Origin: Myxococcaceae bacterium
Lineage (GTDB): Bacteria > Myxococcota > Myxococcia > Myxococcales > Myxococcaceae
Reading direction: 5' to 3'
NCBI GenBank assembly: GCA_016793095.1
Contig: JAEUJQ010000001.1
Location: 186,001 to 250,000 of the forward strand
Length of the DNA: 64,000 nucleotides
Below the pieces are notes generated by a model that saw only the letters and a list, made by a program, of their open reading frames with translations, searched no databases and was not told the DNA's origin. Both the position numbers and the translations under genes were made by a program. Positions 1 to 64,000 of this stretch are shown in pieces (position 1 is the first letter of the stretch; each line of letters starts with the position of its first letter).

Positions 1-999
<999 letters not shown>

Positions 1000-1119
1000 G
1001 GTGGGTTCCTTGGGAAAAGGCGCGCGCACTCTGTCAGCGGCGCAGGAGTTTTCAATGAGAACCGGCCATGCGCGGACGCGTTGTGCGCCCCCGCTGCATC
1101 GGTGTAGTCAGCCGGGCTG

Positions 1120-2457
1120 ATGCCTCAGGCCACCGAACGACTCCAGAGCCCGGGCGCGCTGCTGCGCCTCGACAGGTCCTCCAACACGCTCAAGGAGCGG
1201 AAGTACCAGGTCACGGTGACGGCGGGACCCGATCAGGGGCTCTCGAAGCCCATCGACGGCCGGGTGGTGGTGGGCTCGCACGAGGACGCGGGGCTCTGCC
1301 TCAAGGACACCACCGTGTCGCGGTACCACGTCGAGCTCGACGCGCGGCCCGACGGCGTGCTGGTGCGCGATCTCGAGTCCACCAACGGCACGTACCTCGG
1401 CGGCAACCGGATCAACGAGATGATCGTCGAAGACCAGGCGACGGTGACGATCGGCAAGACGTCGCTGCGCATCGGCATGGTCGAGGCCGATCTCGGACTG
1501 CCGGCGGAACAGGCCACCTTCGGTCCGGCCATCGGCGCGGCGCCGGCGATGAAGCAGCTCTTCGGCATTCTCGAGAAGGTCTCACCGACGGACTCGACCG
1601 TGCTGCTGCTGGGCGAGACGGGGACGGGCAAAGAGGTGCTGGCGCGGGCGATCCACCTGAAGTCGAAGCGCCAGGCGCGGCCCTTCGTGGTGGTGGACTG
1701 CGGCGCGGTGGCGCCCACGCTGATCGAGAGCGAGCTGTTCGGCCACGTGCGCGGCTCGTTCACCGGCGCGGTGGGTGATCGCAACGGCGCGTTCCTCGAG
1801 GCTGACGGCGGCACGATCTTCCTCGACGAGATCGGGGAGCTCCCCCTCGAGCTGCAGCCGAAGCTGCTGCGCGTGCTCGAGGCGGGCACCGTCCGGCGCG
1901 TGGGCGAGGACAAGTACCGGCGGGTGGACGTGCGGGTGGTGGGCGCGACGCACCGCGATCTCGAGAAGGAGGTCGAGGCCGGGCGCTTCCGCCGCGATCT
2001 CTACTACAGGCTCGCGGTGGTGCTGGTGACGGTGCCGCCGCTGCGCGATCGCCTCGACGACATTCCGCTGCTCACCCACCACTTCGTCCAGGGCATGGGC
2101 CGCGGCGACTTCGAGCTGCCACGCGGGCTGCTGGCGCGGTTCTCGGCGTACCACTGGCCCGGCAACGTGCGAGAGCTGCGCAACCTCGTGGAGCGCTCCC
2201 TCGCCGGCGCGGACTTCGAAGCGCTGCCGCAAGAGAGCCAGGCGGCCGTGCGCACCCTGTCGTCCACCGAGAACATCACCGACCTGCCCTTCAAGGAGGC
2301 CAAGGAGCGCCTCGTCGAGTCGTTCACGAAGGAGTACCTCGTGGCGCTGCTCGAGAAGTGCGGGGGGAACATCAGCCAGGCAGCGCGGGAGGCGGGCATC
2401 GCGCGCAACTACGTGCACCGGCTGGTCGCGAAGTACGGGCTCAAGGGCCACGACTGA
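1120..2457 (+). CDS. FHA-domain sigma-54-dependent transcriptional activator
   Basis: A 445-residue bacterial enhancer-binding protein. An N-terminal FHA domain (about 28-122, with SRYHVEL and STNGTYL) should bind a phospho-threonine partner. The central AAA+ domain has Walker A GETGTGKE (165-172), the sigma-54 contact loop as GSFTGA (212-217, instead of the usual GAFTGA), Walker B FLDEIGE and the RFRRDLYYRL arginine-finger segment. A Fis-type helix-turn-helix ends the protein (about 405-445). FHA-input activators of this type are abundant in myxobacteria and are usually coupled to Ser/Thr kinases. Its targets cannot be read from the sequence; a sigma-54-like promoter lies about 8 kb away at 10641. 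Start chosen at the first ATG; no strong Shine-Dalgarno is visible. Confidence 0.93.
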   Translation: MPQATERLQSPGALLRLDRSSNTLKERKYQVTVTAGPDQGLSKPIDGRVVVGSHEDAGLCLKDTTVSRYHVELDARPDGVLVRDLESTNGTYLGGNRINEMIVEDQATVTIGKTSLRIGMVEADLGLPAEQATFGPAIGAAPAMKQLFGILEKVSPTDSTVLLLGETGTGKEVLARAIHLKSKRQARPFVVVDCGAVAPTLIESELFGHVRGSFTGAVGDRNGAFLEADGGTIFLDEIGELPLELQPKLLRVLEAGTVRRVGEDKYRRVDVRVVGATHRDLEKEVEAGRFRRDLYYRLAVVLVTVPPLRDRLDDIPLLTHHFVQGMGRGDFELPRGLLARFSAYHWPGNVRELRNLVERSLAGADFEALPQESQAAVRTLSSTENITDLPFKEAKERLVESFTKEYLVALLEKCGGNISQAAREAGIARNYVHRLVAKYGLKGHD

Positions 2458-2607
2458 TTGGGCTGGAAGCAGGAGCGCCCTCCCGTGGCGCGGTGGCGCA
2501 CTCCTTCGGGCCACCGCGGGTGAAGCAGGGCGCGGGGCACCGCAAGCTGCTGCGCGACGAGCGCCGCGTCGCCGAGGCGGTCTCGTTCGTCGCCGGCTGA
2601 GGTCAGC

Positions 2608-3699
2608 TCAGGCCTTCACGCCCGGGTACAGCGCGACGACCTCGGCGCGCGTCATCGGCTTCCACTTGAAGAGCCTGGCCGTCTCGAGGTGCGCGTCGAA
2701 GCGCGCCTTCGCCTCGGCCGGCGAGGGATGCACCGAGAGGTGCACGGCTTCCCCGAACGAGATGCCGGCCACGCCGCTCGAGATCCAGAGCGTGTTCGCG
2801 AACACCGAGAACGCGCGCACGATGCTCGACTTCTCCTGCACCTCGAGGAAGTACGTCGCCTCTCGCGGGAAGGGGCCGATGGAGTGCCCCTCGCGCCTGG
2901 GCATCGCCTTCGCCTCGTCTGCAGTCAGCGGGCGGAAGCCGTCGTTCTCCCAGCCGCCGAGGAGCGACTTCACCGTCGCCGCGGTGCTCTGCGCGTCCGG
3001 GAACCTCCAGATCGTCACCTCCTTGACCGCCGGCGACTCGCGCTGGACCGTCAGCCCCGTCTCGGCCACCTGCAGCGCGCGCGACTCGTCCGCACGGCCG
3101 AAGTGCTGCCACGGGTGTGCGACCTGCGAGGAAGCGCGCTCGGCTGCCCTCGCCTTCCGCTGCGCCGTCGCCGCCTTCAACTTCGCCCCGTCGAAGTACT
3201 CGAGCTGCTGGCCCGCCGCCTTCACCAGCTTCTTCACCTTCGGCAGCTTCGCGCGGGGGAACAGCACCAGGTTGTACTCGTCGGACGCGGTGTCGAGCGA
3301 CGCGAGCTGCTTGCCCTTCGCCTTGAGCTCCTTGCCGGCCAGCTCGAGCAGCTCCCAGGTGGAGCGCGCGCCGAGCTCGTCATCGCCGAGCCACTTCGGC
3401 TTCTTCGGACCGCCCAGCTTGCCGACGGCGCGCGCCACGTCACCGGCCGACGACTTCCAGTCGAGGCCGACGCAGGCCTTCGTCTTCTGGAGCCCGTCGA
3501 TCACCGCGAGCCACGGCAACGCGGGGGTCGGCGCCGTCACGTTGCGCTCGCGGAGCGCCTTCGCGTGCTTCTTCACGTAGGCCGCGGGCTGCTCGACCGC
3601 CCTCGTCACCTCGGCCCGGAGCGCCCTGCCCTTTGCCCCGCCCAGCACGGCCACCAGCTCGACCAGCGCGCCCAGCTGCTTGTTCGTCCCCGGTGTCAT
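2608..3699 (-). CDS. Hypothetical protein downstream of a CoA-transferase
   Basis: A 363-residue protein I do not recognise. The longer open frame runs back to 3780 inside the upstream CoA-transferase gene, but ATG 3699 is preceded by AAGG at about 9 bases and lies 10 bases after the upstream stop, so I start there. It has no signal peptide or membrane segment. The N-terminal part is rich in Lys/Ala, with LGALVELVAVLGG and many short charged helices. The C-terminal 130 residues are less biased and probably a folded domain (for example EGHSIGPFPREATYF and NTLWISSGVAGISFGEAVHLS). It is probably cotranscribed with the CoA-transferase, but nothing in its sequence shows a shared role. Confidence 0.75.
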   Translation of the reverse strand: MTPGTNKQLGALVELVAVLGGAKGRALRAEVTRAVEQPAAYVKKHAKALRERNVTAPTPALPWLAVIDGLQKTKACVGLDWKSSAGDVARAVGKLGGPKKPKWLGDDELGARSTWELLELAGKELKAKGKQLASLDTASDEYNLVLFPRAKLPKVKKLVKAAGQQLEYFDGAKLKAATAQRKARAAERASSQVAHPWQHFGRADESRALQVAETGLTVQRESPAVKEVTIWRFPDAQSTAATVKSLLGGWENDGFRPLTADEAKAMPRREGHSIGPFPREATYFLEVQEKSSIVRAFSVFANTLWISSGVAGISFGEAVHLSVHPSPAEAKARFDAHLETARLFKWKPMTRAEVVALYPGVKA

Positions 3700-3709
3700 G
3701 GAGGGTGCC

Positions 3710-4861
3710 TTAGCGCGAGAGCGCCGCGATCTCTGCTTCCGAAAAACCAGCGTCTCGCAGCACGTCGCTGGTGTGTTCACCGAGGCCCGGTGACGGGCGC
3801 GTGGGCATGGGGCCGAAGTGCAGCGGCGTCTTGAGGTGCATCACGTCGCCGGCCTTGACGAACATGCCGCGGGCCACGAGCTGGGGATCGGAGAGCACCT
3901 CGTCGCCCTCGTTCACCGGCTCGACGCAGAGATCGTGCTGCTTGAAGAGCGCGACCCAGTGCGCCTGCGGCCTCGACGCGAAGATCGCCTCGAGCTCGCG
4001 CCGCGTCCGGGCGCCCTCTTCGCCGGTGTCGTAGCCGCCGGGCATCAGGTCGGGCCGCTCGAGCACCGCGCACAGGCCCGAGAAGAACTTGGGCTCCAGC
4101 GAGCCGACGGCCAGGTAGCGCCCGTCTTGCGTGCGGTAGACGCCGTAGCAGGCGTAGCCGCCGTTGAGCGTCTCCACGCCGCGCGTCAGCGGCCCCGACT
4201 CGCTGCCCATCATCAGCCGCGCCGCAAGGTGCATGTGCAGGAACGCCATCGAGCCCTCGGTCATCGAGATGTCGACGAAGCGGCCCCGGCCCGTGCGCTG
4301 CCGCTCGTGGAGCGCCGCGAGCACGCCGACCAGCGCGAACAGGCTGCCGCCCCCGATGTCGGCGATCTGCACGCCGGGCATCGCTGGTGCGCCGCCCTTC
4401 ACGCCGCCGTAGGCCAGCACGCCCGAGCGGCCGATGTAGTTGAGATCGTGCCCCGCCTTCAGCCGATCGGGGCCCGTCGCCCCGTAGCCCGAGATCGAGC
4501 AGAAGATGAGCGCCGGGTGCTCCTGCGACAGCGCCTCGTAACCGACGCCGAGCTTGTCCATCACGCCGGGCCGGAAGCTCTCGACCAGCACGTCGTAGTG
4601 CTTCACGAGCCGCTTGAGCGCCGCGACCCCGTCGGGCGACTTCAGATCGAGCGTGAACGAGCGCTTGTTGCGGTTGAGCCCGAGGAAGAGCGCCGAGGTG
4701 TCGTCCTTCATGGGCGGCATGTGCCGCGTGTAGTCACCGCCCTGCGGCTCCTCGAGCTTGTCCACCGCGGCGCCCAGATCGGCCAGCACGAGCGTGGCGT
4801 AGGGACCGGGGAGCAACCGCGAGAGATCGAGGACCTTGAGGCCGGTGAGGGGGAGCGACAT
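3710..4861 (-). CDS. CaiB/BaiF family (type III) CoA-transferase or alpha-methylacyl-CoA racemase
   Basis: Expected to transfer CoA between acids or to epimerise 2-methylacyl-CoA esters; 383 residues, about the length of Amacr/Mcr racemases (around 360-380). Visible marks are LKVLDLSRLLPGPYAT at the N-terminus, VESFRPGVMDKLGVGYEAL, FCSISGYGATGP and GHDLNYIGRSGVL, which holds the conserved Asp region of the family. The GHDLNY context fits racemases slightly better than formyl- or carnitine-CoA transferases, but the sequence alone does not settle the reaction. GGGAGGGG sits just before the ATG. It lies 127 bases downstream of an SCP2-type lipid carrier gene on the same strand, which is consistent with branched-chain or sterol-type acyl-CoA metabolism. 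Confidence 0.9.
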   Translation of the reverse strand: MSLPLTGLKVLDLSRLLPGPYATLVLADLGAAVDKLEEPQGGDYTRHMPPMKDDTSALFLGLNRNKRSFTLDLKSPDGVAALKRLVKHYDVLVESFRPGVMDKLGVGYEALSQEHPALIFCSISGYGATGPDRLKAGHDLNYIGRSGVLAYGGVKGGAPAMPGVQIADIGGGSLFALVGVLAALHERQRTGRGRFVDISMTEGSMAFLHMHLAARLMMGSESGPLTRGVETLNGGYACYGVYRTQDGRYLAVGSLEPKFFSGLCAVLERPDLMPGGYDTGEEGARTRRELEAIFASRPQAHWVALFKQHDLCVEPVNEGDEVLSDPQLVARGMFVKAGDVMHLKTPLHFGPMPTRPSPGLGEHTSDVLRDAGFSEAEIAALSR

Positions 4862-4988
4862 GCCCCTCCCTTCTCACGAGGCACGGGCCTTGTCCCCTCC
4901 GTCATGAAGGAACGCGGAAACGACTCAGGGCCCGGGCTCCGCGAAGGAGACGCCGGACCCCGGTCGTGAACGGCTTCGACGGCTCGAC

Positions 4989-5315
4989 TCAGGCCATCAG
5001 CTTGCCGAGCTTCATCGCGAGCGCCATGTCCATGGGCTTGAACTTCAGCTTGCCCTGCATGGCCGCCATCTGGGCGTTCATCTGCTTGTTGATGATCTTC
5101 TCGAAGTCCGCCGCGGCCGCGATGATCGTCATCTTCGACTCGCCCACCTTGCCCGGCGTGACCCAGCCCTCGGCCTTCGTGCAGTCGAGCGTCCAGTCGC
5201 CGCCACCGTCGCCGGTGATGCTGAAGTGGACGACGGCGTTGATGTCCTTCGCGAGCTCGGGCTTCGCGGTCAGACGCTTGGGGATCTCGGTCTCGAGGAT
5301 GTCCTTGATGGCCAT
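4989..5315 (-). CDS. SCP2 sterol/lipid-carrier domain protein
   Basis: A 108-residue single-domain protein of the SCP2 fold, which binds acyl-CoAs or other lipids in a hydrophobic tunnel. Visible features are the N-terminal amphipathic helix, the beta strand AVVHFSITGDGGGDWTLDC, and the closing helix with MQGKLKFKPMDMALAMKLGKLM, the usual SCP2 ending where a Met/Leu-rich helix caps the tunnel. Start ATG 5315 has AAGGA about 9 bases upstream. Bacterial SCP2 domains are often stand-alone, as here. It sits between thrS and the CoA-transferase on the same strand, but a terminator-like hairpin after thrS suggests it starts its own transcript. Confidence 0.88.
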   Translation of the reverse strand: MAIKDILETEIPKRLTAKPELAKDINAVVHFSITGDGGGDWTLDCTKAEGWVTPGKVGESKMTIIAAAADFEKIINKQMNAQMAAMQGKLKFKPMDMALAMKLGKLMA

Positions 5316-5369
5316 ACGAACGGTCCTTCAGTGCAGCGGGTGGGTTGTTGACTGCTGAATCAACGAAAC

Positions 5370-5396
5370 GGGGGGGACCGTAACGATCCGCCCCCC
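5370..5396 (-). terminator. Probable intrinsic terminator after thrS
   Basis: A run of seven G and a run of six C pair across a short loop to form a GC-rich hairpin beginning 6 bases past the thrS stop. On the minus strand it is followed by CGTTTCGTTG, a weak T tract. The position fits the end of the thrS transcript. The T tract is short, so termination may be partial. Confidence 0.45.
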
Positions 5397-5401
5397 AGCG
5401 G

Positions 5402-7345
5402 TCAAACGGATTTGCCGCCCGTCGGCCAGGCGGCTTCCTTGCGGAAGAGCGCGAGGAAGTCGGCGAGCGGCATCGTCTTGAGATCCTGCCCGCCGTAGCG
5501 GCGGGGGGCCACGGCGTTCTGCTCGACCTCACGGTCGCCGATCACCAGCGTGAAGGGGATCTTCTGCACCTGGGCCTCGGCGATCTTCTTCTGCATCGAC
5601 AGGCCGCGCTCATCGACCTCGACGCGGAAGCCCTCGGCGGCGAGCTGCGCCCTCACCTGGTGGGCGAACTCGAGCTGGCGGTCGGCGACGCACACGACGA
5701 GCGCCTGCACCGGCGCCAGCCAGCACGGGAACGCGCCCGCGAAGTGCTCGATCAAGATCGCGATGAAGCGCTCGAAGGAGCCGTAGATCGCCCGGTGGAG
5801 CACCACCGGCCGGTGCTCCTTGTTGTCCTCGCCGATGTACGAGAGGTCGAAGCGCTGCGCGGCGACGTAGTCGAGCTGGATCGTGCCCAGCTGCCACTTG
5901 CGGCCGATGGAGTCGGACACGTCGAAGTCGATCTTCGGCCCGTAGAACGCGCCGTCGCCGGGCTTGAGCTCGTACGCCACCTTCATCGTCTCGAGCGCCT
6001 GCTGCAGCCCCTTCTCGGCCTTGTCCCACTGCTCGTCCGTGCCGATGCGCTGCGGCGGCCGCGTCGAGAGCTTGGCCTGGTACGTGAGCCCGAACGCCGC
6101 GTACACCTGATCGAGCAGGCGCACGAAGCGCTCCACCTCGCTGCCGATCTGATCCTCACGGCAGTAGATGTGGGCGTCGTCCTGCGCGAACTGGCGCACG
6201 CGCGTGAGGCCCGAGAGCGCGCCCTGGGCCTCGTTGCGGTGCAGCACGTCCTGCGTGTGCAGGCGCAGCGGCAGGTCGCGGTACGAGTGCTTCTTGAAGC
6301 CGAAGTACACGTGGTGCGACGGGCAGTTCATCGGCTTGAGGCTGAAGTCGAGCTCCTTCGACTCCGAGTCCTGCACGAGGAACATGTTCTCGCGGTACTT
6401 GTCCCAGTGCCCGCTGATCTCCCAGAGGCCCTTGTTGAAGAGCAGCGGCGTCTTGATCTCGACGTAGCCCGAGTCGAGCGCGAGCTTGCGCATGAAGCCC
6501 GACAGCACCGTGTAGAGCGCCGTGCCCTTCGGCGACCAGAACGCGGAGCCGGGCGAGAACGGGTGGAAGTGGAAGAGATCGAGGTCCTTGCCGAGGCGGC
6601 GGTGGTCTCGCTTCGCCGCCTCCTCACGCTGCTTCACCCAGGCGTCGAGCTGCTTCTGATCGAAGAAGGCGATGCCGTAGATGCGCTGCAACATCGGGTT
6701 CTTCGAGTCGCCGCGCCAGTACGCCCCCGAGCTCGAGAGGATCTTGATGACGCCGATCTTCCCCGTCGAGGGGCCGTGGGGCCCGAGGCAGAAGTCCACC
6801 CACTCTCCGTGCTTGTAGAGCGTGAGCGTCTTCGCGCCCTTCGCGACGATGTCGTTGATGATCTCGATCTTGAACTTCTCGCCCTTGCCCTCGAAGAGCG
6901 TGATGGCCGCGGCGGCCGAGACCTCTTCGCGCACGAAGGCCACGTCCTTCTGCACGATCTCGTTCGCGCGCTTCTCGATCTGCTCGAGCTCTTCGGGCGT
7001 GAACGGCCGGTCGCGGAAGAAGTCGTAGTAGAAGCCCTCCTCGATCGTCGGGCCGATCGTCACCTGCGTGCCGGGGAAGAGCTGCTGCACGGCGTCGGCG
7101 ACCACGTGCGCGGCGTCGTGGCGGGCGACCTCGAGCGCCTCGGCGTTCTTCGTCGTGAAGATCTGCAGCGACGCGTCTTCCTCGATGCGCCGCGAGAGAT
7201 CGACCTCGGCGCCGTTCAGCTTCGCGAAGACGGCCGCCTTCGCCAGCCCCGCGCCGATGCTGTTCTTCACGAAGTCGCCGATGGGCGTGCCCTTCAGCGT
7301 CTCCTTCTTGTCTCCATTGGGGAGCGTGACCACGACGTTCGACAT
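5402..7345 (-). CDS. thrS: Threonine-tRNA ligase
   Basis: Charges tRNA-Thr with threonine; cytosolic class II synthetase, 647 residues (E. coli 642). Domains in order: an N-terminal TGS domain ([12 protein letters not shown]), the SAD editing domain with [17 protein letters not shown], and the catalytic core. The core shows class II motif 2 ([16 protein letters not shown]) and zinc-site regions [17 protein letters not shown] and [12 protein letters not shown]. The anticodon-binding domain ends the protein. The open frame extends 10 codons further, but ATG 7345 (MSNVVV) has AGGAG 9 bases upstream and matches the family N-terminus. No T-box leader is evident. No other tRNA ligase is nearby; the tRNA gene upstream on the same strand is tRNA-Val, not tRNA-Thr. 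Confidence 0.98.
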
Positions 7346-7440
7346 GACGGTGTTCTCCTGTTCGCTCACGCACACGAGGCGTGCAGCGAGGCGTGTGTAG
7401 CCCCGGGTGATCAGGGCGCGAAATGGAATCGCGAGAGGAG

Positions 7441-7479
7441 GAAAACGAAAGCCGCCGCTGGAGGAACCCAGCGACGGCT
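7441..7479 (-). terminator. Intrinsic terminator of the tRNA-Val gene
   Basis: An inverted repeat of about 12 bases (AGCCGTCGCTGG pairing with CCAGCGGCGGCT) starts 22 bases after the tRNA 3' end. On the minus strand it is followed by TTCGTTTTC. This is the expected layout of an intrinsic terminator for a single tRNA gene. Confidence 0.7.
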
Positions 7480-7500
7480 AGCGAGTCGCGGTGCTGCGAG

Positions 7501-7572
<72 letters not shown>

Positions 7573-7654
7573 GTCGTGAGACGGAAACGGCGGCGGCATG
7601 TATCGCCCGCTGTTCAGGACTGTCAAGGACGCAGTACACGCTCCTCCGACGCGC

Positions 7655-8269
7655 ATGAGCCTGCTGCCTGACGACGCCACCTTTCACGAGCGGGTGCAGG
7701 ATCTCTTCACCGCCTACCGCGGGCGCGGCGTGGCGCTGTCAGCCGACGACGTCGAGCTCGTGCAGCACTGGGCCGAAGCCGAGGTGCCCTTCGAGGTGGT
7801 GGCGCGGGGGATCCGCGTGGCGGCGGAGCGGGTGGTCTTCGACGCGCCCGACGGGCAGGGCAACCTGCGCTTCCTGCGTGCCTGCCGGAAGACCGTCGAG
7901 GCGGAGCTGGGCAAGTACCTCAAGCGCGCCGCCGGGAAGACCGAGGCGGGCGAGGCCGAAGAGGCGCTGCACCTCGCGCGCCACAAGAAGCTGAAGTCGG
8001 TCGTGAAGAAGCTCGCTCAGCGTTGGCCGGCGATCGAGGCGTTGCCACTCGGGCCGCCCCACGACTTCGAGGCCTCGGAGCGCCAGGAGCACCTCGTCAT
8101 CACCGCCTGCCTGCGCGCCCTGCCCTTCTCCGATCGTCTCGCGCTGCTGCGGGAGGCCCGTCGGCTCCGCGGCGGTGAGCCGACGAGCGCCGCCGCCCGC
8201 CGGGAGTCCCTGCGCTTCCACCGCGCCGCCCTTGCCCGCCACCGCCTCGATCTGCCGTCGTTCTGGTAG
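7655..8269 (+). CDS. Hypothetical protein upstream of a DnaC-like ATPase
   Basis: A 204-residue protein of unknown family. It is soluble and mostly helical. It begins MSLLPDDATFHERVQDLFTAY and has Arg/Glu-rich helices around GIRVAAERVVF and LRFLRACRKTVEAELGKYLKR, with no recognisable catalytic motif. It lies 42 bases before the DnaC-like ATPase on the same strand. In known helicase-loading systems an ATPase loader is paired with a primosomal adaptor, so an adaptor role is conceivable but not shown. An earlier in-frame ATG at 7598 would start only 26 bases from the tRNA 5' end; I prefer 7655, although neither has a clear Shine-Dalgarno. Confidence 0.72.
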   Translation: MSLLPDDATFHERVQDLFTAYRGRGVALSADDVELVQHWAEAEVPFEVVARGIRVAAERVVFDAPDGQGNLRFLRACRKTVEAELGKYLKRAAGKTEAGEAEEALHLARHKKLKSVVKKLAQRWPAIEALPLGPPHDFEASERQEHLVITACLRALPFSDRLALLREARRLRGGEPTSAAARRESLRFHRAALARHRLDLPSFW

Positions 8270-8311
8270 GCGCCTCTTGCGCGCGCGCCCCGCCTCGGAA
8301 ATGAACGCGTC

Positions 8312-9184
8312 ATGACCTCGGCCCGTGCCTGCGAGACCTCCGGCTACACCGTGCAGCGGCAGGGCGACTTCGCCATCGCCACCGTCGCGCAGCGCGTTCA
8401 GGACTGCGCCGACTGTGCGGGCACGGGGCTGCTGCGGTCCACCGTCACCGACAACAACCGCACGTACGAGGTCGTCGCCCCCTGCCCACGGGCGAAGATG
8501 ATCTTGCGCGCAGCCGCCTTCTCCGAGGCGCACCTTCCGGCCGTGCACGCGCAGGCCGGCTTCGACAACTTCCGCCCCTCGAACACCGAGCAGGCCCGCG
8601 CGCTGCAGGTCGCCAAGGACTTCGCCCTGCGCTACCCGCAGCCCCGCGGCTACGTGCTGAGCGGCCCGGTGGGCACCGGCAAGACGCACCTGCTCTGCGC
8701 GACCCTCAAGCACCTCGGCCTCGAGCTGGGCGCGCGCGTGGCGTACGTGGAGATCTCGCTGCTCTACGCGCAGATCCGCCGCGGGTTCCAGGACGGCAAG
8801 TCGGGCGGCGAGATCATTCAGCCGCTCTCGCAGGTCGACGTGCTGGCCATCGACGAGCTGGGCAAAGGCCGCGGCAGCGCCTTCGAGCTCGACACGCTCG
8901 ATGAGCTCATCGCCCGCCGCTACAACGCCGGCCGCGTCACCCTCTTCGCGACGAACTACTCCCTTCGTTCACCCGAAGATCGCGCTCAGCGCGGGTACCT
9001 TGGCACGGACGCGCTGGTCGAGGCTGGCAAGGAGTCGAAGCTGCTCTGTGATCGCGTGGGCGACCGCATCTACAGCCGCCTCTGCGAGATGTGCGAGTTC
9101 GTCGAGTTCCCCGGGAGCACCGCCGATCAACGGCGCGCGAGGAACGCCGCCGAGCGGGTGCCGAACGGTTCACCCCGGCGGTAG
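8312..9184 (+). CDS. DnaC/IstB-type AAA+ ATP-binding protein with N-terminal Cys pairs
   Basis: A 290-residue AAA+ protein of the helicase-loader (DnaC/DnaI) or IstB family. The N-terminus carries CADCAG and a further single Cys near APCPRA, which could be part of a metal site. The ATPase core has Walker A GPVGTGKTH (about 114-122), Walker B VDVLAIDELG, sensor I LFATNYS and a Lys/Arg-rich end. The segment AGFDNFRPSNTEQARAL is the linker typical of DnaC/DnaI proteins. No IS21 transposase or insertion-sequence ends are nearby, which favours a resident helicase loader over IstB. Probably cotranscribed with the preceding hypothetical gene. Its last residues are Arg-rich and low in complexity. Confidence 0.85.
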   Translation: MTSARACETSGYTVQRQGDFAIATVAQRVQDCADCAGTGLLRSTVTDNNRTYEVVAPCPRAKMILRAAAFSEAHLPAVHAQAGFDNFRPSNTEQARALQVAKDFALRYPQPRGYVLSGPVGTGKTHLLCATLKHLGLELGARVAYVEISLLYAQIRRGFQDGKSGGEIIQPLSQVDVLAIDELGKGRGSAFELDTLDELIARRYNAGRVTLFATNYSLRSPEDRAQRGYLGTDALVEAGKESKLLCDRVGDRIYSRLCEMCEFVEFPGSTADQRRARNAAERVPNGSPRR

Positions 9185-9219
9185 CCGTTGGGCGACTGGC
9201 CCCAGGGCGACGCTCGGGC

Positions 9220-10578
9220 TCAGGGCTCGCGGTACAGGATCACCCCGCCGCGCACGAGGTCGCTCGCCCGCCGATCGTAGAAGAACACAGCCGACACCTT
9301 GTTCGGCGCGTGGCCCCACATCGACAGCCAGTCACCCGCGAAGTTGAGCGGCGTGTTCATCGGCGAGCAGGTCTCGAACGACATCCCGTCCATCGAGCGG
9401 GCCAGCTTCGGGCCACCAGCGCACAGCGTGTTGATGGTGCCGCGCGAGAGGAAGGCCCCGCCCATCGTCAGGCTGCCGTTCGGGTGCACCACGAGGCCCT
9501 GGTACCACTGGGTGGTGTTGAAGCGCATGGTGGCGAAGTCGCCGTTGCGGGGCGCGCCCACCGGCATGCTCCACGACGTGCCAGCCGCGCTCGAGGCCAC
9601 CGACGTCCACAGCTCGGGGTTGGAGTCGGTCATCATGCCGTTGAGCACCGGGTCCGCGCGCAGCAGGTGGAAGGCGACGCGCGGCGTGGTGCCCACGAAG
9701 ACGAGGGTCACCGAGGGTCGCCGCTCCACCGGCGTCAGCACGTCCGTCATGTTCGAGCTGGTGATCTCGGTCGCGGACGCCGCCCCCGGCCGCCAGAACG
9801 CCAGCGTCGCGCGCAGCGAGGCGCCCTTCGTGAAGTACGCGAGGCCCGGGTTGCCATCGGCGTCGAGCGCCAACGAGATCGAGCCCAGCGCCGACGCCTG
9901 GCCCGCGGTGATCGGCGCGGTCGCCTCGGTGAAGGCGCCCGAAGCGCCCATGCGCGTACGGTAGAGCACCTGCTCGGTGGACGTCACGTACGCGACGTGG
10001 GTGGTGCCGTTGCGCAGGACGATCTGCGGGAAGCTCGAGTCTCCGGCGCCGGGATCCTGCCCCACCGTCGCGAGCGAGAAGTTCGCGCCCTCGTCGTCGC
10101 TGAACGCGTACCGAATGCCCGCGCCAGCCTTCACGTAGGCGATGCCGATGCGCCCGGTGACCGGATCTCGTCCGATCGCCACCTGCCGGAGCGGGTGCGA
10201 GAGATCGATCTCCCCCACCACCTCGATCGTCTTGACGGGCTCGTACTCCTTCTTCTCGCCGTTCCACCGCGTGAAGAAGACGCGGGTGTCGCTGCGCACG
10301 CCGTCGCCGTTCGGGTCGTCCCACACGGCGGCAATGAGGGGCTGGTTGAACTGGTCGCCCACCGCCGAGACCGACACGCCAGACCGCTGGCCACCGTCGG
10401 CGGGCAGCTCCACCGCGGTCGAGAAGCCGCTCGGTGGATCCATGCCGCGCTGCCGGCCCGCGTCGGGCACCTCCATCACGATGCCGGCGTCGTCCTCGAT
10501 GATCATCGGCCGCGGCCGGGGTCCGCAGGCAGTCGTCAGGGCGACAAGAGACAGAATGGCGAGGGCACGCTGAGTCAC
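9220..10578 (-). CDS. Lipoprotein with beta-propeller-like (BNR/sialidase-type) repeats
   Basis: A 452-residue predicted lipoprotein. The signal peptide ends in lipobox LTTAC (Cys near residue 18), followed by an Asp/Glu-rich linker. The rest contains several repeats resembling BNR/Asp-box propeller blades, such as IRYAFSDDEGANFSLA, LARSMDGMSFETC, and strands with HVAYVTSTEQVLYRT and LAYFTKGASLRAT. Such proteins are usually surface-bound; no sialidase catalytic set is evident, so enzymatic activity should not be assumed. It is convergent with the DnaC-like gene and divergent from the Hint-domain gene. The start region overlaps a sigma-54-like site that points the other way. Confidence 0.82.
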   Translation of the reverse strand: MTQRALAILSLVALTTACGPRPRPMIIEDDAGIVMEVPDAGRQRGMDPPSGFSTAVELPADGGQRSGVSVSAVGDQFNQPLIAAVWDDPNGDGVRSDTRVFFTRWNGEKKEYEPVKTIEVVGEIDLSHPLRQVAIGRDPVTGRIGIAYVKAGAGIRYAFSDDEGANFSLATVGQDPGAGDSSFPQIVLRNGTTHVAYVTSTEQVLYRTRMGASGAFTEATAPITAGQASALGSISLALDADGNPGLAYFTKGASLRATLAFWRPGAASATEITSSNMTDVLTPVERRPSVTLVFVGTTPRVAFHLLRADPVLNGMMTDSNPELWTSVASSAAGTSWSMPVGAPRNGDFATMRFNTTQWYQGLVVHPNGSLTMGGAFLSRGTINTLCAGGPKLARSMDGMSFETCSPMNTPLNFAGDWLSMWGHAPNKVSAVFFYDRRASDLVRGGVILYREP

Positions 10579-10640
10579 ACAGGCTCCGAGGAACGGCTGG
10601 CTCGCCCGGCGCGAGCCTCACACGGTGCGTCATACAGAGG

Positions 10641-10656
10641 TGGCACACGGGTCGCA
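10641..10656 (+). promoter_or_regulatory. Candidate sigma-54 (-24/-12) promoter for the Hint gene
   Basis: TGGCACACGGGTCGCA differs from the sigma-54 consensus TGGCAC-N5-TTGC-A/T at one base (C for T in the -12 element) and keeps the GG and GC dinucleotides with the required 10-base spacing. It lies 47 bases upstream of the Hint-gene ATG and 18 bases before its Shine-Dalgarno. High GC content makes chance matches more likely. A sigma-54 activator gene is present in this window at 1120, but no link is shown. Confidence 0.42.
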
Positions 10657-10687
10657 AAGACCAGACCCGTCTTCAGGAGATGGCCAC

Positions 10688-11206
10688 ATGACCTCGATGG
10701 CGACCGCACGCTTCCTGACGTCCGAAAGCCCGGGCGGTTCGACCTCGTGCATCGCGCGGGGCATGCGGGTGAACACCCCGGCCGGCCTTCGGCGCATCGA
10801 AGATCTGAGGGTGGGCGACGAGGTGATCGCGGTGGATCCACGATCGGGCGCGACGATCGTGTCCCACCTCATCGATCGGCTCCCCGGCATCCTCGAGTGC
10901 GGCACCCTCGTCGTCGATGGGAACCCACTCACGCTCACCTCCGACCACCCGGTCTTCGACCCGGAGGCCAGGGGCTTCTTTCCCGCCTCGGAGTGGATGA
11001 CGGGCGAGCGCCAGAAGGTCTGCGTGGTGACGAGGACTGGCGTTCGGGAAGTGGCAGTCGGGGCGCGCGTGCCCTACGCGCGCATCGCGGAGGTGTTCTC
11101 GGTCGCCATCGAGCACCCCTCACACACCTTCGTCGTCGAAGGGGTGGTGATGCGGAACGAGAGCTTCCTGCAGGTGATGGAGGACGGGCTCACCCGAGCT
11201 GCTTGA
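10688..11206 (+). CDS. Free-standing Hint (hedgehog/intein) domain protein
   Basis: A 172-residue protein that is essentially one Hint domain, the self-cleaving fold of inteins and Hedgehog. Start ATG 10688 is fixed by AGGAGA 7 bases upstream. After about 20 residues comes block A, SCIARGMRVNTPAGLRRIEDL, with the would-be nucleophile Cys21. Then GDEVIAVD, block B with the TxxH motif (TSDHPVF), and the C-terminal blocks HTFVVEGVVMRN. The last Asn (157) is preceded by Arg instead of the usual His and followed by Glu, not Cys/Ser/Thr, so full splicing is unlikely but N-S acyl shift or cleavage is possible. There is no host extein; the tail is 15 residues. The 3' end overlaps the convergent acyl-CoA dehydrogenase by 17 bases. 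Confidence 0.85.
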   Translation: MTSMATARFLTSESPGGSTSCIARGMRVNTPAGLRRIEDLRVGDEVIAVDPRSGATIVSHLIDRLPGILECGTLVVDGNPLTLTSDHPVFDPEARGFFPASEWMTGERQKVCVVTRTGVREVAVGARVPYARIAEVFSVAIEHPSHTFVVEGVVMRNESFLQVMEDGLTRAA

Positions 11207-12335
11207 GCACCTCGCGGGCGATCACGATGCGCTGAATCTCGCTGGTGCCCTCGTAGATGGTCTGCACGCGGGCGTCGCGCAGGTACCGCTCCACGGGGAA
11301 CTCGTCGATGTACCCGTACCCGCCGTGGATCTGCACGGCCTTGTCGCAGACGCGGTTGGACACCTCGGAGGCGAACAGCTTGGCCATCGAGGCCTCGCGG
11401 CTGAACGGCACCTTCGACTCCTTGAGGAAGGCGGCGCGCAGGGCGAGCAGCTCGGCGGCGCTCGTCTGCGTCTGCATGTCGGCGAGCATCCACCTCAGCG
11501 CCTGGAAGTCGGCGATCGGGCGACCGAAGGCCTGCCGATCCTTCGCGTACTTCACCGACGCCTCGATGGCCGCGCGGGCGGTACCGACGGCCTGCGACGC
11601 GATGCCCACGCGCCCGCCATCGAGCGCGATCATCGCCAGCTTGAAGCCGTCGCCCAGCTTGCCCAGCAGGTTCTCCTCAGGGACCTCGCAGCTCTCGAAG
11701 ACGAGCGGCACCGTATTCGAGCCGCGCAGCCCCATCTTGTCCTCGTGGCGACCGGCGGTGAGCCCCGGAGTGCCCTGCTCGACGATGAAGCACGAGAGGC
11801 CCTTGTTGCCGTCGTTCGAGGTGCGGGCCCAGACGACGATGACGCCGGCGTACGCGCCCGAGGTGATCCACTGCTTGGTGCCGTTGAGCACCCAGCGATC
11901 GCCCTTCTTCACCGCGGTGGTGCGGCCAGCGCCAGGGTCGGAGCCCGCGTGCGGCTCGGACAGCGCGAAGGCGCCCGCGACCGCTTCCCCGCTCACGAGC
12001 CGGGTGACGTGCTTCTTCTTCTGCGCCTCGGTGCCGAAGGCCGTGATCAGCTCGGCGCACATGTTGGTGACGCACATGCCGACCGACGTCGAGCAGCAGG
12101 CCTGCGCGATCTCCATCACCGCGAGCGCGTAGCTGACGACGCCCGCCCCGGCGCCGCCGTACTCCTGGGGCACGTTGACGCCGAGCAGGCCCAGCTCGCC
12201 CATCTGCCGGTAAGCCTCGGCGGGGAAGAGCTCCTTGCGATCGGTCTCGCGCGCCTTCGGCGCCACCACGTTCTTCGCGAACGTACGCGCGGTGTCACGG
12301 ATCAGCTTCTGGGTGTCGGTGAGCTCGAAGTCCAC
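11190..12335 (-). CDS. Acyl-CoA dehydrogenase (short/medium-chain type)
   Basis: An FAD enzyme catalysing the first step of beta-oxidation, transferring electrons to ETF. It has 381 residues, typical of the family. Visible motifs are YALAVMEIAQACCSTSVGM, the FAD/substrate segment AFALSEPHAGSDPGA, WVLNGTKQWITSG, and the catalytic-base region YEGTSEIQR with Glu at about 362. It begins with GTG 9 bases after the stop of the AgmX-domain gene, so it is the last gene of a three-gene operon. Chain-length specificity cannot be read; the sequence resembles butyryl/short-chain dehydrogenases. A second, related dehydrogenase begins the same operon. Confidence 0.95.
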   Translation of the reverse strand: MDFELTDTQKLIRDTARTFAKNVVAPKARETDRKELFPAEAYRQMGELGLLGVNVPQEYGGAGAGVVSYALAVMEIAQACCSTSVGMCVTNMCAELITAFGTEAQKKKHVTRLVSGEAVAGAFALSEPHAGSDPGAGRTTAVKKGDRWVLNGTKQWITSGAYAGVIVVWARTSNDGNKGLSCFIVEQGTPGLTAGRHEDKMGLRGSNTVPLVFESCEVPEENLLGKLGDGFKLAMIALDGGRVGIASQAVGTARAAIEASVKYAKDRQAFGRPIADFQALRWMLADMQTQTSAAELLALRAAFLKESKVPFSREASMAKLFASEVSNRVCDKAVQIHGGYGYIDEFPVERYLRDARVQTIYEGTSEIQRIVIAREVLKQLG

Positions 12336-12344
12336 GTCGCGCGC

Positions 12345-12818
12345 TCAGTGAATCGCCTTCAGGTTGAACGGAAACTCGATCGGCGTGTCCTTGCCGTTGG
12401 GCGGCGTGGGGAACTGCATGGTGGACAGCACCGCCACCACGCAGTCGTGCAGCCGCGGGTCCTTCAGCGAGCTGTTCTTCTTGTCGATCTTCGCGAGCGC
12501 CACCATGCCGTCGCCGGTGATCGAGAACTGCGACTTGAGGGTGCCCTCGATCGCCTTGTCCTTCGCGGCGAGCGTCTCTTCGTAGCAGGCCTGGATCTGT
12601 GGCTGGTACGAGAGGACGATCTGTTTGATCGAGTCCGGCGTGAACGGCATCTTCGAGATGTCGAGGCCGTTGATCAGCGTCGAAGACGTGCCTCCATCGG
12701 CGCCCTCCTTCACCGAGGCGGCCGAGCCGACGTTCTTCACCAGATCCTTCATGGTGTTCTTGCCGCCCTTCGGGTCGGCGTGCAGCGACAGCGCGATGAT
12801 GGTCGAGAGCAGGATCAT
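12345..12818 (-). CDS. Small secreted or periplasmic protein with AgmX/PglI C-terminal domain
   Basis: A 157-residue protein. A weak N-terminal hydrophobic stretch (MILLSTIIALSLHADP) suggests export. From about residue 65 it matches the AgmX/PglI C-terminal domain seen in myxobacterial motility and TonB-like proteins: IVLSYQPQIQACYEETL, a GTLKSQFSITGDG turn, HDCVVAVLSTMQFPTPPNGKDT and a beta-rich end. In AgmX-type proteins the domain is thought to act in the periplasm. It is odd to find it between two acyl-CoA dehydrogenase genes, with spacers of only 5 and 9 bases. The much longer open frame upstream is an antisense-like extension and was not used. Confidence 0.82.
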   Translation of the reverse strand: MILLSTIIALSLHADPKGGKNTMKDLVKNVGSAASVKEGADGGTSSTLINGLDISKMPFTPDSIKQIVLSYQPQIQACYEETLAAKDKAIEGTLKSQFSITGDGMVALAKIDKKNSSLKDPRLHDCVVAVLSTMQFPTPPNGKDTPIEFPFNLKAIH

Positions 12819-12823
12819 GTCGT

Positions 12824-13966
12824 TCAGTCCTTCAGCATGTTGGCCGAGATGACGATGCGCTGGATCTCGCTCGTCCCCTCGTAGATCTCGGTAATGCGGG
12901 CGTCGCGCACGTGGCGCTCGGCGTCCATCTCCTTCGAGTAGCCCATGCCGCCGAAGACCTGCAGGGCCTTGTTCGCGACCCGGCTGGCCATCTCGGAGGC
13001 GTACAGCTTGGCCATGGCCGACTCGGACGAGTGACGCACCCCGCGGTCCTTCAGCACGGCGGCGCGGTGCACGAGGACGCGGGCGGCGTCGAGCTCGGTC
13101 GCCATGTCGGCGAGCATGAACTGGATCGCCTGGTGCTCGCGAATGAACTTGCCGAACGACTTGCGCTCGCCCGAGTAGCGCACCGCCTCTTCGAACGCGG
13201 CGCGCGCGATGCCCAGCGCCTGAGCCGCGATGCCGATGCGCCCACCGTCGAGCGTGGCCATGGCGATCTTGAAGCCGTCGCCTTCTTTGCCCAGCATGTT
13301 CTCGGCGGGCACCTCCATGTCCTCGAAGTACATGGTGCAGCTCCACGCGGCGCTGATGCCCATCTTCTTGTCGGGCGGCATCCGGCGGAAGCCCTTCGTG
13401 TCGGTGGGCACGACGAACGCGGTGATGCCCTTGTGGCCGATCTCCTTGTTCGTCATCGTGAAGAGCACGATGGCGTCGGCCTTCGGGCCGTTGGTGATCC
13501 AGTTCTTCGAGCCGTTGATGACGTAGCGATCGCCCTTCTTGACGGCGACCGTCTGCTGCGCGGCGGCGTCGCTGCCGGCCTGGGGCTCGGTGAGCCCGAA
13601 GCAGCCGAGCTTCTCGCCACGGGCGAAGGGCGTGAGCCACTTCTGCTTCTGGGCGTCGGTGCCGAACTTGAGGATCGGGTCGGAGTACAGCGAGTTGTTC
13701 ACCGACATGATGACGCCGGTCGAGGCGCAGCCGCGGCTGATCTCCTCCATCGCGAGCGCGTAGCAGACGTTGTCGAGCCCGGCCCCGCCCCACTGCTCGG
13801 GCACCGCGACGCCCAGCAACGAGAGCTCGGCGAGCTGCTTCACCGCCGCCGTCGGCCACTCGTGGTGCTCGTCCCACCTGCGCGCGTTGGGGATGAGCTC
13901 CTTCGCGGCGAACTCCCGCGTCATCTTCTGGATGTCTCTCTGGATGTCGGACAGCTCGAAGTTCAT
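12824..13966 (-). CDS. Acyl-CoA dehydrogenase
   Basis: A 380-residue acyl-CoA dehydrogenase opening the operon. Motifs are YALAMEEISRGCASTGVIMS, CFGLTEPQAGSDAAA, YVINGSKNWITNG, the glycine-rich GDGFKIAMATLDGGRIGIAAQALG and catalytic YEGTSEIQR with Glu at about 363. It is clearly homologous to the dehydrogenase at 11190 but well diverged, so the two probably handle different acyl chains or branching. No strong Shine-Dalgarno precedes ATG 13966. The 136-base region upstream separates it from a divergent hypothetical gene and should hold both promoters. Confidence 0.95.
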   Translation of the reverse strand: MNFELSDIQRDIQKMTREFAAKELIPNARRWDEHHEWPTAAVKQLAELSLLGVAVPEQWGGAGLDNVCYALAMEEISRGCASTGVIMSVNNSLYSDPILKFGTDAQKQKWLTPFARGEKLGCFGLTEPQAGSDAAAQQTVAVKKGDRYVINGSKNWITNGPKADAIVLFTMTNKEIGHKGITAFVVPTDTKGFRRMPPDKKMGISAAWSCTMYFEDMEVPAENMLGKEGDGFKIAMATLDGGRIGIAAQALGIARAAFEEAVRYSGERKSFGKFIREHQAIQFMLADMATELDAARVLVHRAAVLKDRGVRHSSESAMAKLYASEMASRVANKALQVFGGMGYSKEMDAERHVRDARITEIYEGTSEIQRIVISANMLKD

Positions 13967-14102
13967 GCGGCGGCAGATAGCAGGCGCGCCGGTGGTCGTA
14001 CAGGCGAGCCACAGGAGCGCTTGAGTGAGCCATCAGCGCCCCTCCTGCTCCGTGGGCGCGGTGTCGCTTGGCGTTCGACCGCGGCCGCGCTGAGGTCGGG
14101 GC

Positions 14103-14603
14103 ATGGCGCTGCGTGACGAGCTGGAGGCCGAGGCGAAGCGGGAGCTGGGACGGCGGGCGGCTGAGGAGAAGAGCGTGCCCGTGCGGTTCGAGGGTGGGCT
14201 GGGGGGCTCGCCGGTGCCGCCTCTCGAGCAGCTGCGCGCCGCGGCTGTGGTGCTGATCCACGAGGTGGTGCCGGACAACGACGGGGCCCTGAGGAAGGTC
14301 TTCGAGCAGGACCTGCGCTCGGACGATCAGCTCCTGGGCGCCCTCGCTGGAGGTCTGCCGATCTGGACCGCGGCCGAGCTCCGCGCCCACCTGCTGCAGG
14401 CGCTGGCCACCCTGGCGAAGCGGACCTTGTCGACGGAGGCCGCGCTCCACGAGTTCACCCGGCGCGTCGACGCGGTGTGGGGACAGCTGCTGGGCGAGCG
14501 CCCTCACTTCGAGACTCCGGGCCACGCGGCCCACCCCGACGATCCCTACACCTTCGCGTCGGTCCGGGGCGCGCTGGAGGCCGTGATCAACGCCAACCCC
14601 TGA
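14103..14603 (+). CDS. Hypothetical protein
   Basis: A 166-residue soluble, helical protein that I cannot assign. It starts MALRDELEAEAKRELG, with GAGG about 7 bases before the ATG, and contains PPLEQLRAAAVVLIHEVV and a Leu/Ala-rich middle (TAAELRAHLLQALATLAKR). There is no signal peptide, Cys cluster or catalytic motif. It is divergent from the acyl-CoA dehydrogenase operon and convergent with the kinase gene, with only 4 bases between the two stops. Confidence 0.7.
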   Translation: MALRDELEAEAKRELGRRAAEEKSVPVRFEGGLGGSPVPPLEQLRAAAVVLIHEVVPDNDGALRKVFEQDLRSDDQLLGALAGGLPIWTAAELRAHLLQALATLAKRTLSTEAALHEFTRRVDAVWGQLLGERPHFETPGHAAHPDDPYTFASVRGALEAVINANP

Positions 14604-14607
14604 CTCG

Positions 14608-16446
14608 TCAGCGCATGTCGATCTCGACGTCGTAGTCGCCGCCGGCCGAGACCTTGAGCTGCTGAGGGCCGCCGAAGTCGAAGCCCCGTGCTCGCAGCTC
14701 GAAGCTGTGCTGCCCTGCGGGGAGATCGAGCGTGAGCGGAGTCGTGCCCACCACCTTTCCGTTGACCAGGACCTCCGCGGTGGCCCCGGGAGTCTTGAAG
14801 CGCACCCGGCCGTCGCCCTTCCCTTTCACGACCGGCGCGGCCACCGGAGTCGGCTTCGCTTTCGGGCCGGGTGGTGGCAGCGGCGGCCTCGCTCTCGGGG
14901 CGTCGGCGACACGCGGCTCGGAACGCCCGGCGTCGGCCTCGGGAAGCCCCGCGTCCGAAGCAGCCTCCGCCCCTGCGATGGTGGGACTCGCGCCGGCGTC
15001 AATCACCTCTGGCTCGTCGGCACCCGCAGCTTCCCCGACGGGCGAGGTCGGGAGCATGGGCGGCGTCACCTTCGCGGGCACGGTCGCGGGTGCGACGGCC
15101 TCCGGCACGCTCACCGTCGGTTGTCTGGTGAGCGCGAAGATCGTTCCGGCGACCATCAACCCGACAAGCGTCGCCGCCCCGGCAATGAGCGGCAGCCGCG
15201 ACGGGCTCGGCGGGGGCTCGGGCGGTAGCTCGACCTTCACCGCCGTTCCACGGTCCCGCTCCAGCTCGACCGCAGCGCGCACCGGCTCCGACGGCAGCGC
15301 CGCCGCCCGCTCCGAGATCGTGCGGCCACCGTGCGACCCGAGCGCCCTCCCCGAGCCCGACCCACTCCGATAGCTCCGGGAGCCCGTGCCCGTGTTGACG
15401 CCTTTGATCCGCAGCTCGCTGGGCACGCTCTCGAGCGGCGAGTCGGGGCCGCTCCGTCGCACCGCCGCGACGAGCGCCTGCCTCCGCGCACGATCGCCGG
15501 GGAAGAACTCCTCGAGCCATTCGCCGACGAGCGGTTGATCGACGACCTCGCCGGAGTGCGCCAGCGCCTCACGGAGCGCCCGCCCGAACTCCCGCGTCGT
15601 CTGAAAGCGCCTCGTCGGATCGCGATCGAGCGCCTTCATCGCGATCTGATCGAACACCGGCGGCACAAAGTCCGACACCGACGACGGCGGGGCGATCGGG
15701 TCGGCCAGCACCGCCCGCCCGGTCGCAGTGGGATCTTCGCGCTGGAAGAGGCGCTTGCAGGTGAGGAGCTCCCAGAGGCAGACCCCGAGCGCCCAGACGT
15801 CGGCGCGGCGGTCGACGTTCTTCGCGCGGATCTGCTCGGGCGCCGCGTACTCGAACTTGCCCTTGAACTGGCCGGCGTCGGTGGCTGTCGAGCGCTCGCG
15901 CGCGCGCGCGATGCCGAAGTCCACCACCTTGGCGACGCCGTCGTAGGTCACGAAGAGGTTGTGGGGCGACACGTCGCGGTGCACCACATCGAGCGGCACG
16001 CCGTCGGCGTTCCTGAGTTCGTGGGCCGCGTGCAGTCCCTCTGCAGAGTCCGCGAGCACCCGGGCGATCAGCCACGGGTGCAAGGGGTGGCGATCGGTGC
16101 CGGCCACCATGCTCTTGAGCACGCGATCGAGGGGCTCGCCCTCGAGGTACTCCATCACGAGGAAGTAGAGGTCGTCCTGCTGCCCGAAGTCGAAGACCGT
16201 CGAGACGTTGACGTGGTTGATCGCCGAGACGATGCGCGCCTCGTCGAGGAACATCGAGACGACCGCTTCGTCGGCGGCCAGGTGCTCGTGCAGCAGCTTG
16301 ACCGCCACCACCTTGTCGGCCCCGCCAGCGCCCGCGGCCTTGGCGAGGTACACGCCTCCCATGCCACCGAGGGCGATGCGGTAGCGCAGCTGGTAGCGGC
16401 CAAGCCTGTTGGTGACGGTCTGCAGACGGGCAATGGTAGTCGCCAC
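14608..16446 (-). CDS. Membrane Ser/Thr protein kinase with extracytoplasmic PEGA domain
   Basis: A 612-residue eukaryotic-type kinase. The kinase domain runs from about residue 15 to 285: glycine loop ALGGMGGVYLAK, catalytic Lys in VVAVKLL, catalytic loop HRDVSPHN (the common myxobacterial variant), DFG in VVDFGIAR, and APEQIRAK in the activation segment. A Pro/Ser-rich linker is followed by one membrane helix (LPLIAGAATLVGLMVAGTIFAL), a long Pro/Ala linker and a C-terminal PEGA domain (about 540-612, KVVGTTPLTLDLPAGQHSFEL). The open frame continues far upstream but runs opposite a divergent gene. The best start is GTG 16446, just before the kinase fold. The signal it senses is unknown. Confidence 0.9.
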   Translation of the reverse strand: MATTIARLQTVTNRLGRYQLRYRIALGGMGGVYLAKAAGAGGADKVVAVKLLHEHLAADEAVVSMFLDEARIVSAINHVNVSTVFDFGQQDDLYFLVMEYLEGEPLDRVLKSMVAGTDRHPLHPWLIARVLADSAEGLHAAHELRNADGVPLDVVHRDVSPHNLFVTYDGVAKVVDFGIARARERSTATDAGQFKGKFEYAAPEQIRAKNVDRRADVWALGVCLWELLTCKRLFQREDPTATGRAVLADPIAPPSSVSDFVPPVFDQIAMKALDRDPTRRFQTTREFGRALREALAHSGEVVDQPLVGEWLEEFFPGDRARRQALVAAVRRSGPDSPLESVPSELRIKGVNTGTGSRSYRSGSGSGRALGSHGGRTISERAAALPSEPVRAAVELERDRGTAVKVELPPEPPPSPSRLPLIAGAATLVGLMVAGTIFALTRQPTVSVPEAVAPATVPAKVTPPMLPTSPVGEAAGADEPEVIDAGASPTIAGAEAASDAGLPEADAGRSEPRVADAPRARPPLPPPGPKAKPTPVAAPVVKGKGDGRVRFKTPGATAEVLVNGKVVGTTPLTLDLPAGQHSFELRARGFDFGGPQQLKVSAGGDYDVEIDMR

Positions 16447-16519
16447 TCCCGGAACCGGAAGAAGAAGGAACCAGCGGCCAGGCTGTGGTGTCGTGGCCTC
16501 CGTGCACGATGCCGGCGAG

Positions 16520-17074
16520 ATGTGGTTCGACAGCCCACCGCGGCCCACCTGCCTCGCCCACGGGCGGACGGCCGAGAGCGTGTGCCTGCGGTGCGGAGTC
16601 TTCCAGTGTGAGGGCTGCGAGTCGGCGGCCGCGGACTCGCTCTGCCATGCCTGCGCGGTCCTCGTGACGAACGAGTCGCTGCCGAGGTTGTCCAGGCAGG
16701 CAGCCTGGAAGCTCGTCTTCCTCCCGATCGTGGGGATCGGCTGTCTGGTGGCGCTGCTCTCGTCGAAGGGCGCCATGGTGCGCACGCTCGAGCACGAGCA
16801 GGTGATCTTCCTCTCGGCGTGGCTGGTGCCGTTCGCCTGTGGCCTGGTGCTGGTGGTGCGCCCGTGGGCTGGCGCGGCCTTCCTCGGCAGCCTCGTCGCG
16901 CTCGGCCTCGTGCTCACCGCCCTCGGCCCGGCGCTGATCGCGGACTTCAGCGGTCAGCGGCTGGTGGATCTCGTGCTGCTCGCGGCCGCGCCCCTCGTGG
17001 CCGTGAAGGACGCGTTCGCCCTCGATCGCACCTCGAGAAGGCGCGCGTTGCTCGAGACCCTTGCCGTGGCGTGA
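16520..17074 (+). CDS. Membrane protein with N-terminal B-box-like zinc motif
   Basis: A 184-residue protein. The first 50 residues carry a Cys/His cluster (CLAHGRT, CLRCGVFQCEGC, LCHAC) resembling a B-box-type zinc site found at the N-terminus of many myxobacterial membrane proteins. About four hydrophobic segments follow (for example LVFLPIVGIGCLVALL, FLSAWLVPFACGLVLVV, LVALGLVLTALGPALI). No enzymatic motif is seen. I start at ATG 16520, 73 bases from the divergent kinase start; GTG 16502 in the same frame is an alternative. Function unknown; the motif suggests protein-protein contact at the inner membrane. Confidence 0.75.
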   Translation: MWFDSPPRPTCLAHGRTAESVCLRCGVFQCEGCESAAADSLCHACAVLVTNESLPRLSRQAAWKLVFLPIVGIGCLVALLSSKGAMVRTLEHEQVIFLSAWLVPFACGLVLVVRPWAGAAFLGSLVALGLVLTALGPALIADFSGQRLVDLVLLAAAPLVAVKDAFALDRTSRRRALLETLAVA

Positions 17075-17152
17075 TCCCGGTCGCGCCGAAGCGAAGCGGC
17101 CCACCTCCCTGTGGTGGTGAGGTAGCGTCGTGGCGCCCGGAAGGGGGACCCG

Positions 17153-17944
17153 ATGCTCAGCCACGTCGTACTCGCGCTCGCGCTCGCCGCGGCGGACCGC
17201 CCGAAGCTGGCCGTGCTCGATCTGCAGGCCACCGGTACGCCACCAGAAATGGCCACCGCCCTCACCGAGGCGATGACACAGGAGGTGGCCCGGCGGGGCT
17301 TCTTCGACGTCATCGCGTCCGCCGACATCCGCACGCTGCTGGGCCTCGAACGTCAGAAGGAGCTGCTCGGCTGCTCGGACGACGCGAGGAGCTGCACCGC
17401 CGAGCTGGCCGGCGCGCTCGGCGCCCGGTTCGTGTTGAGCGGAACGCTGTCGAAGCTCGGCGACGCCTACCAGCTCTCGCTCCAGACGCTCGACACGCAG
17501 AAGGCCCAGCCCGTCGGGCGCAGCGTGCGCATCGCCTCCGATGGCAGGGAGCTCGCCGAGCAGCTGCCCTTCGCCATCGCCGAGGCCACCGCGACGCCGC
17601 TGCCGCAGCCGCCCTCGCGCGTGCTGCCCGTCACGCTGATCGCGGCTGGCGGCGCGGCCATCATCGCCGGGGCCATCGTGGGGTTCTCCACCGTGCTCGA
17701 AGAGAACGGGCTCAACCGCGACCTCGCCCAGGAGCGATCGACGGGCACCTTCCTGCGCTTCGAGGAGTACGCGCGCGCGTCCGAGCGGTTGGGGCTGCAG
17801 CGCACGATCTCGCTCGTGGCCCTCGTCACCGGCGCGGCGCTGGTGGGCGGTGGCGTCTTCGTCTTCCTCCGGCAGGGCGCAACGGCGAGCGCGTCGCTGG
17901 TGCCGACCGCGAACGGCTTCGCGGTGGCGGGGGTGTTCCCATGA
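17153..17944 (+). CDS. TolB/CsgG-N-like sensor or assembly protein
   Basis: A 263-residue protein with a signal sequence (MLSHVVLALALAAADRP), a domain like the N-terminal alpha/beta domain of CsgG/TolB-type proteins (KLAVLDLQATGTPPEMATALTEAM, VIASADIRTLLG, GARFVLSGTLSKLGDAYQLSL), then two hydrophobic segments flanking a short charged loop. Such domains in myxobacteria often sit beside kinases and PEGA proteins, but their exact role is not established. GGAAGGGGG precedes the ATG. Its stop overlaps the next gene by 4 bases (ATGA), so the two are translationally coupled. Confidence 0.78.
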   Translation: MLSHVVLALALAAADRPKLAVLDLQATGTPPEMATALTEAMTQEVARRGFFDVIASADIRTLLGLERQKELLGCSDDARSCTAELAGALGARFVLSGTLSKLGDAYQLSLQTLDTQKAQPVGRSVRIASDGRELAEQLPFAIAEATATPLPQPPSRVLPVTLIAAGGAAIIAGAIVGFSTVLEENGLNRDLAQERSTGTFLRFEEYARASERLGLQRTISLVALVTGAALVGGGVFVFLRQGATASASLVPTANGFAVAGVFP

Positions 17945-20742
17945 GGCGCGCCGGCCTGGCGGTGCTCGTGCTGCTCGGAGGCTGCCGCTCGTCGCTCGAG
18001 CTCGACGGAGGGCGCGCCTACGAGTGCGCCCGCGACGGCGGCGACGCGGTGCAGTGTCCGCACGGGTGGCGATGTGGAGACGATGGGCGCTGCCTCGACC
18101 CGAACCTGGGCGTGGCGCGCGGCTGCGAGTCGGCCGAGACCGGCTGCGGTGGGGGCTGGAAGTGCGGGCTCGAGCAGCGGTGCTTCGACCCGAAGCAGAC
18201 CAACGGCCCCGCGCGCGCCTGCTCCGAGTCGGCGCTGCACTGCTACGACGGTTGGCGCTGCGGGCTCGATCGCATCTGCTTCGACCCGGCCTCGGGGGGC
18301 GCGCTCGATGGCGGCGCCCTGCGCTGCACCAACGCCGCGACCCACTGCCCCGACGGTCAGCGGTGCGGCCTCGACGGCCTCTGCTTCCAGCCCAGCCGCC
18401 CACCGGATGCGGGCGCAGGGCCCGGGTGTGATCGGGACGACCAGTGCGCGGTGGGGTGGCGCTGCGGACGCGAGACGTCGGGCCGGCGCCTCTGCCAGCC
18501 CGTCGGCGTCGGCGGGCCCTATGTCTGCGCGACCGACGACGACTGCGAGGGCTGGCGGTGCAACCCGGTGGAGCTGCGCTGCGTGGACGTTCGGGAGCCG
18601 CTGCCCCCGCTCGGCTTCCTGCTGCCGGCCCTCACCCCGCGCCTCCTGAGCCCCCTCCCTGAGCCGGGAGAGCCCGTTCACGTCGCCTTCAGCGACTTCG
18701 CCTTCACCAACCCCGGCGGTCGGTTCCCCCGTCCCGCGGCGTTCTGGGTGGCCGGCACGTTGACGCGGGACGCGGGGCTGCTCGTCACCCTCGGCACGGA
18801 CGACGGCGTGTCGGAAGACGGCGGCGCGCTCTTCGTCGCCGAGCGCCGACGCTTCCCGCTCCCTGCGGAAGACGTCGTCGCGATGGCCGCGGGCCAGGCC
18901 ACCATCTACACGCTCGATTCGCGGGGCGCCGCCACCGCCTGGAGCACCTCGTCAGCTTCGGGGACGCCGGTGCCTCGACCAGTGATCGCAATGCGACAGA
19001 TGCTCACCGGCCGGGGCGAGCTCGTCGCGATCACCACGGGCCCCGACGGCGGCCGGGAGCTGTTCAACGTCACGAGCAACGGCACGATGCTCGACGAGGC
19101 GCGGTTCCGCTGCCAGGGGCTGACCGAGGTGGTCGACGTCGCCCTCGCGAGAGAGGGTCCGTTCCTTCGCGCGGTGCTGCTCGGCGCGAGCGCAGTCTGC
19201 CTGCTGAAGGCCGAGAACAACCAGTACCAGGAGCGGGTCTTCGCCCTCGATCCCCAGGGCGCCGGCCGCCGGCTCTTCACCAACTTCGCCAACGACTTCC
19301 GGGCGTTCGACGACCGCGCCCCGACCGTCAGCCAGGTGGTGTTCGAGCTGAGCACCGACGCAGGGCTGCGCTACACCTCGGCGCGCATCACCGCCTGGGA
19401 CGACGCCCTCGGACTTGCAACGCTCTCGCCAGTCGCGCCCGGGCAACGCCAGCAGCTGATGCCCCCGTGCCCCCTCTGTCCGGGTGGCGGGGCCCCGACG
19501 GAGGTCGTCCCGCTGCCGCCCACCACTGCGACCTCGGATCCGCAGGTGGTGGCGCGCTGCCCAGCGCTGACCACCGACGCCGGCGTGCTGCCGGACTCGA
19601 GCTGGAAAGTGACCACCGGCGGAACGTGCGCCAACTGGAGCTTCACGCTGATCTTCGACGAGGCCGAACTCAGGCCACACGAGGAGCCGGTCGCCGTCCA
19701 GCAGACCTCGCCAGACCGGCGCGTGCTCGGAGGCCGCAACGGCCAGGTCTGGTTCTCGATGACGCAGCCCGGCTCGGTCGCGCGCCCGCTGCTGCTCGAT
19801 CATGTGCCGGACATCGCGATCCGCTACCGGCTCGATCCCCGCGTGGAGCCGACGCTGCTCATGCAGACGGCCACGCGGCCCTTCCGCCTCGCAGAGGGCA
19901 TCGGCATGGTGACGCTCGGCGACGGCCAACACCAGGACGAGGTGCCGGTCGGCACGGTGCTGGGCCAGGCCGACTGGATCGTCCGGACGACGGCCGTCGT
20001 CGACGTCTCCCGCTTCCCGCTGGGCGGGCAGATCCCGTTCCAGGTCGCCGCCGCGCCACCCGGCGTCCTCTGGAGGGCGCCGGTGAACGCGACCACGCTG
20101 GGCACCTGGCTCTTCGTGGGCGCGGCGGACACCGTCTACGCGGCCAACGTGCAGCGGCAGCTGACCTCGCAGCTCGTCAGCGCCGCCGTCATGGCGCCGA
20201 TCATCGTCCCGGCTCCGGGCCTGCCCGTGCGCGCGATGGCGACGAGGGCGACCGGCGGCGCGGTCCCCGAGCTGTGGGTGATCGCCGGAGACGGGCTGTT
20301 CCGCGCCGTCAGCGCCGACGGCACGCTGTGGGTGACGCAGCGACTCCCGCTCGGCGCTCGCGAGGGACAGGGGCAGTTCGCCTGGGCCGACCGCGCCGGG
20401 GCGAGGCTGCTCACCCGGAGCGGCGAGGTGGTGAGCCTGCCGACCTCGGTGCGGCTGGCCGCGCCGCCTGCTGGAGTCCCCGGCCGCGTGACGTCGGCCA
20501 TGCGCGCGTGCGACGCGACCTGGGCGATCGTGGAGCGCGACGGGGGCGCGGGCCTGCACGTGCTGGGGCCCTCGTGGCCAGACGGGGGCCTGGCTCCGTG
20601 GCTCGACCTGCCGTTGCCGTCCTCGGTGAACCTCGCCGCCGCGCAGCTGCGCCGCACCGCGCAGGATCTGTTCGTCATCACCCGCACCGGCGAGGTGTGG
20701 GACATCACGCCGCCGCCCCTGCGCGACGGTGGCTGCCAATGA
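17941..20742 (+). CDS. Large lipoprotein with six Cys-rich CxxGWxCG modules
   Basis: A 933-residue predicted lipoprotein coupled to the preceding gene by an ATGA overlap. The signal peptide ends in LLGGC. About 200 residues follow containing six short Cys modules of the type C-x2-GW-x-CG-x4-C (CPHGWRCGDDGRC, CGGGWKCGLEQRC, CYDGWRCGLDRIC, CPDGQRCGLDGLC and two variants), each likely a small disulfide knot. The remaining 700 residues look like a beta-propeller or other beta-rich surface domain (repeats such as LVAITTGPDGGRELFNVTSNG) with no catalytic motif I recognise. The long frame starting at 16819 runs through the earlier genes and is not its true start. Probably exposed on the cell surface. 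Confidence 0.82.
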   Translation: MRRAGLAVLVLLGGCRSSLELDGGRAYECARDGGDAVQCPHGWRCGDDGRCLDPNLGVARGCESAETGCGGGWKCGLEQRCFDPKQTNGPARACSESALHCYDGWRCGLDRICFDPASGGALDGGALRCTNAATHCPDGQRCGLDGLCFQPSRPPDAGAGPGCDRDDQCAVGWRCGRETSGRRLCQPVGVGGPYVCATDDDCEGWRCNPVELRCVDVREPLPPLGFLLPALTPRLLSPLPEPGEPVHVAFSDFAFTNPGGRFPRPAAFWVAGTLTRDAGLLVTLGTDDGVSEDGGALFVAERRRFPLPAEDVVAMAAGQATIYTLDSRGAATAWSTSSASGTPVPRPVIAMRQMLTGRGELVAITTGPDGGRELFNVTSNGTMLDEARFRCQGLTEVVDVALAREGPFLRAVLLGASAVCLLKAENNQYQERVFALDPQGAGRRLFTNFANDFRAFDDRAPTVSQVVFELSTDAGLRYTSARITAWDDALGLATLSPVAPGQRQQLMPPCPLCPGGGAPTEVVPLPPTTATSDPQVVARCPALTTDAGVLPDSSWKVTTGGTCANWSFTLIFDEAELRPHEEPVAVQQTSPDRRVLGGRNGQVWFSMTQPGSVARPLLLDHVPDIAIRYRLDPRVEPTLLMQTATRPFRLAEGIGMVTLGDGQHQDEVPVGTVLGQADWIVRTTAVVDVSRFPLGGQIPFQVAAAPPGVLWRAPVNATTLGTWLFVGAADTVYAANVQRQLTSQLVSAAVMAPIIVPAPGLPVRAMATRATGGAVPELWVIAGDGLFRAVSADGTLWVTQRLPLGAREGQGQFAWADRAGARLLTRSGEVVSLPTSVRLAAPPAGVPGRVTSAMRACDATWAIVERDGGAGLHVLGPSWPDGGLAPWLDLPLPSSVNLAAAQLRRTAQDLFVITRTGEVWDITPPPLRDGGCQ

Positions 20743-20745
20743 CGC

Positions 20746-21528
<783 letters not shown>

Positions 21529-21543
21529 GGGGATCTCCGTGGG

Positions 21544-22392
<849 letters not shown>

Positions 22393-22455
22393 GGGCGCGC
22401 AGATAGCACGAGGGAGTCGGCTGTCAGCGGTGCTCGGCGCGCGAAGAAGCAGAAC

Positions 22456-22800
22456 TCACCAGACAGTCGAGAACGCGATGGCCCAGAGCCCTGAGGCGAT
22501 GAGGAGGACCAGCGCTGCAATCGCCGGAGCCGTGACGCCGGGTCGACCGGTCGCGAAACCCGACGCGGCCACGGCGGCAGCCAGGAGCGCGACGGCAGAG
22601 AGGAGGACTCGACCTTCGGAGAGGGCGAACTCCGCGGGAGCTGCAAACGGGGTCGGTCCCATGACCTCTGCGAGCTGCTCGCGCCAGCGCGCCACCACGG
22701 AGTTCGTGAGCGGCCAGATGAGCAGGAGCAGCACCACTGAGGCGGTGATGACGACGCCGTTTGCCATGCGCTCCAGGCTCCGGTCCGTCTGCGGCATCAC
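22456..22800 (-). CDS. Small membrane protein of unknown function
   Basis: A 114-residue protein with three predicted membrane helices: GVVITASVVLLLLIWPL, VLLSAVALLAAAVAASGFA and a C-terminal AIAALVLLIASGLWAI. It begins MMPQTDRSLERMANG. No conserved motif is recognised. Its start is 3 bases from the stop of the TPR lipoprotein gene, so the two are probably cotranscribed, with this gene second. Confidence 0.65.
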   Translation of the reverse strand: MMPQTDRSLERMANGVVITASVVLLLLIWPLTNSVVARWREQLAEVMGPTPFAAPAEFALSEGRVLLSAVALLAAAVAASGFATGRPGVTAPAIAALVLLIASGLWAIAFSTVW

Positions 22801-22803
22801 GAC

Positions 22804-23523
22804 TCAGGGTAGCCCACGCAACAACCTCCGGCACTCGGGCTCGTCGGGCGCCTCGTCGAGGCACCGGCTGAAGGCCTCCCTGGCCTCGGCGTGCCGTGCC
22901 AGCTCGAGCCGCGTGACGCCTAGCAGGAGCCACGCCTCCGCCCTCCCCGGCTCCATCAACACCGCGCGCTCGAGCGAGGGCAGCGCCTCCATCGGCCGCT
23001 TCTGCAGCAACAGCGCCCGCGCGAGCCCGAGGTGCCCGGCCGTCACGTTCGGCGCCGAGATGATCAACTGCCGGTACGCCTTCTCCGCCTCGGCGAACCT
23101 GCTCCGCTTCAACTTCACCAGCGCCAGGTTCCAGCGCGCCTCGGCGTAGTCGGGGTTCACTCTCAGCGCCTGCAGGAAGAGCTGCTCGGCCTCGGCGAGG
23201 CGGTTCTCCTCGACGTAGATCATCCCCAGATCGACGGCGGCCTGCGCCTGATCCTGGTTGTTCCGCAGCGCCTTGATGAACCAGCCCTTCGCGCCTTCGC
23301 GATCTCCACGCAGCTTGCGAATGAGCCCTTTGTTCGTCTGCGCGTCCCAGTAGTAGTCGCAGAACTCGAGGGAGTGATCGCAGAGCGCCTCGGCGTCGTC
23401 GAGCGCGCCGCGCGTGAGGGCGTCGGCGCAGCGCGCGTTGTACTCGACGGCGAGCTCGTTCGGAGGAGCTCGGTGGGGGCAGGCGGTGAAGAGCGCGAGG
23501 CTCAGCGCCAACGGTCGGAACAT
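22804..23523 (-). CDS. TPR-repeat lipoprotein
   Basis: A 239-residue protein with a lipoprotein signal (ALFTAC) followed by about five tetratricopeptide repeats from residue 50 onward, for example AEQLFLQALRVNPDYAEARW, EKAYRQLIISAPNVTAGHLG and LPSLERAVLMEPGRAEAWLL. TPR arrays bind partner proteins; here probably in the periplasm or on the outer membrane. It resembles PilF/Tgl-type pilotins in size and layout, and Tgl supports type IV pilus secretin assembly in myxobacteria, but no pilus gene is nearby and the match is not specific. It is followed by the small membrane protein. Confidence 0.85.
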   Translation of the reverse strand: MFRPLALSLALFTACPHRAPPNELAVEYNARCADALTRGALDDAEALCDHSLEFCDYYWDAQTNKGLIRKLRGDREGAKGWFIKALRNNQDQAQAAVDLGMIYVEENRLAEAEQLFLQALRVNPDYAEARWNLALVKLKRSRFAEAEKAYRQLIISAPNVTAGHLGLARALLLQKRPMEALPSLERAVLMEPGRAEAWLLLGVTRLELARHAEAREAFSRCLDEAPDEPECRRLLRGLP

Positions 23524-23708
23524 GGTCGTCTCCTGTGTCCCGGGGAACGGGGGGACACGGGGACGACGACCAGCGACAGCGCAGGCGTTTGCGGCTGTGC
23601 GAACGCCTCGATCACCCGGAGCACCATCGCCTGGACGGTACGGAGCGTGAGCTCGAGTCGAACGAACAACCGCATACCCGGTTATCGGCGGAGGTGAGCG
23701 CGGGTTGC

Positions 23709-24092
23709 TCAGGGGGTGGGCTCGAGCACGAGCGCCTCGCTGGCGCCGGGATCGAAATCTCGCCGGAAGACGCGGGGTTCACTCGTGTCCTTGAGCCAGA
23801 CCAGGGCGATCGCCCGGTGCGGCCCGCCACGCATGACGACGGCCTGCCTCAGCTCCTCGGACACCCCGGTGGGGAAGGTGCGCTCCTCGCGGCGCAGCAG
23901 GGCCTCGTCGCGCCAGACCTGCAGCTCCACCCGGCGCACGTCGGCATAAGGCACGGCGAGGCGCCAGGTGACGTCTCGCGAGGTGGCGAAGAAGCCGAAG
24001 GCTCCCCTCCAGACGAACGCGCCGGCGAGGAGCGCGATGACGAGCGGCAGGCGGCGCTTCCAGAAAGACGCCCGGCCCTCACTCGGACTCAT
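23709..24092 (-). CDS. Hypothetical membrane-anchored protein
   Basis: A 127-residue protein with a short basic N-terminus, one membrane helix (RLPLVIALLAGAFVWRGAFGFFA) and a beta-rich outer domain (VTWRLAVPYADVRRVELQVW, ending ALVLEPTP). No known family. Its start overlaps the end of the upstream gene by 14 bases in another frame, so translation is probably coupled. The 185 bases downstream, up to the TPR gene start, contain nothing I can identify. Confidence 0.68.
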   Translation of the reverse strand: MSPSEGRASFWKRRLPLVIALLAGAFVWRGAFGFFATSRDVTWRLAVPYADVRRVELQVWRDEALLRREERTFPTGVSEELRQAVVMRGGPHRAIALVWLKDTSEPRVFRRDFDPGASEALVLEPTP

Positions 24093-24534
24093 CGCCCTCG
24101 GGCTTCTTCTTCTTCGGCGCCTCGTACTTCGTCTTCAGATCGCTCACCGTGACCTTCGGCAGGAGCGACGGCGATTGATCCTTCACGCGGTCGGGCACCA
24201 GCTTCACCTCGGCGCGCACCTCGATCGTCATGCCGGCGATCATCTTGAGGAACTCGTCGCGCATGCGATCGCTCTGGAGGAACTTGCGCACCTCCTCGAT
24301 CACGATGCGGCCGATGTCCTCCTTCGTCTTCTCGGCCTGGGTGAGGACGAGCCCGAGCACTTCCTTCGGCAGCTTGAGCTGACCGGCGACCTTGCGAATG
24401 CCCTCTTCGCTCATCACGACCGCGCCGAGGCTGGCCGCCGCCATCCGCCGGACGAAGTCCGTCACGAACCCCCGGCCCTGCTCTTCGCTGGAGTCGTCGA
24501 GGGGATCGAAGTCGGGCTGTGGTGACTCGGCCAT
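24079..24534 (-). CDS. Hypothetical acidic/helical protein with Lys-rich tail
   Basis: A 151-residue soluble protein, MAESPQPDFDPLDDSSEEQ at the start. It has a helical middle (FVRRMAAASLGAVVMSEEGIRK, VLGLVLTQAEKTKEDIGRIVIEEV) and ends in a Lys/Pro-rich charged tail. The helices KVAGQLKLPKEVLGLVL and KFLQSDRMRDEFLKMIAGMTIEVRAEVKLVP resemble small myxobacterial proteins of unknown role. I take ATG 24534 rather than 24549, which would add five residues. It overlaps the next gene by 14 bases. Confidence 0.7.
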   Translation of the reverse strand: MAESPQPDFDPLDDSSEEQGRGFVTDFVRRMAAASLGAVVMSEEGIRKVAGQLKLPKEVLGLVLTQAEKTKEDIGRIVIEEVRKFLQSDRMRDEFLKMIAGMTIEVRAEVKLVPDRVKDQSPSLLPKVTVSDLKTKYEAPKKKKPEGDESE

Positions 24535-24580
24535 GGCGCATTGCAGCATAGCGCCATCTCGGGCTCGCGGCGCGCGATTC

Positions 24581-26698
24581 TCAGGGGGTTGCGCGGATCT
24601 CGACGATCTTGTCGCCCTCGAGGAGCGCGTCGACGATCTCCTGGCCCTTCACCACCTCGCCGAAGGCCGTGTACTTGCCGTCGAGGTGCGGCTGGGGCGC
24701 AGCCGTGACGAAGAACTGCGAGCCGCCGGTGTCCTTCCCCGACAGCGCCATGCCGACGACGCCGCGCGCGTACACGCGGTGGTTCACCTCGCAGCGCACC
24801 GTGTAGCCGGGGCCGCCCTCGCCGTCGCCGCGCGGATCGCCGCCCTGCACCACGAAGTTCGGCACCACCCGGTGGAAGGTGAGGCCCTTGAAGAAGTTCT
24901 TCCGGGCGAGGGTGTACATGTTCAGCGAGGTGAGCGGCGCCTCCTGCGTGAAGAGCTTCACGTCGAACTCACCCTTCTCCGTCTTGATCAGCAGGTGCGC
25001 TTCCTTCGGCATGCTCGGCGGGCGGACCTTGTCGTCTGGGCGCTCCACGCGAGCGGCCACCACGGGCGTGCCCTTGAGGCGGGTGAGCGCCGACGCAGCC
25101 GACGCGCGAATCGTCGCGTTCGTCGAGGTGAGCCACTGCTCGAGATCGGGGATGGCCTCCTTCGCGTCGAGCAGCGCCAGCGCCTCCGCCACCGTGGGCG
25201 CGATGTCGACCTGGGTCATCGCCTTCATGGCGAGCCCGCGGATGGTGGCGATCGACTGTTTGTCGCCCAGCTTCGCCGCCGCCGACGCCGCGTAGGCCGC
25301 CACCACCGGATCCTGGCTCAGCAGCTGGGTGCGCACCTTGTCGATCGACGTCTGTGACTTCGTCTCGCCCAGCACCTCGAGCGCCGCCACCTTCACGCGT
25401 GGATCGTTGTGGAAGACGAACGCGCCCGCCTCGGACGCCCGCTTGTTCGGGTCGGCCGCGGGCACGGTGGCGAGCTCCTTCAGCACCATCGACAGGCGCT
25501 GCGGCTCCGAGATCAGGTTGCCACCGCAGTTGAGGACCTCCTGCGGAGACCCGGTCACCTTGTCGATGGCCGCGGCGATGCGGCACTCGACGTTCGCGAT
25601 GTCCTGGCGCACGCGTGGGTCCTGCACCGAGCGCACGCCGTTGAGCAGCTGCTGCCGCAGCGTCTGGAGCAGCGGCTTGCCCGACGCCGGCAGGCCGGTC
25701 TGCGCGAGCATGAGCAGCGGCTGTCCCCCACCCGCGGAGTCACCGCGCAGCAGCCGCTCGACCCGGAGCGACAGATCGGCGAGGGCCCCGAGCGCAGCGC
25801 AGGCCGAGCCCTTGCAGCGGCCCGTCAGCTTGGCGAGCGACCGCGTGGCCTCGACCGCGACCCGGTAGTCGGGATCGTCGAGCAGCTTCTTGAGGGTCAC
25901 CGCGTCCACGTCGGTGCCGACGTCGCCGAGGCCCTTCGCGCACACGGCGCGGATCTCGGAAGCGTCGTCGGTCGCGCACAGCAGGAGCCACGTGCGCGCG
26001 GCGGCGTTCTTCGACTGCGCGAGCGCGTAGGCCGCCCCGTAGCGGGCTGCGGGAGGCATCTCCTTCTTGATGAGCGGCGCCAGCGCGTTGAACGTCTTTG
26101 GGGGCAGCGGCAGACCCGTGCGGGCGGCGATGCCGATCGACAGCGCGGCCCGCGCCTGAACGTCACCGGCCACGACGAGCCGCTCGATCAGCCGCTCGAC
26201 CGCGGGACCGCTGGCCACCCGCCCCAGCGCCTCGAGCAGCACGAGCTTCACCGCGGCATCCTGCTCCTCGGCTTCGGTCGCCTTGAGCGCCTCCGTCAGC
26301 TTCGCCTTCACGTCGTCGGCGAGCGGCGTCCACGACTGGCCGAGCAGGCCCATGGCGAAGCCCGCCTCGCTCCGCGCGCCCGGATCGGGGTCGGTCAGCC
26401 CCTTCACGAGGGTGTCCGCGGCGGCGGCGTCTTGAATGCGACCCAGCGCCAGCAGCGCCCGACCACGCAGCGCGGGATCGTTCGCCGTCAACGCCCAGGT
26501 CAGCAGCTTGTTGCCCTCGCCGAACGAGCGGTGATCCTCGAGCACCGCCACCTCGACGAACTCGGGCGGCAGCTTCGGGCCCGTGTCCACCGGTTGCGCG
26601 GTCTGCGTCCCTTTGGCGGGCTGCTTCTTCGCGGACTTCTGCGTCTGACAGGCAAGCGACAAGACGACGAGGCTGCACACGAGGATCGTTCGCGACAT
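24581..26698 (-). CDS. Lipoprotein with HEAT repeats fused to a cyclophilin peptidyl-prolyl isomerase
   Basis: A 705-residue lipoprotein (lipobox LSLAC, Cys about 17). Residues 60-520 form many HEAT/Armadillo repeats (for example DPALRGRALLALGRIQDAAAA, DPDPGARSEAGFAMGLLG). The last 170 residues are a cyclophilin domain: ARKNFFKGLTFHRVVPNFVVQGG with the catalytic Arg, and GMALSGKDTGGSQFFVT. Cyclophilins isomerise X-Pro bonds and help folding. The HEAT part probably grips clients or docks the protein to the envelope. The open frame continues 363 codons further upstream, but ATG 26698 is followed at once by a good signal peptide, and the extension is antisense to the next gene. Confidence 0.9.
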   Translation of the reverse strand: MSRTILVCSLVVLSLACQTQKSAKKQPAKGTQTAQPVDTGPKLPPEFVEVAVLEDHRSFGEGNKLLTWALTANDPALRGRALLALGRIQDAAAADTLVKGLTDPDPGARSEAGFAMGLLGQSWTPLADDVKAKLTEALKATEAEEQDAAVKLVLLEALGRVASGPAVERLIERLVVAGDVQARAALSIGIAARTGLPLPPKTFNALAPLIKKEMPPAARYGAAYALAQSKNAAARTWLLLCATDDASEIRAVCAKGLGDVGTDVDAVTLKKLLDDPDYRVAVEATRSLAKLTGRCKGSACAALGALADLSLRVERLLRGDSAGGGQPLLMLAQTGLPASGKPLLQTLRQQLLNGVRSVQDPRVRQDIANVECRIAAAIDKVTGSPQEVLNCGGNLISEPQRLSMVLKELATVPAADPNKRASEAGAFVFHNDPRVKVAALEVLGETKSQTSIDKVRTQLLSQDPVVAAYAASAAAKLGDKQSIATIRGLAMKAMTQVDIAPTVAEALALLDAKEAIPDLEQWLTSTNATIRASAASALTRLKGTPVVAARVERPDDKVRPPSMPKEAHLLIKTEKGEFDVKLFTQEAPLTSLNMYTLARKNFFKGLTFHRVVPNFVVQGGDPRGDGEGGPGYTVRCEVNHRVYARGVVGMALSGKDTGGSQFFVTAAPQPHLDGKYTAFGEVVKGQEIVDALLEGDKIVEIRATP

Positions 26699-26788
26699 GG
26701 CGGGTGTACCTAGGAACACCGGTGGGTGAAGTCGAGTGCGGATTTTCTTCACCGCGTCTGCCCCCGCGGCCCGGTATGGTCCCACGTC

Positions 26789-27601
26789 ATGCAGTGCCCT
26801 TCCTGCAACGCCGAGATCGATGACGACGCCGCCATCTGCCCCGAGTGCGACGCGATCGTGGATCCATCGGCGTTCGACGACTCTCCGCGCCCCTCGAAGC
26901 CCGCCGCGCCGAAGCGGCCCGCGACGAAGAGCGGCGTGAAGGCCGTGCCGAAGAAGCCCGGCGCGCCGGCGAAGCGGCCGAGCGGCGTCAGGCCGAAGAA
27001 GCCTGCTGCGCGCGAAGAGCCAGCCGAGGAGCGCAAGACCGGGAACGCCGCCGGAGACTGGCGCAGCCGCGTCGATCCCTCCGAGTGGAACCAGATGCCC
27101 GCCTCGCAGCGCGAGCCCGAGAAGTTCCAGGCAGACAAGGGCATCGACCCCGACGACTTCATCACCGGGATCCGCGTCTTCGTCTATGGCCTGTCGGCCG
27201 GCGACAAGCTGGCCTTCTTCGGCGCGGTCGCGACGCTCTTCTCGTGCTTCTTCCCCTGGAAGGAGACGGTGATGGACGGCGACGTGCTGGGCCTCGCCGG
27301 GCCGGGCCTCGTCACCTTCCTCATGGGGTGCCTCACGCTCGTGGTGCTCACGCTGCGGGTGAACAAGACGCTCAAGGTGAACGAGCTGCTGCTCTGGGCA
27401 GCCCAGCTCGGCACCCTCTCGATGGGGGTGTTGTGGGCGCTGGTGTCGATCAAGCAGTCGTGGGATCCGACGCTCGCCCGCGCCATCGAGGGGAATCAGG
27501 AGGTCTGGGCCTCGAAGCCGAGCTTCGGCGTGATCCTGGCGGTGCTCGCGGGTGGCCTCACCGGCTTCGGCACCGTGCTGGGCCTCAAAGGAAAGAGCTG
27601 A
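26789..27601 (+). CDS. Zinc-ribbon membrane protein
   Basis: A 270-residue protein. The first 25 residues are a two-pair zinc ribbon (MQCPSCNAEIDDDAAICPEC). A Pro/Lys/Ala-rich linker follows to about residue 90, then a soluble segment and four membrane helices (LAFFGAVATLFSCFFPW, GLVTFLMGCLTLVVLTL, WAAQLGTLSMGVLWALV, VILAVLAGGLTGFGTVLG). No enzyme signature. ATG 26789 places the ribbon exactly at the start. It is the first gene of a unit with the MoxR ATPase, 1 base after its stop, so its product may be linked to that module. Confidence 0.82.
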   Translation: MQCPSCNAEIDDDAAICPECDAIVDPSAFDDSPRPSKPAAPKRPATKSGVKAVPKKPGAPAKRPSGVRPKKPAAREEPAEERKTGNAAGDWRSRVDPSEWNQMPASQREPEKFQADKGIDPDDFITGIRVFVYGLSAGDKLAFFGAVATLFSCFFPWKETVMDGDVLGLAGPGLVTFLMGCLTLVVLTLRVNKTLKVNELLLWAAQLGTLSMGVLWALVSIKQSWDPTLARAIEGNQEVWASKPSFGVILAVLAGGLTGFGTVLGLKGKS

Positions 27602-27602
27602 C

Positions 27603-28532
27603 ATGTCCGACGCGCTCACGCGGCTCGAGGCGGCGCTCTCACAGGTCGTGGTCGGCCAGCCAACGGTGCTCGCCGATCTGCTGACGACGTTCCTCGCGCG
27701 TGGCCATGCGCTGCTCGAGGGCGTTCCTGGCGTCGCCAAGACGTTGACCGCGCGCACGATGGCGCAGGCGTTGGGCCTGTCGTTCACCCGGATTCAGTTC
27801 ACGCCCGACCTGATGCCCACCGACGTGCTGGGCACCAGCGTGTTCCGCCCCCAGGACGGCTCGTTCCACCTCGCGAAGGGGCCGATCTTCACCGAGGTGC
27901 TGGTGGCTGACGAGATCAACCGCACCCCGCCCAAGACGCAGGCCGCGCTGCTCGAGGCGATGGAAGAGCGGCAGGTCACCATCGACGGCACCTCGCACCT
28001 GTTGCCGCCGGCCTTCTTCGTGGTCGCGACCCAGAACCCGCTCGAGCTCGAGGGCACCTACCCCTTGCCGGAGGCGCAGCTCGATCGCTTCATGATGCGG
28101 GTGAAGGTCGGCTACCCCGATCAGAAGGCCGAGCAGGACATGCTGCTCAGGTTCCACGAGCGCAAGGGCGCTCCTCCGTCGGTGCCGCGCGTGCTCTCGG
28201 CCGCAGAGCTGGCGGAGCTGCAGCAGCGGGCGTTCTCGATCACCTGTGAGGCGTCGATCCTCGAGTATGTGGTGAGGATCGTGCGGGCGTCCCGCGACGA
28301 TCGCCGCCTGCGCCTCGGCGCCTCGCCCCGGTCCGCGCAGAGCCTGCTCGCCGCCGCCAGGGCCCGCGCCGCCCTCGAGCGCCGGGACTTCGTCACGCCG
28401 GACGAGGTGAAGGCGGTCGCGCCGTCGGTCTTGAACCACAGGCTGATCGTGCGCGCCGAGGCCGAGGTCGAGGGCATCACCAGCGAGGACGTCGTGCGCC
28501 AGCTGCTCGAGCGGGTGGAAGTGCCGAGATGA
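27603..28532 (+). CDS. MoxR-family AAA+ ATPase
   Basis: A 309-residue MoxR ATPase, thought to act as a chaperone for proteins with VWA domains. Walker A is GVPGVAKT (the usual MoxR variant), the Walker B region VLVADEINRTPPKTQAALLEAM, sensor 1 VVATQNPLELEGTYPLPEAQLDRFMM, and a C-terminal lid domain with an SPRSAQSL sensor 2 segment. Start ATG 27603 is preceded by AAAGGAAAG. It lies 1 base after the zinc-ribbon gene and overlaps the DUF58 gene by 4 bases (ATGA), the standard MoxR-DUF58 gene pair. Confidence 0.96.
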   Translation: MSDALTRLEAALSQVVVGQPTVLADLLTTFLARGHALLEGVPGVAKTLTARTMAQALGLSFTRIQFTPDLMPTDVLGTSVFRPQDGSFHLAKGPIFTEVLVADEINRTPPKTQAALLEAMEERQVTIDGTSHLLPPAFFVVATQNPLELEGTYPLPEAQLDRFMMRVKVGYPDQKAEQDMLLRFHERKGAPPSVPRVLSAAELAELQQRAFSITCEASILEYVVRIVRASRDDRRLRLGASPRSAQSLLAAARARAALERRDFVTPDEVKAVAPSVLNHRLIVRAEAEVEGITSEDVVRQLLERVEVPR

Positions 28533-29848
28533 TCGGTCGCCCGGTGCCGACGCAGCGCGCCTTCGTCGTCGCCGCGCTGGGTCTGCTGCCAGCGGCCCTC
28601 GCTGTGCTCGCGCCGTCGGTCGCCCTCGCCTGCATCGTCCTCGACGCGGGGCTCCTCGCCGCCGTCGCCGTCGACTTCCTGAGGGCGTGGCGCCCGGGCG
28701 ATCTCCGGGTGAGCCGCGACGTCGAGCCCGTGCTCTCGGCTCACCGCCCCACCCACGTGCGCCTGCTCGTCGAGCAGCGACCCGGCGCCGTGGGGCTCGT
28801 GCGCGGGGCGATCCGTGACGCCGTGCCGGCTGACGCGATGGCGACGGGCCACCAGGCGCCGCTCGGGTTCGAAGGCTCGGCCGTCGTGAGCTACCGCCTC
28901 GAAGCCAACCGCCGGGGCGATCTCCGCTTCGGCGACGTGTGGCTGCGCGTGGAGGGGCCGTGGGGCCTGTGCGCGCGTCAGTTCGCGGCGCCGTGCGAAC
29001 AGACCGTCAAGGTGTTCCCCGATCTCACCGCGCTCACGAAGGACGCGCTCGCGCTCGCCCGCGCCAACGAAGACGACGCCCGCCGCCGGGTGCCGCTGCG
29101 CAGCGAGGGGCGCGAGTTCGAGAGCCTTCGGGAGTACCGGGTGGGAGACGATCGGCGCTCCATCGACTGGAAGGCGACGGCGCGTCGGAGCCGCACGATG
29201 GTGCGCGTGCACCAGCCCGAGCGGAACCAGGTCGTCCTCTTGATGCTCGACTGCGGGCGGCACATGGCCGGCGAGGTGCACGGGCGCCGCAAGCTCGATC
29301 ACGCGGTCGACGCCGCGCTGCGGGTCGCGAAGGTGTCGCTCGATCAGGGCGATCTCGTCGGGGTGATCGCGTTCGCCACCGAGGTGAAGACCTGGCTGCC
29401 GCCGCGCAAGGGCGCCGATCAGCTCCGCGCCATCGCCCAGGCGCTCTACCGCGTGGACGCGAGCCTCGAAGAGAGCGACTACGGCGCCGCGATCGATCTC
29501 GCGTTCTCGAAGGGCGTCAAGCGCACGCTGGTCCTGGTGATGACCGATCTCATCGATCCCGACGCGACGCAGACCCTGCTCAAGCGCACGCGGCGGCTCG
29601 TGCCCAGGCACCTGCCGCTCGTCGCGTCCATCTTCGACGAGGCGGTGCACGCCACGGCGACCGCGACTCCGGCCACCACGCTCGAGGCGCACCGGCGGCG
29701 GGTGGCGGCGCAGCTCGAGGCCGACGCGCGGGCCACGGTGGCGAGGCTTCGCGACGCAGGCGCCCGGGTGATCCGCTCCACCGCGAAGGACTTCGGCCCG
29801 GCCGCCGTGAACGCCTACCTCGACATCAAGGCGCGGGGCCTGTTGTGA
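28529..29848 (+). CDS. DUF58 protein with VWA-like domain
   Basis: A 439-residue partner of MoxR. Two N-terminal hydrophobic segments (FVVAALGLLPAALAVLAPSVALACIVL, LDAGLLAAVAVDFL) anchor it. A beta-rich region follows, then the DUF58 hallmark SEGREFESLREYRVGDDRRSIDWKATARR, then a VWA-like part (VVLLMLDCGRHMAG, with the metal-site Ser replaced, and TLVLVMTDLIDP). It overlaps moxR by 4 bases. Such pairs usually lie with BatA/BatB-like genes; none follow here. Its 3' end overlaps the convergent lipoprotein/thioredoxin-like frame by 23 bases. Confidence 0.94.
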   Translation: MIGRPVPTQRAFVVAALGLLPAALAVLAPSVALACIVLDAGLLAAVAVDFLRAWRPGDLRVSRDVEPVLSAHRPTHVRLLVEQRPGAVGLVRGAIRDAVPADAMATGHQAPLGFEGSAVVSYRLEANRRGDLRFGDVWLRVEGPWGLCARQFAAPCEQTVKVFPDLTALTKDALALARANEDDARRRVPLRSEGREFESLREYRVGDDRRSIDWKATARRSRTMVRVHQPERNQVVLLMLDCGRHMAGEVHGRRKLDHAVDAALRVAKVSLDQGDLVGVIAFATEVKTWLPPRKGADQLRAIAQALYRVDASLEESDYGAAIDLAFSKGVKRTLVLVMTDLIDPDATQTLLKRTRRLVPRHLPLVASIFDEAVHATATATPATTLEAHRRRVAAQLEADARATVARLRDAGARVIRSTAKDFGPAAVNAYLDIKARGLL

Positions 29849-30230
29849 CGAGCGGCCTGCAGTCGTACGGCAGCGCCAGCTCGTCGCGCAGTCGCTCGTG
29901 CAGCTCGTGCGCGTTCACGCGATGATCTCCGGCGCGGTAGACGAGGCGGAGCCCACGCCAGGCCACCATGCCGTGGCTGTTCCACCCGTAGTGCGCCACC
30001 GCCTCGACCGCCTCGGGCTCGAGGTGCTCGACGGTGCGGAAGCGGACCGTGCCCTGAAACTCCCTGTCGAGCACGCGCACGGCGGCCCGCGTCGCGTCGC
30101 AGACGCGTCAGAAGTTCAGGTAGTAGTAGGTGACGACGAGCTCATCGTCGGCGGGCTGTCCCGGTACCGGGCCGTGGGTCTTCGCGCAGGCTGCGATCGT
30201 GAGGGCCATCAGGCCGAGACGGAGGCGCAT
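29826..30230 (-). CDS. Candidate selenoprotein: lipid-anchored thioredoxin-like protein with in-frame UGA
   Basis: Conventional reading gives a 40-residue lipoprotein (ATG 30230, lipobox TIAAC, Cys15) ending in VVTYYYLNF at UGA 30110-30108. The same frame then stays open for 93 codons to a second UGA at 29826, with about nine in ten codons ending in G or C, as in the first part. Read through with Sec at the UGA, it is a 134-residue lipoprotein with a thioredoxin-like layout: strand VVTYYYLNF, motif U-R-V-C (U41, C44), helix DATRAAVRVLDREF, strand TVRFRTVEH, and a later strand/helix. A hairpin in bacterial-SECIS position follows. The alternative is a nonsense-mutated or truncated gene. No Sec machinery lies in the window, and the downstream part alone lacks an ATG near its beginning. 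The 3' end overlaps the DUF58 gene. Confidence 0.55.
30071..30110 (-). promoter_or_regulatory. Bacterial SECIS-like hairpin after the in-frame UGA
   Basis: Downstream of UGA 30110-30108, ACGCG (30092-30088) pairs with CGCGT (30077-30073), extended by two further G-C pairs across a single bulged G. This leaves a 10-base apical loop that begins GG and lies 20 bases from the UGA. Known bacterial SECIS elements have an apical loop of 3-14 bases with a G in the first two positions, 16-37 bases after the UGA. A second hairpin (CGCGTC-TGC-GACGCG) sits immediately after the UGA. GC-rich DNA forms such stems easily, so this is supporting evidence only. Confidence 0.4.
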
Positions 30231-30264
30231 GCGTCGAGTCTGACGCTGACGCGATCGGCCCGCA

Positions 30265-30328
30265 ACGGAGCCGTGCTGACACGGAGCCGTGCTGACACGG
30301 AGCCGTGCTGACACGGAGCCGTGCTGCA
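30265..30328. repeat. Four tandem copies of a 16-bp repeat
   Basis: The unit acggagccgtgctgac occurs three times exactly and a fourth time with its last two bases changed. Each unit contains the near-palindrome ACGG-AG-CCGT, so single-stranded forms could fold. The array lies 35 bases upstream of the candidate selenoprotein start, within its leader or promoter region, and is followed directly by the 150-bp repeats. Confidence 0.9.
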
Positions 30329-30330
30329 CC

Positions 30331-30660
30331 GAGACGGACACCCACCCGCCTGCCTGCGCACGTTGCGCCGCTGCGGCCCCTCCCCCGAGCCTGACGTCTC
30401 ACCGCGACGTATGTACGCACCGCCGTTGGGACGACGATGGGCAGCGGGCGCTCTGAGGTACGACCGCGGACGGGCTTGCGCGAGACGGAGCCCCACCCGC
30501 CTGGCTGCGCACGTTGCGCCGCTGCTGCCCCTCCCTCCGAGCCTGCCGTCTCACCGCGACGAACGCACTGCGTGGAACGGCGATGCCAGCGGGTCGCGTC
30601 CGCCGACGGACTCGCGGAGCCGCTCCACCGAGACGGAGACCCGCCCGCCACGAGCCGTCC
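30331..30660. repeat. Degenerate about 150-bp tandem repeat, two copies and a third partial
   Basis: Copy one starts at 30331 and copy two at 30482, both opening with gagacgga followed by ccacccgcctg, tgcgcacgttgcgccgctg, gcccctcc and tctcaccgcgacg. The first 85 bases match closely; the rest is more diverged. A third start (gagacggagacccgcccgcc) lies at 30630. No credible protein is encoded in any frame. The whole 480-base gap between the candidate selenoprotein and the porin is made of this and the 16-bp array, so it looks like a regulatory or recombination-prone spacer. Confidence 0.8.
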
Positions 30661-30688
30661 GCGATCAAATTGGTTGAGTTCGTGAGAC

Positions 30689-30704
30689 ATCACTGGCACG
30701 TGAT
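30689..30704. promoter_or_regulatory. Inverted repeat upstream of the porin start
   Basis: ATCAC-N6-GTGAT, a perfect 5+5 dyad with a 6-base centre, ends 6 bases before the porin ATG and so covers the place of the ribosome-binding site. It could be an operator for a dimeric repressor or a hairpin that gates translation. The dyad is short and could be chance. Confidence 0.35.
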
Positions 30705-30710
30705 CGCGAC

Positions 30711-31931
30711 ATGTTCGTGACCCTCGCGACGGTCCTCGCGCTGGCCCAGCTTCCCGATGGCGGGGTCGAGGCGTCCGATGGCGGCGTCACCGAGCCCGTC
30801 GATGCGGGTGTGGCGACCGTCGCCGACGCCGGCGCTCCGAGGGCGCCGGTGACCCTCACCGCGAAGTGGGGCGAGGGCGTCGTCGTCAAGGCCGGGGACT
30901 TCTCCCTGCAGGTTCGCGGCCGGGTCCAGGCTCGTGCTGAAGCGATCGTGCCCACCGAAGGGTCGACCGTGAACCGGCTCAACCAGCTCCTCATCCGTCG
31001 GGCCCGGCTCAGCCTCATCGCGAAATACACCGACGCGTGGACGATGACGGTCCAGCTCGCCTTCGCCACCCTCGACATGGAGCCGGACGCCCCGAACGTC
31101 CTTCGCGACGCGAACCTCACCTGGTCCGGGCTGCGCGATCTGAACGTGCGCGTGGGGCAGATGAAGGTGCCGTTCGGCCGTCAGCGCGTCATCTCGTCAG
31201 GCAATCAGCAGATGGTGGATCGATCGATCATCATCGGAGAGCTGAGCCTCGACCGCGACGTCGGCATCTTGTTGCGCAGCGACGACCTCTTCGGCCTCGG
31301 GGGACGGCTGTCGTACGCGCTGGGCGTGATGGGCGGCGACGGGCGGAACCGGCTCGGCACCAACGTCGGCCTGCTCTACGTGGCGCGCGCGCAGGTGAAC
31401 CCGTTCGGCAAGTTCGACGATCTCGTCGCCGGCGACCTCGAGCGGCTCGAGCACCCTCGCCTGTCGATCGGCCTCGCCGCGGCCCGCAACGTCGCGACCG
31501 TGCGCCAGCGCAGCACCATCGGCACCACGTTCCGGAACGGCGCGCTCACCTACGATCACCTCGCCGCGGATCTCCTGTTCAAGTGGAGGGGCTTCTCGCT
31601 CGAGGCCGAGGCCCTGCTCCGCTTCGCCGAGCGCCCGAACCTGATCGGCTCCTCGACGACGGAATGGGCACGCGCCGGCTGGGGCTACTACGCGCAGGCC
31701 GGCTACTCGCCGGTGCAGGCCTTCGAGGTGAGCGCTCGATGGAGCCAGCTGCGGCCCTTCGTCGGCACCGACCCCTCGTTCCGTCACCAGCGCGAGCTGG
31801 GCGTGGGCGTCGGCTGGTACCCGAAGAAGCACGACCTGAAGCTGCAGGGCGACTTCTTCTGGCTCCCCGTCGGAGAGCGCTTCGACGTGGGCAGCTTCCA
31901 GGTGCGCGCACAGCTGCAGCTCGCCTTCTGA
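30711..31931 (+). CDS. Phosphate-selective-type (OprO/OprP-like) outer-membrane porin
   Basis: A 406-residue exported beta-barrel protein. A short hydrophobic start (MFVTLATVLALAQ) is followed by an Asp/Gly/Val-rich linker typical of myxobacterial exported proteins, then a barrel of alternating strands ending in aromatic Phe (QVRAQLQLAF), the usual OMP C-terminus. Segments such as RVQARAEAIVPTEG, LLIRRARLSLIAKYTDAWTM and VRVGQMKVPFGRQRVISSG match the OprP/porin O-P family. The substrate is likely an anion such as phosphate, but this is inferred from the family only. The dyad at 30689 and the repeat region lie upstream. Confidence 0.88.
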   Translation: MFVTLATVLALAQLPDGGVEASDGGVTEPVDAGVATVADAGAPRAPVTLTAKWGEGVVVKAGDFSLQVRGRVQARAEAIVPTEGSTVNRLNQLLIRRARLSLIAKYTDAWTMTVQLAFATLDMEPDAPNVLRDANLTWSGLRDLNVRVGQMKVPFGRQRVISSGNQQMVDRSIIIGELSLDRDVGILLRSDDLFGLGGRLSYALGVMGGDGRNRLGTNVGLLYVARAQVNPFGKFDDLVAGDLERLEHPRLSIGLAAARNVATVRQRSTIGTTFRNGALTYDHLAADLLFKWRGFSLEAEALLRFAERPNLIGSSTTEWARAGWGYYAQAGYSPVQAFEVSARWSQLRPFVGTDPSFRHQRELGVGVGWYPKKHDLKLQGDFFWLPVGERFDVGSFQVRAQLQLAF

Positions 31932-32002
31932 TTGCTGCGCCGCTCAGGGCGGTAGGCGGCCGTCGTCGCAGGAGCGGCCCCGGGAGTCGCGCCACAGCCG
32001 CC

Positions 32003-32028
32003 AGACGTGGCCGAAACCGGCGTCTTTC
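32003..32028 (+). terminator. Possible terminator after the porin gene
   Basis: AGAC and GCCG pair with CGGC and GTCT around an AAAC loop, with a 3-base bulge, followed by a short T run. It lies 72 bases past the porin stop and just before the convergent NlpC/P60 gene end. The stem is modest. Confidence 0.33.
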
Positions 32029-32039
32029 CACCGCGGCGC

Positions 32040-32633
32040 TCAACGACGGTGGTTTGCCCTGGGCGCACCCGGAGCGAGGGGCGCGTGACGTCGGCAGCGC
32101 GATGGCGCCGTCGCGGGGCCACGCGTGATGAACACGCCCGAGTACTCACCGGCGTTCCGCTGAAGGTAGGGCACCAGCCGCTCGATCACCGTCGCGCCCG
32201 CGTGGTGATCGCCAAACAGCGCCTCCCCCTCCCCCAGGTAGAGCCCCACGTGCCACACCCAGACCGGCGCGCCCTCGAGGGTGCCGATGGCCGGCTCCGC
32301 AGGGTTCTGGATGGGCCCGACGAGCATCAGCACGTCACCCGCCTGGAGCCGCTCGAGCGCCAGCGCGGCGGTGGCGACAGGCGAGAGCCCCTCGACCGGC
32401 GCGCCCCACAGCCGGCCAGCCACGATCTCGGTCGGCCTCACCGGGTACGACTTCCAGCCGCAGCCCGACGCGCGTTCGGCGGCCGCCAGCACCACCCCCA
32501 TGCAGTCGATGCCCTCGTTCTTCCGGAGCCGACCGCCCCACTCGTAGGGGGTACCGAGCAGCGCCTTCGCGGCCTCCACGCCGGCACCGACGGGCTTCTG
32601 CGCCAGGAACACCATCACGGTCAGAGAGAGCAT
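32040..32633 (-). CDS. NlpC/P60 family cysteine peptidase (probable cell-wall hydrolase)
   Basis: A 197-residue protein. A hydrophobic N-terminus (MLSLTVMVFLAQ) may be a signal or anchor. The NlpC/P60 domain has GTPYEWGGRLRKNEGIDCMGVV with the catalytic Cys, GDVLMLVGP, and VWHVGLYLGEGEALFGDHHAGA with the catalytic His. The family cleaves peptidoglycan stem peptides or related amide bonds. I use ATG 32633; the open frame runs a further 69 codons upstream into low-quality sequence. Convergent with the porin. The C-terminal 25 residues are basic and low-complexity and may be over-extended. Confidence 0.85.
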   Translation of the reverse strand: MLSLTVMVFLAQKPVGAGVEAAKALLGTPYEWGGRLRKNEGIDCMGVVLAAAERASGCGWKSYPVRPTEIVAGRLWGAPVEGLSPVATAALALERLQAGDVLMLVGPIQNPAEPAIGTLEGAPVWVWHVGLYLGEGEALFGDHHAGATVIERLVPYLQRNAGEYSGVFITRGPATAPSRCRRHAPLAPGAPRANHRR

Positions 32634-33256
32634 GACACCGGGAGACGCCCGGCCCAGCCCGTTCGTTCCATCCCCGGGCGAACCCCGGCGAGCCTCCCGC
32701 AGCAGCAACCGATCTGGCCTTCTCTGCGGGACAGGCTGGTGCGACCTCGAATCGACGTGCGGCGACTGAACGCCCAAGGTTCGCGAGTTCACAGCGAGGC
32801 ACCCCAGCCACGGTCGCTTGTCGGTGGGCGCACAAACCACGGCATCGACTCCTGCAAGCTGTTGGTGGCGCCAACATTCTGCAGGACTCGAAGCGACAGG
32901 CGCCGGGGGCGGACGCTCAGGGTCCCGGGCCGCGCGCTGCGCGTGTTTGACGCGACGTCGGCGATGGCGGCCGGGTGGGACGCTCAGCGGCAGTGGCCGA
33001 GCGCGACCGGGAAGCGACCCTGGTGGGGCTCGCAGCTCCCGCTGCCAGCGGCCGATGCGACGTGGCGACCGGGCTCCGGAACATGCCAGTCGGGACTGCG
33101 GAGAAGGTTCGACCGCGTTTCTGGAAAGGCAACCGACCCAAGGCGCGAAGAACCAGGCGGCTGGTCGCGAGCGTCACCGGGAAGAACGTCGTGCGCCGGG
33201 CGGACGACGTGCACTCGACCTCCATCGAACTCGAAGGCCGTGATGGTCAGGGCGGC
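32634..33256 (-). pseudogene. Non-coding gap with apparent remnants of the giant lipoprotein 3' end
   Basis: No intact gene is seen in these 623 bases. On the minus strand, the frame ending near 32974 closes with FPVALGHCR-stop, closely like FLVALPGVCR-stop at the end of the adjacent giant lipoprotein. A 19-base exact match (gacgcgacgtcggcgatgg at 32949, also at 33354 in that gene) encodes the IADVAS motif that comes about 30 residues before its end. The pieces are out of order and interrupted, so this looks like decayed or partial duplication of the gene's 3' end. The evidence is short similarity only. Confidence 0.4.
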
Positions 33257-36200
33257 TCAGCGGCAGACGCCGGGGAGCGCGACCAGGAAGCGGGCCCCGG
33301 GGACGCCCTGGAGCACCACCAGATCCCGCTGCGCGTCGGTGTTCAGCCTGATCGACGCGACGTCGGCGATGGGCGCGCCTGCGCTGAAGTTGAGGGCGCT
33401 GGTGGTGAAGTTCGACGCGGCCAGGGTGTCGCCGCGCAGGACGGAGAGCACCGAGCTGCCGCTCCCTCCGGCGGACAGGTCGGGCGCAGAGTCATTGTCC
33501 AGATCGGCCAGCACCGTGCGCGCGGGCAGCGCCGGCAGCGAAGCCTGGAACCCGAAGCCACCGCTGCCGTCGCCGCGGTAGAGCCGCCCCCCGATGACGA
33601 AGTCGATCTTGCTGTCGTTGTTGAGATCAGCCGCGACGACGTTGGTGCCCGTCGCGCCGGAGAGGCTGACCGTCGTCCCCGCCACGAAGCCGCCGCCGAC
33701 GTTGATGTACGGCGTGAGCGTCGTGAACGACAGGGAGACCGCCAGCACGTCAGGACGCCCGTCGTTGTTCACGTCGGCCACGACCAGCGATGACGCGCCC
33801 ACTGGTCCGATGGGCTGTTCGGTCGAAAACGCGCCGCTGCCGAGGTTGCGGAACCAGTGCAGGGTGGCGTTGGTGGAGGCGAGCACGTCGACGTTGCCGT
33901 CAGCGTCGAGATCACCCGTCGCGACCAGCGTCGCCGGGGTCGGCGTCGCGAGCTGCAGCGGCGCCGCGAAGGTCCCCGACGTGGAGCCCAGGCGCACCTC
34001 GATCACGGTGGGCAGCAGCCCGACCGAACCGACCGTCGAGCACGTCAGCACCACGTCCTCGGGGTGAGAGCAGTTGTGCGACGTGATGTAGCTGCAGCCG
34101 AAGAGGCTGCTCTCGGAGCCCGTACACGAGACGTTGTCCATCACGATGGGGAGGGTGCCGGGCAGCGGGCTCGGGTACTGGGCGACGATGGCGCCAATCG
34201 GGTTGAAGCCGAGCGTTCGGCACGCGACCGAGCCGTTGTTGGTGGACGTCGTCGAGGGGGGTTCCCAGTTGTCGTCGCAGACGGTGCCCCAGGTGGTGCC
34301 GTTGAACACCTCGAGGCGCCCGGTGATGGACGAGCCGGTCGAGCTGCTGTCGGCGAGCCTGACGTTCGGGTTCCCGGGTGGGAAGACGCCGGCGTCGATC
34401 ACTCCGGCGTCGGCGGCGAGCCCGATGGTGACGAGATCGAAGGCGCTGTCGCCGTTGAGCCGGGCGATGGCGATGCGATCGCTCCGCACGGGGAACGTGG
34501 GCCCGGCGGTGAAGGAGCCGGCCGCGGTGCCGAAGAACACCTCGGCGTTCATGGTCGCGCCGGGACTCGGGGTGACGACCGCGTCTCCGATGCCGTCGCC
34601 GTTCAGGTCCCCGGTCACCACGCGATCAGCGTTGGGCACGCTCATGCCCTGGAGCGCCGGGAACGTGCCGGCCTCGTTGGGCACCGTCACGATCGTCGAG
34701 CCACTCTGGCTGGTGAGATCGGCGCGGCCGTCCTGCGTCAGGTCGGCCAGGACCAGGGACTGCAACGCCGTGCTCGTCACCGCCACGCCGATGGCGGCGG
34801 GGGCCGAGAACAGGCCGCCGCCCTGCGCGAGGAAGAGCCGCAGATCGGTCGCGCCCACGCCGACGTCGAGCCGCGCGTCCGCGTTCACGTCGCCCAGGCT
34901 GATCACCCTCGCAGCCGTCGGGAGGGCCAGCGCTACCGAGGTGCCAAACTGGGCGGCCGCGGTCAGCGGGTACACCCGCACCTGGAAGGTCCCTCCGCCG
35001 ACCGTCGACGCCACCACGGCGTCAGCGACGCCATCACCGGTCACGTCGCCGACCTCGAGCGGGAACGCCGACGCGCCGGAGGTGAACGTCTCGCCCGAGG
35101 GCAGCTGCGCCAGCGCCGCCGCTCCCGTGTTGAAGGGCGTGGCGATCACCCCGGTGCCGGGAAAAAGGTAGACGGCGTTCGTCGCAGCGGTCGCCACCAC
35201 GTCGGAGTGGGCATCGCCGTTCACGTTCACCGCGCGCAGGTTGCTGATGAGGCTGATGCCGATGTTCGCCGAGGTTCCGGCCCCGACCGGCGACCCGCTG
35301 CTGGCCGCGACTCCGGGGAAGAGGATGGCGGCCTGCGACGCCGTCGAGGTGTTGAAGCCGAAGAGGACGTCCCCTGGCGCCGCGCCGGTGAACTCGCCGA
35401 TCGTCACGCTGGAAGGCGTGATCACGCCGATGGGGTTCGCCGTCACGGTGAACTGCGAGAACACGCCCGCGCCACTGTTGCGCAGCACCGACGCGGTGCT
35501 CGAGCTTCCGATCGCGACGATCTCTGGCCGCCCGTCGCCGGTGAGATCACCCGCGACGAGGAAGGTGGGCGTGATGCTGAGCGAGACGCTGGTCGAGGTC
35601 GACGGCGAGAAGCCGCCCGAGGCCTGACCGAACCGGACGTACAGCACGCTCGACTCGGTGCTGACCAGATCCACGCGACCGTCGCCGTTCACGTCCACCA
35701 CCACCATGGGGAAGCTGCTCGACGTGTTCGCGGTGATCACCGGAAGCATCGTGCGGAAGGCGACGCCCGAGGCGCAGAACGCGCGACACTCACCCTGGCT
35801 GCAGCGTTCGGCGCCGGTGCACGCCGTGTTGCACGCGCCGCAGTGAGTCCCGTTCGTCTGCACGTTGACGCAGGTTCCGCCGCACTGCGTGACACAGCCC
35901 GTCGAACAGATGCCGTTCATCCCGCAGATGCCGCGCTCGTTCGGGTTGGCGCTCGAGCAGACCGCGCACGTCGGACCGCACCCCAGCACGTAGTCCGCGG
36001 GCACGCACTGGTTGCCGCCCATCGGGCAGCGGTTGGTGCCCATCGCGCAGTCCCAGCCGCACGCGAACGGCGCGGTGGGAGAGGAGCGCGCGCAGGTGCG
36101 CACGGAGTTGGCTGGCCCAGCGGGACATGGCGTGCAGAGCGTGCCGCAGCCGTCGGGCGAGTTGTCAGCCACGCACTGCGTGCCGCAGCGATGGAAGCCG

Positions 36201-37807
36201 GAGTTGCAGGTGAAGTCGCAGGTCCCGCTGACGCAGGCCGCCGTCGCGTTCGCTGGCGGCGTGCAGGTCAGGCACGACGGCCCGCAGCTGGTGATCGAGT
36301 CGGCGACGCAGACGTTGTTGCAGTAGTTCGGCGTGGTGACGGAGGCGCAGCGCAGGCCGCAGTTCACCCCGTCGCAGGTCGTCGTGGTGCCGCTGCCCAT
36401 CGGGCCGTCGGGACAGGGGGCGCAGCGGGCGCCGCAGGTCGCGGTCGTGAAGTTCGACACGCACTGACCGTTGCACTCGTGGAAGCCGGTGTTGCACTGG
36501 ATGCCGCAGGCGACGCCGTTGCAGGTGGCCGTGCCGTTGACCGGCGTGGGGCAGGCCGTGCAGCTGCTACCGCACGACGTGAGCGCGGTGTCGGAGACGC
36601 ACTGGCTGCCGCACTGGTGGAAACCAGCGGCGCAGGTGTACTGGCACTGCCCGTTGACGCACTGCGGGTTCGTCGCGCCAGCCGGAGGCGTGCAGGTCTG
36701 GCAGGAAGCGCCGCACGAGGTGGCCGACTCCGCCAAGCACTGGTTCCCGCAGCGCGCGAAGCCCGGGTTGCACTGCCACGTGCAGGCGGGCGGCTGGCCG
36801 GCGCCCGGCGACATGCACTGCGCGACCGCGTTGGCGGGGATCACACACGGCTGGCAGCGGTTGCCACAGGTCGCGACGTCGAAGTCCGAGACGCAGTCGT
36901 TGCCGCACTGGTGGAAGCCCGGCGCGCACTGCAGGCTGCAGTCGTTGCCATCACAGACGGGCATCGCGTTCGGCGCGCCGGGACACGCGGTGCAGCGCGT
37001 GCCGCACGTCATCGCGTCGAAGTTCGAGACGCACTGGTTGCCACACAGGTGGTAGCCCGGCATGCAGCTGAAGGTGCAGGCGCCGTTCGTGCACGCGGGG
37101 ATCGAGTTGGGCACCGACGCGCAGTTGAGACAGCTCGGGCCGCACGCGGTGATGGTGTTCGCCGGCACGCAGCTCCCTCCGCAGAAGTTGGCGTTCGCCG
37201 GACACGTGCAGGTGTTCCGCATGGTGTCGCAGATCTGCCCGCCCGCGCAGTGGGTGTTGTTCTGGCAGCCGAAGACGCACGTGCTGCCGGAGCCGCAGTA
37301 GTAGTTCGGTGGACACGACCCCGGAGTCTGAGTGCACATCGTGGGCACGGCGCGGCAGGCGCTGTTGTCGCAGTACTGGCCCGGCCCGCAGCTGCGACCG
37401 CAGGCGCCGCAGTGCCCGAAGTCCGACCGCGTGTTCACGCACGCGCCGCTGCAGAGCGTGAGGCCAGCGGAGCAGGACACCATCCCGCCGCCGGTCCCTC
37501 CACCGACTCCGCCCCCGGTCACGCCTCCGCCCGTGCCCCCCGCGGCGCCTCCGCCCGTCGCCGCCCCCCCGCCAGCGCTGCCTGACGTGCACACATTGCT
37601 CTGGCACGTCTGGCCCGTGGCGCAGGTGCGGCAGTCGAGCCCGCCCGAGCCGCACGCCGCGATCGTCTGCCCGGACTGGCACTCCCCGTTCGCGTCGCAA
37701 CAGCCGGACGCACAGGTCGCTGCGCTGCACCGTCGCACGGGTGGCGTACACGAGAGGAACGCGCTGGAGAGCAGCAGGGCGACGACGACGACTCGAGAGG
37801 TGATCAC
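33257..37807 (-). CDS. Giant Cys-rich VCBS/FG-GAP lipoprotein with an SRCR domain (paralogue A)
   Basis: A 1516-residue predicted surface lipoprotein. GTG 37807 (GGAG 6 bases upstream) opens a signal peptide ending in AFLSC. Residues 20-90: a short Cys cluster and a Gly/Ala/Thr-rich linker. About 90-700: tandem Cys modules of roughly 42 residues, each like C-x2-C-x2-P-x-NA...CxxGFHxCGxQCVS. About 700-1500: FG-GAP/VCBS repeats with calcium-type DVNGDGRVDL loops, interrupted at about 1147-1256 by an SRCR domain with WGTVCDDNW, CRTLGF, SCTGSESSLFGC and HNCSHPEDVVLTC (six Cys). SRCR domains are typical of animal scavenger receptors and rare in bacteria. Likely role is adhesion or contact at the cell surface. 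A close paralogue follows at 38330. Confidence 0.9.
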   Translation of the reverse strand: MITSRVVVVALLLSSAFLSCTPPVRRCSAATCASGCCDANGECQSGQTIAACGSGGLDCRTCATGQTCQSNVCTSGSAGGGAATGGGAAGGTGGGVTGGGVGGGTGGGMVSCSAGLTLCSGACVNTRSDFGHCGACGRSCGPGQYCDNSACRAVPTMCTQTPGSCPPNYYCGSGSTCVFGCQNNTHCAGGQICDTMRNTCTCPANANFCGGSCVPANTITACGPSCLNCASVPNSIPACTNGACTFSCMPGYHLCGNQCVSNFDAMTCGTRCTACPGAPNAMPVCDGNDCSLQCAPGFHQCGNDCVSDFDVATCGNRCQPCVIPANAVAQCMSPGAGQPPACTWQCNPGFARCGNQCLAESATSCGASCQTCTPPAGATNPQCVNGQCQYTCAAGFHQCGSQCVSDTALTSCGSSCTACPTPVNGTATCNGVACGIQCNTGFHECNGQCVSNFTTATCGARCAPCPDGPMGSGTTTTCDGVNCGLRCASVTTPNYCNNVCVADSITSCGPSCLTCTPPANATAACVSGTCDFTCNSGFHRCGTQCVADNSPDGCGTLCTPCPAGPANSVRTCARSSPTAPFACGWDCAMGTNRCPMGGNQCVPADYVLGCGPTCAVCSSANPNERGICGMNGICSTGCVTQCGGTCVNVQTNGTHCGACNTACTGAERCSQGECRAFCASGVAFRTMLPVITANTSSSFPMVVVDVNGDGRVDLVSTESSVLYVRFGQASGGFSPSTSTSVSLSITPTFLVAGDLTGDGRPEIVAIGSSSTASVLRNSGAGVFSQFTVTANPIGVITPSSVTIGEFTGAAPGDVLFGFNTSTASQAAILFPGVAASSGSPVGAGTSANIGISLISNLRAVNVNGDAHSDVVATAATNAVYLFPGTGVIATPFNTGAAALAQLPSGETFTSGASAFPLEVGDVTGDGVADAVVASTVGGGTFQVRVYPLTAAAQFGTSVALALPTAARVISLGDVNADARLDVGVGATDLRLFLAQGGGLFSAPAAIGVAVTSTALQSLVLADLTQDGRADLTSQSGSTIVTVPNEAGTFPALQGMSVPNADRVVTGDLNGDGIGDAVVTPSPGATMNAEVFFGTAAGSFTAGPTFPVRSDRIAIARLNGDSAFDLVTIGLAADAGVIDAGVFPPGNPNVRLADSSSTGSSITGRLEVFNGTTWGTVCDDNWEPPSTTSTNNGSVACRTLGFNPIGAIVAQYPSPLPGTLPIVMDNVSCTGSESSLFGCSYITSHNCSHPEDVVLTCSTVGSVGLLPTVIEVRLGSTSGTFAAPLQLATPTPATLVATGDLDADGNVDVLASTNATLHWFRNLGSGAFSTEQPIGPVGASSLVVADVNNDGRPDVLAVSLSFTTLTPYINVGGGFVAGTTVSLSGATGTNVVAADLNNDSKIDFVIGGRLYRGDGSGGFGFQASLPALPARTVLADLDNDSAPDLSAGGSGSSVLSVLRGDTLAASNFTTSALNFSAGAPIADVASIRLNTDAQRDLVVLQGVPGARFLVALPGVCR

Positions 37808-38329
37808 AGGCGCTCCGGGGGACGACACGGCCAACCGATGCAGTGCCACCAAAGTGGCGCGCGACGCAAGCCCCGACGGCGCAGATGAGCCCGACGCACG
37901 AGGCGGCCTGCGCCGCTGTACGCCCGGCTCGGCGCTGCGCGCGCTGACGAGAGGCGTCAGCTCTGCCTCGGCCAGCGAGCTCGCCTGTGGGCCGCGGGAG
38001 CCGTCGCCGCAGCTCGCGATGAGCCGGACACGCTCGCGCCCGACTACGAGAGCTGGCCGCGCTTCATCCCCAGCGAGGTGAACTCGCCCGAGACCATTGA
38101 GCTGAACGCCGGCGTGCCTGTACGCGACGGGGACGAACGCGGCATCTGCGTCACGGAGCACAGCCACGGCTCCACCGAGCTGCCGCTCGACGCTCCACGA
38201 GCCCCAGTGCACGCCGAAGCCCAACACACCTCACAGTGAGCAGCTCGAAGACGAGCGCCCAGCCCGGGTCGGACCCGGAGCGCCCTCGACCGCTCGAGCG
38301 TCAGCGTGGCCTGGCGACCAGCGACGGGG
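37808..38329. other. Spacer between the two giant lipoprotein genes
   Basis: No confident gene. The promoter of paralogue A should lie near 37808-37900. On the plus strand a stretch open from 37889 to 38239, with G/C-rich third positions, ends in a plausible peptide (DYESWPRFIPSEVNSPETI and GICVTEHSHGSTELP) but lacks a credible start. It may be the remnant of a lost gene. Nothing else was recognised. Confidence 0.4.
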
Positions 38330-41300
38330 TCAGCGGCAGACTCCCGGCGCGGCGACCACCGCCCGGCTCCCCTGCGGACCCACGAGGACCACCAGATCGC
38401 GCTGCGCGTCCGTGTTGAAGCGGGCGAGCGCGACGTCCTCAACCACCGAGCCAGGCGAGTAGGCGCTCGGCGTCGCCGCGAAGCCGAACGCCGTCGAGGA
38501 GGTGCCGGAGAGCACCGACAACACCGAGCTGGCGCTGCCGGCGCCGATGAGATCGAGCGACCCGCTGTTGTCGAGATCGGCCAGGACCTGCCGCGGCGGC
38601 TGCGTGGGCATCGTCGAGGTCTGCTGAGTGAAGCCCCCTGCCCCGTTGCCGGCGTAGACGAACCGCCCGAACACGAGATCCGGCTTTCCGTCATAGGTGA
38701 CGTCGCCGGCCAGCACGCTGAAGTTGGTCGAGATGCTGGGCGAGATCGCGGTGCCAGCGAGGAAGCCCGCGTTGCCTGGCAGCCCCACGTTCAGCCAGGG
38801 TTCGAGCCGGTTGAAGCTGGCGCTGGCGACCACGATGTCACGCCGGCCGTCGAGGTTGAGATCGGAGAGCGCCAGGCTCGACACCGACGTCGTCGTCAGG
38901 AGCGGCTGCGCGGGCGCGAACATGTTCGAGCCCAGGTTCACCAGCACCTCGACGCCCAGGTTCGAGCCGACCACGATGTCGTTCCGGGTGTCGTTCGACA
39001 CCTCGCCAATCGCGAGGAACGTCGGCGCGGCCCGCACGGGAAGCTGCAGCGGCGCGCTCAGCGTGTTGCCCATGGCGCCGAAGCGCACCTCGACGACGAA
39101 GCCCGTCCCGCCGTCCACCGCGCCAAGGCCTGCGGTCACCAGATCTTCGCGCGTATCGCCGTTGAGCTCACCGATGGCCCCACGATCACCGCGAGTGGTG
39201 AACGACGGCCCCGTGGTGAAGGCGCCCGTTCCCGAGCCGTAGAGCACCTGGGTGGTGCTGTCCTGCGAGACGGCGCCGGTCACCAGACACTCGATGCCGA
39301 GGTCGCTCACGTTGGTGCAGGTCGAGGCGTAGTGCGTACAGGTCTGCCAGGAGGAGTACGAGCTAGAGGCGCAGTAGAAGCCGCTGATGCCGGGCGGCGT
39401 CGAGGGGCTCGGCGTGGTGTAGGACGTGACGGCCGAGCTCAAGCCCAGCGAGCGGCACAGCACCGGGATCTCGTAGCTGATCGACAGCCCCGAGTTGCAC
39501 ACCGTGCCCCAGGCCCCGTTGTAGAAGACCTCGACGCGGCCCCGCACGCTGTTGGTGGTGTACAGCGTGTCCACCAGGCGGATGTTGGTGCCCATCACCG
39601 GCCCCGACATCGAGGGCGAGTTCGCCGCCACGTCGGTGAAGCCGTCGCCGTTCAGGTCACCGGCCGTGATGCGGGTGGCGTTCGGCACGCTGGCGCCCTG
39701 CACGCCTGCGAAGCCGCCCGTGCCGTTGTTGACCGCCGTGACGATGGTGTTGCCCGAGGGCGCGAAGATCTCCGGGCGCGCGTCACCGGTGACGTCCGCC
39801 ACGGCGAGCGAGTTGAAGAAGGTGGCTCCGAAGCTGATGGCGAGCACCTGGGGCATCGCGAAGCCGCCGACCTGGCTCGGGAACACGCGCACGTCGGTCG
39901 TGCCCGCCACCACGTCACGCCGCCCATCTCCGTTGACGTCTGCCGCGACGAGCGCGCGGCTCACGGAGGGCAGCGCCAGCAGGCTCGACGCTCCGAAGGC
40001 GGGGGCTGACGTGAGCGGGAAGACCCGCACGCCGAAGGTGGAACCACCAGCCACGACGGGCACCACCACGTCCGGAACCCCGTCGGCGGTGACGTCGGCC
40101 ACGTCCATCATGAACGACGATCCCGCGGTCCCCGAGGTGAAGCTCTCGCCCGTGCCGAGCTGCGCGAGCACGGCCATCGGCGCGTTGAACGGAGCCGACG
40201 CGCTGCCGGTGCCCGGGTACACATAGACGGCGTTCGACGCGGCCGTCGCGATGAGATCCGTGAAGCCATCGGCGTTCACCAGCGCCGCCCGGACATTCGA
40301 GATCGTGCCGATGCCCAGCCCGGCCGAGCCGGTGACGGTGATCGGGTTGGTGGTCAGCCCATTGCCCGAGAAGAGCGCCGCCGACTGGGCCGCGAGCGAG
40401 GTGTTGAAGCTGAAGACGACGTCAGCCGGGCCGGCGCCGGTGAACTCTCCGATGGTGGCCGAGGTGGGCACCAGCGACGCCCCGTAGGCCAGCGACGAGG
40501 GGATGATGCTGGAGCGGGTGAAGGACCCCGCGCCGAGGTTGCGCAGCACGTCCACGTTGGTGGTGGTGCTCAACACGAGGAGCTCGGGCAACCCGTCTCC
40601 GGTGAGATCGCCCGCGACCAGCTGGGCGGGGTTGTAGTTGAGGGCGGTCTGCACCGCCGTCGTGGAGAACGTGCCTGACGGGCCGGTGCCCGCCGCGTTG
40701 GCGAGGCCCAGGCGGACGTAGAGCGTGTAGTTCTCTGCCACCACCAGATCGTTTCGGCCGTCACCGTTCACGTCGAGCACCAGGAAGGGGAAGGCGCTGG
40801 TCGTGGTGGTGACCGACGGCAGCATCGACGACAGGCCGACGCCCGAGGCGCAGAACGCCCGGCACTGGCCCTCGGAGCAGCGATCGTTCCCGGTGCAGGC
40901 CGTGTTGCAGGCGCCGCAGTGGGCGGCGCTCGTCTGCGCGTTCACGCAGGCGCCCGCGCACTGGGTGATGCAGCCGGTCGTGCAGATGCCGTTGGTGCCA
41001 CACACGCCACGCTCGAGCGCGACCGCCGACGAGCAGACCGCGCACGTCGGCCCGCAGGCGAGCGTGAGATCGGCCGGCACGCACTGCTGCACGGAGTTGA
41101 TCGTGCAGCGGTTGGTCCCGGGGCCGCAGTCCCACCCACACGCGAAGGGGGCCGTCGGCGTGGAGCGCGTGCAGGTCGTCGTGGTGTTGGGAGGACCCGC
41201 CGGACACGCCGAGCAGCTGGTGCCGCAGCTCGACGGGCTGTTGTCGGGCAGGCACTGCGTCCCGCACCGGTGGTAGCCCGACTGGCAGGTGAAGTCGCAG

Positions 41301-42895
41301 GTGCCGCTCACGCACGTGGCGGTCGCGTTCGCTGGCGCGGTGCAGGTGAGGCATGACGGGCCGCAGCTCGTGATGGAGTCGGCCACGCAGACGTTGTTGC
41401 AGTAGTTCGGCGTGGTGACGGAGCCGCAGCGCAGGCCGCAGTTCGTCCCGTCACACGTCACCGTCGTACCGCTGCCCACGGGGCCGTCCGGACAGGGGGC
41501 GCAGCGGCTGCCGCACGTGTTGGTGTTGAAGTTCGAGACGCACTGGCCATTGCATTCGTGGAACCCGACGTTGCACTGCACGCCGCAGCTGGTGCCGTCG
41601 CAGGTCGCGGTGCCGTTCGCGGGGGTGGGGCATGGCGAGCAGCTCATGCCGCAGGTCGCGGGCGACAGGTTCGTCACGCACGCGTTGTTGCACGTGTGGA
41701 ACCCCATCGCGCAGGTGTACTGGCACTGGCCGTTCACGCACTGTGGGTTGGTGGCGCCGGCGGGCGGGGTGCAGGTCTGGCAGGTCGCGCCGCAGGCGGT
41801 GGCCGACTCCGTCACGCACTGGCTGCCACAGCGCACGAAGCCGGGGTTGCACTGGAACGTGCACGCGGGAGGCTGCCCACCCCCTGGCGACATGCACTGG
41901 GCGACGCCGTTGGCCGGAGCCTGGCAGGGCTGGCACGCGTTGCCGCACGTCGCGACGTCGAAGTTCGACACGCAGTCCTGGCCGCACTTGTGGAAGCCCG
42001 CCGCGCAGACGAAGTCACACACGTTGCCGTCGCAGGTGGAGGTCGCGTTGGGGGGAATGACGCAGGCCTGGCAGCTCGTGCCGCACGTGAGGACGTCGAA
42101 GTTCGACACGCACCGGTTGCCACAGCGGTGGTAGCCAGCCGCGCAGGTGAAGCCGCAGACGCCCTGGGAGCACGTCCCGACGCCGTTGGCCACGCTGCAG
42201 TCCAGGCACGAGGCGCCGCACGCGGTCGGGGTGCTCTCGGGCACGCACGAGCTGCCACACAGGTTCGTGCCCGTCGGGCACTCGCAGCGCTTCGTGTTCA
42301 TCTCGCACACGCGGCCGCCCCGGCAGTCTGCGTTGTCACGGCAGCCGAACACGCACATGCTGTTGGAGGGGTCGCAGTAGTAGTTCGTCGGGCACGGTTG
42401 CGCCGGGCCACATGACGCCGGCACCGCCGCGCACTGGCCGTTGCTGCAGTACTGGTTGATGCCGCAGCTCCGCCCGCAAGCGCCGCAGTTGTCGAAGTCG
42501 CTCTGGGTCGCGACGCACCTCAACCCGCACGCCGTGAAGCCCGAGGAGCAGCTCGTCATGCCTCCCGCCGCGCCGCCTCCCGTCGCCCCACCCGCGGTCC
42601 CGCCTCCGCTCGCCCCACCCGCCACGCCGCCGCCCGTGGCGCTCCCGCCGCCGGTGGTGTTCGCCGTGCTGCACTGACCGCTGTTGCAGGTCTGGTTCGT
42701 GCTGCACACGCGGCACTCGTTGCCCTGCGAGCCGCACGCGGTGATCGTCAGGCCTGACTGGCACTGTCCGTTCGCGTCACAGCAGCCCGGACACGACGAC
42801 GAGCTGCACGGCCGCACGGGCGGAGTGCACGCCGTCACTGCCATCGTTGAAACGGCTCCTGCGCCCAGCAGCACCAGCACCTTGATGACGTTCAC
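38330..42895 (-). CDS. Giant Cys-rich VCBS/FG-GAP lipoprotein with an SRCR domain (paralogue B)
   Basis: A 1521-residue paralogue of the protein at 33257, with the same order: signal peptide with lipobox VTAC, Cys cluster, Gly/Ala/Thr-rich linker, tandem 42-residue Cys modules, and VCBS/FG-GAP repeats (VLDVNGDGRNDLV, AGDLTGDGLPELL). A more diverged SRCR-like domain lies at about 1102-1205 (FYNGAWGTVCNSG, LCRSLGL, six Cys). GTG 42895 has AGGGAG 8 bases upstream. Long stretches of the Cys-module DNA are nearly identical to paralogue A, for example around 36300 and 41390, indicating recent duplication or gene conversion. The VCBS parts are more diverged. Both end in APGVCR/LPGVCR. Confidence 0.9.
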   Translation of the reverse strand: MNVIKVLVLLGAGAVSTMAVTACTPPVRPCSSSSCPGCCDANGQCQSGLTITACGSQGNECRVCSTNQTCNSGQCSTANTTGGGSATGGGVAGGASGGGTAGGATGGGAAGGMTSCSSGFTACGLRCVATQSDFDNCGACGRSCGINQYCSNGQCAAVPASCGPAQPCPTNYYCDPSNSMCVFGCRDNADCRGGRVCEMNTKRCECPTGTNLCGSSCVPESTPTACGASCLDCSVANGVGTCSQGVCGFTCAAGYHRCGNRCVSNFDVLTCGTSCQACVIPPNATSTCDGNVCDFVCAAGFHKCGQDCVSNFDVATCGNACQPCQAPANGVAQCMSPGGGQPPACTFQCNPGFVRCGSQCVTESATACGATCQTCTPPAGATNPQCVNGQCQYTCAMGFHTCNNACVTNLSPATCGMSCSPCPTPANGTATCDGTSCGVQCNVGFHECNGQCVSNFNTNTCGSRCAPCPDGPVGSGTTVTCDGTNCGLRCGSVTTPNYCNNVCVADSITSCGPSCLTCTAPANATATCVSGTCDFTCQSGYHRCGTQCLPDNSPSSCGTSCSACPAGPPNTTTTCTRSTPTAPFACGWDCGPGTNRCTINSVQQCVPADLTLACGPTCAVCSSAVALERGVCGTNGICTTGCITQCAGACVNAQTSAAHCGACNTACTGNDRCSEGQCRAFCASGVGLSSMLPSVTTTTSAFPFLVLDVNGDGRNDLVVAENYTLYVRLGLANAAGTGPSGTFSTTAVQTALNYNPAQLVAGDLTGDGLPELLVLSTTTNVDVLRNLGAGSFTRSSIIPSSLAYGASLVPTSATIGEFTGAGPADVVFSFNTSLAAQSAALFSGNGLTTNPITVTGSAGLGIGTISNVRAALVNADGFTDLIATAASNAVYVYPGTGSASAPFNAPMAVLAQLGTGESFTSGTAGSSFMMDVADVTADGVPDVVVPVVAGGSTFGVRVFPLTSAPAFGASSLLALPSVSRALVAADVNGDGRRDVVAGTTDVRVFPSQVGGFAMPQVLAISFGATFFNSLAVADVTGDARPEIFAPSGNTIVTAVNNGTGGFAGVQGASVPNATRITAGDLNGDGFTDVAANSPSMSGPVMGTNIRLVDTLYTTNSVRGRVEVFYNGAWGTVCNSGLSISYEIPVLCRSLGLSSAVTSYTTPSPSTPPGISGFYCASSSYSSWQTCTHYASTCTNVSDLGIECLVTGAVSQDSTTQVLYGSGTGAFTTGPSFTTRGDRGAIGELNGDTREDLVTAGLGAVDGGTGFVVEVRFGAMGNTLSAPLQLPVRAAPTFLAIGEVSNDTRNDIVVGSNLGVEVLVNLGSNMFAPAQPLLTTTSVSSLALSDLNLDGRRDIVVASASFNRLEPWLNVGLPGNAGFLAGTAISPSISTNFSVLAGDVTYDGKPDLVFGRFVYAGNGAGGFTQQTSTMPTQPPRQVLADLDNSGSLDLIGAGSASSVLSVLSGTSSTAFGFAATPSAYSPGSVVEDVALARFNTDAQRDLVVLVGPQGSRAVVAAPGVCR

Positions 42896-43006
42896 GAGTC
42901 GGACTCCCTGTAGGCCCTGAGCCCACAAACACCTGAAACTGCGCCAAACCGCAAGAGGCCCCGAGGGACGAGGAAGTCTCTCGTTTATTCAAAGGCTTGT
43001 GCCGAC

Positions 43007-44256
<1,250 letters not shown>

Positions 44257-44260
<4 letters not shown>

Positions 44261-45486
44261 TCCTGCCTGAGCGCTTCCACGGGGTCGAGGTTGGCCGCGC
44301 GCGCCGCCGGCCAGATGCCGAAGAGCAGCCCGACGAGCGCCGCGAACAGCACGCCGAAGACGACGGTGAGCGGCTTCACGGTGGCCGCGAGCGGCGTCAC
44401 CAGGCTGACGAGCTTCGCGCCCCCGAGGCCGACGACGGTGCCGAGCGCGCCGCCCACCGCCGACACCACCATCGCCTCGAGCATGAACTGCACGATGATG
44501 GTCCGCTTCCGCGCGCCCAGGGCCCGGCGCACGCCGATCTCACGCGTCCGCTCGCGCACCGAGACGAGCATGATGTTCATGATCCCGATGCCGCCCACGA
44601 GCAGCGTGATGAAGCCGATGCCGAGCGCCACGCCGTAGAGCGCGCCGGTGAGCTGCTGGTACGTGCTGGCGAGCTGCTCGGGACGGTTGATCGCGAAGTC
44701 GTCGGGCTTGTCGGGCGGCGTCTTCCGCACCCGGCGCAAGATGCCGACGAGCTCGTCCTCGAGGGCGTCGAGCTGCTCGGGGTTCTTCACCATGACGCCG
44801 ATGGTGAAGCTGCGCCGACCCGCGAAGAAGCTCGTGAAGGTGCCGAGGGGGATCACCACCCGCAGGTCCTGGGAGCTGTCGAGCAGCTTGCCCTTGCGCG
44901 CCAGCGTGCCCACGACGGTGAAGGGCTTCTTGCCCACGCGAATCGTGTGGCCGATCGGGTTGGTGCCCTCGGGGAAGAGCGTGTCGGCCACGTCGGCGCC
45001 CAGCACCGCCACCAGCCGCCGGTTGTCGTCGTCGGGCTGCGAGAAGAAGCGGCCGAGGGCGACCTCGAAGCCGTTGACCTTCGGCCAGTCCTCCGCCGCG
45101 CCCGAGACGACCACCTGTGACAGCTCCGAGCCCAGGAAGGCCACGTCGGCGCTGTCGTCCACCATGGGGATGACGGTCTCGCAGAGCACGCACTGGGCGC
45201 GCACGGCCTCGATCTGCGCCAGCGTGATGTTCTTCCGGTTGCGGAACTCCCACCAGTTGCCGAGCTGCACCCACGGCTGCCTGGAGACGAAGACCGAGCT
45301 CGAGCCCAGGGTCGCCAGCTGCTTCTCGAAGGACGAGTCGAGCCCCTGGGTGATGCCGAGGATCGCCAGGAGCGTCGCCACGCCGATGCCGATGCCCAGC
45401 GTCGTGAGCAGCGTGCGCAGGCGGTGCACCGCGAGCGATCTGACGGCGATCGCGGCGCCCTCGACGAGATCGACGCGCAGGCTCAC
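44257..45486 (-). CDS. MacB-type ABC transporter permease (first permease)
   Basis: A 409-residue permease with the same layout as its downstream neighbour: N-terminal helix near [20 protein letters not shown], a periplasmic domain, three C-terminal helices ([20 protein letters not shown]), [15 protein letters not shown] and the ending [10 protein letters not shown]. The periplasmic domain includes CVLC (two Cys three apart), which the other permease lacks. GTG 45486 overlaps the ATPase stop by 4 bases. The open frame extends through the ATPase gene but that part is not translated in this frame. With the second permease it could form a heterodimer. Confidence 0.93.
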
Positions 45487-46190
45487 GGGCGCGCTCCGGC
45501 GTAGGCGACCTCGGCCCCCGGGCCGTCGGCGACGATCCTTCCGTCCGAGAGCCGCACCGCGCGCGGACAACGCGCCGCCAGCTTCGGCTCGTGGGTGACG
45601 AGGACGATGGTGTGGCCCTGCTGGTGCAGCTCTTCGAAGAGCCTGACGATCTCCTCGCCGGTCGCGCTGTCGAGGTTGCCCGTGGGCTCGTCGGCGAGGA
45701 GCAACGACGGCTGGGCCGCGAGCGCCCGGGCGATGGCGACGCGCTGCCGTTGCCCGCCGGAGAGCTCGGTGGGCTTGTGGTGCATGCGTGGCGTGAGCTT
45801 CACCTTCTCGAGCGCCTCCTTCGCCAGGGCGCGCCGCGTCTTCGCCCGTTCGCCGCGGTACACCAACGGCAGCTCGACGTTCGCGAGGGCTGTCTCCCGC
45901 GGCAGCAGCTGGAAGTTCTGGAAGATGAAGCCGATCTCGCGGTTGCGGATGTCGGCGAGCGCGTCGTCGGACAGGCGCGCGACGTCCTTGCCGTTGAGCC
46001 GGTAGGCGCCGCGCGTGGGCGTGTCGAGGCAGCCGATCACGTTCATCAACGTGGACTTGCCCGAGCCAGACTGACCGATGATCGCCACCCACTCGCCCTT
46101 CGCGATCGACATCGACACGCCATCGAGGGCGTGCACCACCTCGCCGCCGACGACGTACTCCCGCGCGATGTCGGTCAGCTCGATCAGCAT
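45483..46190 (-). CDS. MacB/LolD-type ABC transporter ATP-binding protein
   Basis: A 235-residue ATPase powering the two permeases. Walker [10 protein letters not shown] (about 39-47), Q-loop [10 protein letters not shown], signature [15 protein letters not shown], Walker [17 protein letters not shown] and H-loop VTHEP. The [17 protein letters not shown] opening and DEPTGNLD are typical of the MacB/LolD subfamily, which drives mechanotransmission without moving substrate through the membrane. It follows the adaptor gene by 4 bases and overlaps the first permease by 4. Confidence 0.97.
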
Positions 46191-46194
46191 GCGA

Positions 46195-47463
46195 TCAGCC
46201 GCGCTTGCCCTTGAAGCGACCGCCCTGCCCCGGCTTCGCCTCCTCGACCGCGTCGCCCTCCTTCAGCTCCTTCGCCAGCGTGCGGTACGGCCCCTCGACG
46301 ATGCGCTCACCCTCCTCGAGCCCCTCGAGGATCTCGATGTCCGTGTCGGACGCGATGCCGGTGCGGACGCGGCGAATGGCCACGCGCTGATCCTTGCCGA
46401 CGACGAAGACGACCTTGGCGAAGCGCTCGCCCGTCTTGCCCTTCGCCTGAATCGGCTTGCCCTCGACCTGCACCGGCAGGTCCTTGAGCGAGGTCTCTGG
46501 GCGAACGGTGACGGCCTGCACCGGCACGACGACAGCGGACTCCCGCTGCTCGGCGGTGATGCGCACCTCGGCGCTCATGCCTGGCATCACGCCCGGGGGC
46601 CGCGAGGTGAGCGCGACGGTGACCGGGAAGCTCGTCGTCTCCTGCTCCGAGCCCTGGTTGCGGATCAGCGCCTTCTGGGCGATCTCGACCACCCGCCCGT
46701 CGAAGGACTGCCCCTCGAGCGCGTCGATCTTCACGTCCGCGCGCTGATCGATCGCCAGGTGCACGACCTCGTGCTCACCGACCTCGATCTTCACCTCCAT
46801 CGAGGCCAGCGCCGCGAGCGTCATCACCACGTCTTCGTTGAAGTCGCTGCCGCGCACCCGCTCGCCGACCTCCCGGGTGCGTTCGATCACCGTGCCGTCG
46901 ATGGGCGACACGAGCGTCGTCTTCGTGAGGTTGTTCTGCGCCTCGTCGAGCACGGCCTGCTGCTGCCCGACCCGATCGGTGAGCGCCGCGACCCGCGCGC
47001 GCGCCGACGCCAGCGAAGACTGCGAGGTCTCCACCTCGGCCTGAGACGACAGCCCCTTCGCCGCGAGGCCCTGCACCCGCTCGAACTCCCGCTGAGCGCG
47101 CTCCACCTCGACCTGCGCCGTCACCACGTCGGACCGCGCGGCGTTCTGCGCGGCCTGCGCCTGACGGACGTTGGCCTCGAAGCGCCGCCGATCGATGCGC
47201 CCCAGCACCTGGCCCTTCGTCACGTGATCGCCTTCCTTCACGGTCAGCTCGATGAGATCCCCCGAGAGGCTCGAGCTGATCTTCACCGTGGTCGCCGGCT
47301 GCACCTTGCCGGCGCCGGTGATCGTGCGGGTGATCGGGGAGCGCCGGGCTGCGCCGACCTGCACCTCGACGGGCGGCGGAGGACGTTCCCTGAGGCCGGC
47401 GGCGGTGATCGCGCCCAGGCCGACGACGAGCACCAGGGCGATGAGGCCTTTCCACCAGGTCAT
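46195..47463 (-). CDS. MacA-type periplasmic adaptor of a tripartite exporter
   Basis: A 422-residue membrane-fusion protein: one N-terminal helix ([21 protein letters not shown]), a lipoyl-like half-motif ([21 protein letters not shown]), a coiled-coil hairpin (about 100-180, [22 protein letters not shown]), the second lipoyl half ([22 protein letters not shown]), beta-barrel domain and a membrane-proximal end. It bridges the MacB-type transporter to the outer-membrane TolC protein. It overlaps the TolC gene by 4 bases. The C-terminus is Gly/Lys-rich. Confidence 0.94.
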
Positions 47464-48788
47464 GGCTTCTCCTGCACGGCGAGGCGATCGCCGGCGAGTC
47501 GTTCGAGCGCGGCGCGGGCAATCTCCACGTCCACCCGGGTCTGAAGTTGCGTGAGCTGGGCCAGCAGCGCCCGCGTCTGCGCGTCACGTACTGAGAGGCT
47601 GGTGGTGGCGCCAGCCGCGTAGCGCTGCTCCTCGGCCGAGAAGCTCTCGTCGGCGAGCGCCCGGTTCTTCGCGGCGAGGGTCGCGATCTCGAGCTGCGCG
47701 GCGAGCGCGCCCGAGGCCCGCACGATCTCTCCCTCGAGCTCGATGAGGGCCTGCGCCTGCTGGCGCTCGAGCTCGGTCAGCTGCGCACGCGCCCGCGACA
47801 CCTGCGTGTCCGTCGCCAGCCCGCTGAAGAGATCCCACGACAGGTTCGCCCCGAGGGTGAGCGCGTGCTGCCTGGTGGGATCGACGAAGAGCTCGGCGGA
47901 CGGCGCCGTGCGGTTGTAGTTCGCGCTCGCCGCCAGCCGCGGGAAGTAGTCGGCGCGCGCGAGCTCGACCGCCAGCTTCGCGCCCCGCCCCTGCGCGTCG
48001 AGCACCTGCAGCAGCGGGCGCTGCCGTCTGGCGCGCTCGAGCATGGCCCGGGCGTCGATGAGCTCGTTCGAGGACGGCTCCTCGAAGCCGGCGGGCGCCT
48101 TCGCCTCGAGCTCCCGCGGCGGCTGCCCCAGCCACTGCAGCAGCGAGGCCTGCGCGGCGACGATCGCCTGCCGCTGGCGGATCACCGCGATCCGGTCGTT
48201 GCCCAGGTTCACCTCGGCGTCGAGCACGTCGCGCTTCTGGGCCCGCCCCGCCTCGAAGAGCCCCTTCGCCCGCTCGAGCAGATCAGCGCTGCGCTTCACG
48301 GTGCCCTCGAGCACCGTCAAGGCGAGCTGCGCCCGCAACAGCTCGTAGAAGCGCCGCACCGCCTCGAGCTCGCTCGACGCCTGCTGCTCGAGCAGCTGCC
48401 CCTTCGCCGCCTCCTCGAGCGCGCCGGTCCGCGCGAGCTGGTTCCACCAGCGGCCCCCGTCATAGAGGAGCTGCGAGACCTGCAGGCCGAGCTGGAAGTT
48501 GCCCTGCGAGAAGCCGGGGATGTCCACGGGGCGTTGGACGAAGGTGAGCGAGCCGTCGGGCTGGAGCTGCGGCGCGGTGGTGAACCGGCGCTGGGCCCCG
48601 GCGAAGGTCTCGCTGATGGAGGCGGTGAGATCGACCTGCGGGAAGATCACCGAGCGGGCGTCGGCGCGATCGAGCCCCGCGCGGGTGACCCCCAGCTCGG
48701 CGCGTACGGCGTCGAGGTTCTGCCGCGAGGCCTGGCGGACCTCGTCGAGGGTCAACGGGCTCGCCGTGAGCAGGAGCGCGACCAGCAT
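47460..48788 (-). CDS. TolC-family outer-membrane efflux protein
   Basis: A 442-residue outer-membrane channel. A short signal (MLVALLLTASPLTLDEV) runs into the typical N-terminal helix DEVRQASRQNLDAVRAEL. Two OEP repeats follow, with long helices such as LLEQQASSELEAVRRFYELLRAQLAL and ALTLGANLSWDLFSG in the second barrel portion. ATG 48788 follows a good candidate signal peptide; the longer frame upstream is antisense to the Yip1 gene. It overlaps the Yip1 stop by 1 base (TGATG) and MacA by 4 bases, so translation is coupled along the operon. Substrate unknown. Confidence 0.92.
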   Translation of the reverse strand: MLVALLLTASPLTLDEVRQASRQNLDAVRAELGVTRAGLDRADARSVIFPQVDLTASISETFAGAQRRFTTAPQLQPDGSLTFVQRPVDIPGFSQGNFQLGLQVSQLLYDGGRWWNQLARTGALEEAAKGQLLEQQASSELEAVRRFYELLRAQLALTVLEGTVKRSADLLERAKGLFEAGRAQKRDVLDAEVNLGNDRIAVIRQRQAIVAAQASLLQWLGQPPRELEAKAPAGFEEPSSNELIDARAMLERARRQRPLLQVLDAQGRGAKLAVELARADYFPRLAASANYNRTAPSAELFVDPTRQHALTLGANLSWDLFSGLATDTQVSRARAQLTELERQQAQALIELEGEIVRASGALAAQLEIATLAAKNRALADESFSAEEQRYAAGATTSLSVRDAQTRALLAQLTQLQTRVDVEIARAALERLAGDRLAVQEKP

Positions 48789-49702
48789 CACCGCGGTCCT
48801 CCTTCTGCGAGACCTGGCAGGCCGATCGTCACCGCGGCCACCGTGACGAAGTACAGCACCACGCCGATCGGCACTGCCTGCCAGCGGGCCCGCCGGGTCG
48901 CCGCCGCGAAGCCCAGGCCGAGCAGCACCGCGCTCCAGAGATGAAAGAAGTCGGCGAGGCCCAGCAGCGACGCGCCGGCCATCGGCTTCCATGCGCGCCC
49001 GGAGTCCGCGCCCGACGCGCCCCGGTCCACGCGCTCCCCCACCTTCTCCGCCGTTGCACCCCGGTGCGCCCCCCTGGCGAGCTCCTCCGCTGACGCGCCC
49101 GACGAGGCCCGGTCCGCCCCCTTCCCCGGCTTCGCTGCGTGGGCGGCGTCAGCTCCCGACGCGCCCCGGTCCGCTCCCTTCGGGACCTCCTCGGCCGACG
49201 CCCGGGCCTCGAGGACCGCCCCGAGCGACGAGGGCACGAGGTGCTGCACGCCCTTCGGGGCGATGACGCGCTGGTTGAGCGCCGCCGCCAGCGTGACGCC
49301 CTGCCCGACGGCGACCGGCAGCAGCGCGAGGCAGATCACCGTGAAGCTCTCGACGAAGGCTGTCCGACCGCCGACGAGCCAGGCCATGAGCCACAGCCCC
49401 AGCGCCGCGACGAGCGCGAGCGCGGGCACCCCGAAGATCCCCTTCGCGACGCCCGCGACGATGGCGACCCGCTGCGCCTGCTCCACCTGCTCGGCGATCT
49501 CGCGCTCGCTCGCCTTCGCCAGTTCGCCAGCGGCCTCCAGCCGCGGCAGCACGACCCGCGCCGTGTCGAGCCTGGTCGCGATGGCCGCCGAGGCTGCGGC
49601 CGAGAGCACCATCGCCAGCACGAGGGGCACGAGCCAGGCGCGCGCCTCGACCGCGGGCGGCACGGCCCCGACAGGATCGACAAGCACGGCGAGGGCGCGC
49701 AT
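48788..49702 (-). CDS. Yip1-domain membrane protein with a repetitive insert
   Basis: A 304-residue protein (ATG 49702; ATG 49738 would add 12) with about five membrane helices: WLVPLVLAMVLSAAASAAI, GIFGVPALALVAALGLWLMAWLV, FTVICLALLPVAVGQG, FHLWSAVLLGLGFAA and IGVVLYFVTVAAVTIGL. The layout fits the Yip1 family. A hydrophilic loop of about 70 residues near the middle consists of degenerate repeats (KGADRGASGAD, KGADRASSGASAEEL, RGASGAD) encoded by partly repeated DNA, including an 18-bp exact repeat at 49011 and 49155. It is the first gene of the exporter operon, overlapping tolC by 1 base. Role in export not known. Confidence 0.8.
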   Translation of the reverse strand: MRALAVLVDPVGAVPPAVEARAWLVPLVLAMVLSAAASAAIATRLDTARVVLPRLEAAGELAKASEREIAEQVEQAQRVAIVAGVAKGIFGVPALALVAALGLWLMAWLVGGRTAFVESFTVICLALLPVAVGQGVTLAAALNQRVIAPKGVQHLVPSSLGAVLEARASAEEVPKGADRGASGADAAHAAKPGKGADRASSGASAEELARGAHRGATAEKVGERVDRGASGADSGRAWKPMAGASLLGLADFFHLWSAVLLGLGFAAATRRARWQAVPIGVVLYFVTVAAVTIGLPGLAEGGPR

Positions 49703-49791
49703 CGACACGTCCTTAGCCTCCCTTTCCGCTTTCCACATGGCCCTCGTCGTCGCCGGCGCTGGCTGCGTAACGCGCGGGCCCGCCGCTCATT

Positions 49792-50391
49792 TCAGCGTCC
49801 TGCAGCGTCGCTCGACCGGGCCTGGCTCATCTCCGTCGCGCCCGCCTGCTGCCGGAGCTGCTCGAGGGCCTGCACCACCTGGCGGCGCGCCTCGTCGGAC
49901 TCGAAGCTGCCGGCGCCGACCGAGATCTCGAACACCCGTCTCCGGCCGACGTCCACGCCCTGCACGAGGACGCCGTCAGGGCCCTCGCTGAGCCCGGTGA
50001 CGGTGTTCCAGGCAAAGGTCTCGTCTCCTGCCGAGACCCCCTGCGGCCCAAAGGCCACGGGAACGCCAGCCTGCATCGCCACGCCCGCGCCTCTGGCGAG
50101 GTTGGCGCGGCCGATGAGACTCATCGGCACCAGCACCGCGGTGGCGAGCCACACCAGCGGCGCGAGCACCATGACGCCACAGAGGCCGACGACGATCGGT
50201 CGATCGACCCGCGAGGCGACGAAGGCCAGGCCCACGGTGAGCGCGATCGACGAGCCCACCCGGACCTGCCGGGTGAGGCGCGAGCTCCTCTCGAGGAACG
50301 TCGCGAACTCCCGCGCGAGCACCCGCGGGTCGCCGCCGAACTCCTCCGTGAACGTCTGGCTGCGAACGCGCCCCGACAGCGGGCCGATCAC
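49792..50391 (-). CDS. YcxB/bacterial PH-like membrane protein
   Basis: A 199-residue protein. GTG 50391 overlaps the stop of the desaturase gene by 4 bases. Two adjacent hydrophobic segments (VGSSIALTVGLAFVA, VVGLCGVMVLAPLVWLATAVLV) are followed by a beta-rich domain with VPVAFGPQGVSAGDETFAWNTVTGLSEGP and a closing helix (DEARRQVVQALEQLRQQ). This is the arrangement of YcxB-like or bacterial PH-domain proteins. Coupled to a fatty-acid desaturase, it may sense or shape membrane lipids, but this is a guess. Confidence 0.72.
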   Translation of the reverse strand: MIGPLSGRVRSQTFTEEFGGDPRVLAREFATFLERSSRLTRQVRVGSSIALTVGLAFVASRVDRPIVVGLCGVMVLAPLVWLATAVLVPMSLIGRANLARGAGVAMQAGVPVAFGPQGVSAGDETFAWNTVTGLSEGPDGVLVQGVDVGRRRVFEISVGAGSFESDEARRQVVQALEQLRQQAGATEMSQARSSDAAGR

Positions 50392-51314
50392 GCCGCGACC
50401 ATCGTGTCGGGCGGCACCGTGTCGTCGGTCTGCACCCAGTCCTTGCTCTCGAGCGGCGTCACGACCAGGGGCTTGCCGTCGTAGGTGAGCCGCTTGCCCG
50501 GCCAGAGGTACGTCTTCACCAGGTACAGGAAGAGGGACCTCTGCTCGAGCGCAGGGTGGATCGTCGGCGCGAGGTGCTCGGCGTGGTACTTCGGCAACAG
50601 GCTCCAATGCAGCCCGGGCACGTCGTGGTGCGCTCCGTGGTAGCCGTTGTTGAGGGTGAAGTAGTTGAAGAGCTTGCCCACGAAGTTGCGCGAGTGGTTC
50701 ACCTTGTCGTTCTCGTCGCAGCCGTCGTGCTGGAGCAGGTTGACCGACACGATGCCCCAGTTCGCGAAGAGGTGCGGGATCCACACGAAGAGCAGGCCCC
50801 GCTGCCAGTCCACGAGGAGCACGGCGATCTTCAGCCCCCAGACGAACACGCTCTCGAGCAGCAGTTGACGGCGCCACAGGCTCGCGGTCTTCCCCACCTG
50901 CTTCAGGTACTGCCCGTTGCCGCGGACGATGCCGGGCGTCACCGCCGCCATGAAGAAGACGAGGTTGAGCAGGTTCCACCGGAAGTTGACGCGCGAGGTG
51001 CGCATGACGTCCTCGGCGCGCTGCAGGTAGCGGTGGTGCGAGAGGTTGTGCCCCGGCACGTAGTCGCTGATCGGGAAGCCGTAGCAGAGCGACACCCAGA
51101 CCTGGAACCAGCGGTTGAGCCAGCGCTGGCGAAAGACGGGGCCGTGCACCACGTTGTGGGCGATCACGGCGCACAGCCACGACAGCGCACACAACCAGCC
51201 GATCACCGGCACGAGCAGGAAGCCGCGCGGGTTGAAGAACCAGGCAGCGCCCGCCGACAGCGAGCAGACCGCCAGCGTGGCGATGGTCCGGACGTCTTCT
51301 CGGTAGCGAAGCAT
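50388..51314 (-). CDS. Membrane fatty-acid desaturase
   Basis: A 308-residue di-iron membrane enzyme that introduces double bonds into acyl chains. The His boxes are visible: HNVVH (about 53-57), HNLSHHRY and NGYHGAHH near the C-terminal third, in the order expected for the desaturase/hydroxylase superfamily. Several hydrophobic segments span the membrane. ATG 51314 opens MLRYREDV. The electron donor is not in the window. It is coupled to the PH-like gene and lies 46 bases downstream of the acyltransferase gene, so it may belong to the same long transcript. Confidence 0.93.
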   Translation of the reverse strand: MLRYREDVRTIATLAVCSLSAGAAWFFNPRGFLLVPVIGWLCALSWLCAVIAHNVVHGPVFRQRWLNRWFQVWVSLCYGFPISDYVPGHNLSHHRYLQRAEDVMRTSRVNFRWNLLNLVFFMAAVTPGIVRGNGQYLKQVGKTASLWRRQLLLESVFVWGLKIAVLLVDWQRGLLFVWIPHLFANWGIVSVNLLQHDGCDENDKVNHSRNFVGKLFNYFTLNNGYHGAHHDVPGLHWSLLPKYHAEHLAPTIHPALEQRSLFLYLVKTYLWPGKRLTYDGKPLVVTPLESKDWVQTDDTVPPDTMVAA

Positions 51315-51360
51315 GACCCGCGGTATTTGCCGGGCCTCGCTGACGAAGGCAAGGCCACCC

Positions 51361-52269
51361 TCACGGACGGGGCGGCGACACCTTCCAGCGACGGTGGAGC
51401 CACAGCCACTGGTCGGGGTACCGCCGGATCAGCCCCTCGATGATCGCCGTCAAGCGTGCCGTGTGCGTGGTGAGATCGTGATCCCGATCGCCGGTGTCGT
51501 CGAGCGGCACCGGGCCTTCGACGTGCATCTCGAGGCCCTCGCCCACGCGCACGGCGGCGACGACGTAGACGGGCGCCTTCGACACGCGGGCCGCCATGGA
51601 GATCGCCGGGGTGGTGCACGCGAGGCGCCCGAAGAAGGGCACGAAGACGCCGTCCTTCGCGGGGAGCACCTGATCGATGAGCTGAACGACGGCGCGGCCC
51701 TGCTCGAGCGCGGTCAGCATTCGCCTGAGCGCGCCCCGCTGGAGGATGAGCTCGACGCCCGCGGCCTTGCGGTTGTTGACGACCCACTCGTTGAACGCGC
51801 CGGCGAGCGGGCGCACCACCGCGCTGAACACGTAGCGGCGGCGCGCCATCACCTCCGCGAAGAGCTCCCAGCTGCCGAGGTGCGCGGAGGCGATCAACAC
51901 CGGCTGCCTCGAGTCCAGCAAGACGTCGAGGCCCTTCCAGTCCGTCACCTTGACGGCGTCGCGCAGCGCCTCGTCTGGAAGCAGGTCCGACGTCACCGCC
52001 TCGATCGCTGCGAGGGCCAGGCTGCGATACACCCCGCGCGCGATGCGGCGACGCTCGGCCTCCGGCTTCTCGGGGAACGCCTGGGCGAGGTTGTCGAGCG
52101 CGACCCGCCGACGAACGCCCACCGCCCACGCCGCCGACGCGACCGCGAGCGCGAGCCTCGTGCGGGTCGTGGGCGAGAGCCATCGCAGCCACCGCATCGC
52201 CAGCCCGACCGCCAGGCGACCGAGCGGGCCTCCGGGGGTGATGTCGGGCTTCCGGACGACGCGGGTCAC
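51361..52269 (-). CDS. LpxL/HtrB-type lipid acyltransferase
   Basis: A 302-residue membrane acyltransferase of the lipid A lauroyl/myristoyl transferase family. It has the catalytic HX4E motif as AHLGSWE (about 129-135), the segment FPEKPEAERRRIARGVYRSL, and the family ending YPDQWLWLHRRWK. Such enzymes add secondary acyl chains to lipid A, and homologues acylate other lipids. It overlaps the kinase gene by 4 bases (ATGA), so its synthesis is coupled to a Ser/Thr kinase, and a desaturase follows on the same strand. The substrate cannot be read from the sequence. Confidence 0.92.
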   Translation of the reverse strand: MTRVVRKPDITPGGPLGRLAVGLAMRWLRWLSPTTRTRLALAVASAAWAVGVRRRVALDNLAQAFPEKPEAERRRIARGVYRSLALAAIEAVTSDLLPDEALRDAVKVTDWKGLDVLLDSRQPVLIASAHLGSWELFAEVMARRRYVFSAVVRPLAGAFNEWVVNNRKAAGVELILQRGALRRMLTALEQGRAVVQLIDQVLPAKDGVFVPFFGRLACTTPAISMAARVSKAPVYVVAAVRVGEGLEMHVEGPVPLDDTGDRDHDLTTHTARLTAIIEGLIRRYPDQWLWLHRRWKVSPPRP

Positions 52270-54020
52270 TCAACCCCGGTCGGGATCGCGGCCGCCTTGC
52301 ACTCCGCGATCCCGCGCCTGACCGCCTCGACGTTGCCGTTCAGCTTCGTGGCCGTCGCGTAGGATCGCATCGCCCCTTCACAGTCGCCCTTCCGGCGCAG
52401 CGCATCGCCAGCGGCGACCGCGTCCTGCAGCTGCTTGAGCTTCTCGAGCAGCTTCTCGGCGTCGGGGCGCGACGGGGTGTCGGCCTCGACACTCTCCAGA
52501 TCGATCTTCGCGGCGTTCAGATCGCCCTTGTCCCAGCTCGTCTGCGCCGACTTGAGCTTCTCGAGCGACGCCTGATCGTGGATCAGCTTCGTCGCCGCCG
52601 CGGCGACGGCGCTGGTGTCGTCAGGGAGCTTCGGCGGCTCAGGGATCTTCGGCAGGTCGGGGAGCTTCGGCTCGACGGTGTTCGCGACGGGCGGTGGAGG
52701 CGCCGGGCCCGGCTTTCCAAGCAGCACGACGAGGCCGGCGACGATGAGGGCGACCAGCCCCAGCGCGAGCGCGATGAGCGGCCCCTTCGAGCGGGGCGCG
52801 ATGGGTGGCAGCGAGGTGTCGGGCGCCGAGGCGCTCGGGTTGATCGAGCTGACGCCGGGGATCTGGGTGGCCGCCTGAGAGGAGCCGTCCGTCACAGTGG
52901 CCGACGGCGCCACCGTCGGGTGCTGCAGCATCGTGCTCTCGGTCGCCTCGTTGCCGGCGAGCGTTCCGGGCACCGCGACTCCGGTCCCCTCCCCCGGGGC
53001 TGGCGTGGCCCTCGCGACCGAGGCGCGGGTGGACTCGGTCGCCATGCGCTGGAGCGGCGGCAGCGACATGTGGAGCTGCGTGGGGATCGCCTGTGAGAGC
53101 GCGCTCGCGAAGGCCACCATGTCGGGGTAGCGATCGTCCCGCCGCTTGGCGCAGGCCTTGTCGAGCACCGCCTGCAGCGGCGGCAGATCGAGCTCTGGCC
53201 CGTAGTTCGCCAGGCGCGGGAGCGGATCGGTCACCTGCTTGCGCATGATCTCGGCGATGGTGGCGCCGTCGAAGGGCTGCTGGCCGGTGAGCGCCTCGAA
53301 GCAGACGATGCCCAGCGCGTAGATGTCGGCGCGGATGTCGACCTCGCGCCCCTCGACCTGCTCAGGCGACATGTACCGGGGCGTGCCGGCGATCGCGCCC
53401 TGCATCGTGAGCTTGGTGTGAGCGTCCATCAGCCGCGCGATGCCGAAGTCGAGCACCTTCGCGTGCATGCCCCGCAGCCCCTTGCGGATCATGATGTTCT
53501 CGGGCTTCAGATCGCGGTGCACGACCTGCTTGGTGTGCGCGTCGGCCAGCACGTCGGCCACCTGCGTCACCACCTCGATCGCTTCGACGACCGACAGGCG
53601 CCCGCGCTCGGCGATCGTCTTCTTGAGATCGACGCCCTCGCAGTACTCCATCGCGATGAAGAGGTTGCCCTCGTCGTCCTGCCCGAACTCGTGGAAGGTG
53701 ACCGCGTTGGGGTGCACCACCTTCGCGTACGTCTTGGCTTCATTGAGGAAGCGCCGGGCGATCTCGGCGTCGTTCGAGAACTCGCTCTTGAGGAACTTGA
53801 GCGCGACGCGATGGCCGATGCCCGCCTGCTCCGCGAGGTACACCGCCCCCATGCCGCCCTGCCCCAGCTTGCGGATGATGCGGTAGCGGCCGTTGATCAC
53901 CTTGTCGACCATGCGGTCGCTGCGGTTCAGCCTGATGGTCTCGGAGCGCCCACACGCCGGGCACTTCGGCTCCTGAGCCTCGTACTCGGTGCCACACGCC
54001 TGACAGATGAAGAACGCCAA
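52266..54020 (-). CDS. Ser/Thr protein kinase with zinc ribbon and C-terminal sensor domain
   Basis: A 584-residue eukaryotic-type kinase. It begins with a zinc ribbon (CQACGTEYEAQEPKCPAC). The kinase domain (about 45-320) has GQGGMGAVYLAEQ, catalytic Lys in VALKFLK, HRDLKPEN, DFG in VLDFGIAR and SPEQ. A Ser/Thr-Pro linker leads to one membrane helix (LIALALGLVALIVAGLVVLL). The remaining 140 residues form a helical, TPR-like domain (SWDKGDLNAAKIDLESVEAD, AAGDALRRKGDCEGAMRSYATATKL). It overlaps the acyltransferase by 4 bases, hinting that this kinase affects lipid modification. No target is identified. Confidence 0.94.
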   Translation of the reverse strand: MAFFICQACGTEYEAQEPKCPACGRSETIRLNRSDRMVDKVINGRYRIIRKLGQGGMGAVYLAEQAGIGHRVALKFLKSEFSNDAEIARRFLNEAKTYAKVVHPNAVTFHEFGQDDEGNLFIAMEYCEGVDLKKTIAERGRLSVVEAIEVVTQVADVLADAHTKQVVHRDLKPENIMIRKGLRGMHAKVLDFGIARLMDAHTKLTMQGAIAGTPRYMSPEQVEGREVDIRADIYALGIVCFEALTGQQPFDGATIAEIMRKQVTDPLPRLANYGPELDLPPLQAVLDKACAKRRDDRYPDMVAFASALSQAIPTQLHMSLPPLQRMATESTRASVARATPAPGEGTGVAVPGTLAGNEATESTMLQHPTVAPSATVTDGSSQAATQIPGVSSINPSASAPDTSLPPIAPRSKGPLIALALGLVALIVAGLVVLLGKPGPAPPPPVANTVEPKLPDLPKIPEPPKLPDDTSAVAAAATKLIHDQASLEKLKSAQTSWDKGDLNAAKIDLESVEADTPSRPDAEKLLEKLKQLQDAVAAGDALRRKGDCEGAMRSYATATKLNGNVEAVRRGIAECKAAAIPTGVE

Positions 54021-54046
54021 CCGGGGCTCCTGGACTCCGCGCGCCG

Positions 54047-55018
54047 CTACTTCTCCGGGGGGAAACGCGTGCTGAACAACAACCGCTCGAGCTCGGCGGC
54101 CCCGACCTCGGGAGAATTGCCGAGCGCCAGCGACGTGCGCAACACCGCCGTCCGCGGATCGTCCTTGAGATCCGCCTCGAGGGCCTTCAGCGCGCCCAGC
54201 TTGTCGCCGCCGAGGTACAGGGACAGGCCCCGGTAGAAGCCGTATTCCCTGTTCGCCGGGTCGGCCTTCGCCGCCTCCCCGAAGTGGGTGGTGGCGCGCT
54301 TGAAGTCCTTCTCGCCGAACTCGGCCAGCCCATCGAGGAACGAGGTGATCGCGGGCGAGTTGGTGGCGCTCACGCCCGAGTCCGCCGCGATCTGGAACAG
54401 GGGCCGCGCGCTGCGCAGCACCTCGGGGCCCAGCTTCTCGTTCGCGAGCGCGCGCTTGTGGATCCCCTCGGCCTCGGACACGGCCGCGGTCCCCAGCTTC
54501 TGCGCCATGTCAGCGAGCTCGGGGCCGAGGAAGCCATCCTTGACGAGGATGCGCAGCTGCTCCGCCGCCCCGTCGGGGCCCAGCACCATGGCCTTGTCCA
54601 GCTGGGCGAAGAAGGCCGCGCGCGTCTCGACGTACTTCTGCGACAGGTCCGGCGGCTGCCCCTTCGCGTTCTTGAGCTGCCGCTCGCACTGCTCTCCCTC
54701 GGCAGCGGCCTTCTTGCGATCGGGCGTATCGGGGCTGGCCTTCAGGTACACCCGATAGGCATAGCAGCCGCGCTGCAACTGCTTCGCGAGCACCGACGCG
54801 CGCCCGAGCTGCAGGTAGGTGTTGAGCGTCGCCGGCGCGACCCGCGTCGCCTTGAGGTACAGCTCGACCGCCCTGGCGTACTGCTTCTTGTTGTAGAGCC
54901 GGCTCGCCTCGGAGATCAGCGTGTCGGCGTTGCCCACCGACGGCCCGACCAGCGGCTCCGCCGACGCCAGCGACGCGACCAGCCCGACGCCGAGCACCCA
55001 CGCGCGTTCAGAAGCCAT
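54047..55018 (-). CDS. Exported TPR-repeat protein
   Basis: A 323-residue protein with a signal peptide (ERAWVLGVGLVASLASA) followed by a tetratricopeptide array: YNKKQYARAVELYLKATRVAP, LQRGCYAYRVYLKASPDTP and, near the end, DFKRATTHFGEAAKADPANREYGFYRG. It probably scaffolds envelope proteins in the periplasm. ATG 55018 overlaps the upstream beta-barrel gene by 11 bases. The kinase gene follows 26 bases later on the same strand, so it belongs to the same transcript. Confidence 0.85.
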   Translation of the reverse strand: MASERAWVLGVGLVASLASAEPLVGPSVGNADTLISEASRLYNKKQYARAVELYLKATRVAPATLNTYLQLGRASVLAKQLQRGCYAYRVYLKASPDTPDRKKAAAEGEQCERQLKNAKGQPPDLSQKYVETRAAFFAQLDKAMVLGPDGAAEQLRILVKDGFLGPELADMAQKLGTAAVSEAEGIHKRALANEKLGPEVLRSARPLFQIAADSGVSATNSPAITSFLDGLAEFGEKDFKRATTHFGEAAKADPANREYGFYRGLSLYLGGDKLGALKALEADLKDDPRTAVLRTSLALGNSPEVGAAELERLLFSTRFPPEK

Positions 55019-56699
55019 AGCCCACCCCCGCGTTGAAGCCCCACATGTGCGGGCCTCTGAAGGCCGGCTCCGGTCCCGTCGCCATCGGCGGCATGCCGCC
55101 GTCATTCGGGGCCTCCATGCGCGAGGTCTCACCGACGATGTAGTAGGTGAAGTGACCCGAGCCGTAGAGGAACAGCCCCTCGACGATGAAGAAGCGGAGG
55201 TTGAAGCGGGCCGCCGCCAGCAGATCGAGGATCATGAAGCCGTCTTTGTAGAAGGTCGTGCCGGGCTCGATGATCTGCCCGGTGCGGAACTCGGCGCCGA
55301 GCTGCAGCTGGAACATGAAGCGCCAGGCGGCCAGGCGCAGCTGCGGCTGGAGCGCCCGGATCGTCACCATGTGGATTCGCGCGCTGTTGATCACCGAAGG
55401 CCCGGCGACGCCAGCGTCGATCTCGCGGGCGAGCCCCGGCCCGTAGCCGACGCCGAGGTTGAACCGCTCGACGTTGGTCAGGTAGCTGACGCCCACCACC
55501 GCGACGCCGAAGTACTTGCCGCCGGTGCCGTACTCGAGGGAGCCGCCCATGAGCGAGCGCCCTGGCGTGTCGATGGAGGTGGTGCGGCCGGTCCCCGAGT
55601 TGCCCCAGCGGCGCCCGACGAGCCCGTTGCCCAGCATCGAGCCGAACTCGTAGCTCAGCTGGAAGTACGAGCGTCGCTCGTAGATGAGCTCGGTCTGCGT
55701 GGGCGGGGGCGGCGGAGGCACAGGCGGGGTCACCTTCACCGTCTGCTGATCGCCCTGCTTCACCACCACGACGACGTTGTCGGGAGGCTTGTTCGCAGGC
55801 CCGATGACGACCGCTCCGGGAAGCGGCTCGAGCGTCTTGTCGAGCACGTACTGCTCGTCCGGCTTGACGCTGATGGTCTGCTCGAAGGCCTTGTGGTTCT
55901 CGGCCGTGAGCCGAATGGTGTGCTGGCCGGGCAGAATGCCGCGATCGACCCGGTCCTTCCCCAGCGGCTGCCCGTCGATGAAGATCGTGGTTCCGGCGGG
56001 CGCAGCGGTGACGATCAGCCGCGCGGCGACCTTCTCGAGCGTCTTCTCCAGCGAGGCGAAGCCCTTGATCGGCACCACGAGCGTCTCCTCGATCGGCTGG
56101 TGCAACTTGAGGTCGAGCTTGATCACCCGCTCGCCAGGCAGCACCTGGGTGGTGAGCGGCGTCGTGCCCATCTTGGTGTCGTCCACGTAGACCGTCGCGC
56201 CGGGCGGGGTGGACTTCACCTCGAGCGCCGAGGCGACGGGCACCACCTTCGCGACCGCCCCGAGCAGCGCCTTCTCGAGCACCGGCGCAGACGAGGACGC
56301 AGGCGACACCTTGTTCAGCGCCGCCTCGTAGGAGACGACCCGGTACTTGAAGCCAGCCTCGTCCTGCCCGCCCTGCACCATCACGATTCGACCGAAGCCC
56401 AGCGTGGCGACGAAGGGATCGATGGGATCAGCGCAGCGCTCCTGCGCGCCGAGGCACGGAAGCTCGTCGACCTTGCGCCCCTTGAGGGCGGTGGCGAGCT
56501 CGGCCCGACCGATGACGTGATCCTTCCGATCGCCCGACGAGATCAGCTTGTCGAGCGCCTTCTCGGTGCGTTCGACGAGCGCCTCCTGGCCCGGGTAGAG
56601 CGGCCGCACCAGCCACAGGGTGGTCTCGGCCCAGGCCGGCGACGAGAGCATGAGGAGGACGGCCAGCATCCCCCCGGAAATCCTCATGAAACGCGTCAT
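55008..56699 (-). CDS. PEGA-domain protein with C-terminal outer-membrane beta-barrel
   Basis: A 563-residue exported protein: signal peptide (MRISGGMLAVLLMLSSPAWA), a CsgG-like N-terminal domain with CLGAQERC and GFGRIVMVQGG, then two PEGA-type domains at about 155-295 (PPGATVYVDDTKMGTTPLT, APAGTTIFIDGQPLGKDRV). A Pro-rich linker leads to an outer-membrane barrel ending in aromatic GVGYGF. Similar PEGA proteins occur in myxobacterial envelopes and usually have unknown roles. ATG 56699 overlaps the glycosylase stop by 4 bases, so expression is coupled to a DNA-repair gene, an unusual pairing. It precedes TPR and kinase genes in the same operon. Confidence 0.86.
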   Translation of the reverse strand: MTRFMRISGGMLAVLLMLSSPAWAETTLWLVRPLYPGQEALVERTEKALDKLISSGDRKDHVIGRAELATALKGRKVDELPCLGAQERCADPIDPFVATLGFGRIVMVQGGQDEAGFKYRVVSYEAALNKVSPASSSAPVLEKALLGAVAKVVPVASALEVKSTPPGATVYVDDTKMGTTPLTTQVLPGERVIKLDLKLHQPIEETLVVPIKGFASLEKTLEKVAARLIVTAAPAGTTIFIDGQPLGKDRVDRGILPGQHTIRLTAENHKAFEQTISVKPDEQYVLDKTLEPLPGAVVIGPANKPPDNVVVVVKQGDQQTVKVTPPVPPPPPPTQTELIYERRSYFQLSYEFGSMLGNGLVGRRWGNSGTGRTTSIDTPGRSLMGGSLEYGTGGKYFGVAVVGVSYLTNVERFNLGVGYGPGLAREIDAGVAGPSVINSARIHMVTIRALQPQLRLAAWRFMFQLQLGAEFRTGQIIEPGTTFYKDGFMILDLLAAARFNLRFFIVEGLFLYGSGHFTYYIVGETSRMEAPNDGGMPPMATGPEPAFRGPHMWGFNAGVGYGF

Positions 56700-57628
56700 G
56701 GTCGTCGCCTTCCTATCGGACTCCCCCCGCGCGTGGCCACATATTCCTCGAGCTCGTCGAGGGTGGTGGGCCAGTCGTCCTTGAGCAGTCGGGAGAGGGA
56801 GCGATCTGCCAGGAGCCGCCCTTGCGCCTGGCACCTCGCGCAGTAGTTGGTCTCGTTCTCGGCGTAGACGATGCGCTGCACGAGCGCGCCGCAGACCGGG
56901 CACGGCTGCTGGTGCTTGCCGTGCACTGCCATCTCGGGGCGGAACGCCGTCACCTTCTCGGGCCAGCCGTCGCCCACCTCAGCGAGGAGCCGGTCCTTCC
57001 ACTCCCCGAGCACCTCGCGCGTGGCGGTGAAGAGGCGGGCGATCTCTTCGCCGGTGAGCTGCTTCGTCTGCTTCACCGGAGACAGCCGCGCACGATGCAG
57101 GATCTCGTCGGAGTACGCGTTGCCGATGGCGGAGAAGAGCCGCGGATCGGTCAGCGCGCGCTTGAGCGTGTGGTTCTCGGAGCGGAGCCGCTCGGCGAAC
57201 TGATCGAGGTGCGCCGACATCACCTCGAGGCCGCCGCGATCGATCGCCTTGAGGGCGGCCTCCCCGTGGACGAGGTGGAGCGACGCCCGCTTCTTCGTGC
57301 TGACCTCGGTCAGGATCAGGGTGCCGCCGCTGAAGTCGAAGGCCGCCAGCCCGGCTCTCCCCGGCACCTTCGCGTTGGGCTCCTTCCACGAGAGCCGCCC
57401 TGCCACCATCAGGTGAAGGACGAGGAAGAGGCCGTCGTCGAGCTCGAACACGAGGCGCTTGCCGACGCGGCGCAGCCCCACGATCCGCTTGCCGTGGACC
57501 GACGAGAGCGGCGGCTCCACCGTGCGCAGGACGAACGGGCTCGAGAGGCGAACCCGCTCGAGCACCTGGCCCTTCACGCGCCGCTCGAGCGCTGACAGGT
57601 AACACTCGAGATCGGGATACTCGGGCAT
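56696..57628 (-). CDS. Fpg/Nei-family DNA glycosylase
   Basis: A 310-residue base-excision repair enzyme. It starts MPEYPDLE, with Pro-Glu at the position of the catalytic Pro/Glu pair of the family, though the canonical start is PELPEV. It has the Lys segment VGKRLVFELDDG, the helix-two-turn-helix IGNAYSDEILHRARLSP, and a C-terminal four-Cys zinc finger (CPVCG at about 243-247 and CARCQAQGR). The family removes oxidised purines or pyrimidines; which ones cannot be told. It overlaps the downstream PEGA/beta-barrel gene by 4 bases. Confidence 0.93.
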   Translation of the reverse strand: MPEYPDLECYLSALERRVKGQVLERVRLSSPFVLRTVEPPLSSVHGKRIVGLRRVGKRLVFELDDGLFLVLHLMVAGRLSWKEPNAKVPGRAGLAAFDFSGGTLILTEVSTKKRASLHLVHGEAALKAIDRGGLEVMSAHLDQFAERLRSENHTLKRALTDPRLFSAIGNAYSDEILHRARLSPVKQTKQLTGEEIARLFTATREVLGEWKDRLLAEVGDGWPEKVTAFRPEMAVHGKHQQPCPVCGALVQRIVYAENETNYCARCQAQGRLLADRSLSRLLKDDWPTTLDELEEYVATRGGSPIGRRRP

Positions 57629-57655
57629 GCCCCCTCACCTGTCGCCGCGCCTCGC

Positions 57656-58282
57656 TCAGCGCAGCTCGAAGCGCTCGACCAGCGCCTCGGCCCACGCAGT
57701 GTACGCCTTCCCGGCCGGGTGCAGGCCATCGTCCGCGAACAGCTTCTGCCGGGCCTGCCCCTGCATCAACGGCCAGAGATCGACGAAGACGCCGCCGGCG
57801 GCCCTCGTCTCCTCCGCGAGGATGCCGTTGTACGCCTCGATGCGCTTCGCGAGGGCGGGCCGATCACCGAAGGCCTCCGCGATCGGCGCCTGGCTCCAGT
57901 CCGGCTGTGGCAACACGAGGAGTCGAGCGCCCCTGAGGCCAGCCGCGTTCAGCCGCGCGAAGATCTGCTTGAGCCGCGCGCGGTACTCGTCGGGCCCGGC
58001 GCCACGCACGAGATCGTTGGCCCCTATCGCGAGCGTGACGTGGGTCGGCTTCACCACCTCGAGGGCGGGCAGCTCATCGCGCATCAGCTCCTTCGTCGAG
58101 TACCCGTTGACCGCGACGTTCTCCACCCTGACCTCGCGCCCCCGCCTCCGGAGCATGCCGCCGAGCTGGCTGGGGAAGTTGAGCCGCTCGGGGGTGCCCG
58201 TGCCGATGGTGAAGCTGTCACCCAGGGCGAGGTAGCGGATGACTTCAGCGCCGCCATCAGCCCCGCTCACCAGCCCCACCAT
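57656..58282 (-). CDS. SGNH/GDSL-type hydrolase
   Basis: A 208-residue esterase-like protein. Block I is LALGDSFTIGTG with the nucleophile Ser, block II has the Gly region near VNGYSTKE, block III GAND, and block V DGLHPAG with the catalytic Asp and His. Length fits TesA-like enzymes that act on esters. The open frame reaches 58369, but that start would collide with the divergent gene beginning at 58368, which has a strong Shine-Dalgarno. I therefore use ATG 58282, just before the first conserved strand; no Shine-Dalgarno supports it. It lies 27 bases from the glycosylase. Confidence 0.82.
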   Translation of the reverse strand: MVGLVSGADGGAEVIRYLALGDSFTIGTGTPERLNFPSQLGGMLRRRGREVRVENVAVNGYSTKELMRDELPALEVVKPTHVTLAIGANDLVRGAGPDEYRARLKQIFARLNAAGLRGARLLVLPQPDWSQAPIAEAFGDRPALAKRIEAYNGILAEETRAAGGVFVDLWPLMQGQARQKLFADDGLHPAGKAYTAWAEALVERFELR

Positions 58283-58367
58283 CAGGGAGGTCGTCAGGAG
58301 TCCCACATCGACTCCGAGGTGAATAAACTGGGCTCCGATCCCGTACCGGTGTGCGAAGGAGTCACTC

Positions 58368-59312
58368 ATGAGGCTACGACAGACGCTGCTGATCGGTTTC
58401 GCGGTGACGTTGGCGGCCAGCGAAGCGCAGGCCCGGTTCGGTCGGCGGAGCGGCGGTTCCTCCTCGTCTTCCTCGTCCTCCTCCTCTTCTTCGTCCTCTC
58501 GCAGCTCGTCGTCGTCGAGCGGCTCGTACCACTCAGCGTCGCCGGTGGGCTCGGCCCCCTCGAGCTCGTCGTACTACTCCGGCTCGCGCGGCTTCACCGG
58601 GTCCTCCTATGGCTGGGGCCCGGTCTACCGGCCCTGGCGCTACGGCTACTACTCCGGGGCCTTCGTGCCCGTGTACGGCTACGGGTACGGCTACTACACG
58701 CCCGCTCCCGGCTACGCGATGGCGCAGGGCGAGACGTACGTTCGACCCGAGCCCTCCAACGTGCGCGTCACCCTGGGCGTCGAGGGCCTGTACTCCCTCT
58801 CCACCACCAACGGCTCCGGCTACGTGCTGGGCCTCTCCGGCCTCTTCGAGGGTGACCGGTTCGGCGTGTCGATTCACGCTCAAACCATCCAGACGCAGCT
58901 CAACCAGCTCGTGCAGCTCAACGCGCACCTCACCTTCGCCTTCCTGACCGGGAAGTACGGACGCCTGCGCGTCGAGGCGGGCGCCGACACCTTCTTCGCC
59001 GAGGACCTGATCGTCATGGCGCCGACCGGGGGCCTGTCGGGGCAGCTGTGGATCGCCGGTCCGGTGGCGCTCGAGGGCTCGATCTTAGCGACGCCCTGGC
59101 CGATCTTCGCGCTCGACTTCCGGGGTGGCGTCGTCGTGGGCATCGACTCCATCGGGTTGCGGGCCGGCTGGCGGGTACAGCGCCTCGAGGATCGCGGCAT
59201 CGTGCCGGGCACGCCGGACGACACCCGGGGCTGCACGCAACTCAACAACGGCAACTGGAGCTGCACCGATCTGATCAACGGACCGTACGTGGGCATCGGC
59301 ATCGCGTTCTGA
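58368..59312 (+). CDS. Secreted Ser-rich protein with beta-rich C-terminal domain
   Basis: A 314-residue exported protein. A signal peptide (LRQTLLIGFAVTLAASEAQA) is followed by a Ser/Gly-rich tract with 14 consecutive Ser, then a Tyr/Gly-rich region (YYSGSRGFTGSSYGWGP, VYGYGYGYYTPAPGYA), and a beta-rich domain of about 190 residues that ends in an aromatic F like outer-membrane barrels (YVGIGIAF). GGAG lies about 7 bases before ATG. The Ser tract, encoded by tcctcctcgtct-like repeats, may vary in length. Likely cell-surface; no enzyme motif seen. Confidence 0.8.
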   Translation: MRLRQTLLIGFAVTLAASEAQARFGRRSGGSSSSSSSSSSSSSSRSSSSSSGSYHSASPVGSAPSSSSYYSGSRGFTGSSYGWGPVYRPWRYGYYSGAFVPVYGYGYGYYTPAPGYAMAQGETYVRPEPSNVRVTLGVEGLYSLSTTNGSGYVLGLSGLFEGDRFGVSIHAQTIQTQLNQLVQLNAHLTFAFLTGKYGRLRVEAGADTFFAEDLIVMAPTGGLSGQLWIAGPVALEGSILATPWPIFALDFRGGVVVGIDSIGLRAGWRVQRLEDRGIVPGTPDDTRGCTQLNNGNWSCTDLINGPYVGIGIAF

Positions 59313-59394
59313 TCGCCCTCCATCGACCGGGCTCGCGGTGTTCCTCCAGCTCGCGCGGGTGACCGGCTCGAGCCCGCGTTGAACTGGACCGCGA

Positions 59395-62300
59395 TCAGAA
59401 GACGTTGCGGTCGGTCTCGGTGACGGGCGGCATGGACACCGCTGGCAGATCGCCGGTGTTGGCCCGGCGAGCCGCCACCTCGACCACCATCGTCTTGAGC
59501 TGCCGCGACATCACCCGGAACATGCCCGCGAGCAGCTCCGGTCGATCACCCAACAGATCGAGGAAGTCCCGCCGATCGATGACGAGCACCGCGGTGTCGG
59601 CCAGGGCGATCACCTCGTTGATGCGCGGCGCCCCGTCGAACAGCGACGTCTCGCCGAAGCTCTCCCGGGCCTTCATCGTCATCACCACCTCGTCGTCACG
59701 CCGGGCCTCCACCGCGCCGGTGACGATCACGTACAGCGCATCACCCGGATCGCCCTCGGCGTAGATCCGCTCGCCGCGCCGGTAGCTCTGCTCCTTCGCG
59801 ACCTGGGCCACCGCGGCCAGATCGTCGACGTCGCTCTGCGCGAAGATCTCGACGCCCTCGAGCGCGAAGAGGCGCTTCACCGTCGCGTCGCTCATGTCAT
59901 CCTCCTTCGGGGGTTTCCCCCAGACTCCCATCTGCCGCCCGACGCGCCGCGCACAGGCCCGGAGCGTGAAGTCGTCGCTGCTGCACAGCTCCTCGACGAA
60001 GGCCGGCGCAGCCTCGTCGTCGCCCAGGGGCTGCGCGCCGTGGGGGGCGTCGAGCTCGTCGGCGATCTGCGCCCGCTCCTCGTCGGTGAGCAGGTTGTCG
60101 ATGAGCTCGAGCGCGAAGGCGCGCCGCTTCTGGTCGGCACCCACGAGGTGCGCGTGCGCGCGACGCAGCGCCCGCGACTCGTGCAGGAGCCCGAGCAACC
60201 AGAGGGACAGCTCGAACGCCTGTGCGAGCCGATCGCCGATGATGCGGGTCAGCAGAGAGGCGTCGCCCAGCGCGGCGCGGATCGAGCGCCAGGCAGGCAG
60301 CAGCTGCGCGCGCGTCTCCCGCCGGCGGGCGAGCGCCTCGAGCACGCGCGCGCGGTTGACGGTGAAGGCGGGGTGCTCGTCTCTGATGCGGGTGAGCGCG
60401 GCGCCGACGCGGTAGTGCAGCGCCGCGTCGTCGCGGGCGTTCGAGTCGAGCAGCGCGTCGAAGGCCGTCTGGGTCCCGATGCGGCGCAACACGCGGGGCA
60501 ACTGCATTCGCAGCGAGAGGCCCCGCGACCGATCGTCGAGCGTCGCGGCGAGCAGCGGCACCACATCGTCGCCCATCGCCGCCAGCGCGTCGCGGGCGAA
60601 GCGGCGCTCGTCCCGCCACGACAGGAAGCGCAGCAGCCTGGGCGCCAGCTCGAGGAACAGGCCCTCACCGGCGGCGACGATGGCCACCTGCCGCACGGTG
60701 CCGTCGGCGTCTTCGAGGCTCCGCCCCAGAATGGCCGCGTGCTCGGGGTCGCCGAGCCGCCCCACCAGCCGCGCCACCTCGCGCCGCTCGGACACCGGCC
60801 GCGCCGTGCTGCGCTCGACGAGCTGCGCGAACGTCGAGCGGGCCTTCTCATGGGGCGGGCCGCGCAGTGAGAGCAGCCCTCCGACGGCCGAGGTGACGAC
60901 GCCGACGTCGCGCGAGTCGAGGAGCGGCGGCAACACCACCCTCGCCCGCTCCGGCGCGAGGCGGGCCAGCGCCCACATGGCGGCCTCTCTCGGGCGGCGC
61001 GCCCCTGAGGTCGCCAGCGCCTCGAGCTGCCTGGTCACGCCCGTGGCCCCGACGCGCTCGGCCAGCTTCACCCCCCGGGTCTGCACGCGCTCGTTGGGGT
61101 GCGCTACCAGCGAGCGCACGTGCGATTCGTCGATGGCGCCCGCGTACTCGAGCAGATCGGCCGCCCGCAGCGCGCGCTCCGGCGCAGGGGTGCTCAGCGC
61201 CTCCGACAACAGCTGCAGCTCGGCGCCCACCAGGCTCGTGCTCTCGACCCCCGCCACGCGCACGTGCAGCGCGTCGAGGTAGCGCGGCCTGATGCGCCAC
61301 AACACCAGCCCCACCCCTGCGCAGACCGCCAGCACCGACACCAGCACGCCCGTCAGGCCGAAGGCCGCCGACAACCCGATGAGCAGCACACCCGCGACGC
61401 CCATGCCGGCCTTCCGCACCAGCCCGTCCACCGAGCGTCGCACCCCGTCGCGAACGTCGTCGGGCAACGGGGCGTAGAGCAGCTGCACCGCCACCGGCAG
61501 CAGCGACCAGCTCGCCGCGCTCTCGAAGAGCTTGAGCGCCCAGGCGCCCCACACCGAAGGCCACGCCCACGTCACCACCGTCAGCAGCGCGAGCAGCCCC
61601 GGCACCAGCGCGACGTACCGGAGAATGCCGAGCCGCCGCAGCAACGACTCCGCCGCCACGAACTGGAACACGACGCAGAAGACCCCCGTCCACAGCTGGT
61701 GGGCGGCGAAGACGTGGGCCATGTCCGCCTCGCCGAGTAGCGCCTCGGCGCGCTGGCGGAAGACGAAGTCGGTGAGCTGCTGCACCACCGAGAACCCCAG
61801 CACCAGCAGCGCCAACAGGCGCGCGTAGGGCAGCTCGGCCACCGTGCGGACCGAGGCGAGGCCGGTGCGCGCTGGCGGCGGCGTCACCTCGTCGGCCTCG
61901 TGGAACCGGAAGGCGACGAAGGCGAGCAGCAGCAGCACGCCGCCACCCGACAGGAGCGCCGGAGCGCCCGCCAGCCGGGCCGCCACCTGCGCGAGGAACC
62001 CGCCCGCGATCGCCCCCGACATGCCGACGCCGTTGATCCACGTGAAGGCCCGCCGCGCCTCCCGGGCGTCGAAGGCCTCCCCCACGGTGCCCCAGAAGGC
62101 GAGCGAGACCTGCGTCGCGAAGGCCTCGGCGAAGAGGTAGGCGGCCAGCGGCGTCAGCGGCACCTCGAACTTCACCGCGACGAGGAAGCCGAGGGCGATC
62201 ACCCCGCCGAGCAGCGCGAGCCAGTCAGGGCTGCGGCGCCGCCTACCGGCCTGCGCGCCGAGGAGCGCGAGGGCGCCCGTGAGGATCGAGGCCCCGAGGT

Positions 62301-62439
62301 ACAGCCAGGGCATCGCGCTGGACTGGAAGCGGGACAAGACGAGCGCGTTCGTCGCGGGCTTCAGCATCGCGACCGCGCCGATGAAGCAGAACTGGAATGC
62401 CGCCGCGGGACCGAGCCGCCGGGCCCACGAGCGCGCCAT
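59395..62439 (-). CDS. Nucleotide-transporter-like protein fused to HEAT repeats and a cyclic-nucleotide-binding domain
   Basis: A 1014-residue three-part protein. Residues 1-400: about 11-12 membrane helices resembling the ADP/ATP-type (NTT/Npt) carrier, with LAFWGTVGEAFDAREARRAF and WINGVGMSGAIAGGFLAQV characteristic of the family. Residues 410-840: HEAT-like repeats. From about 850: a cyclic nucleotide-binding domain, with YRRGERIYAEGDPGDALYVI and FGETSLFDGAPRINEV, in which Arg of the phosphate cassette is kept. Similar fusions occur in myxobacteria and cyanobacteria, with unknown substrates. It starts 6 bases after the stop of the lipoprotein gene, in the pyrE operon. Confidence 0.88.
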   Translation of the reverse strand: MARSWARRLGPAAAFQFCFIGAVAMLKPATNALVLSRFQSSAMPWLYLGASILTGALALLGAQAGRRRRSPDWLALLGGVIALGFLVAVKFEVPLTPLAAYLFAEAFATQVSLAFWGTVGEAFDAREARRAFTWINGVGMSGAIAGGFLAQVAARLAGAPALLSGGGVLLLLAFVAFRFHEADEVTPPPARTGLASVRTVAELPYARLLALLVLGFSVVQQLTDFVFRQRAEALLGEADMAHVFAAHQLWTGVFCVVFQFVAAESLLRRLGILRYVALVPGLLALLTVVTWAWPSVWGAWALKLFESAASWSLLPVAVQLLYAPLPDDVRDGVRRSVDGLVRKAGMGVAGVLLIGLSAAFGLTGVLVSVLAVCAGVGLVLWRIRPRYLDALHVRVAGVESTSLVGAELQLLSEALSTPAPERALRAADLLEYAGAIDESHVRSLVAHPNERVQTRGVKLAERVGATGVTRQLEALATSGARRPREAAMWALARLAPERARVVLPPLLDSRDVGVVTSAVGGLLSLRGPPHEKARSTFAQLVERSTARPVSERREVARLVGRLGDPEHAAILGRSLEDADGTVRQVAIVAAGEGLFLELAPRLLRFLSWRDERRFARDALAAMGDDVVPLLAATLDDRSRGLSLRMQLPRVLRRIGTQTAFDALLDSNARDDAALHYRVGAALTRIRDEHPAFTVNRARVLEALARRRETRAQLLPAWRSIRAALGDASLLTRIIGDRLAQAFELSLWLLGLLHESRALRRAHAHLVGADQKRRAFALELIDNLLTDEERAQIADELDAPHGAQPLGDDEAAPAFVEELCSSDDFTLRACARRVGRQMGVWGKPPKEDDMSDATVKRLFALEGVEIFAQSDVDDLAAVAQVAKEQSYRRGERIYAEGDPGDALYVIVTGAVEARRDDEVVMTMKARESFGETSLFDGAPRINEVIALADTAVLVIDRRDFLDLLGDRPELLAGMFRVMSRQLKTMVVEVAARRANTGDLPAVSMPPVTETDRNVF

Positions 62440-62445
62440 CGGGCG

Positions 62446-63048
62446 TCACTCCCCCGCGAACGACAGCTCGGCCTTACCCACCGACGAGGCGATCTTGAGC
62501 GTCATCGGGCCGCCAGAAGACCTGGGGAAACGCACGCGGTAGCCCACCCAGAAGGGCTCCATGTAGCTGTAGGTCGAGCGTTGCTCGGTGTTGGTACGCC
62601 CGATGCGCTCGATCAGCTCCGGCGTCGTCTCCTTGCCGTCCACCACCAGCGCGAGGCGCCACATCGAGTCTCTGCGATCGAAGTCGTCCATCTTCGGATC
62701 GTTGGCGTGCACGGCGAGGTGGAACTCGGTGACGTCCTTCAGGCGTTGGCGCTCGGCCTCGAGGGCGGCGCGCTCTTCCTCGGCAGGCAGGGCCCGGAAG
62801 CGGGCGAAGCGCTTCACCCGCGCCTCGACGAAGGGCGTCGCTTCCCAGGTGGCGTGCACGAAGAGCCTGGTGTCGAGGTAGTCGAAGATGCCCTGGCTGC
62901 GGGTGTAGCGCTCGAGCGTCTGCTGGTACGCCGACTCGATGGCGGGGTCGGAGTCGATGGGCGCCGGGTCGCCACTGACGCGCGGAATGCGGGCGTTCGC
63001 GCAGCCGAGCAGCAGGACGGCGCCGGCGGTGGCCACCACGGCCCTCAT
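62446..63048 (-). CDS. Hypothetical lipoprotein
   Basis: A 200-residue lipoprotein with lipobox LLLGC (Cys about 16) and a helical mature part (IESAYQQTLERYTRSQGIF, EEERAALEAERQRLKDV) followed by a beta-rich end that closes in AELSFAGE. No known domain. It overlaps pyrE by 4 bases (ATGA) and lies 6 bases before the transporter-like fusion gene, so all are probably cotranscribed. Confidence 0.8.
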   Translation of the reverse strand: MRAVVATAGAVLLLGCANARIPRVSGDPAPIDSDPAIESAYQQTLERYTRSQGIFDYLDTRLFVHATWEATPFVEARVKRFARFRALPAEEERAALEAERQRLKDVTEFHLAVHANDPKMDDFDRRDSMWRLALVVDGKETTPELIERIGRTNTEQRSTYSYMEPFWVGYRVRFPRSSGGPMTLKIASSVGKAELSFAGE

Positions 63049-63629
63049 CGAGGGAAGTCCTCTCGCGTGAAGAGCGAGACCACCTGCACGCCCAGCGCGC
63101 TGATCGCCTCGCGCCCACCCTCCTGGCGATCCACCAGCGCAAACACCGCGGTCGGCGTCAGCCCCTCGGCCCGCGCGCGCTCGATCGCCTTGATCGCCGA
63201 GCCGCCGGTGGTGATCACGTCCTCGACGATGGCGACCTGCGCGCCGTCCGCCAGCGAGGAGCGCCCCTCGATCCACTGACCGGTGCCGTGCCCCTTGGGC
63301 TCCTTGCGAACGAGGAAGGCCTGCAGCGGCTTCGCGGCGAGGTGGCTCACCAGGCTCACCGCCGAGGCGAGCGGGTCGGCGCCCATCGTGAGGCCGCCCA
63401 CGCCGGTGGCCTGCGGCGTCTGCTTCGCGATGGCGGCGAACAACAGCCGGCCCACCAGCCAGTGCCCTTCGGCGGTCAGCGCCGTCTTCTTGCAGTCGAT
63501 GTAGAAGTCCGACTCCCGGCCGCTCGCGAGCGTCACCTTGCGCTTCTGGTAGCTCTTCTCGGTGAGCAGGGCGAGCAGGCGGCGGCGATCGGCCTCGAGC
63601 GCCTGGGGCCCGAGCTCGAACCCGTTCAC
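63045..63629 (-). CDS. pyrE: Orotate phosphoribosyltransferase
   Basis: Forms orotidine 5'-monophosphate from orotate and PRPP in pyrimidine synthesis; cytosolic, 194 residues. Visible are [21 protein letters not shown] near the N-terminus, [18 protein letters not shown], and the PRPP-binding motif [15 protein letters not shown]. It begins with GTG 63629, overlapping the upstream gene by 4 bases (GTGA). Length is slightly below the usual 210. First clearly recognisable gene of a minus-strand operon that continues with a lipoprotein and a transporter-like fusion. Confidence 0.96.
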
Positions 63630-64000
63630 TTCCTGCTCTCCAGGAACGCCACCAGATCGATCGAGTAGCGGAGCTGGGTCAGCAGCGCCTCGCGCTTCTC
63701 GTCGTCGAGCTGATCGAAGACGTCGGCGAGCAGCGAGAGATCCTGGTTGCACTGCGACAGGCGCATCGTCACGTCGGCCGCCAGCTCGTCCGCGTCGACC
63801 TCTTCTTCGACGTTCTCGGGAGCGAGCTCGTCGCTGGCGAGGGCCTTCGCGAGCATGTCGCGCGCGGCCGGAGTCAGGGCGCCCATCGCCTCGAGGCGCT
63901 CCTGCACGGCCTCGAGGGCCTCGGCGCCGACGGAGCGGGAATGGATCGCCGAGGCGATCGCCATCAGCATCGCGTCTGCGTCGGAGAGCTCGGTGTGCAG
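63626..64000 (-). CDS. Hypothetical protein upstream of pyrE (partial at window edge)
   Basis: The frame is open to the window edge, so the N-terminus may lie outside; ATG 63970 gives a 114-residue minimum. The visible sequence is helical and acidic: [25 protein letters not shown], a [21 protein letters not shown] segment, and [30 protein letters not shown]. No known domain. Its stop overlaps the pyrE start by 4 bases, so it is translationally coupled to pyrE. Confidence 0.75.

Follow-up and report, generated by a model that had tools for sequence, protein, structure and literature searches.

In the excerpted text of PMC7043408, cation sites 2 and 3 of the SRCR8 domain of DMBT1 are made up of D1019, D1020, D1058, D1059, N1081 and E1086, and either of the changes D1019A and D1020A abolishes binding; calcium dependence has been lost in CD6, and the cation site is thus typical of these domains but not obligatory. 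The window analysed here, a stretch of 64,000 nucleotides from a Myxococcaceae bacterium, encodes two proteins that can be compared with this superfamily (DMBT1/SALSA, CD163, MARCO; PF00530), which is familiar chiefly from immune receptors of animals. They share the profile match and the six Cys, and one of them, A, has the key SRCR8 cation residues; they differ in being bacterial, in carrying the domain inside a propeller blade and, in the second protein, B, in having no cation site. The parts of PMC4448552 and PMC10855680 drawn on here handle SRCR as an animal topic, and the corresponding part of PMC6508830, on the lysyl oxidases of myxobacteria, names SRCR for mammalian enzymes only. Among the literature matches listed (titles and the starts of abstracts), none reports a bacterial SRCR protein, and none was found that pairs FG-GAP with SRCR, or SRCR with metagenome-assembled; there may be work outside the searched library.

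Integrin alpha chains with an I domain are likewise propellers that gained a ligand-binding domain by insertion, although the insert is a vWA domain between blades 2 and 3 (PMC10659397, in excerpt), whereas here it is SRCR and appears to have changed blade between A and B; no shared descent is claimed. TraA of the myxobacteria also has Cys-rich repeats and a variable domain that groups the proteins differently from the whole sequence, for which the excerpted text points to horizontal transfer (PMC6372800). The variable domain of TraA is PA14-like and is accompanied by MYXO-CTERM, whereas A and B have SRCR, FG-GAP and a lipobox-like start, and their part in recognition is putative. Finally, the seven-bladed lectins CV39L, BP39L, PLL4, PLL5 and PHL share the fold of the first propeller of A (Z 26.9–29.0) but have 11–16% identity to it.

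Organization of genes A and B

All coordinates given here are window positions, and all of the features are on the minus strand. Gene A (33257..37807) starts with GTG and encodes 1516 amino acids, the same frame as in an earlier note on this DNA; translation and profile matches describe a likely lipoprotein with a Cys-rich region, FG-GAP propellers and an SRCR insert. Residues 1–20 (37748..37807) look by eye like a signal peptide with a hydrophobic start ending in the lipobox-like AFLSC, in which position –3 is F where L is usual; the end in B is VTAC. The lipid anchor proposed in the earlier note is probable, and both A and B are probably lipid-anchored surface proteins. Residues 26–674 (35786..37732) form a modular Cys-rich region, defined by Cys counts, module pattern and NCBIfam. 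Most of the 115 Cys of A (108) lie within residues 20–690, and a pattern of our own finds 12 modules in A, close to the dozen counted previously, and 13 in B. The NCBIfam model for MXAN_6577-like Cys-rich proteins (NF041328) matches four stretches of A (56.8 bits) and five of B (47.4 bits), under its cut-off of 100 bits, which suggests a distant relative of these proteins and not a member. PA14-like domains and MYXO-CTERM are not listed in Pfam scans of pieces of A or in the NCBIfam scan at E up to 0.1, where HMMER filters may drop weak matches.

The Cys-rich region is followed by a first propeller (residues 684–1052; 34652..35758), delimited with VIA-align, and a second one (residues 1053–1516; 33260..34651), delimited from the strand list of the model and FG-GAP_3 matches, the second blade of which is interrupted by the SRCR domain (residues 1147–1256; 34040..34369). 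A linker, AADAGVIDAGVFPPGN (34370..34417), identified from the sequence and its alignment, precedes the SRCR domain. PF00530, phmmer and residue alignment confirm, at the level of sequence, that gene A carries a true SRCR domain at the residues where the earlier note had placed it. The domain alone scores 74.5 bits against PF00530 (E 9.2e-21, cut-off 26.1) and 73.7 bits in a six-frame genome search, in which none of 14 control genomes has a match. With phmmer, it matches 25 distinct PDB sequences at E<=0.001, including CD163, CD5-like, DMBT1 and MARCO. All six Cys are present, as they are in each of the seven A proteins compared, and we take the pattern to be class A. SRCR is not listed by hmmscan of the whole A and B proteins, and is seen with the domain alone and in the genome search. 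The FG-GAP surroundings are also as previously described, with FG-GAP_3 matches on both sides of the SRCR (the short upstream piece at 24.9 bits against a cut-off of 26.9) and an FG-GAP match in the whole protein at E 8e-49.

Two SRCR matches were obtained in the genome, which spans 8.8 Mb in 93 contigs; both are inside the window (C85:186001–250000), and the second, missed by the earlier note, is in gene B. This is a tandem paralogue of A with 51% identity by translation and comparison (38330..42928), of 1532 residues from a TTG, or possibly starting at a GTG at 42895. Its SRCR domain (residues 1114–1214; 39287..39589) matches PF00530 with 50.3 bits when searched alone (E 3e-13, cut-off 26.1); it retains six Cys, has lost the cation-site residues, and is one blade upstream of the site in A. 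Eukaryotic contamination is ruled out, as gene A is in a 317 kb contig with bacterial neighbours and has orthologues in the genus. Recent acquisition of the SRCR from a foreign donor has left no compositional sign: the SRCR stretch has a GC content of 67% compared with 67–77% in windows of the gene, and GC3 in the 100-codon window from residue 1151 is 0.95, with gene windows at 0.86–0.97. In one species of the genus, a 304-residue minus-strand frame (L035, on contig G152:C11) is apparently gene A reduced to its tail, with 76% identity to residues 1280–1516 of A, a stretch just past the SRCR; the frame is directly behind B.

Predicted structures

AlphaFold models of A and B, built from seven-row alignments, have mean pLDDT values of 76.2 and 72.6 and pTM values of 0.58 and 0.65, respectively. 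The propeller parts are mostly at pLDDT 70–90 and the SRCR stretch is poorly modelled, with block values of about 37–61 in A, and values in B that stay below 50 between 445 and 535. VIA-align superposes the first propeller of A on lectin CV39L (Z 29.0, rmsd 2.9, 324 residues) and on integrin alphaV (Z about 27–28), in rows that mostly span model residues 11–379 and barely cover the second propeller and SRCR. The top Foldseek rows are DDB1 and SF3B chains, at a TM of about 0.3 over the whole model. Our reading of the strand lists is that the second propeller would have seven blades and that in both proteins the SRCR follows a second strand, that of blade 2 in A and that of blade 1 in B. The loop that bears it is presumably on the blade face away from the calcium loops, and this is the ligand face in integrins.

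Cation-site residues

The equivalents of D1019, D1020, D1058 and E1086 are kept in all seven A proteins, while that of D1059 is D in four and N in three, and that of N1081 is N in five and D in two. The window A has D1019, D1020, D1058, N1081 and E1086, with N at the D1059 position. The site 1 equivalents, D1023 and D1026, are D in only one and three of the seven, respectively (E and N in the window A). Of 129 other bacterial SRCR domains, 119, 120, 123 and 117 retain D1019, D1020, D1058 and E1086, respectively, and only 56 and 68 have D at the D1023 and D1026 positions, such that the site 1 residues do not define the family.

None of the seven B proteins has the dual cation-site set; B_G149 retains D1020, and its last columns are unaligned to the profile. 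A loss this complete is what would be expected if the SRCR of B were a functionless, decaying remnant, but the six Cys align in six of the seven B proteins (the end of B_G149 reads ...STCFSGPAQLEC), there is no stop codon within the SRCR of any B, and the SRCR types are common to several species; we therefore consider decay quite unlikely. The residue counts suggest that a metal-site form, in A, and a metal-free form, in B, split before the species of the genus parted.

Probable relocation of the SRCR by one blade

We aligned seven A proteins, seven B proteins and seven homologues lacking SRCR (prefixed A_, B_ and N_, followed by the genome number, with G000 as the window genome), and then 19 of the 21 with the SRCR excised (without B_G153 and N_G067). 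The SRCR is at one place in all seven A proteins (columns 626–642, with five at 640) and at column 566 in all six aligned B proteins. These sites are equivalent loops of neighbouring blades, with B using the blade preceding that of A, and both are empty in the seven SRCR-less homologues, six of which are also in the excised alignment. Accordingly placed in the window are a loop of A equivalent to the B site and with no insert (34538..34579; by alignment) and a loop of B at the vacated A site (39101..39124; by alignment and motif) with what appears to be a remnant of the linker, GAVDGGTG. The offset is also seen when the seven B proteins and the A proteins of the genus (five) are compared by 60-residue segments. 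The best A match of the segment following the B SRCR is wholly before the A site in 32 of 35 pairs; for the segment preceding the A SRCR, the best B match crosses the B site and ends more than 20 residues past it in all 35.

The motif D[GA]G is present at the vacated loop in all seven B proteins and nowhere else in their last 740 residues (B_G149 has it twice, both there). It is in the linker preceding the SRCR in all five A proteins of the genus, with one further copy elsewhere in A_G153. A_G112 has it at the site and at three other places, and A_G069 has it elsewhere and not at the site. None of the seven N proteins has the motif at the A loop; N_G103 has it once elsewhere.

In a scaffold tree rooted on N_G103, the N proteins are outermost, followed by A_G112 and A_G069 (92/91), and the A (100/100) and B (100/99) proteins of the genus are sisters in a clade supported at 100/99; the branches of A_G069, A_G112 and N_G103 are long. 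When the tree is built from the downstream part only, A_G069 is beside B with low support (64/55). With A_G112 and A_G069 outside the joint clade in the scaffold tree, rooted on SRCR-less homologues, it is most likely that the A site is older than the B site and that the duplication occurred within the genus.

The SRCR of B could in principle be a second, separate insertion and not a relocated copy of the first. B is highly divergent, and a quick SRCR tree of 143 rows does not join A and B, but places B beside a long row, which was flagged as a long-branch join and for which the tree was set aside. A and B of the genus do form a clade (100/99) in a 56-row tree, for which ten long rows were removed from the 129, and 42 of the 119 left were used (36 random plus eight named neighbours, with overlaps merged), a choice of rows that leans toward those near A. 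Furthermore, with a profile of the B SRCR that includes its linker, the top five of 136 others are the A proteins of the genus; without the linker these five rank first, second, fifth, twelfth and thirteenth. Because of this ranking and the joint clade, the SRCR of B is most likely derived from that of A, and with the remnant at the vacated site in seven of seven B proteins we regard two separate insertions as very unlikely. The rows of A_G069 and A_G112 are apart from those of the genus in the tree, and joining them in one clade is not rejected (p 0.356). For the move itself, recombination between the similar neighbouring blades would be the simplest route.

SRCR and scaffold genealogies are discordant

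Within the genus, identities in the SRCR do not follow those in the two propeller parts around it. One example is B_G000 and B_G151, with 82% identity in the SRCR compared with 66% in both propeller parts, and a second is B_G150 and B_G153, with 70% compared with 62% and 48%. B_G000 and B_G150 are only 40% identical in the SRCR, compared with 70% and 65%, and for B_G000 and B_G149 the values are 52%, and 59% and 53%. B_G149 and B_G153 are 39% identical in the SRCR, though they are scaffold sisters and their genomes are joined (89/98) in a tree of the species marker FtsX2, which agrees with the scaffold.

AU tests were performed on clades named after the identity table had been seen, and in a genus with only seven genomes. 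Of four scaffold clades, the SRCR rejects three, namely B_G149+B_G153 (p 0.0016), the remaining B proteins, five in number (0.0029), and A_G154+A_G150 (0.0008), and does not reject the fourth (A_G000+151+154+150, 0.116). Reciprocally, five of six tests of SRCR groupings in the flanks end in rejection: the upstream propeller part rejects B_G000+151+149 (7e-5), B_G150+152+154+153 (3e-5) and A_G153+154 (0.025), and the downstream part does so for the first two (0.0008 and 0.030) and not for the third (0.064). A fast domain with variable rates or convergent changes could give such a pattern, in that the SRCR is among the least conserved parts, has only 103 columns, and includes B_G149 as a long branch. 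This explanation seems distinctly improbable to us, as the two SRCR groups within B are rejected upstream and downstream alike, and several pairs of the same type have higher identity in the SRCR than in the propeller parts, with B_G000 and B_G149 being contrary. Most of the AU tests, although not all, thus favour the interpretation that SRCR types have been exchanged or retained independently of the scaffold. Synonymous identity between B_G000 and B_G151 is higher in the SRCR (63/81 compared with 191/300, p 0.017), for one pair picked after the table had been seen and with counts rebuilt from rounded values. Other pairs have no marked rise of synonymous identity in the SRCR, and the exchange would therefore be old, or the types long kept.

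Exporter genes upstream of B

Directly upstream of B and on the same strand are genes for a MacB-type permease, MacB, and HlyD-like and TolC-like proteins (43010..48992), a possible exporter partner. The order of exporter followed by B is kept in four genomes (G000, G150, G151 and G152) and is probable in two more (G153 and G154), in which a Cys-rich frame comes next and the contig runs out. In G106, G070 and G071, the exporter also directly precedes the SRCR-less homologue. A and B could thus be substrates or accessories of this exporter, with the SRCR a loop decoration that has no role in recognition. However, a permease match at E<=1e-120 is present in 93 of 96 genomes of the family, the homologue is 5.4–5.5 kb from the exporter in G067 and G069, and ten of the 17 exporter loci examined have no such gene among the first long frames downstream (G149, G112, G110, G148, G109, G097, G101, G063, G120 and G129, some with little sequence). 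The proposal also leaves the SRCR discordance unexplained, and we think it unlikely, although a working link between the exporter and A and B is possible. We note that in G149 (L031, L220) B does not adjoin the exporter and its SRCR is the sole match; there may be gaps in the assembly.

Distribution of bacterial SRCR domains

Sixteen of 195 genomes in the phylum have an SRCR match at E<=0.001, 15 of them above the cut-off. Twelve of the 16 are in the same family, and each of the seven genomes in the genus has one or two SRCR domains. The closest named relatives are in metagenome-assembled genomes (MAGs) of Myxococcaceae, Archangiaceae and Archangium. A wider search for bacterial SRCR gave 173 pattern matches, of which 95 encode a relative and 79 distinct named loci were kept. 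All 79 are titled as MAGs, many from Gammaproteobacteria and Myxococcota and some from Chloroflexi. Bacterial SRCR domains are not rare, and the argument in the earlier note that SRCR is mainly an animal module is weakened by these 79 loci and by the 16 phylum genomes.

FG-GAP was not found beside the SRCR in any of six other bacterial SRCR proteins scanned (L084, L102, L113, L116, L064 and L069). Beyond these six, the check for FG-GAP was by motif, and whole-protein scans can miss domains, so FG-GAP and SRCR may also be combined in other proteins; calcium motifs are on both sides of the SRCR in L084, L102, L113 and L116, as well as in L056/L072 and L089, and before it only in L064 and L069. 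The partner domains in the six include MopE, uromodulin D8C, fibrinogen-like and plastocyanin-like domains and others; for example, SRCR is combined with uromodulin D8C in L064 and L069 and with a fibrinogen C-terminal domain in L084, and there are also MopE metal-binding domains. L052, a 442-residue open frame at the end of a Myxococcota contig (G003:C11), has two SRCR domains between what look by eye like LDL-receptor class A-like repeats. SRCR domains closely related to one another are also encoded in gammaproteobacterial MAGs (L061, L070, L073–L075, L078–L079, L085, L088, L090, L092–L093, L098, L100 and L103), most of them with about 320–410 residues following the SRCR. Judging from the isolate names, these are presumably from sponge hosts.

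Discussion

The sequences support an account of this locus in which an SRCR-less propeller protein gained an SRCR domain, and the gene was then duplicated in tandem within the genus. In copy B, the SRCR was relocated to the corresponding loop one blade earlier, perhaps through recombination between neighbouring similar blades, leaving a remnant of the linker at the old site; the key residues for cation binding were retained in A and lost in B. The SRCR loop presumably faces away from the calcium loops. A may bind an anionic ligand through a calcium-dependent site, by analogy with DMBT1, and B may bind a partner without metal. Specificity for partner cells, prey or surfaces could differ between SRCR types.

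We term the SRCR a recognition module chiefly because its discordance with the scaffold matches the pattern in TraA. The suggestion in the earlier note of surface recognition or adhesion is favoured by the cation residues of A, by the discordance between the SRCR and its flanks, and by the lectin- and integrin-like first propeller, and it stands as a suggestion. That A and B are tandem, probably lipid-anchored surface receptors, in which a Cys-rich stalk carries FG-GAP propellers and a loop of the second propeller holds an SRCR recognition module that was gained, duplicated and moved by one blade, is a reading we hold with belief and doubt in about equal measure. A broader proposal, in which we have less confidence and which we would call somewhat unlikely, is that they constitute a previously undescribed polymorphic recognition system of the Myxococcaceae. 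An SRCR cassette on integrin-like propellers would be exchanged between lineages and shift between blades to alter specificity, with A metal-dependent and B metal-independent, and the two would jointly tell apart kin, prey or surfaces, a task for which TraA uses a different domain.

The SRCR domain by itself is a new member of a known family, and what appears to be new in the pair is the insertion, the one-blade move and the discordance. The resulting protein, a propeller receptor with a mobile recognition insert, would be comparable in its build to the inserted-domain integrins and in its variation to TraA. Two inventions of animals, the SRCR domain used in recognition and the FG-GAP propeller with a ligand-binding insert, may thus have a counterpart in bacteria. 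The one-blade move and its remnant would make the relocation of an inserted domain open to reconstruction, and the conflict between SRCR and scaffold, which points to a recognition module, would open ligand specificity to a specific test, in a group of bacteria, the myxobacteria, known for kin discrimination and predation.
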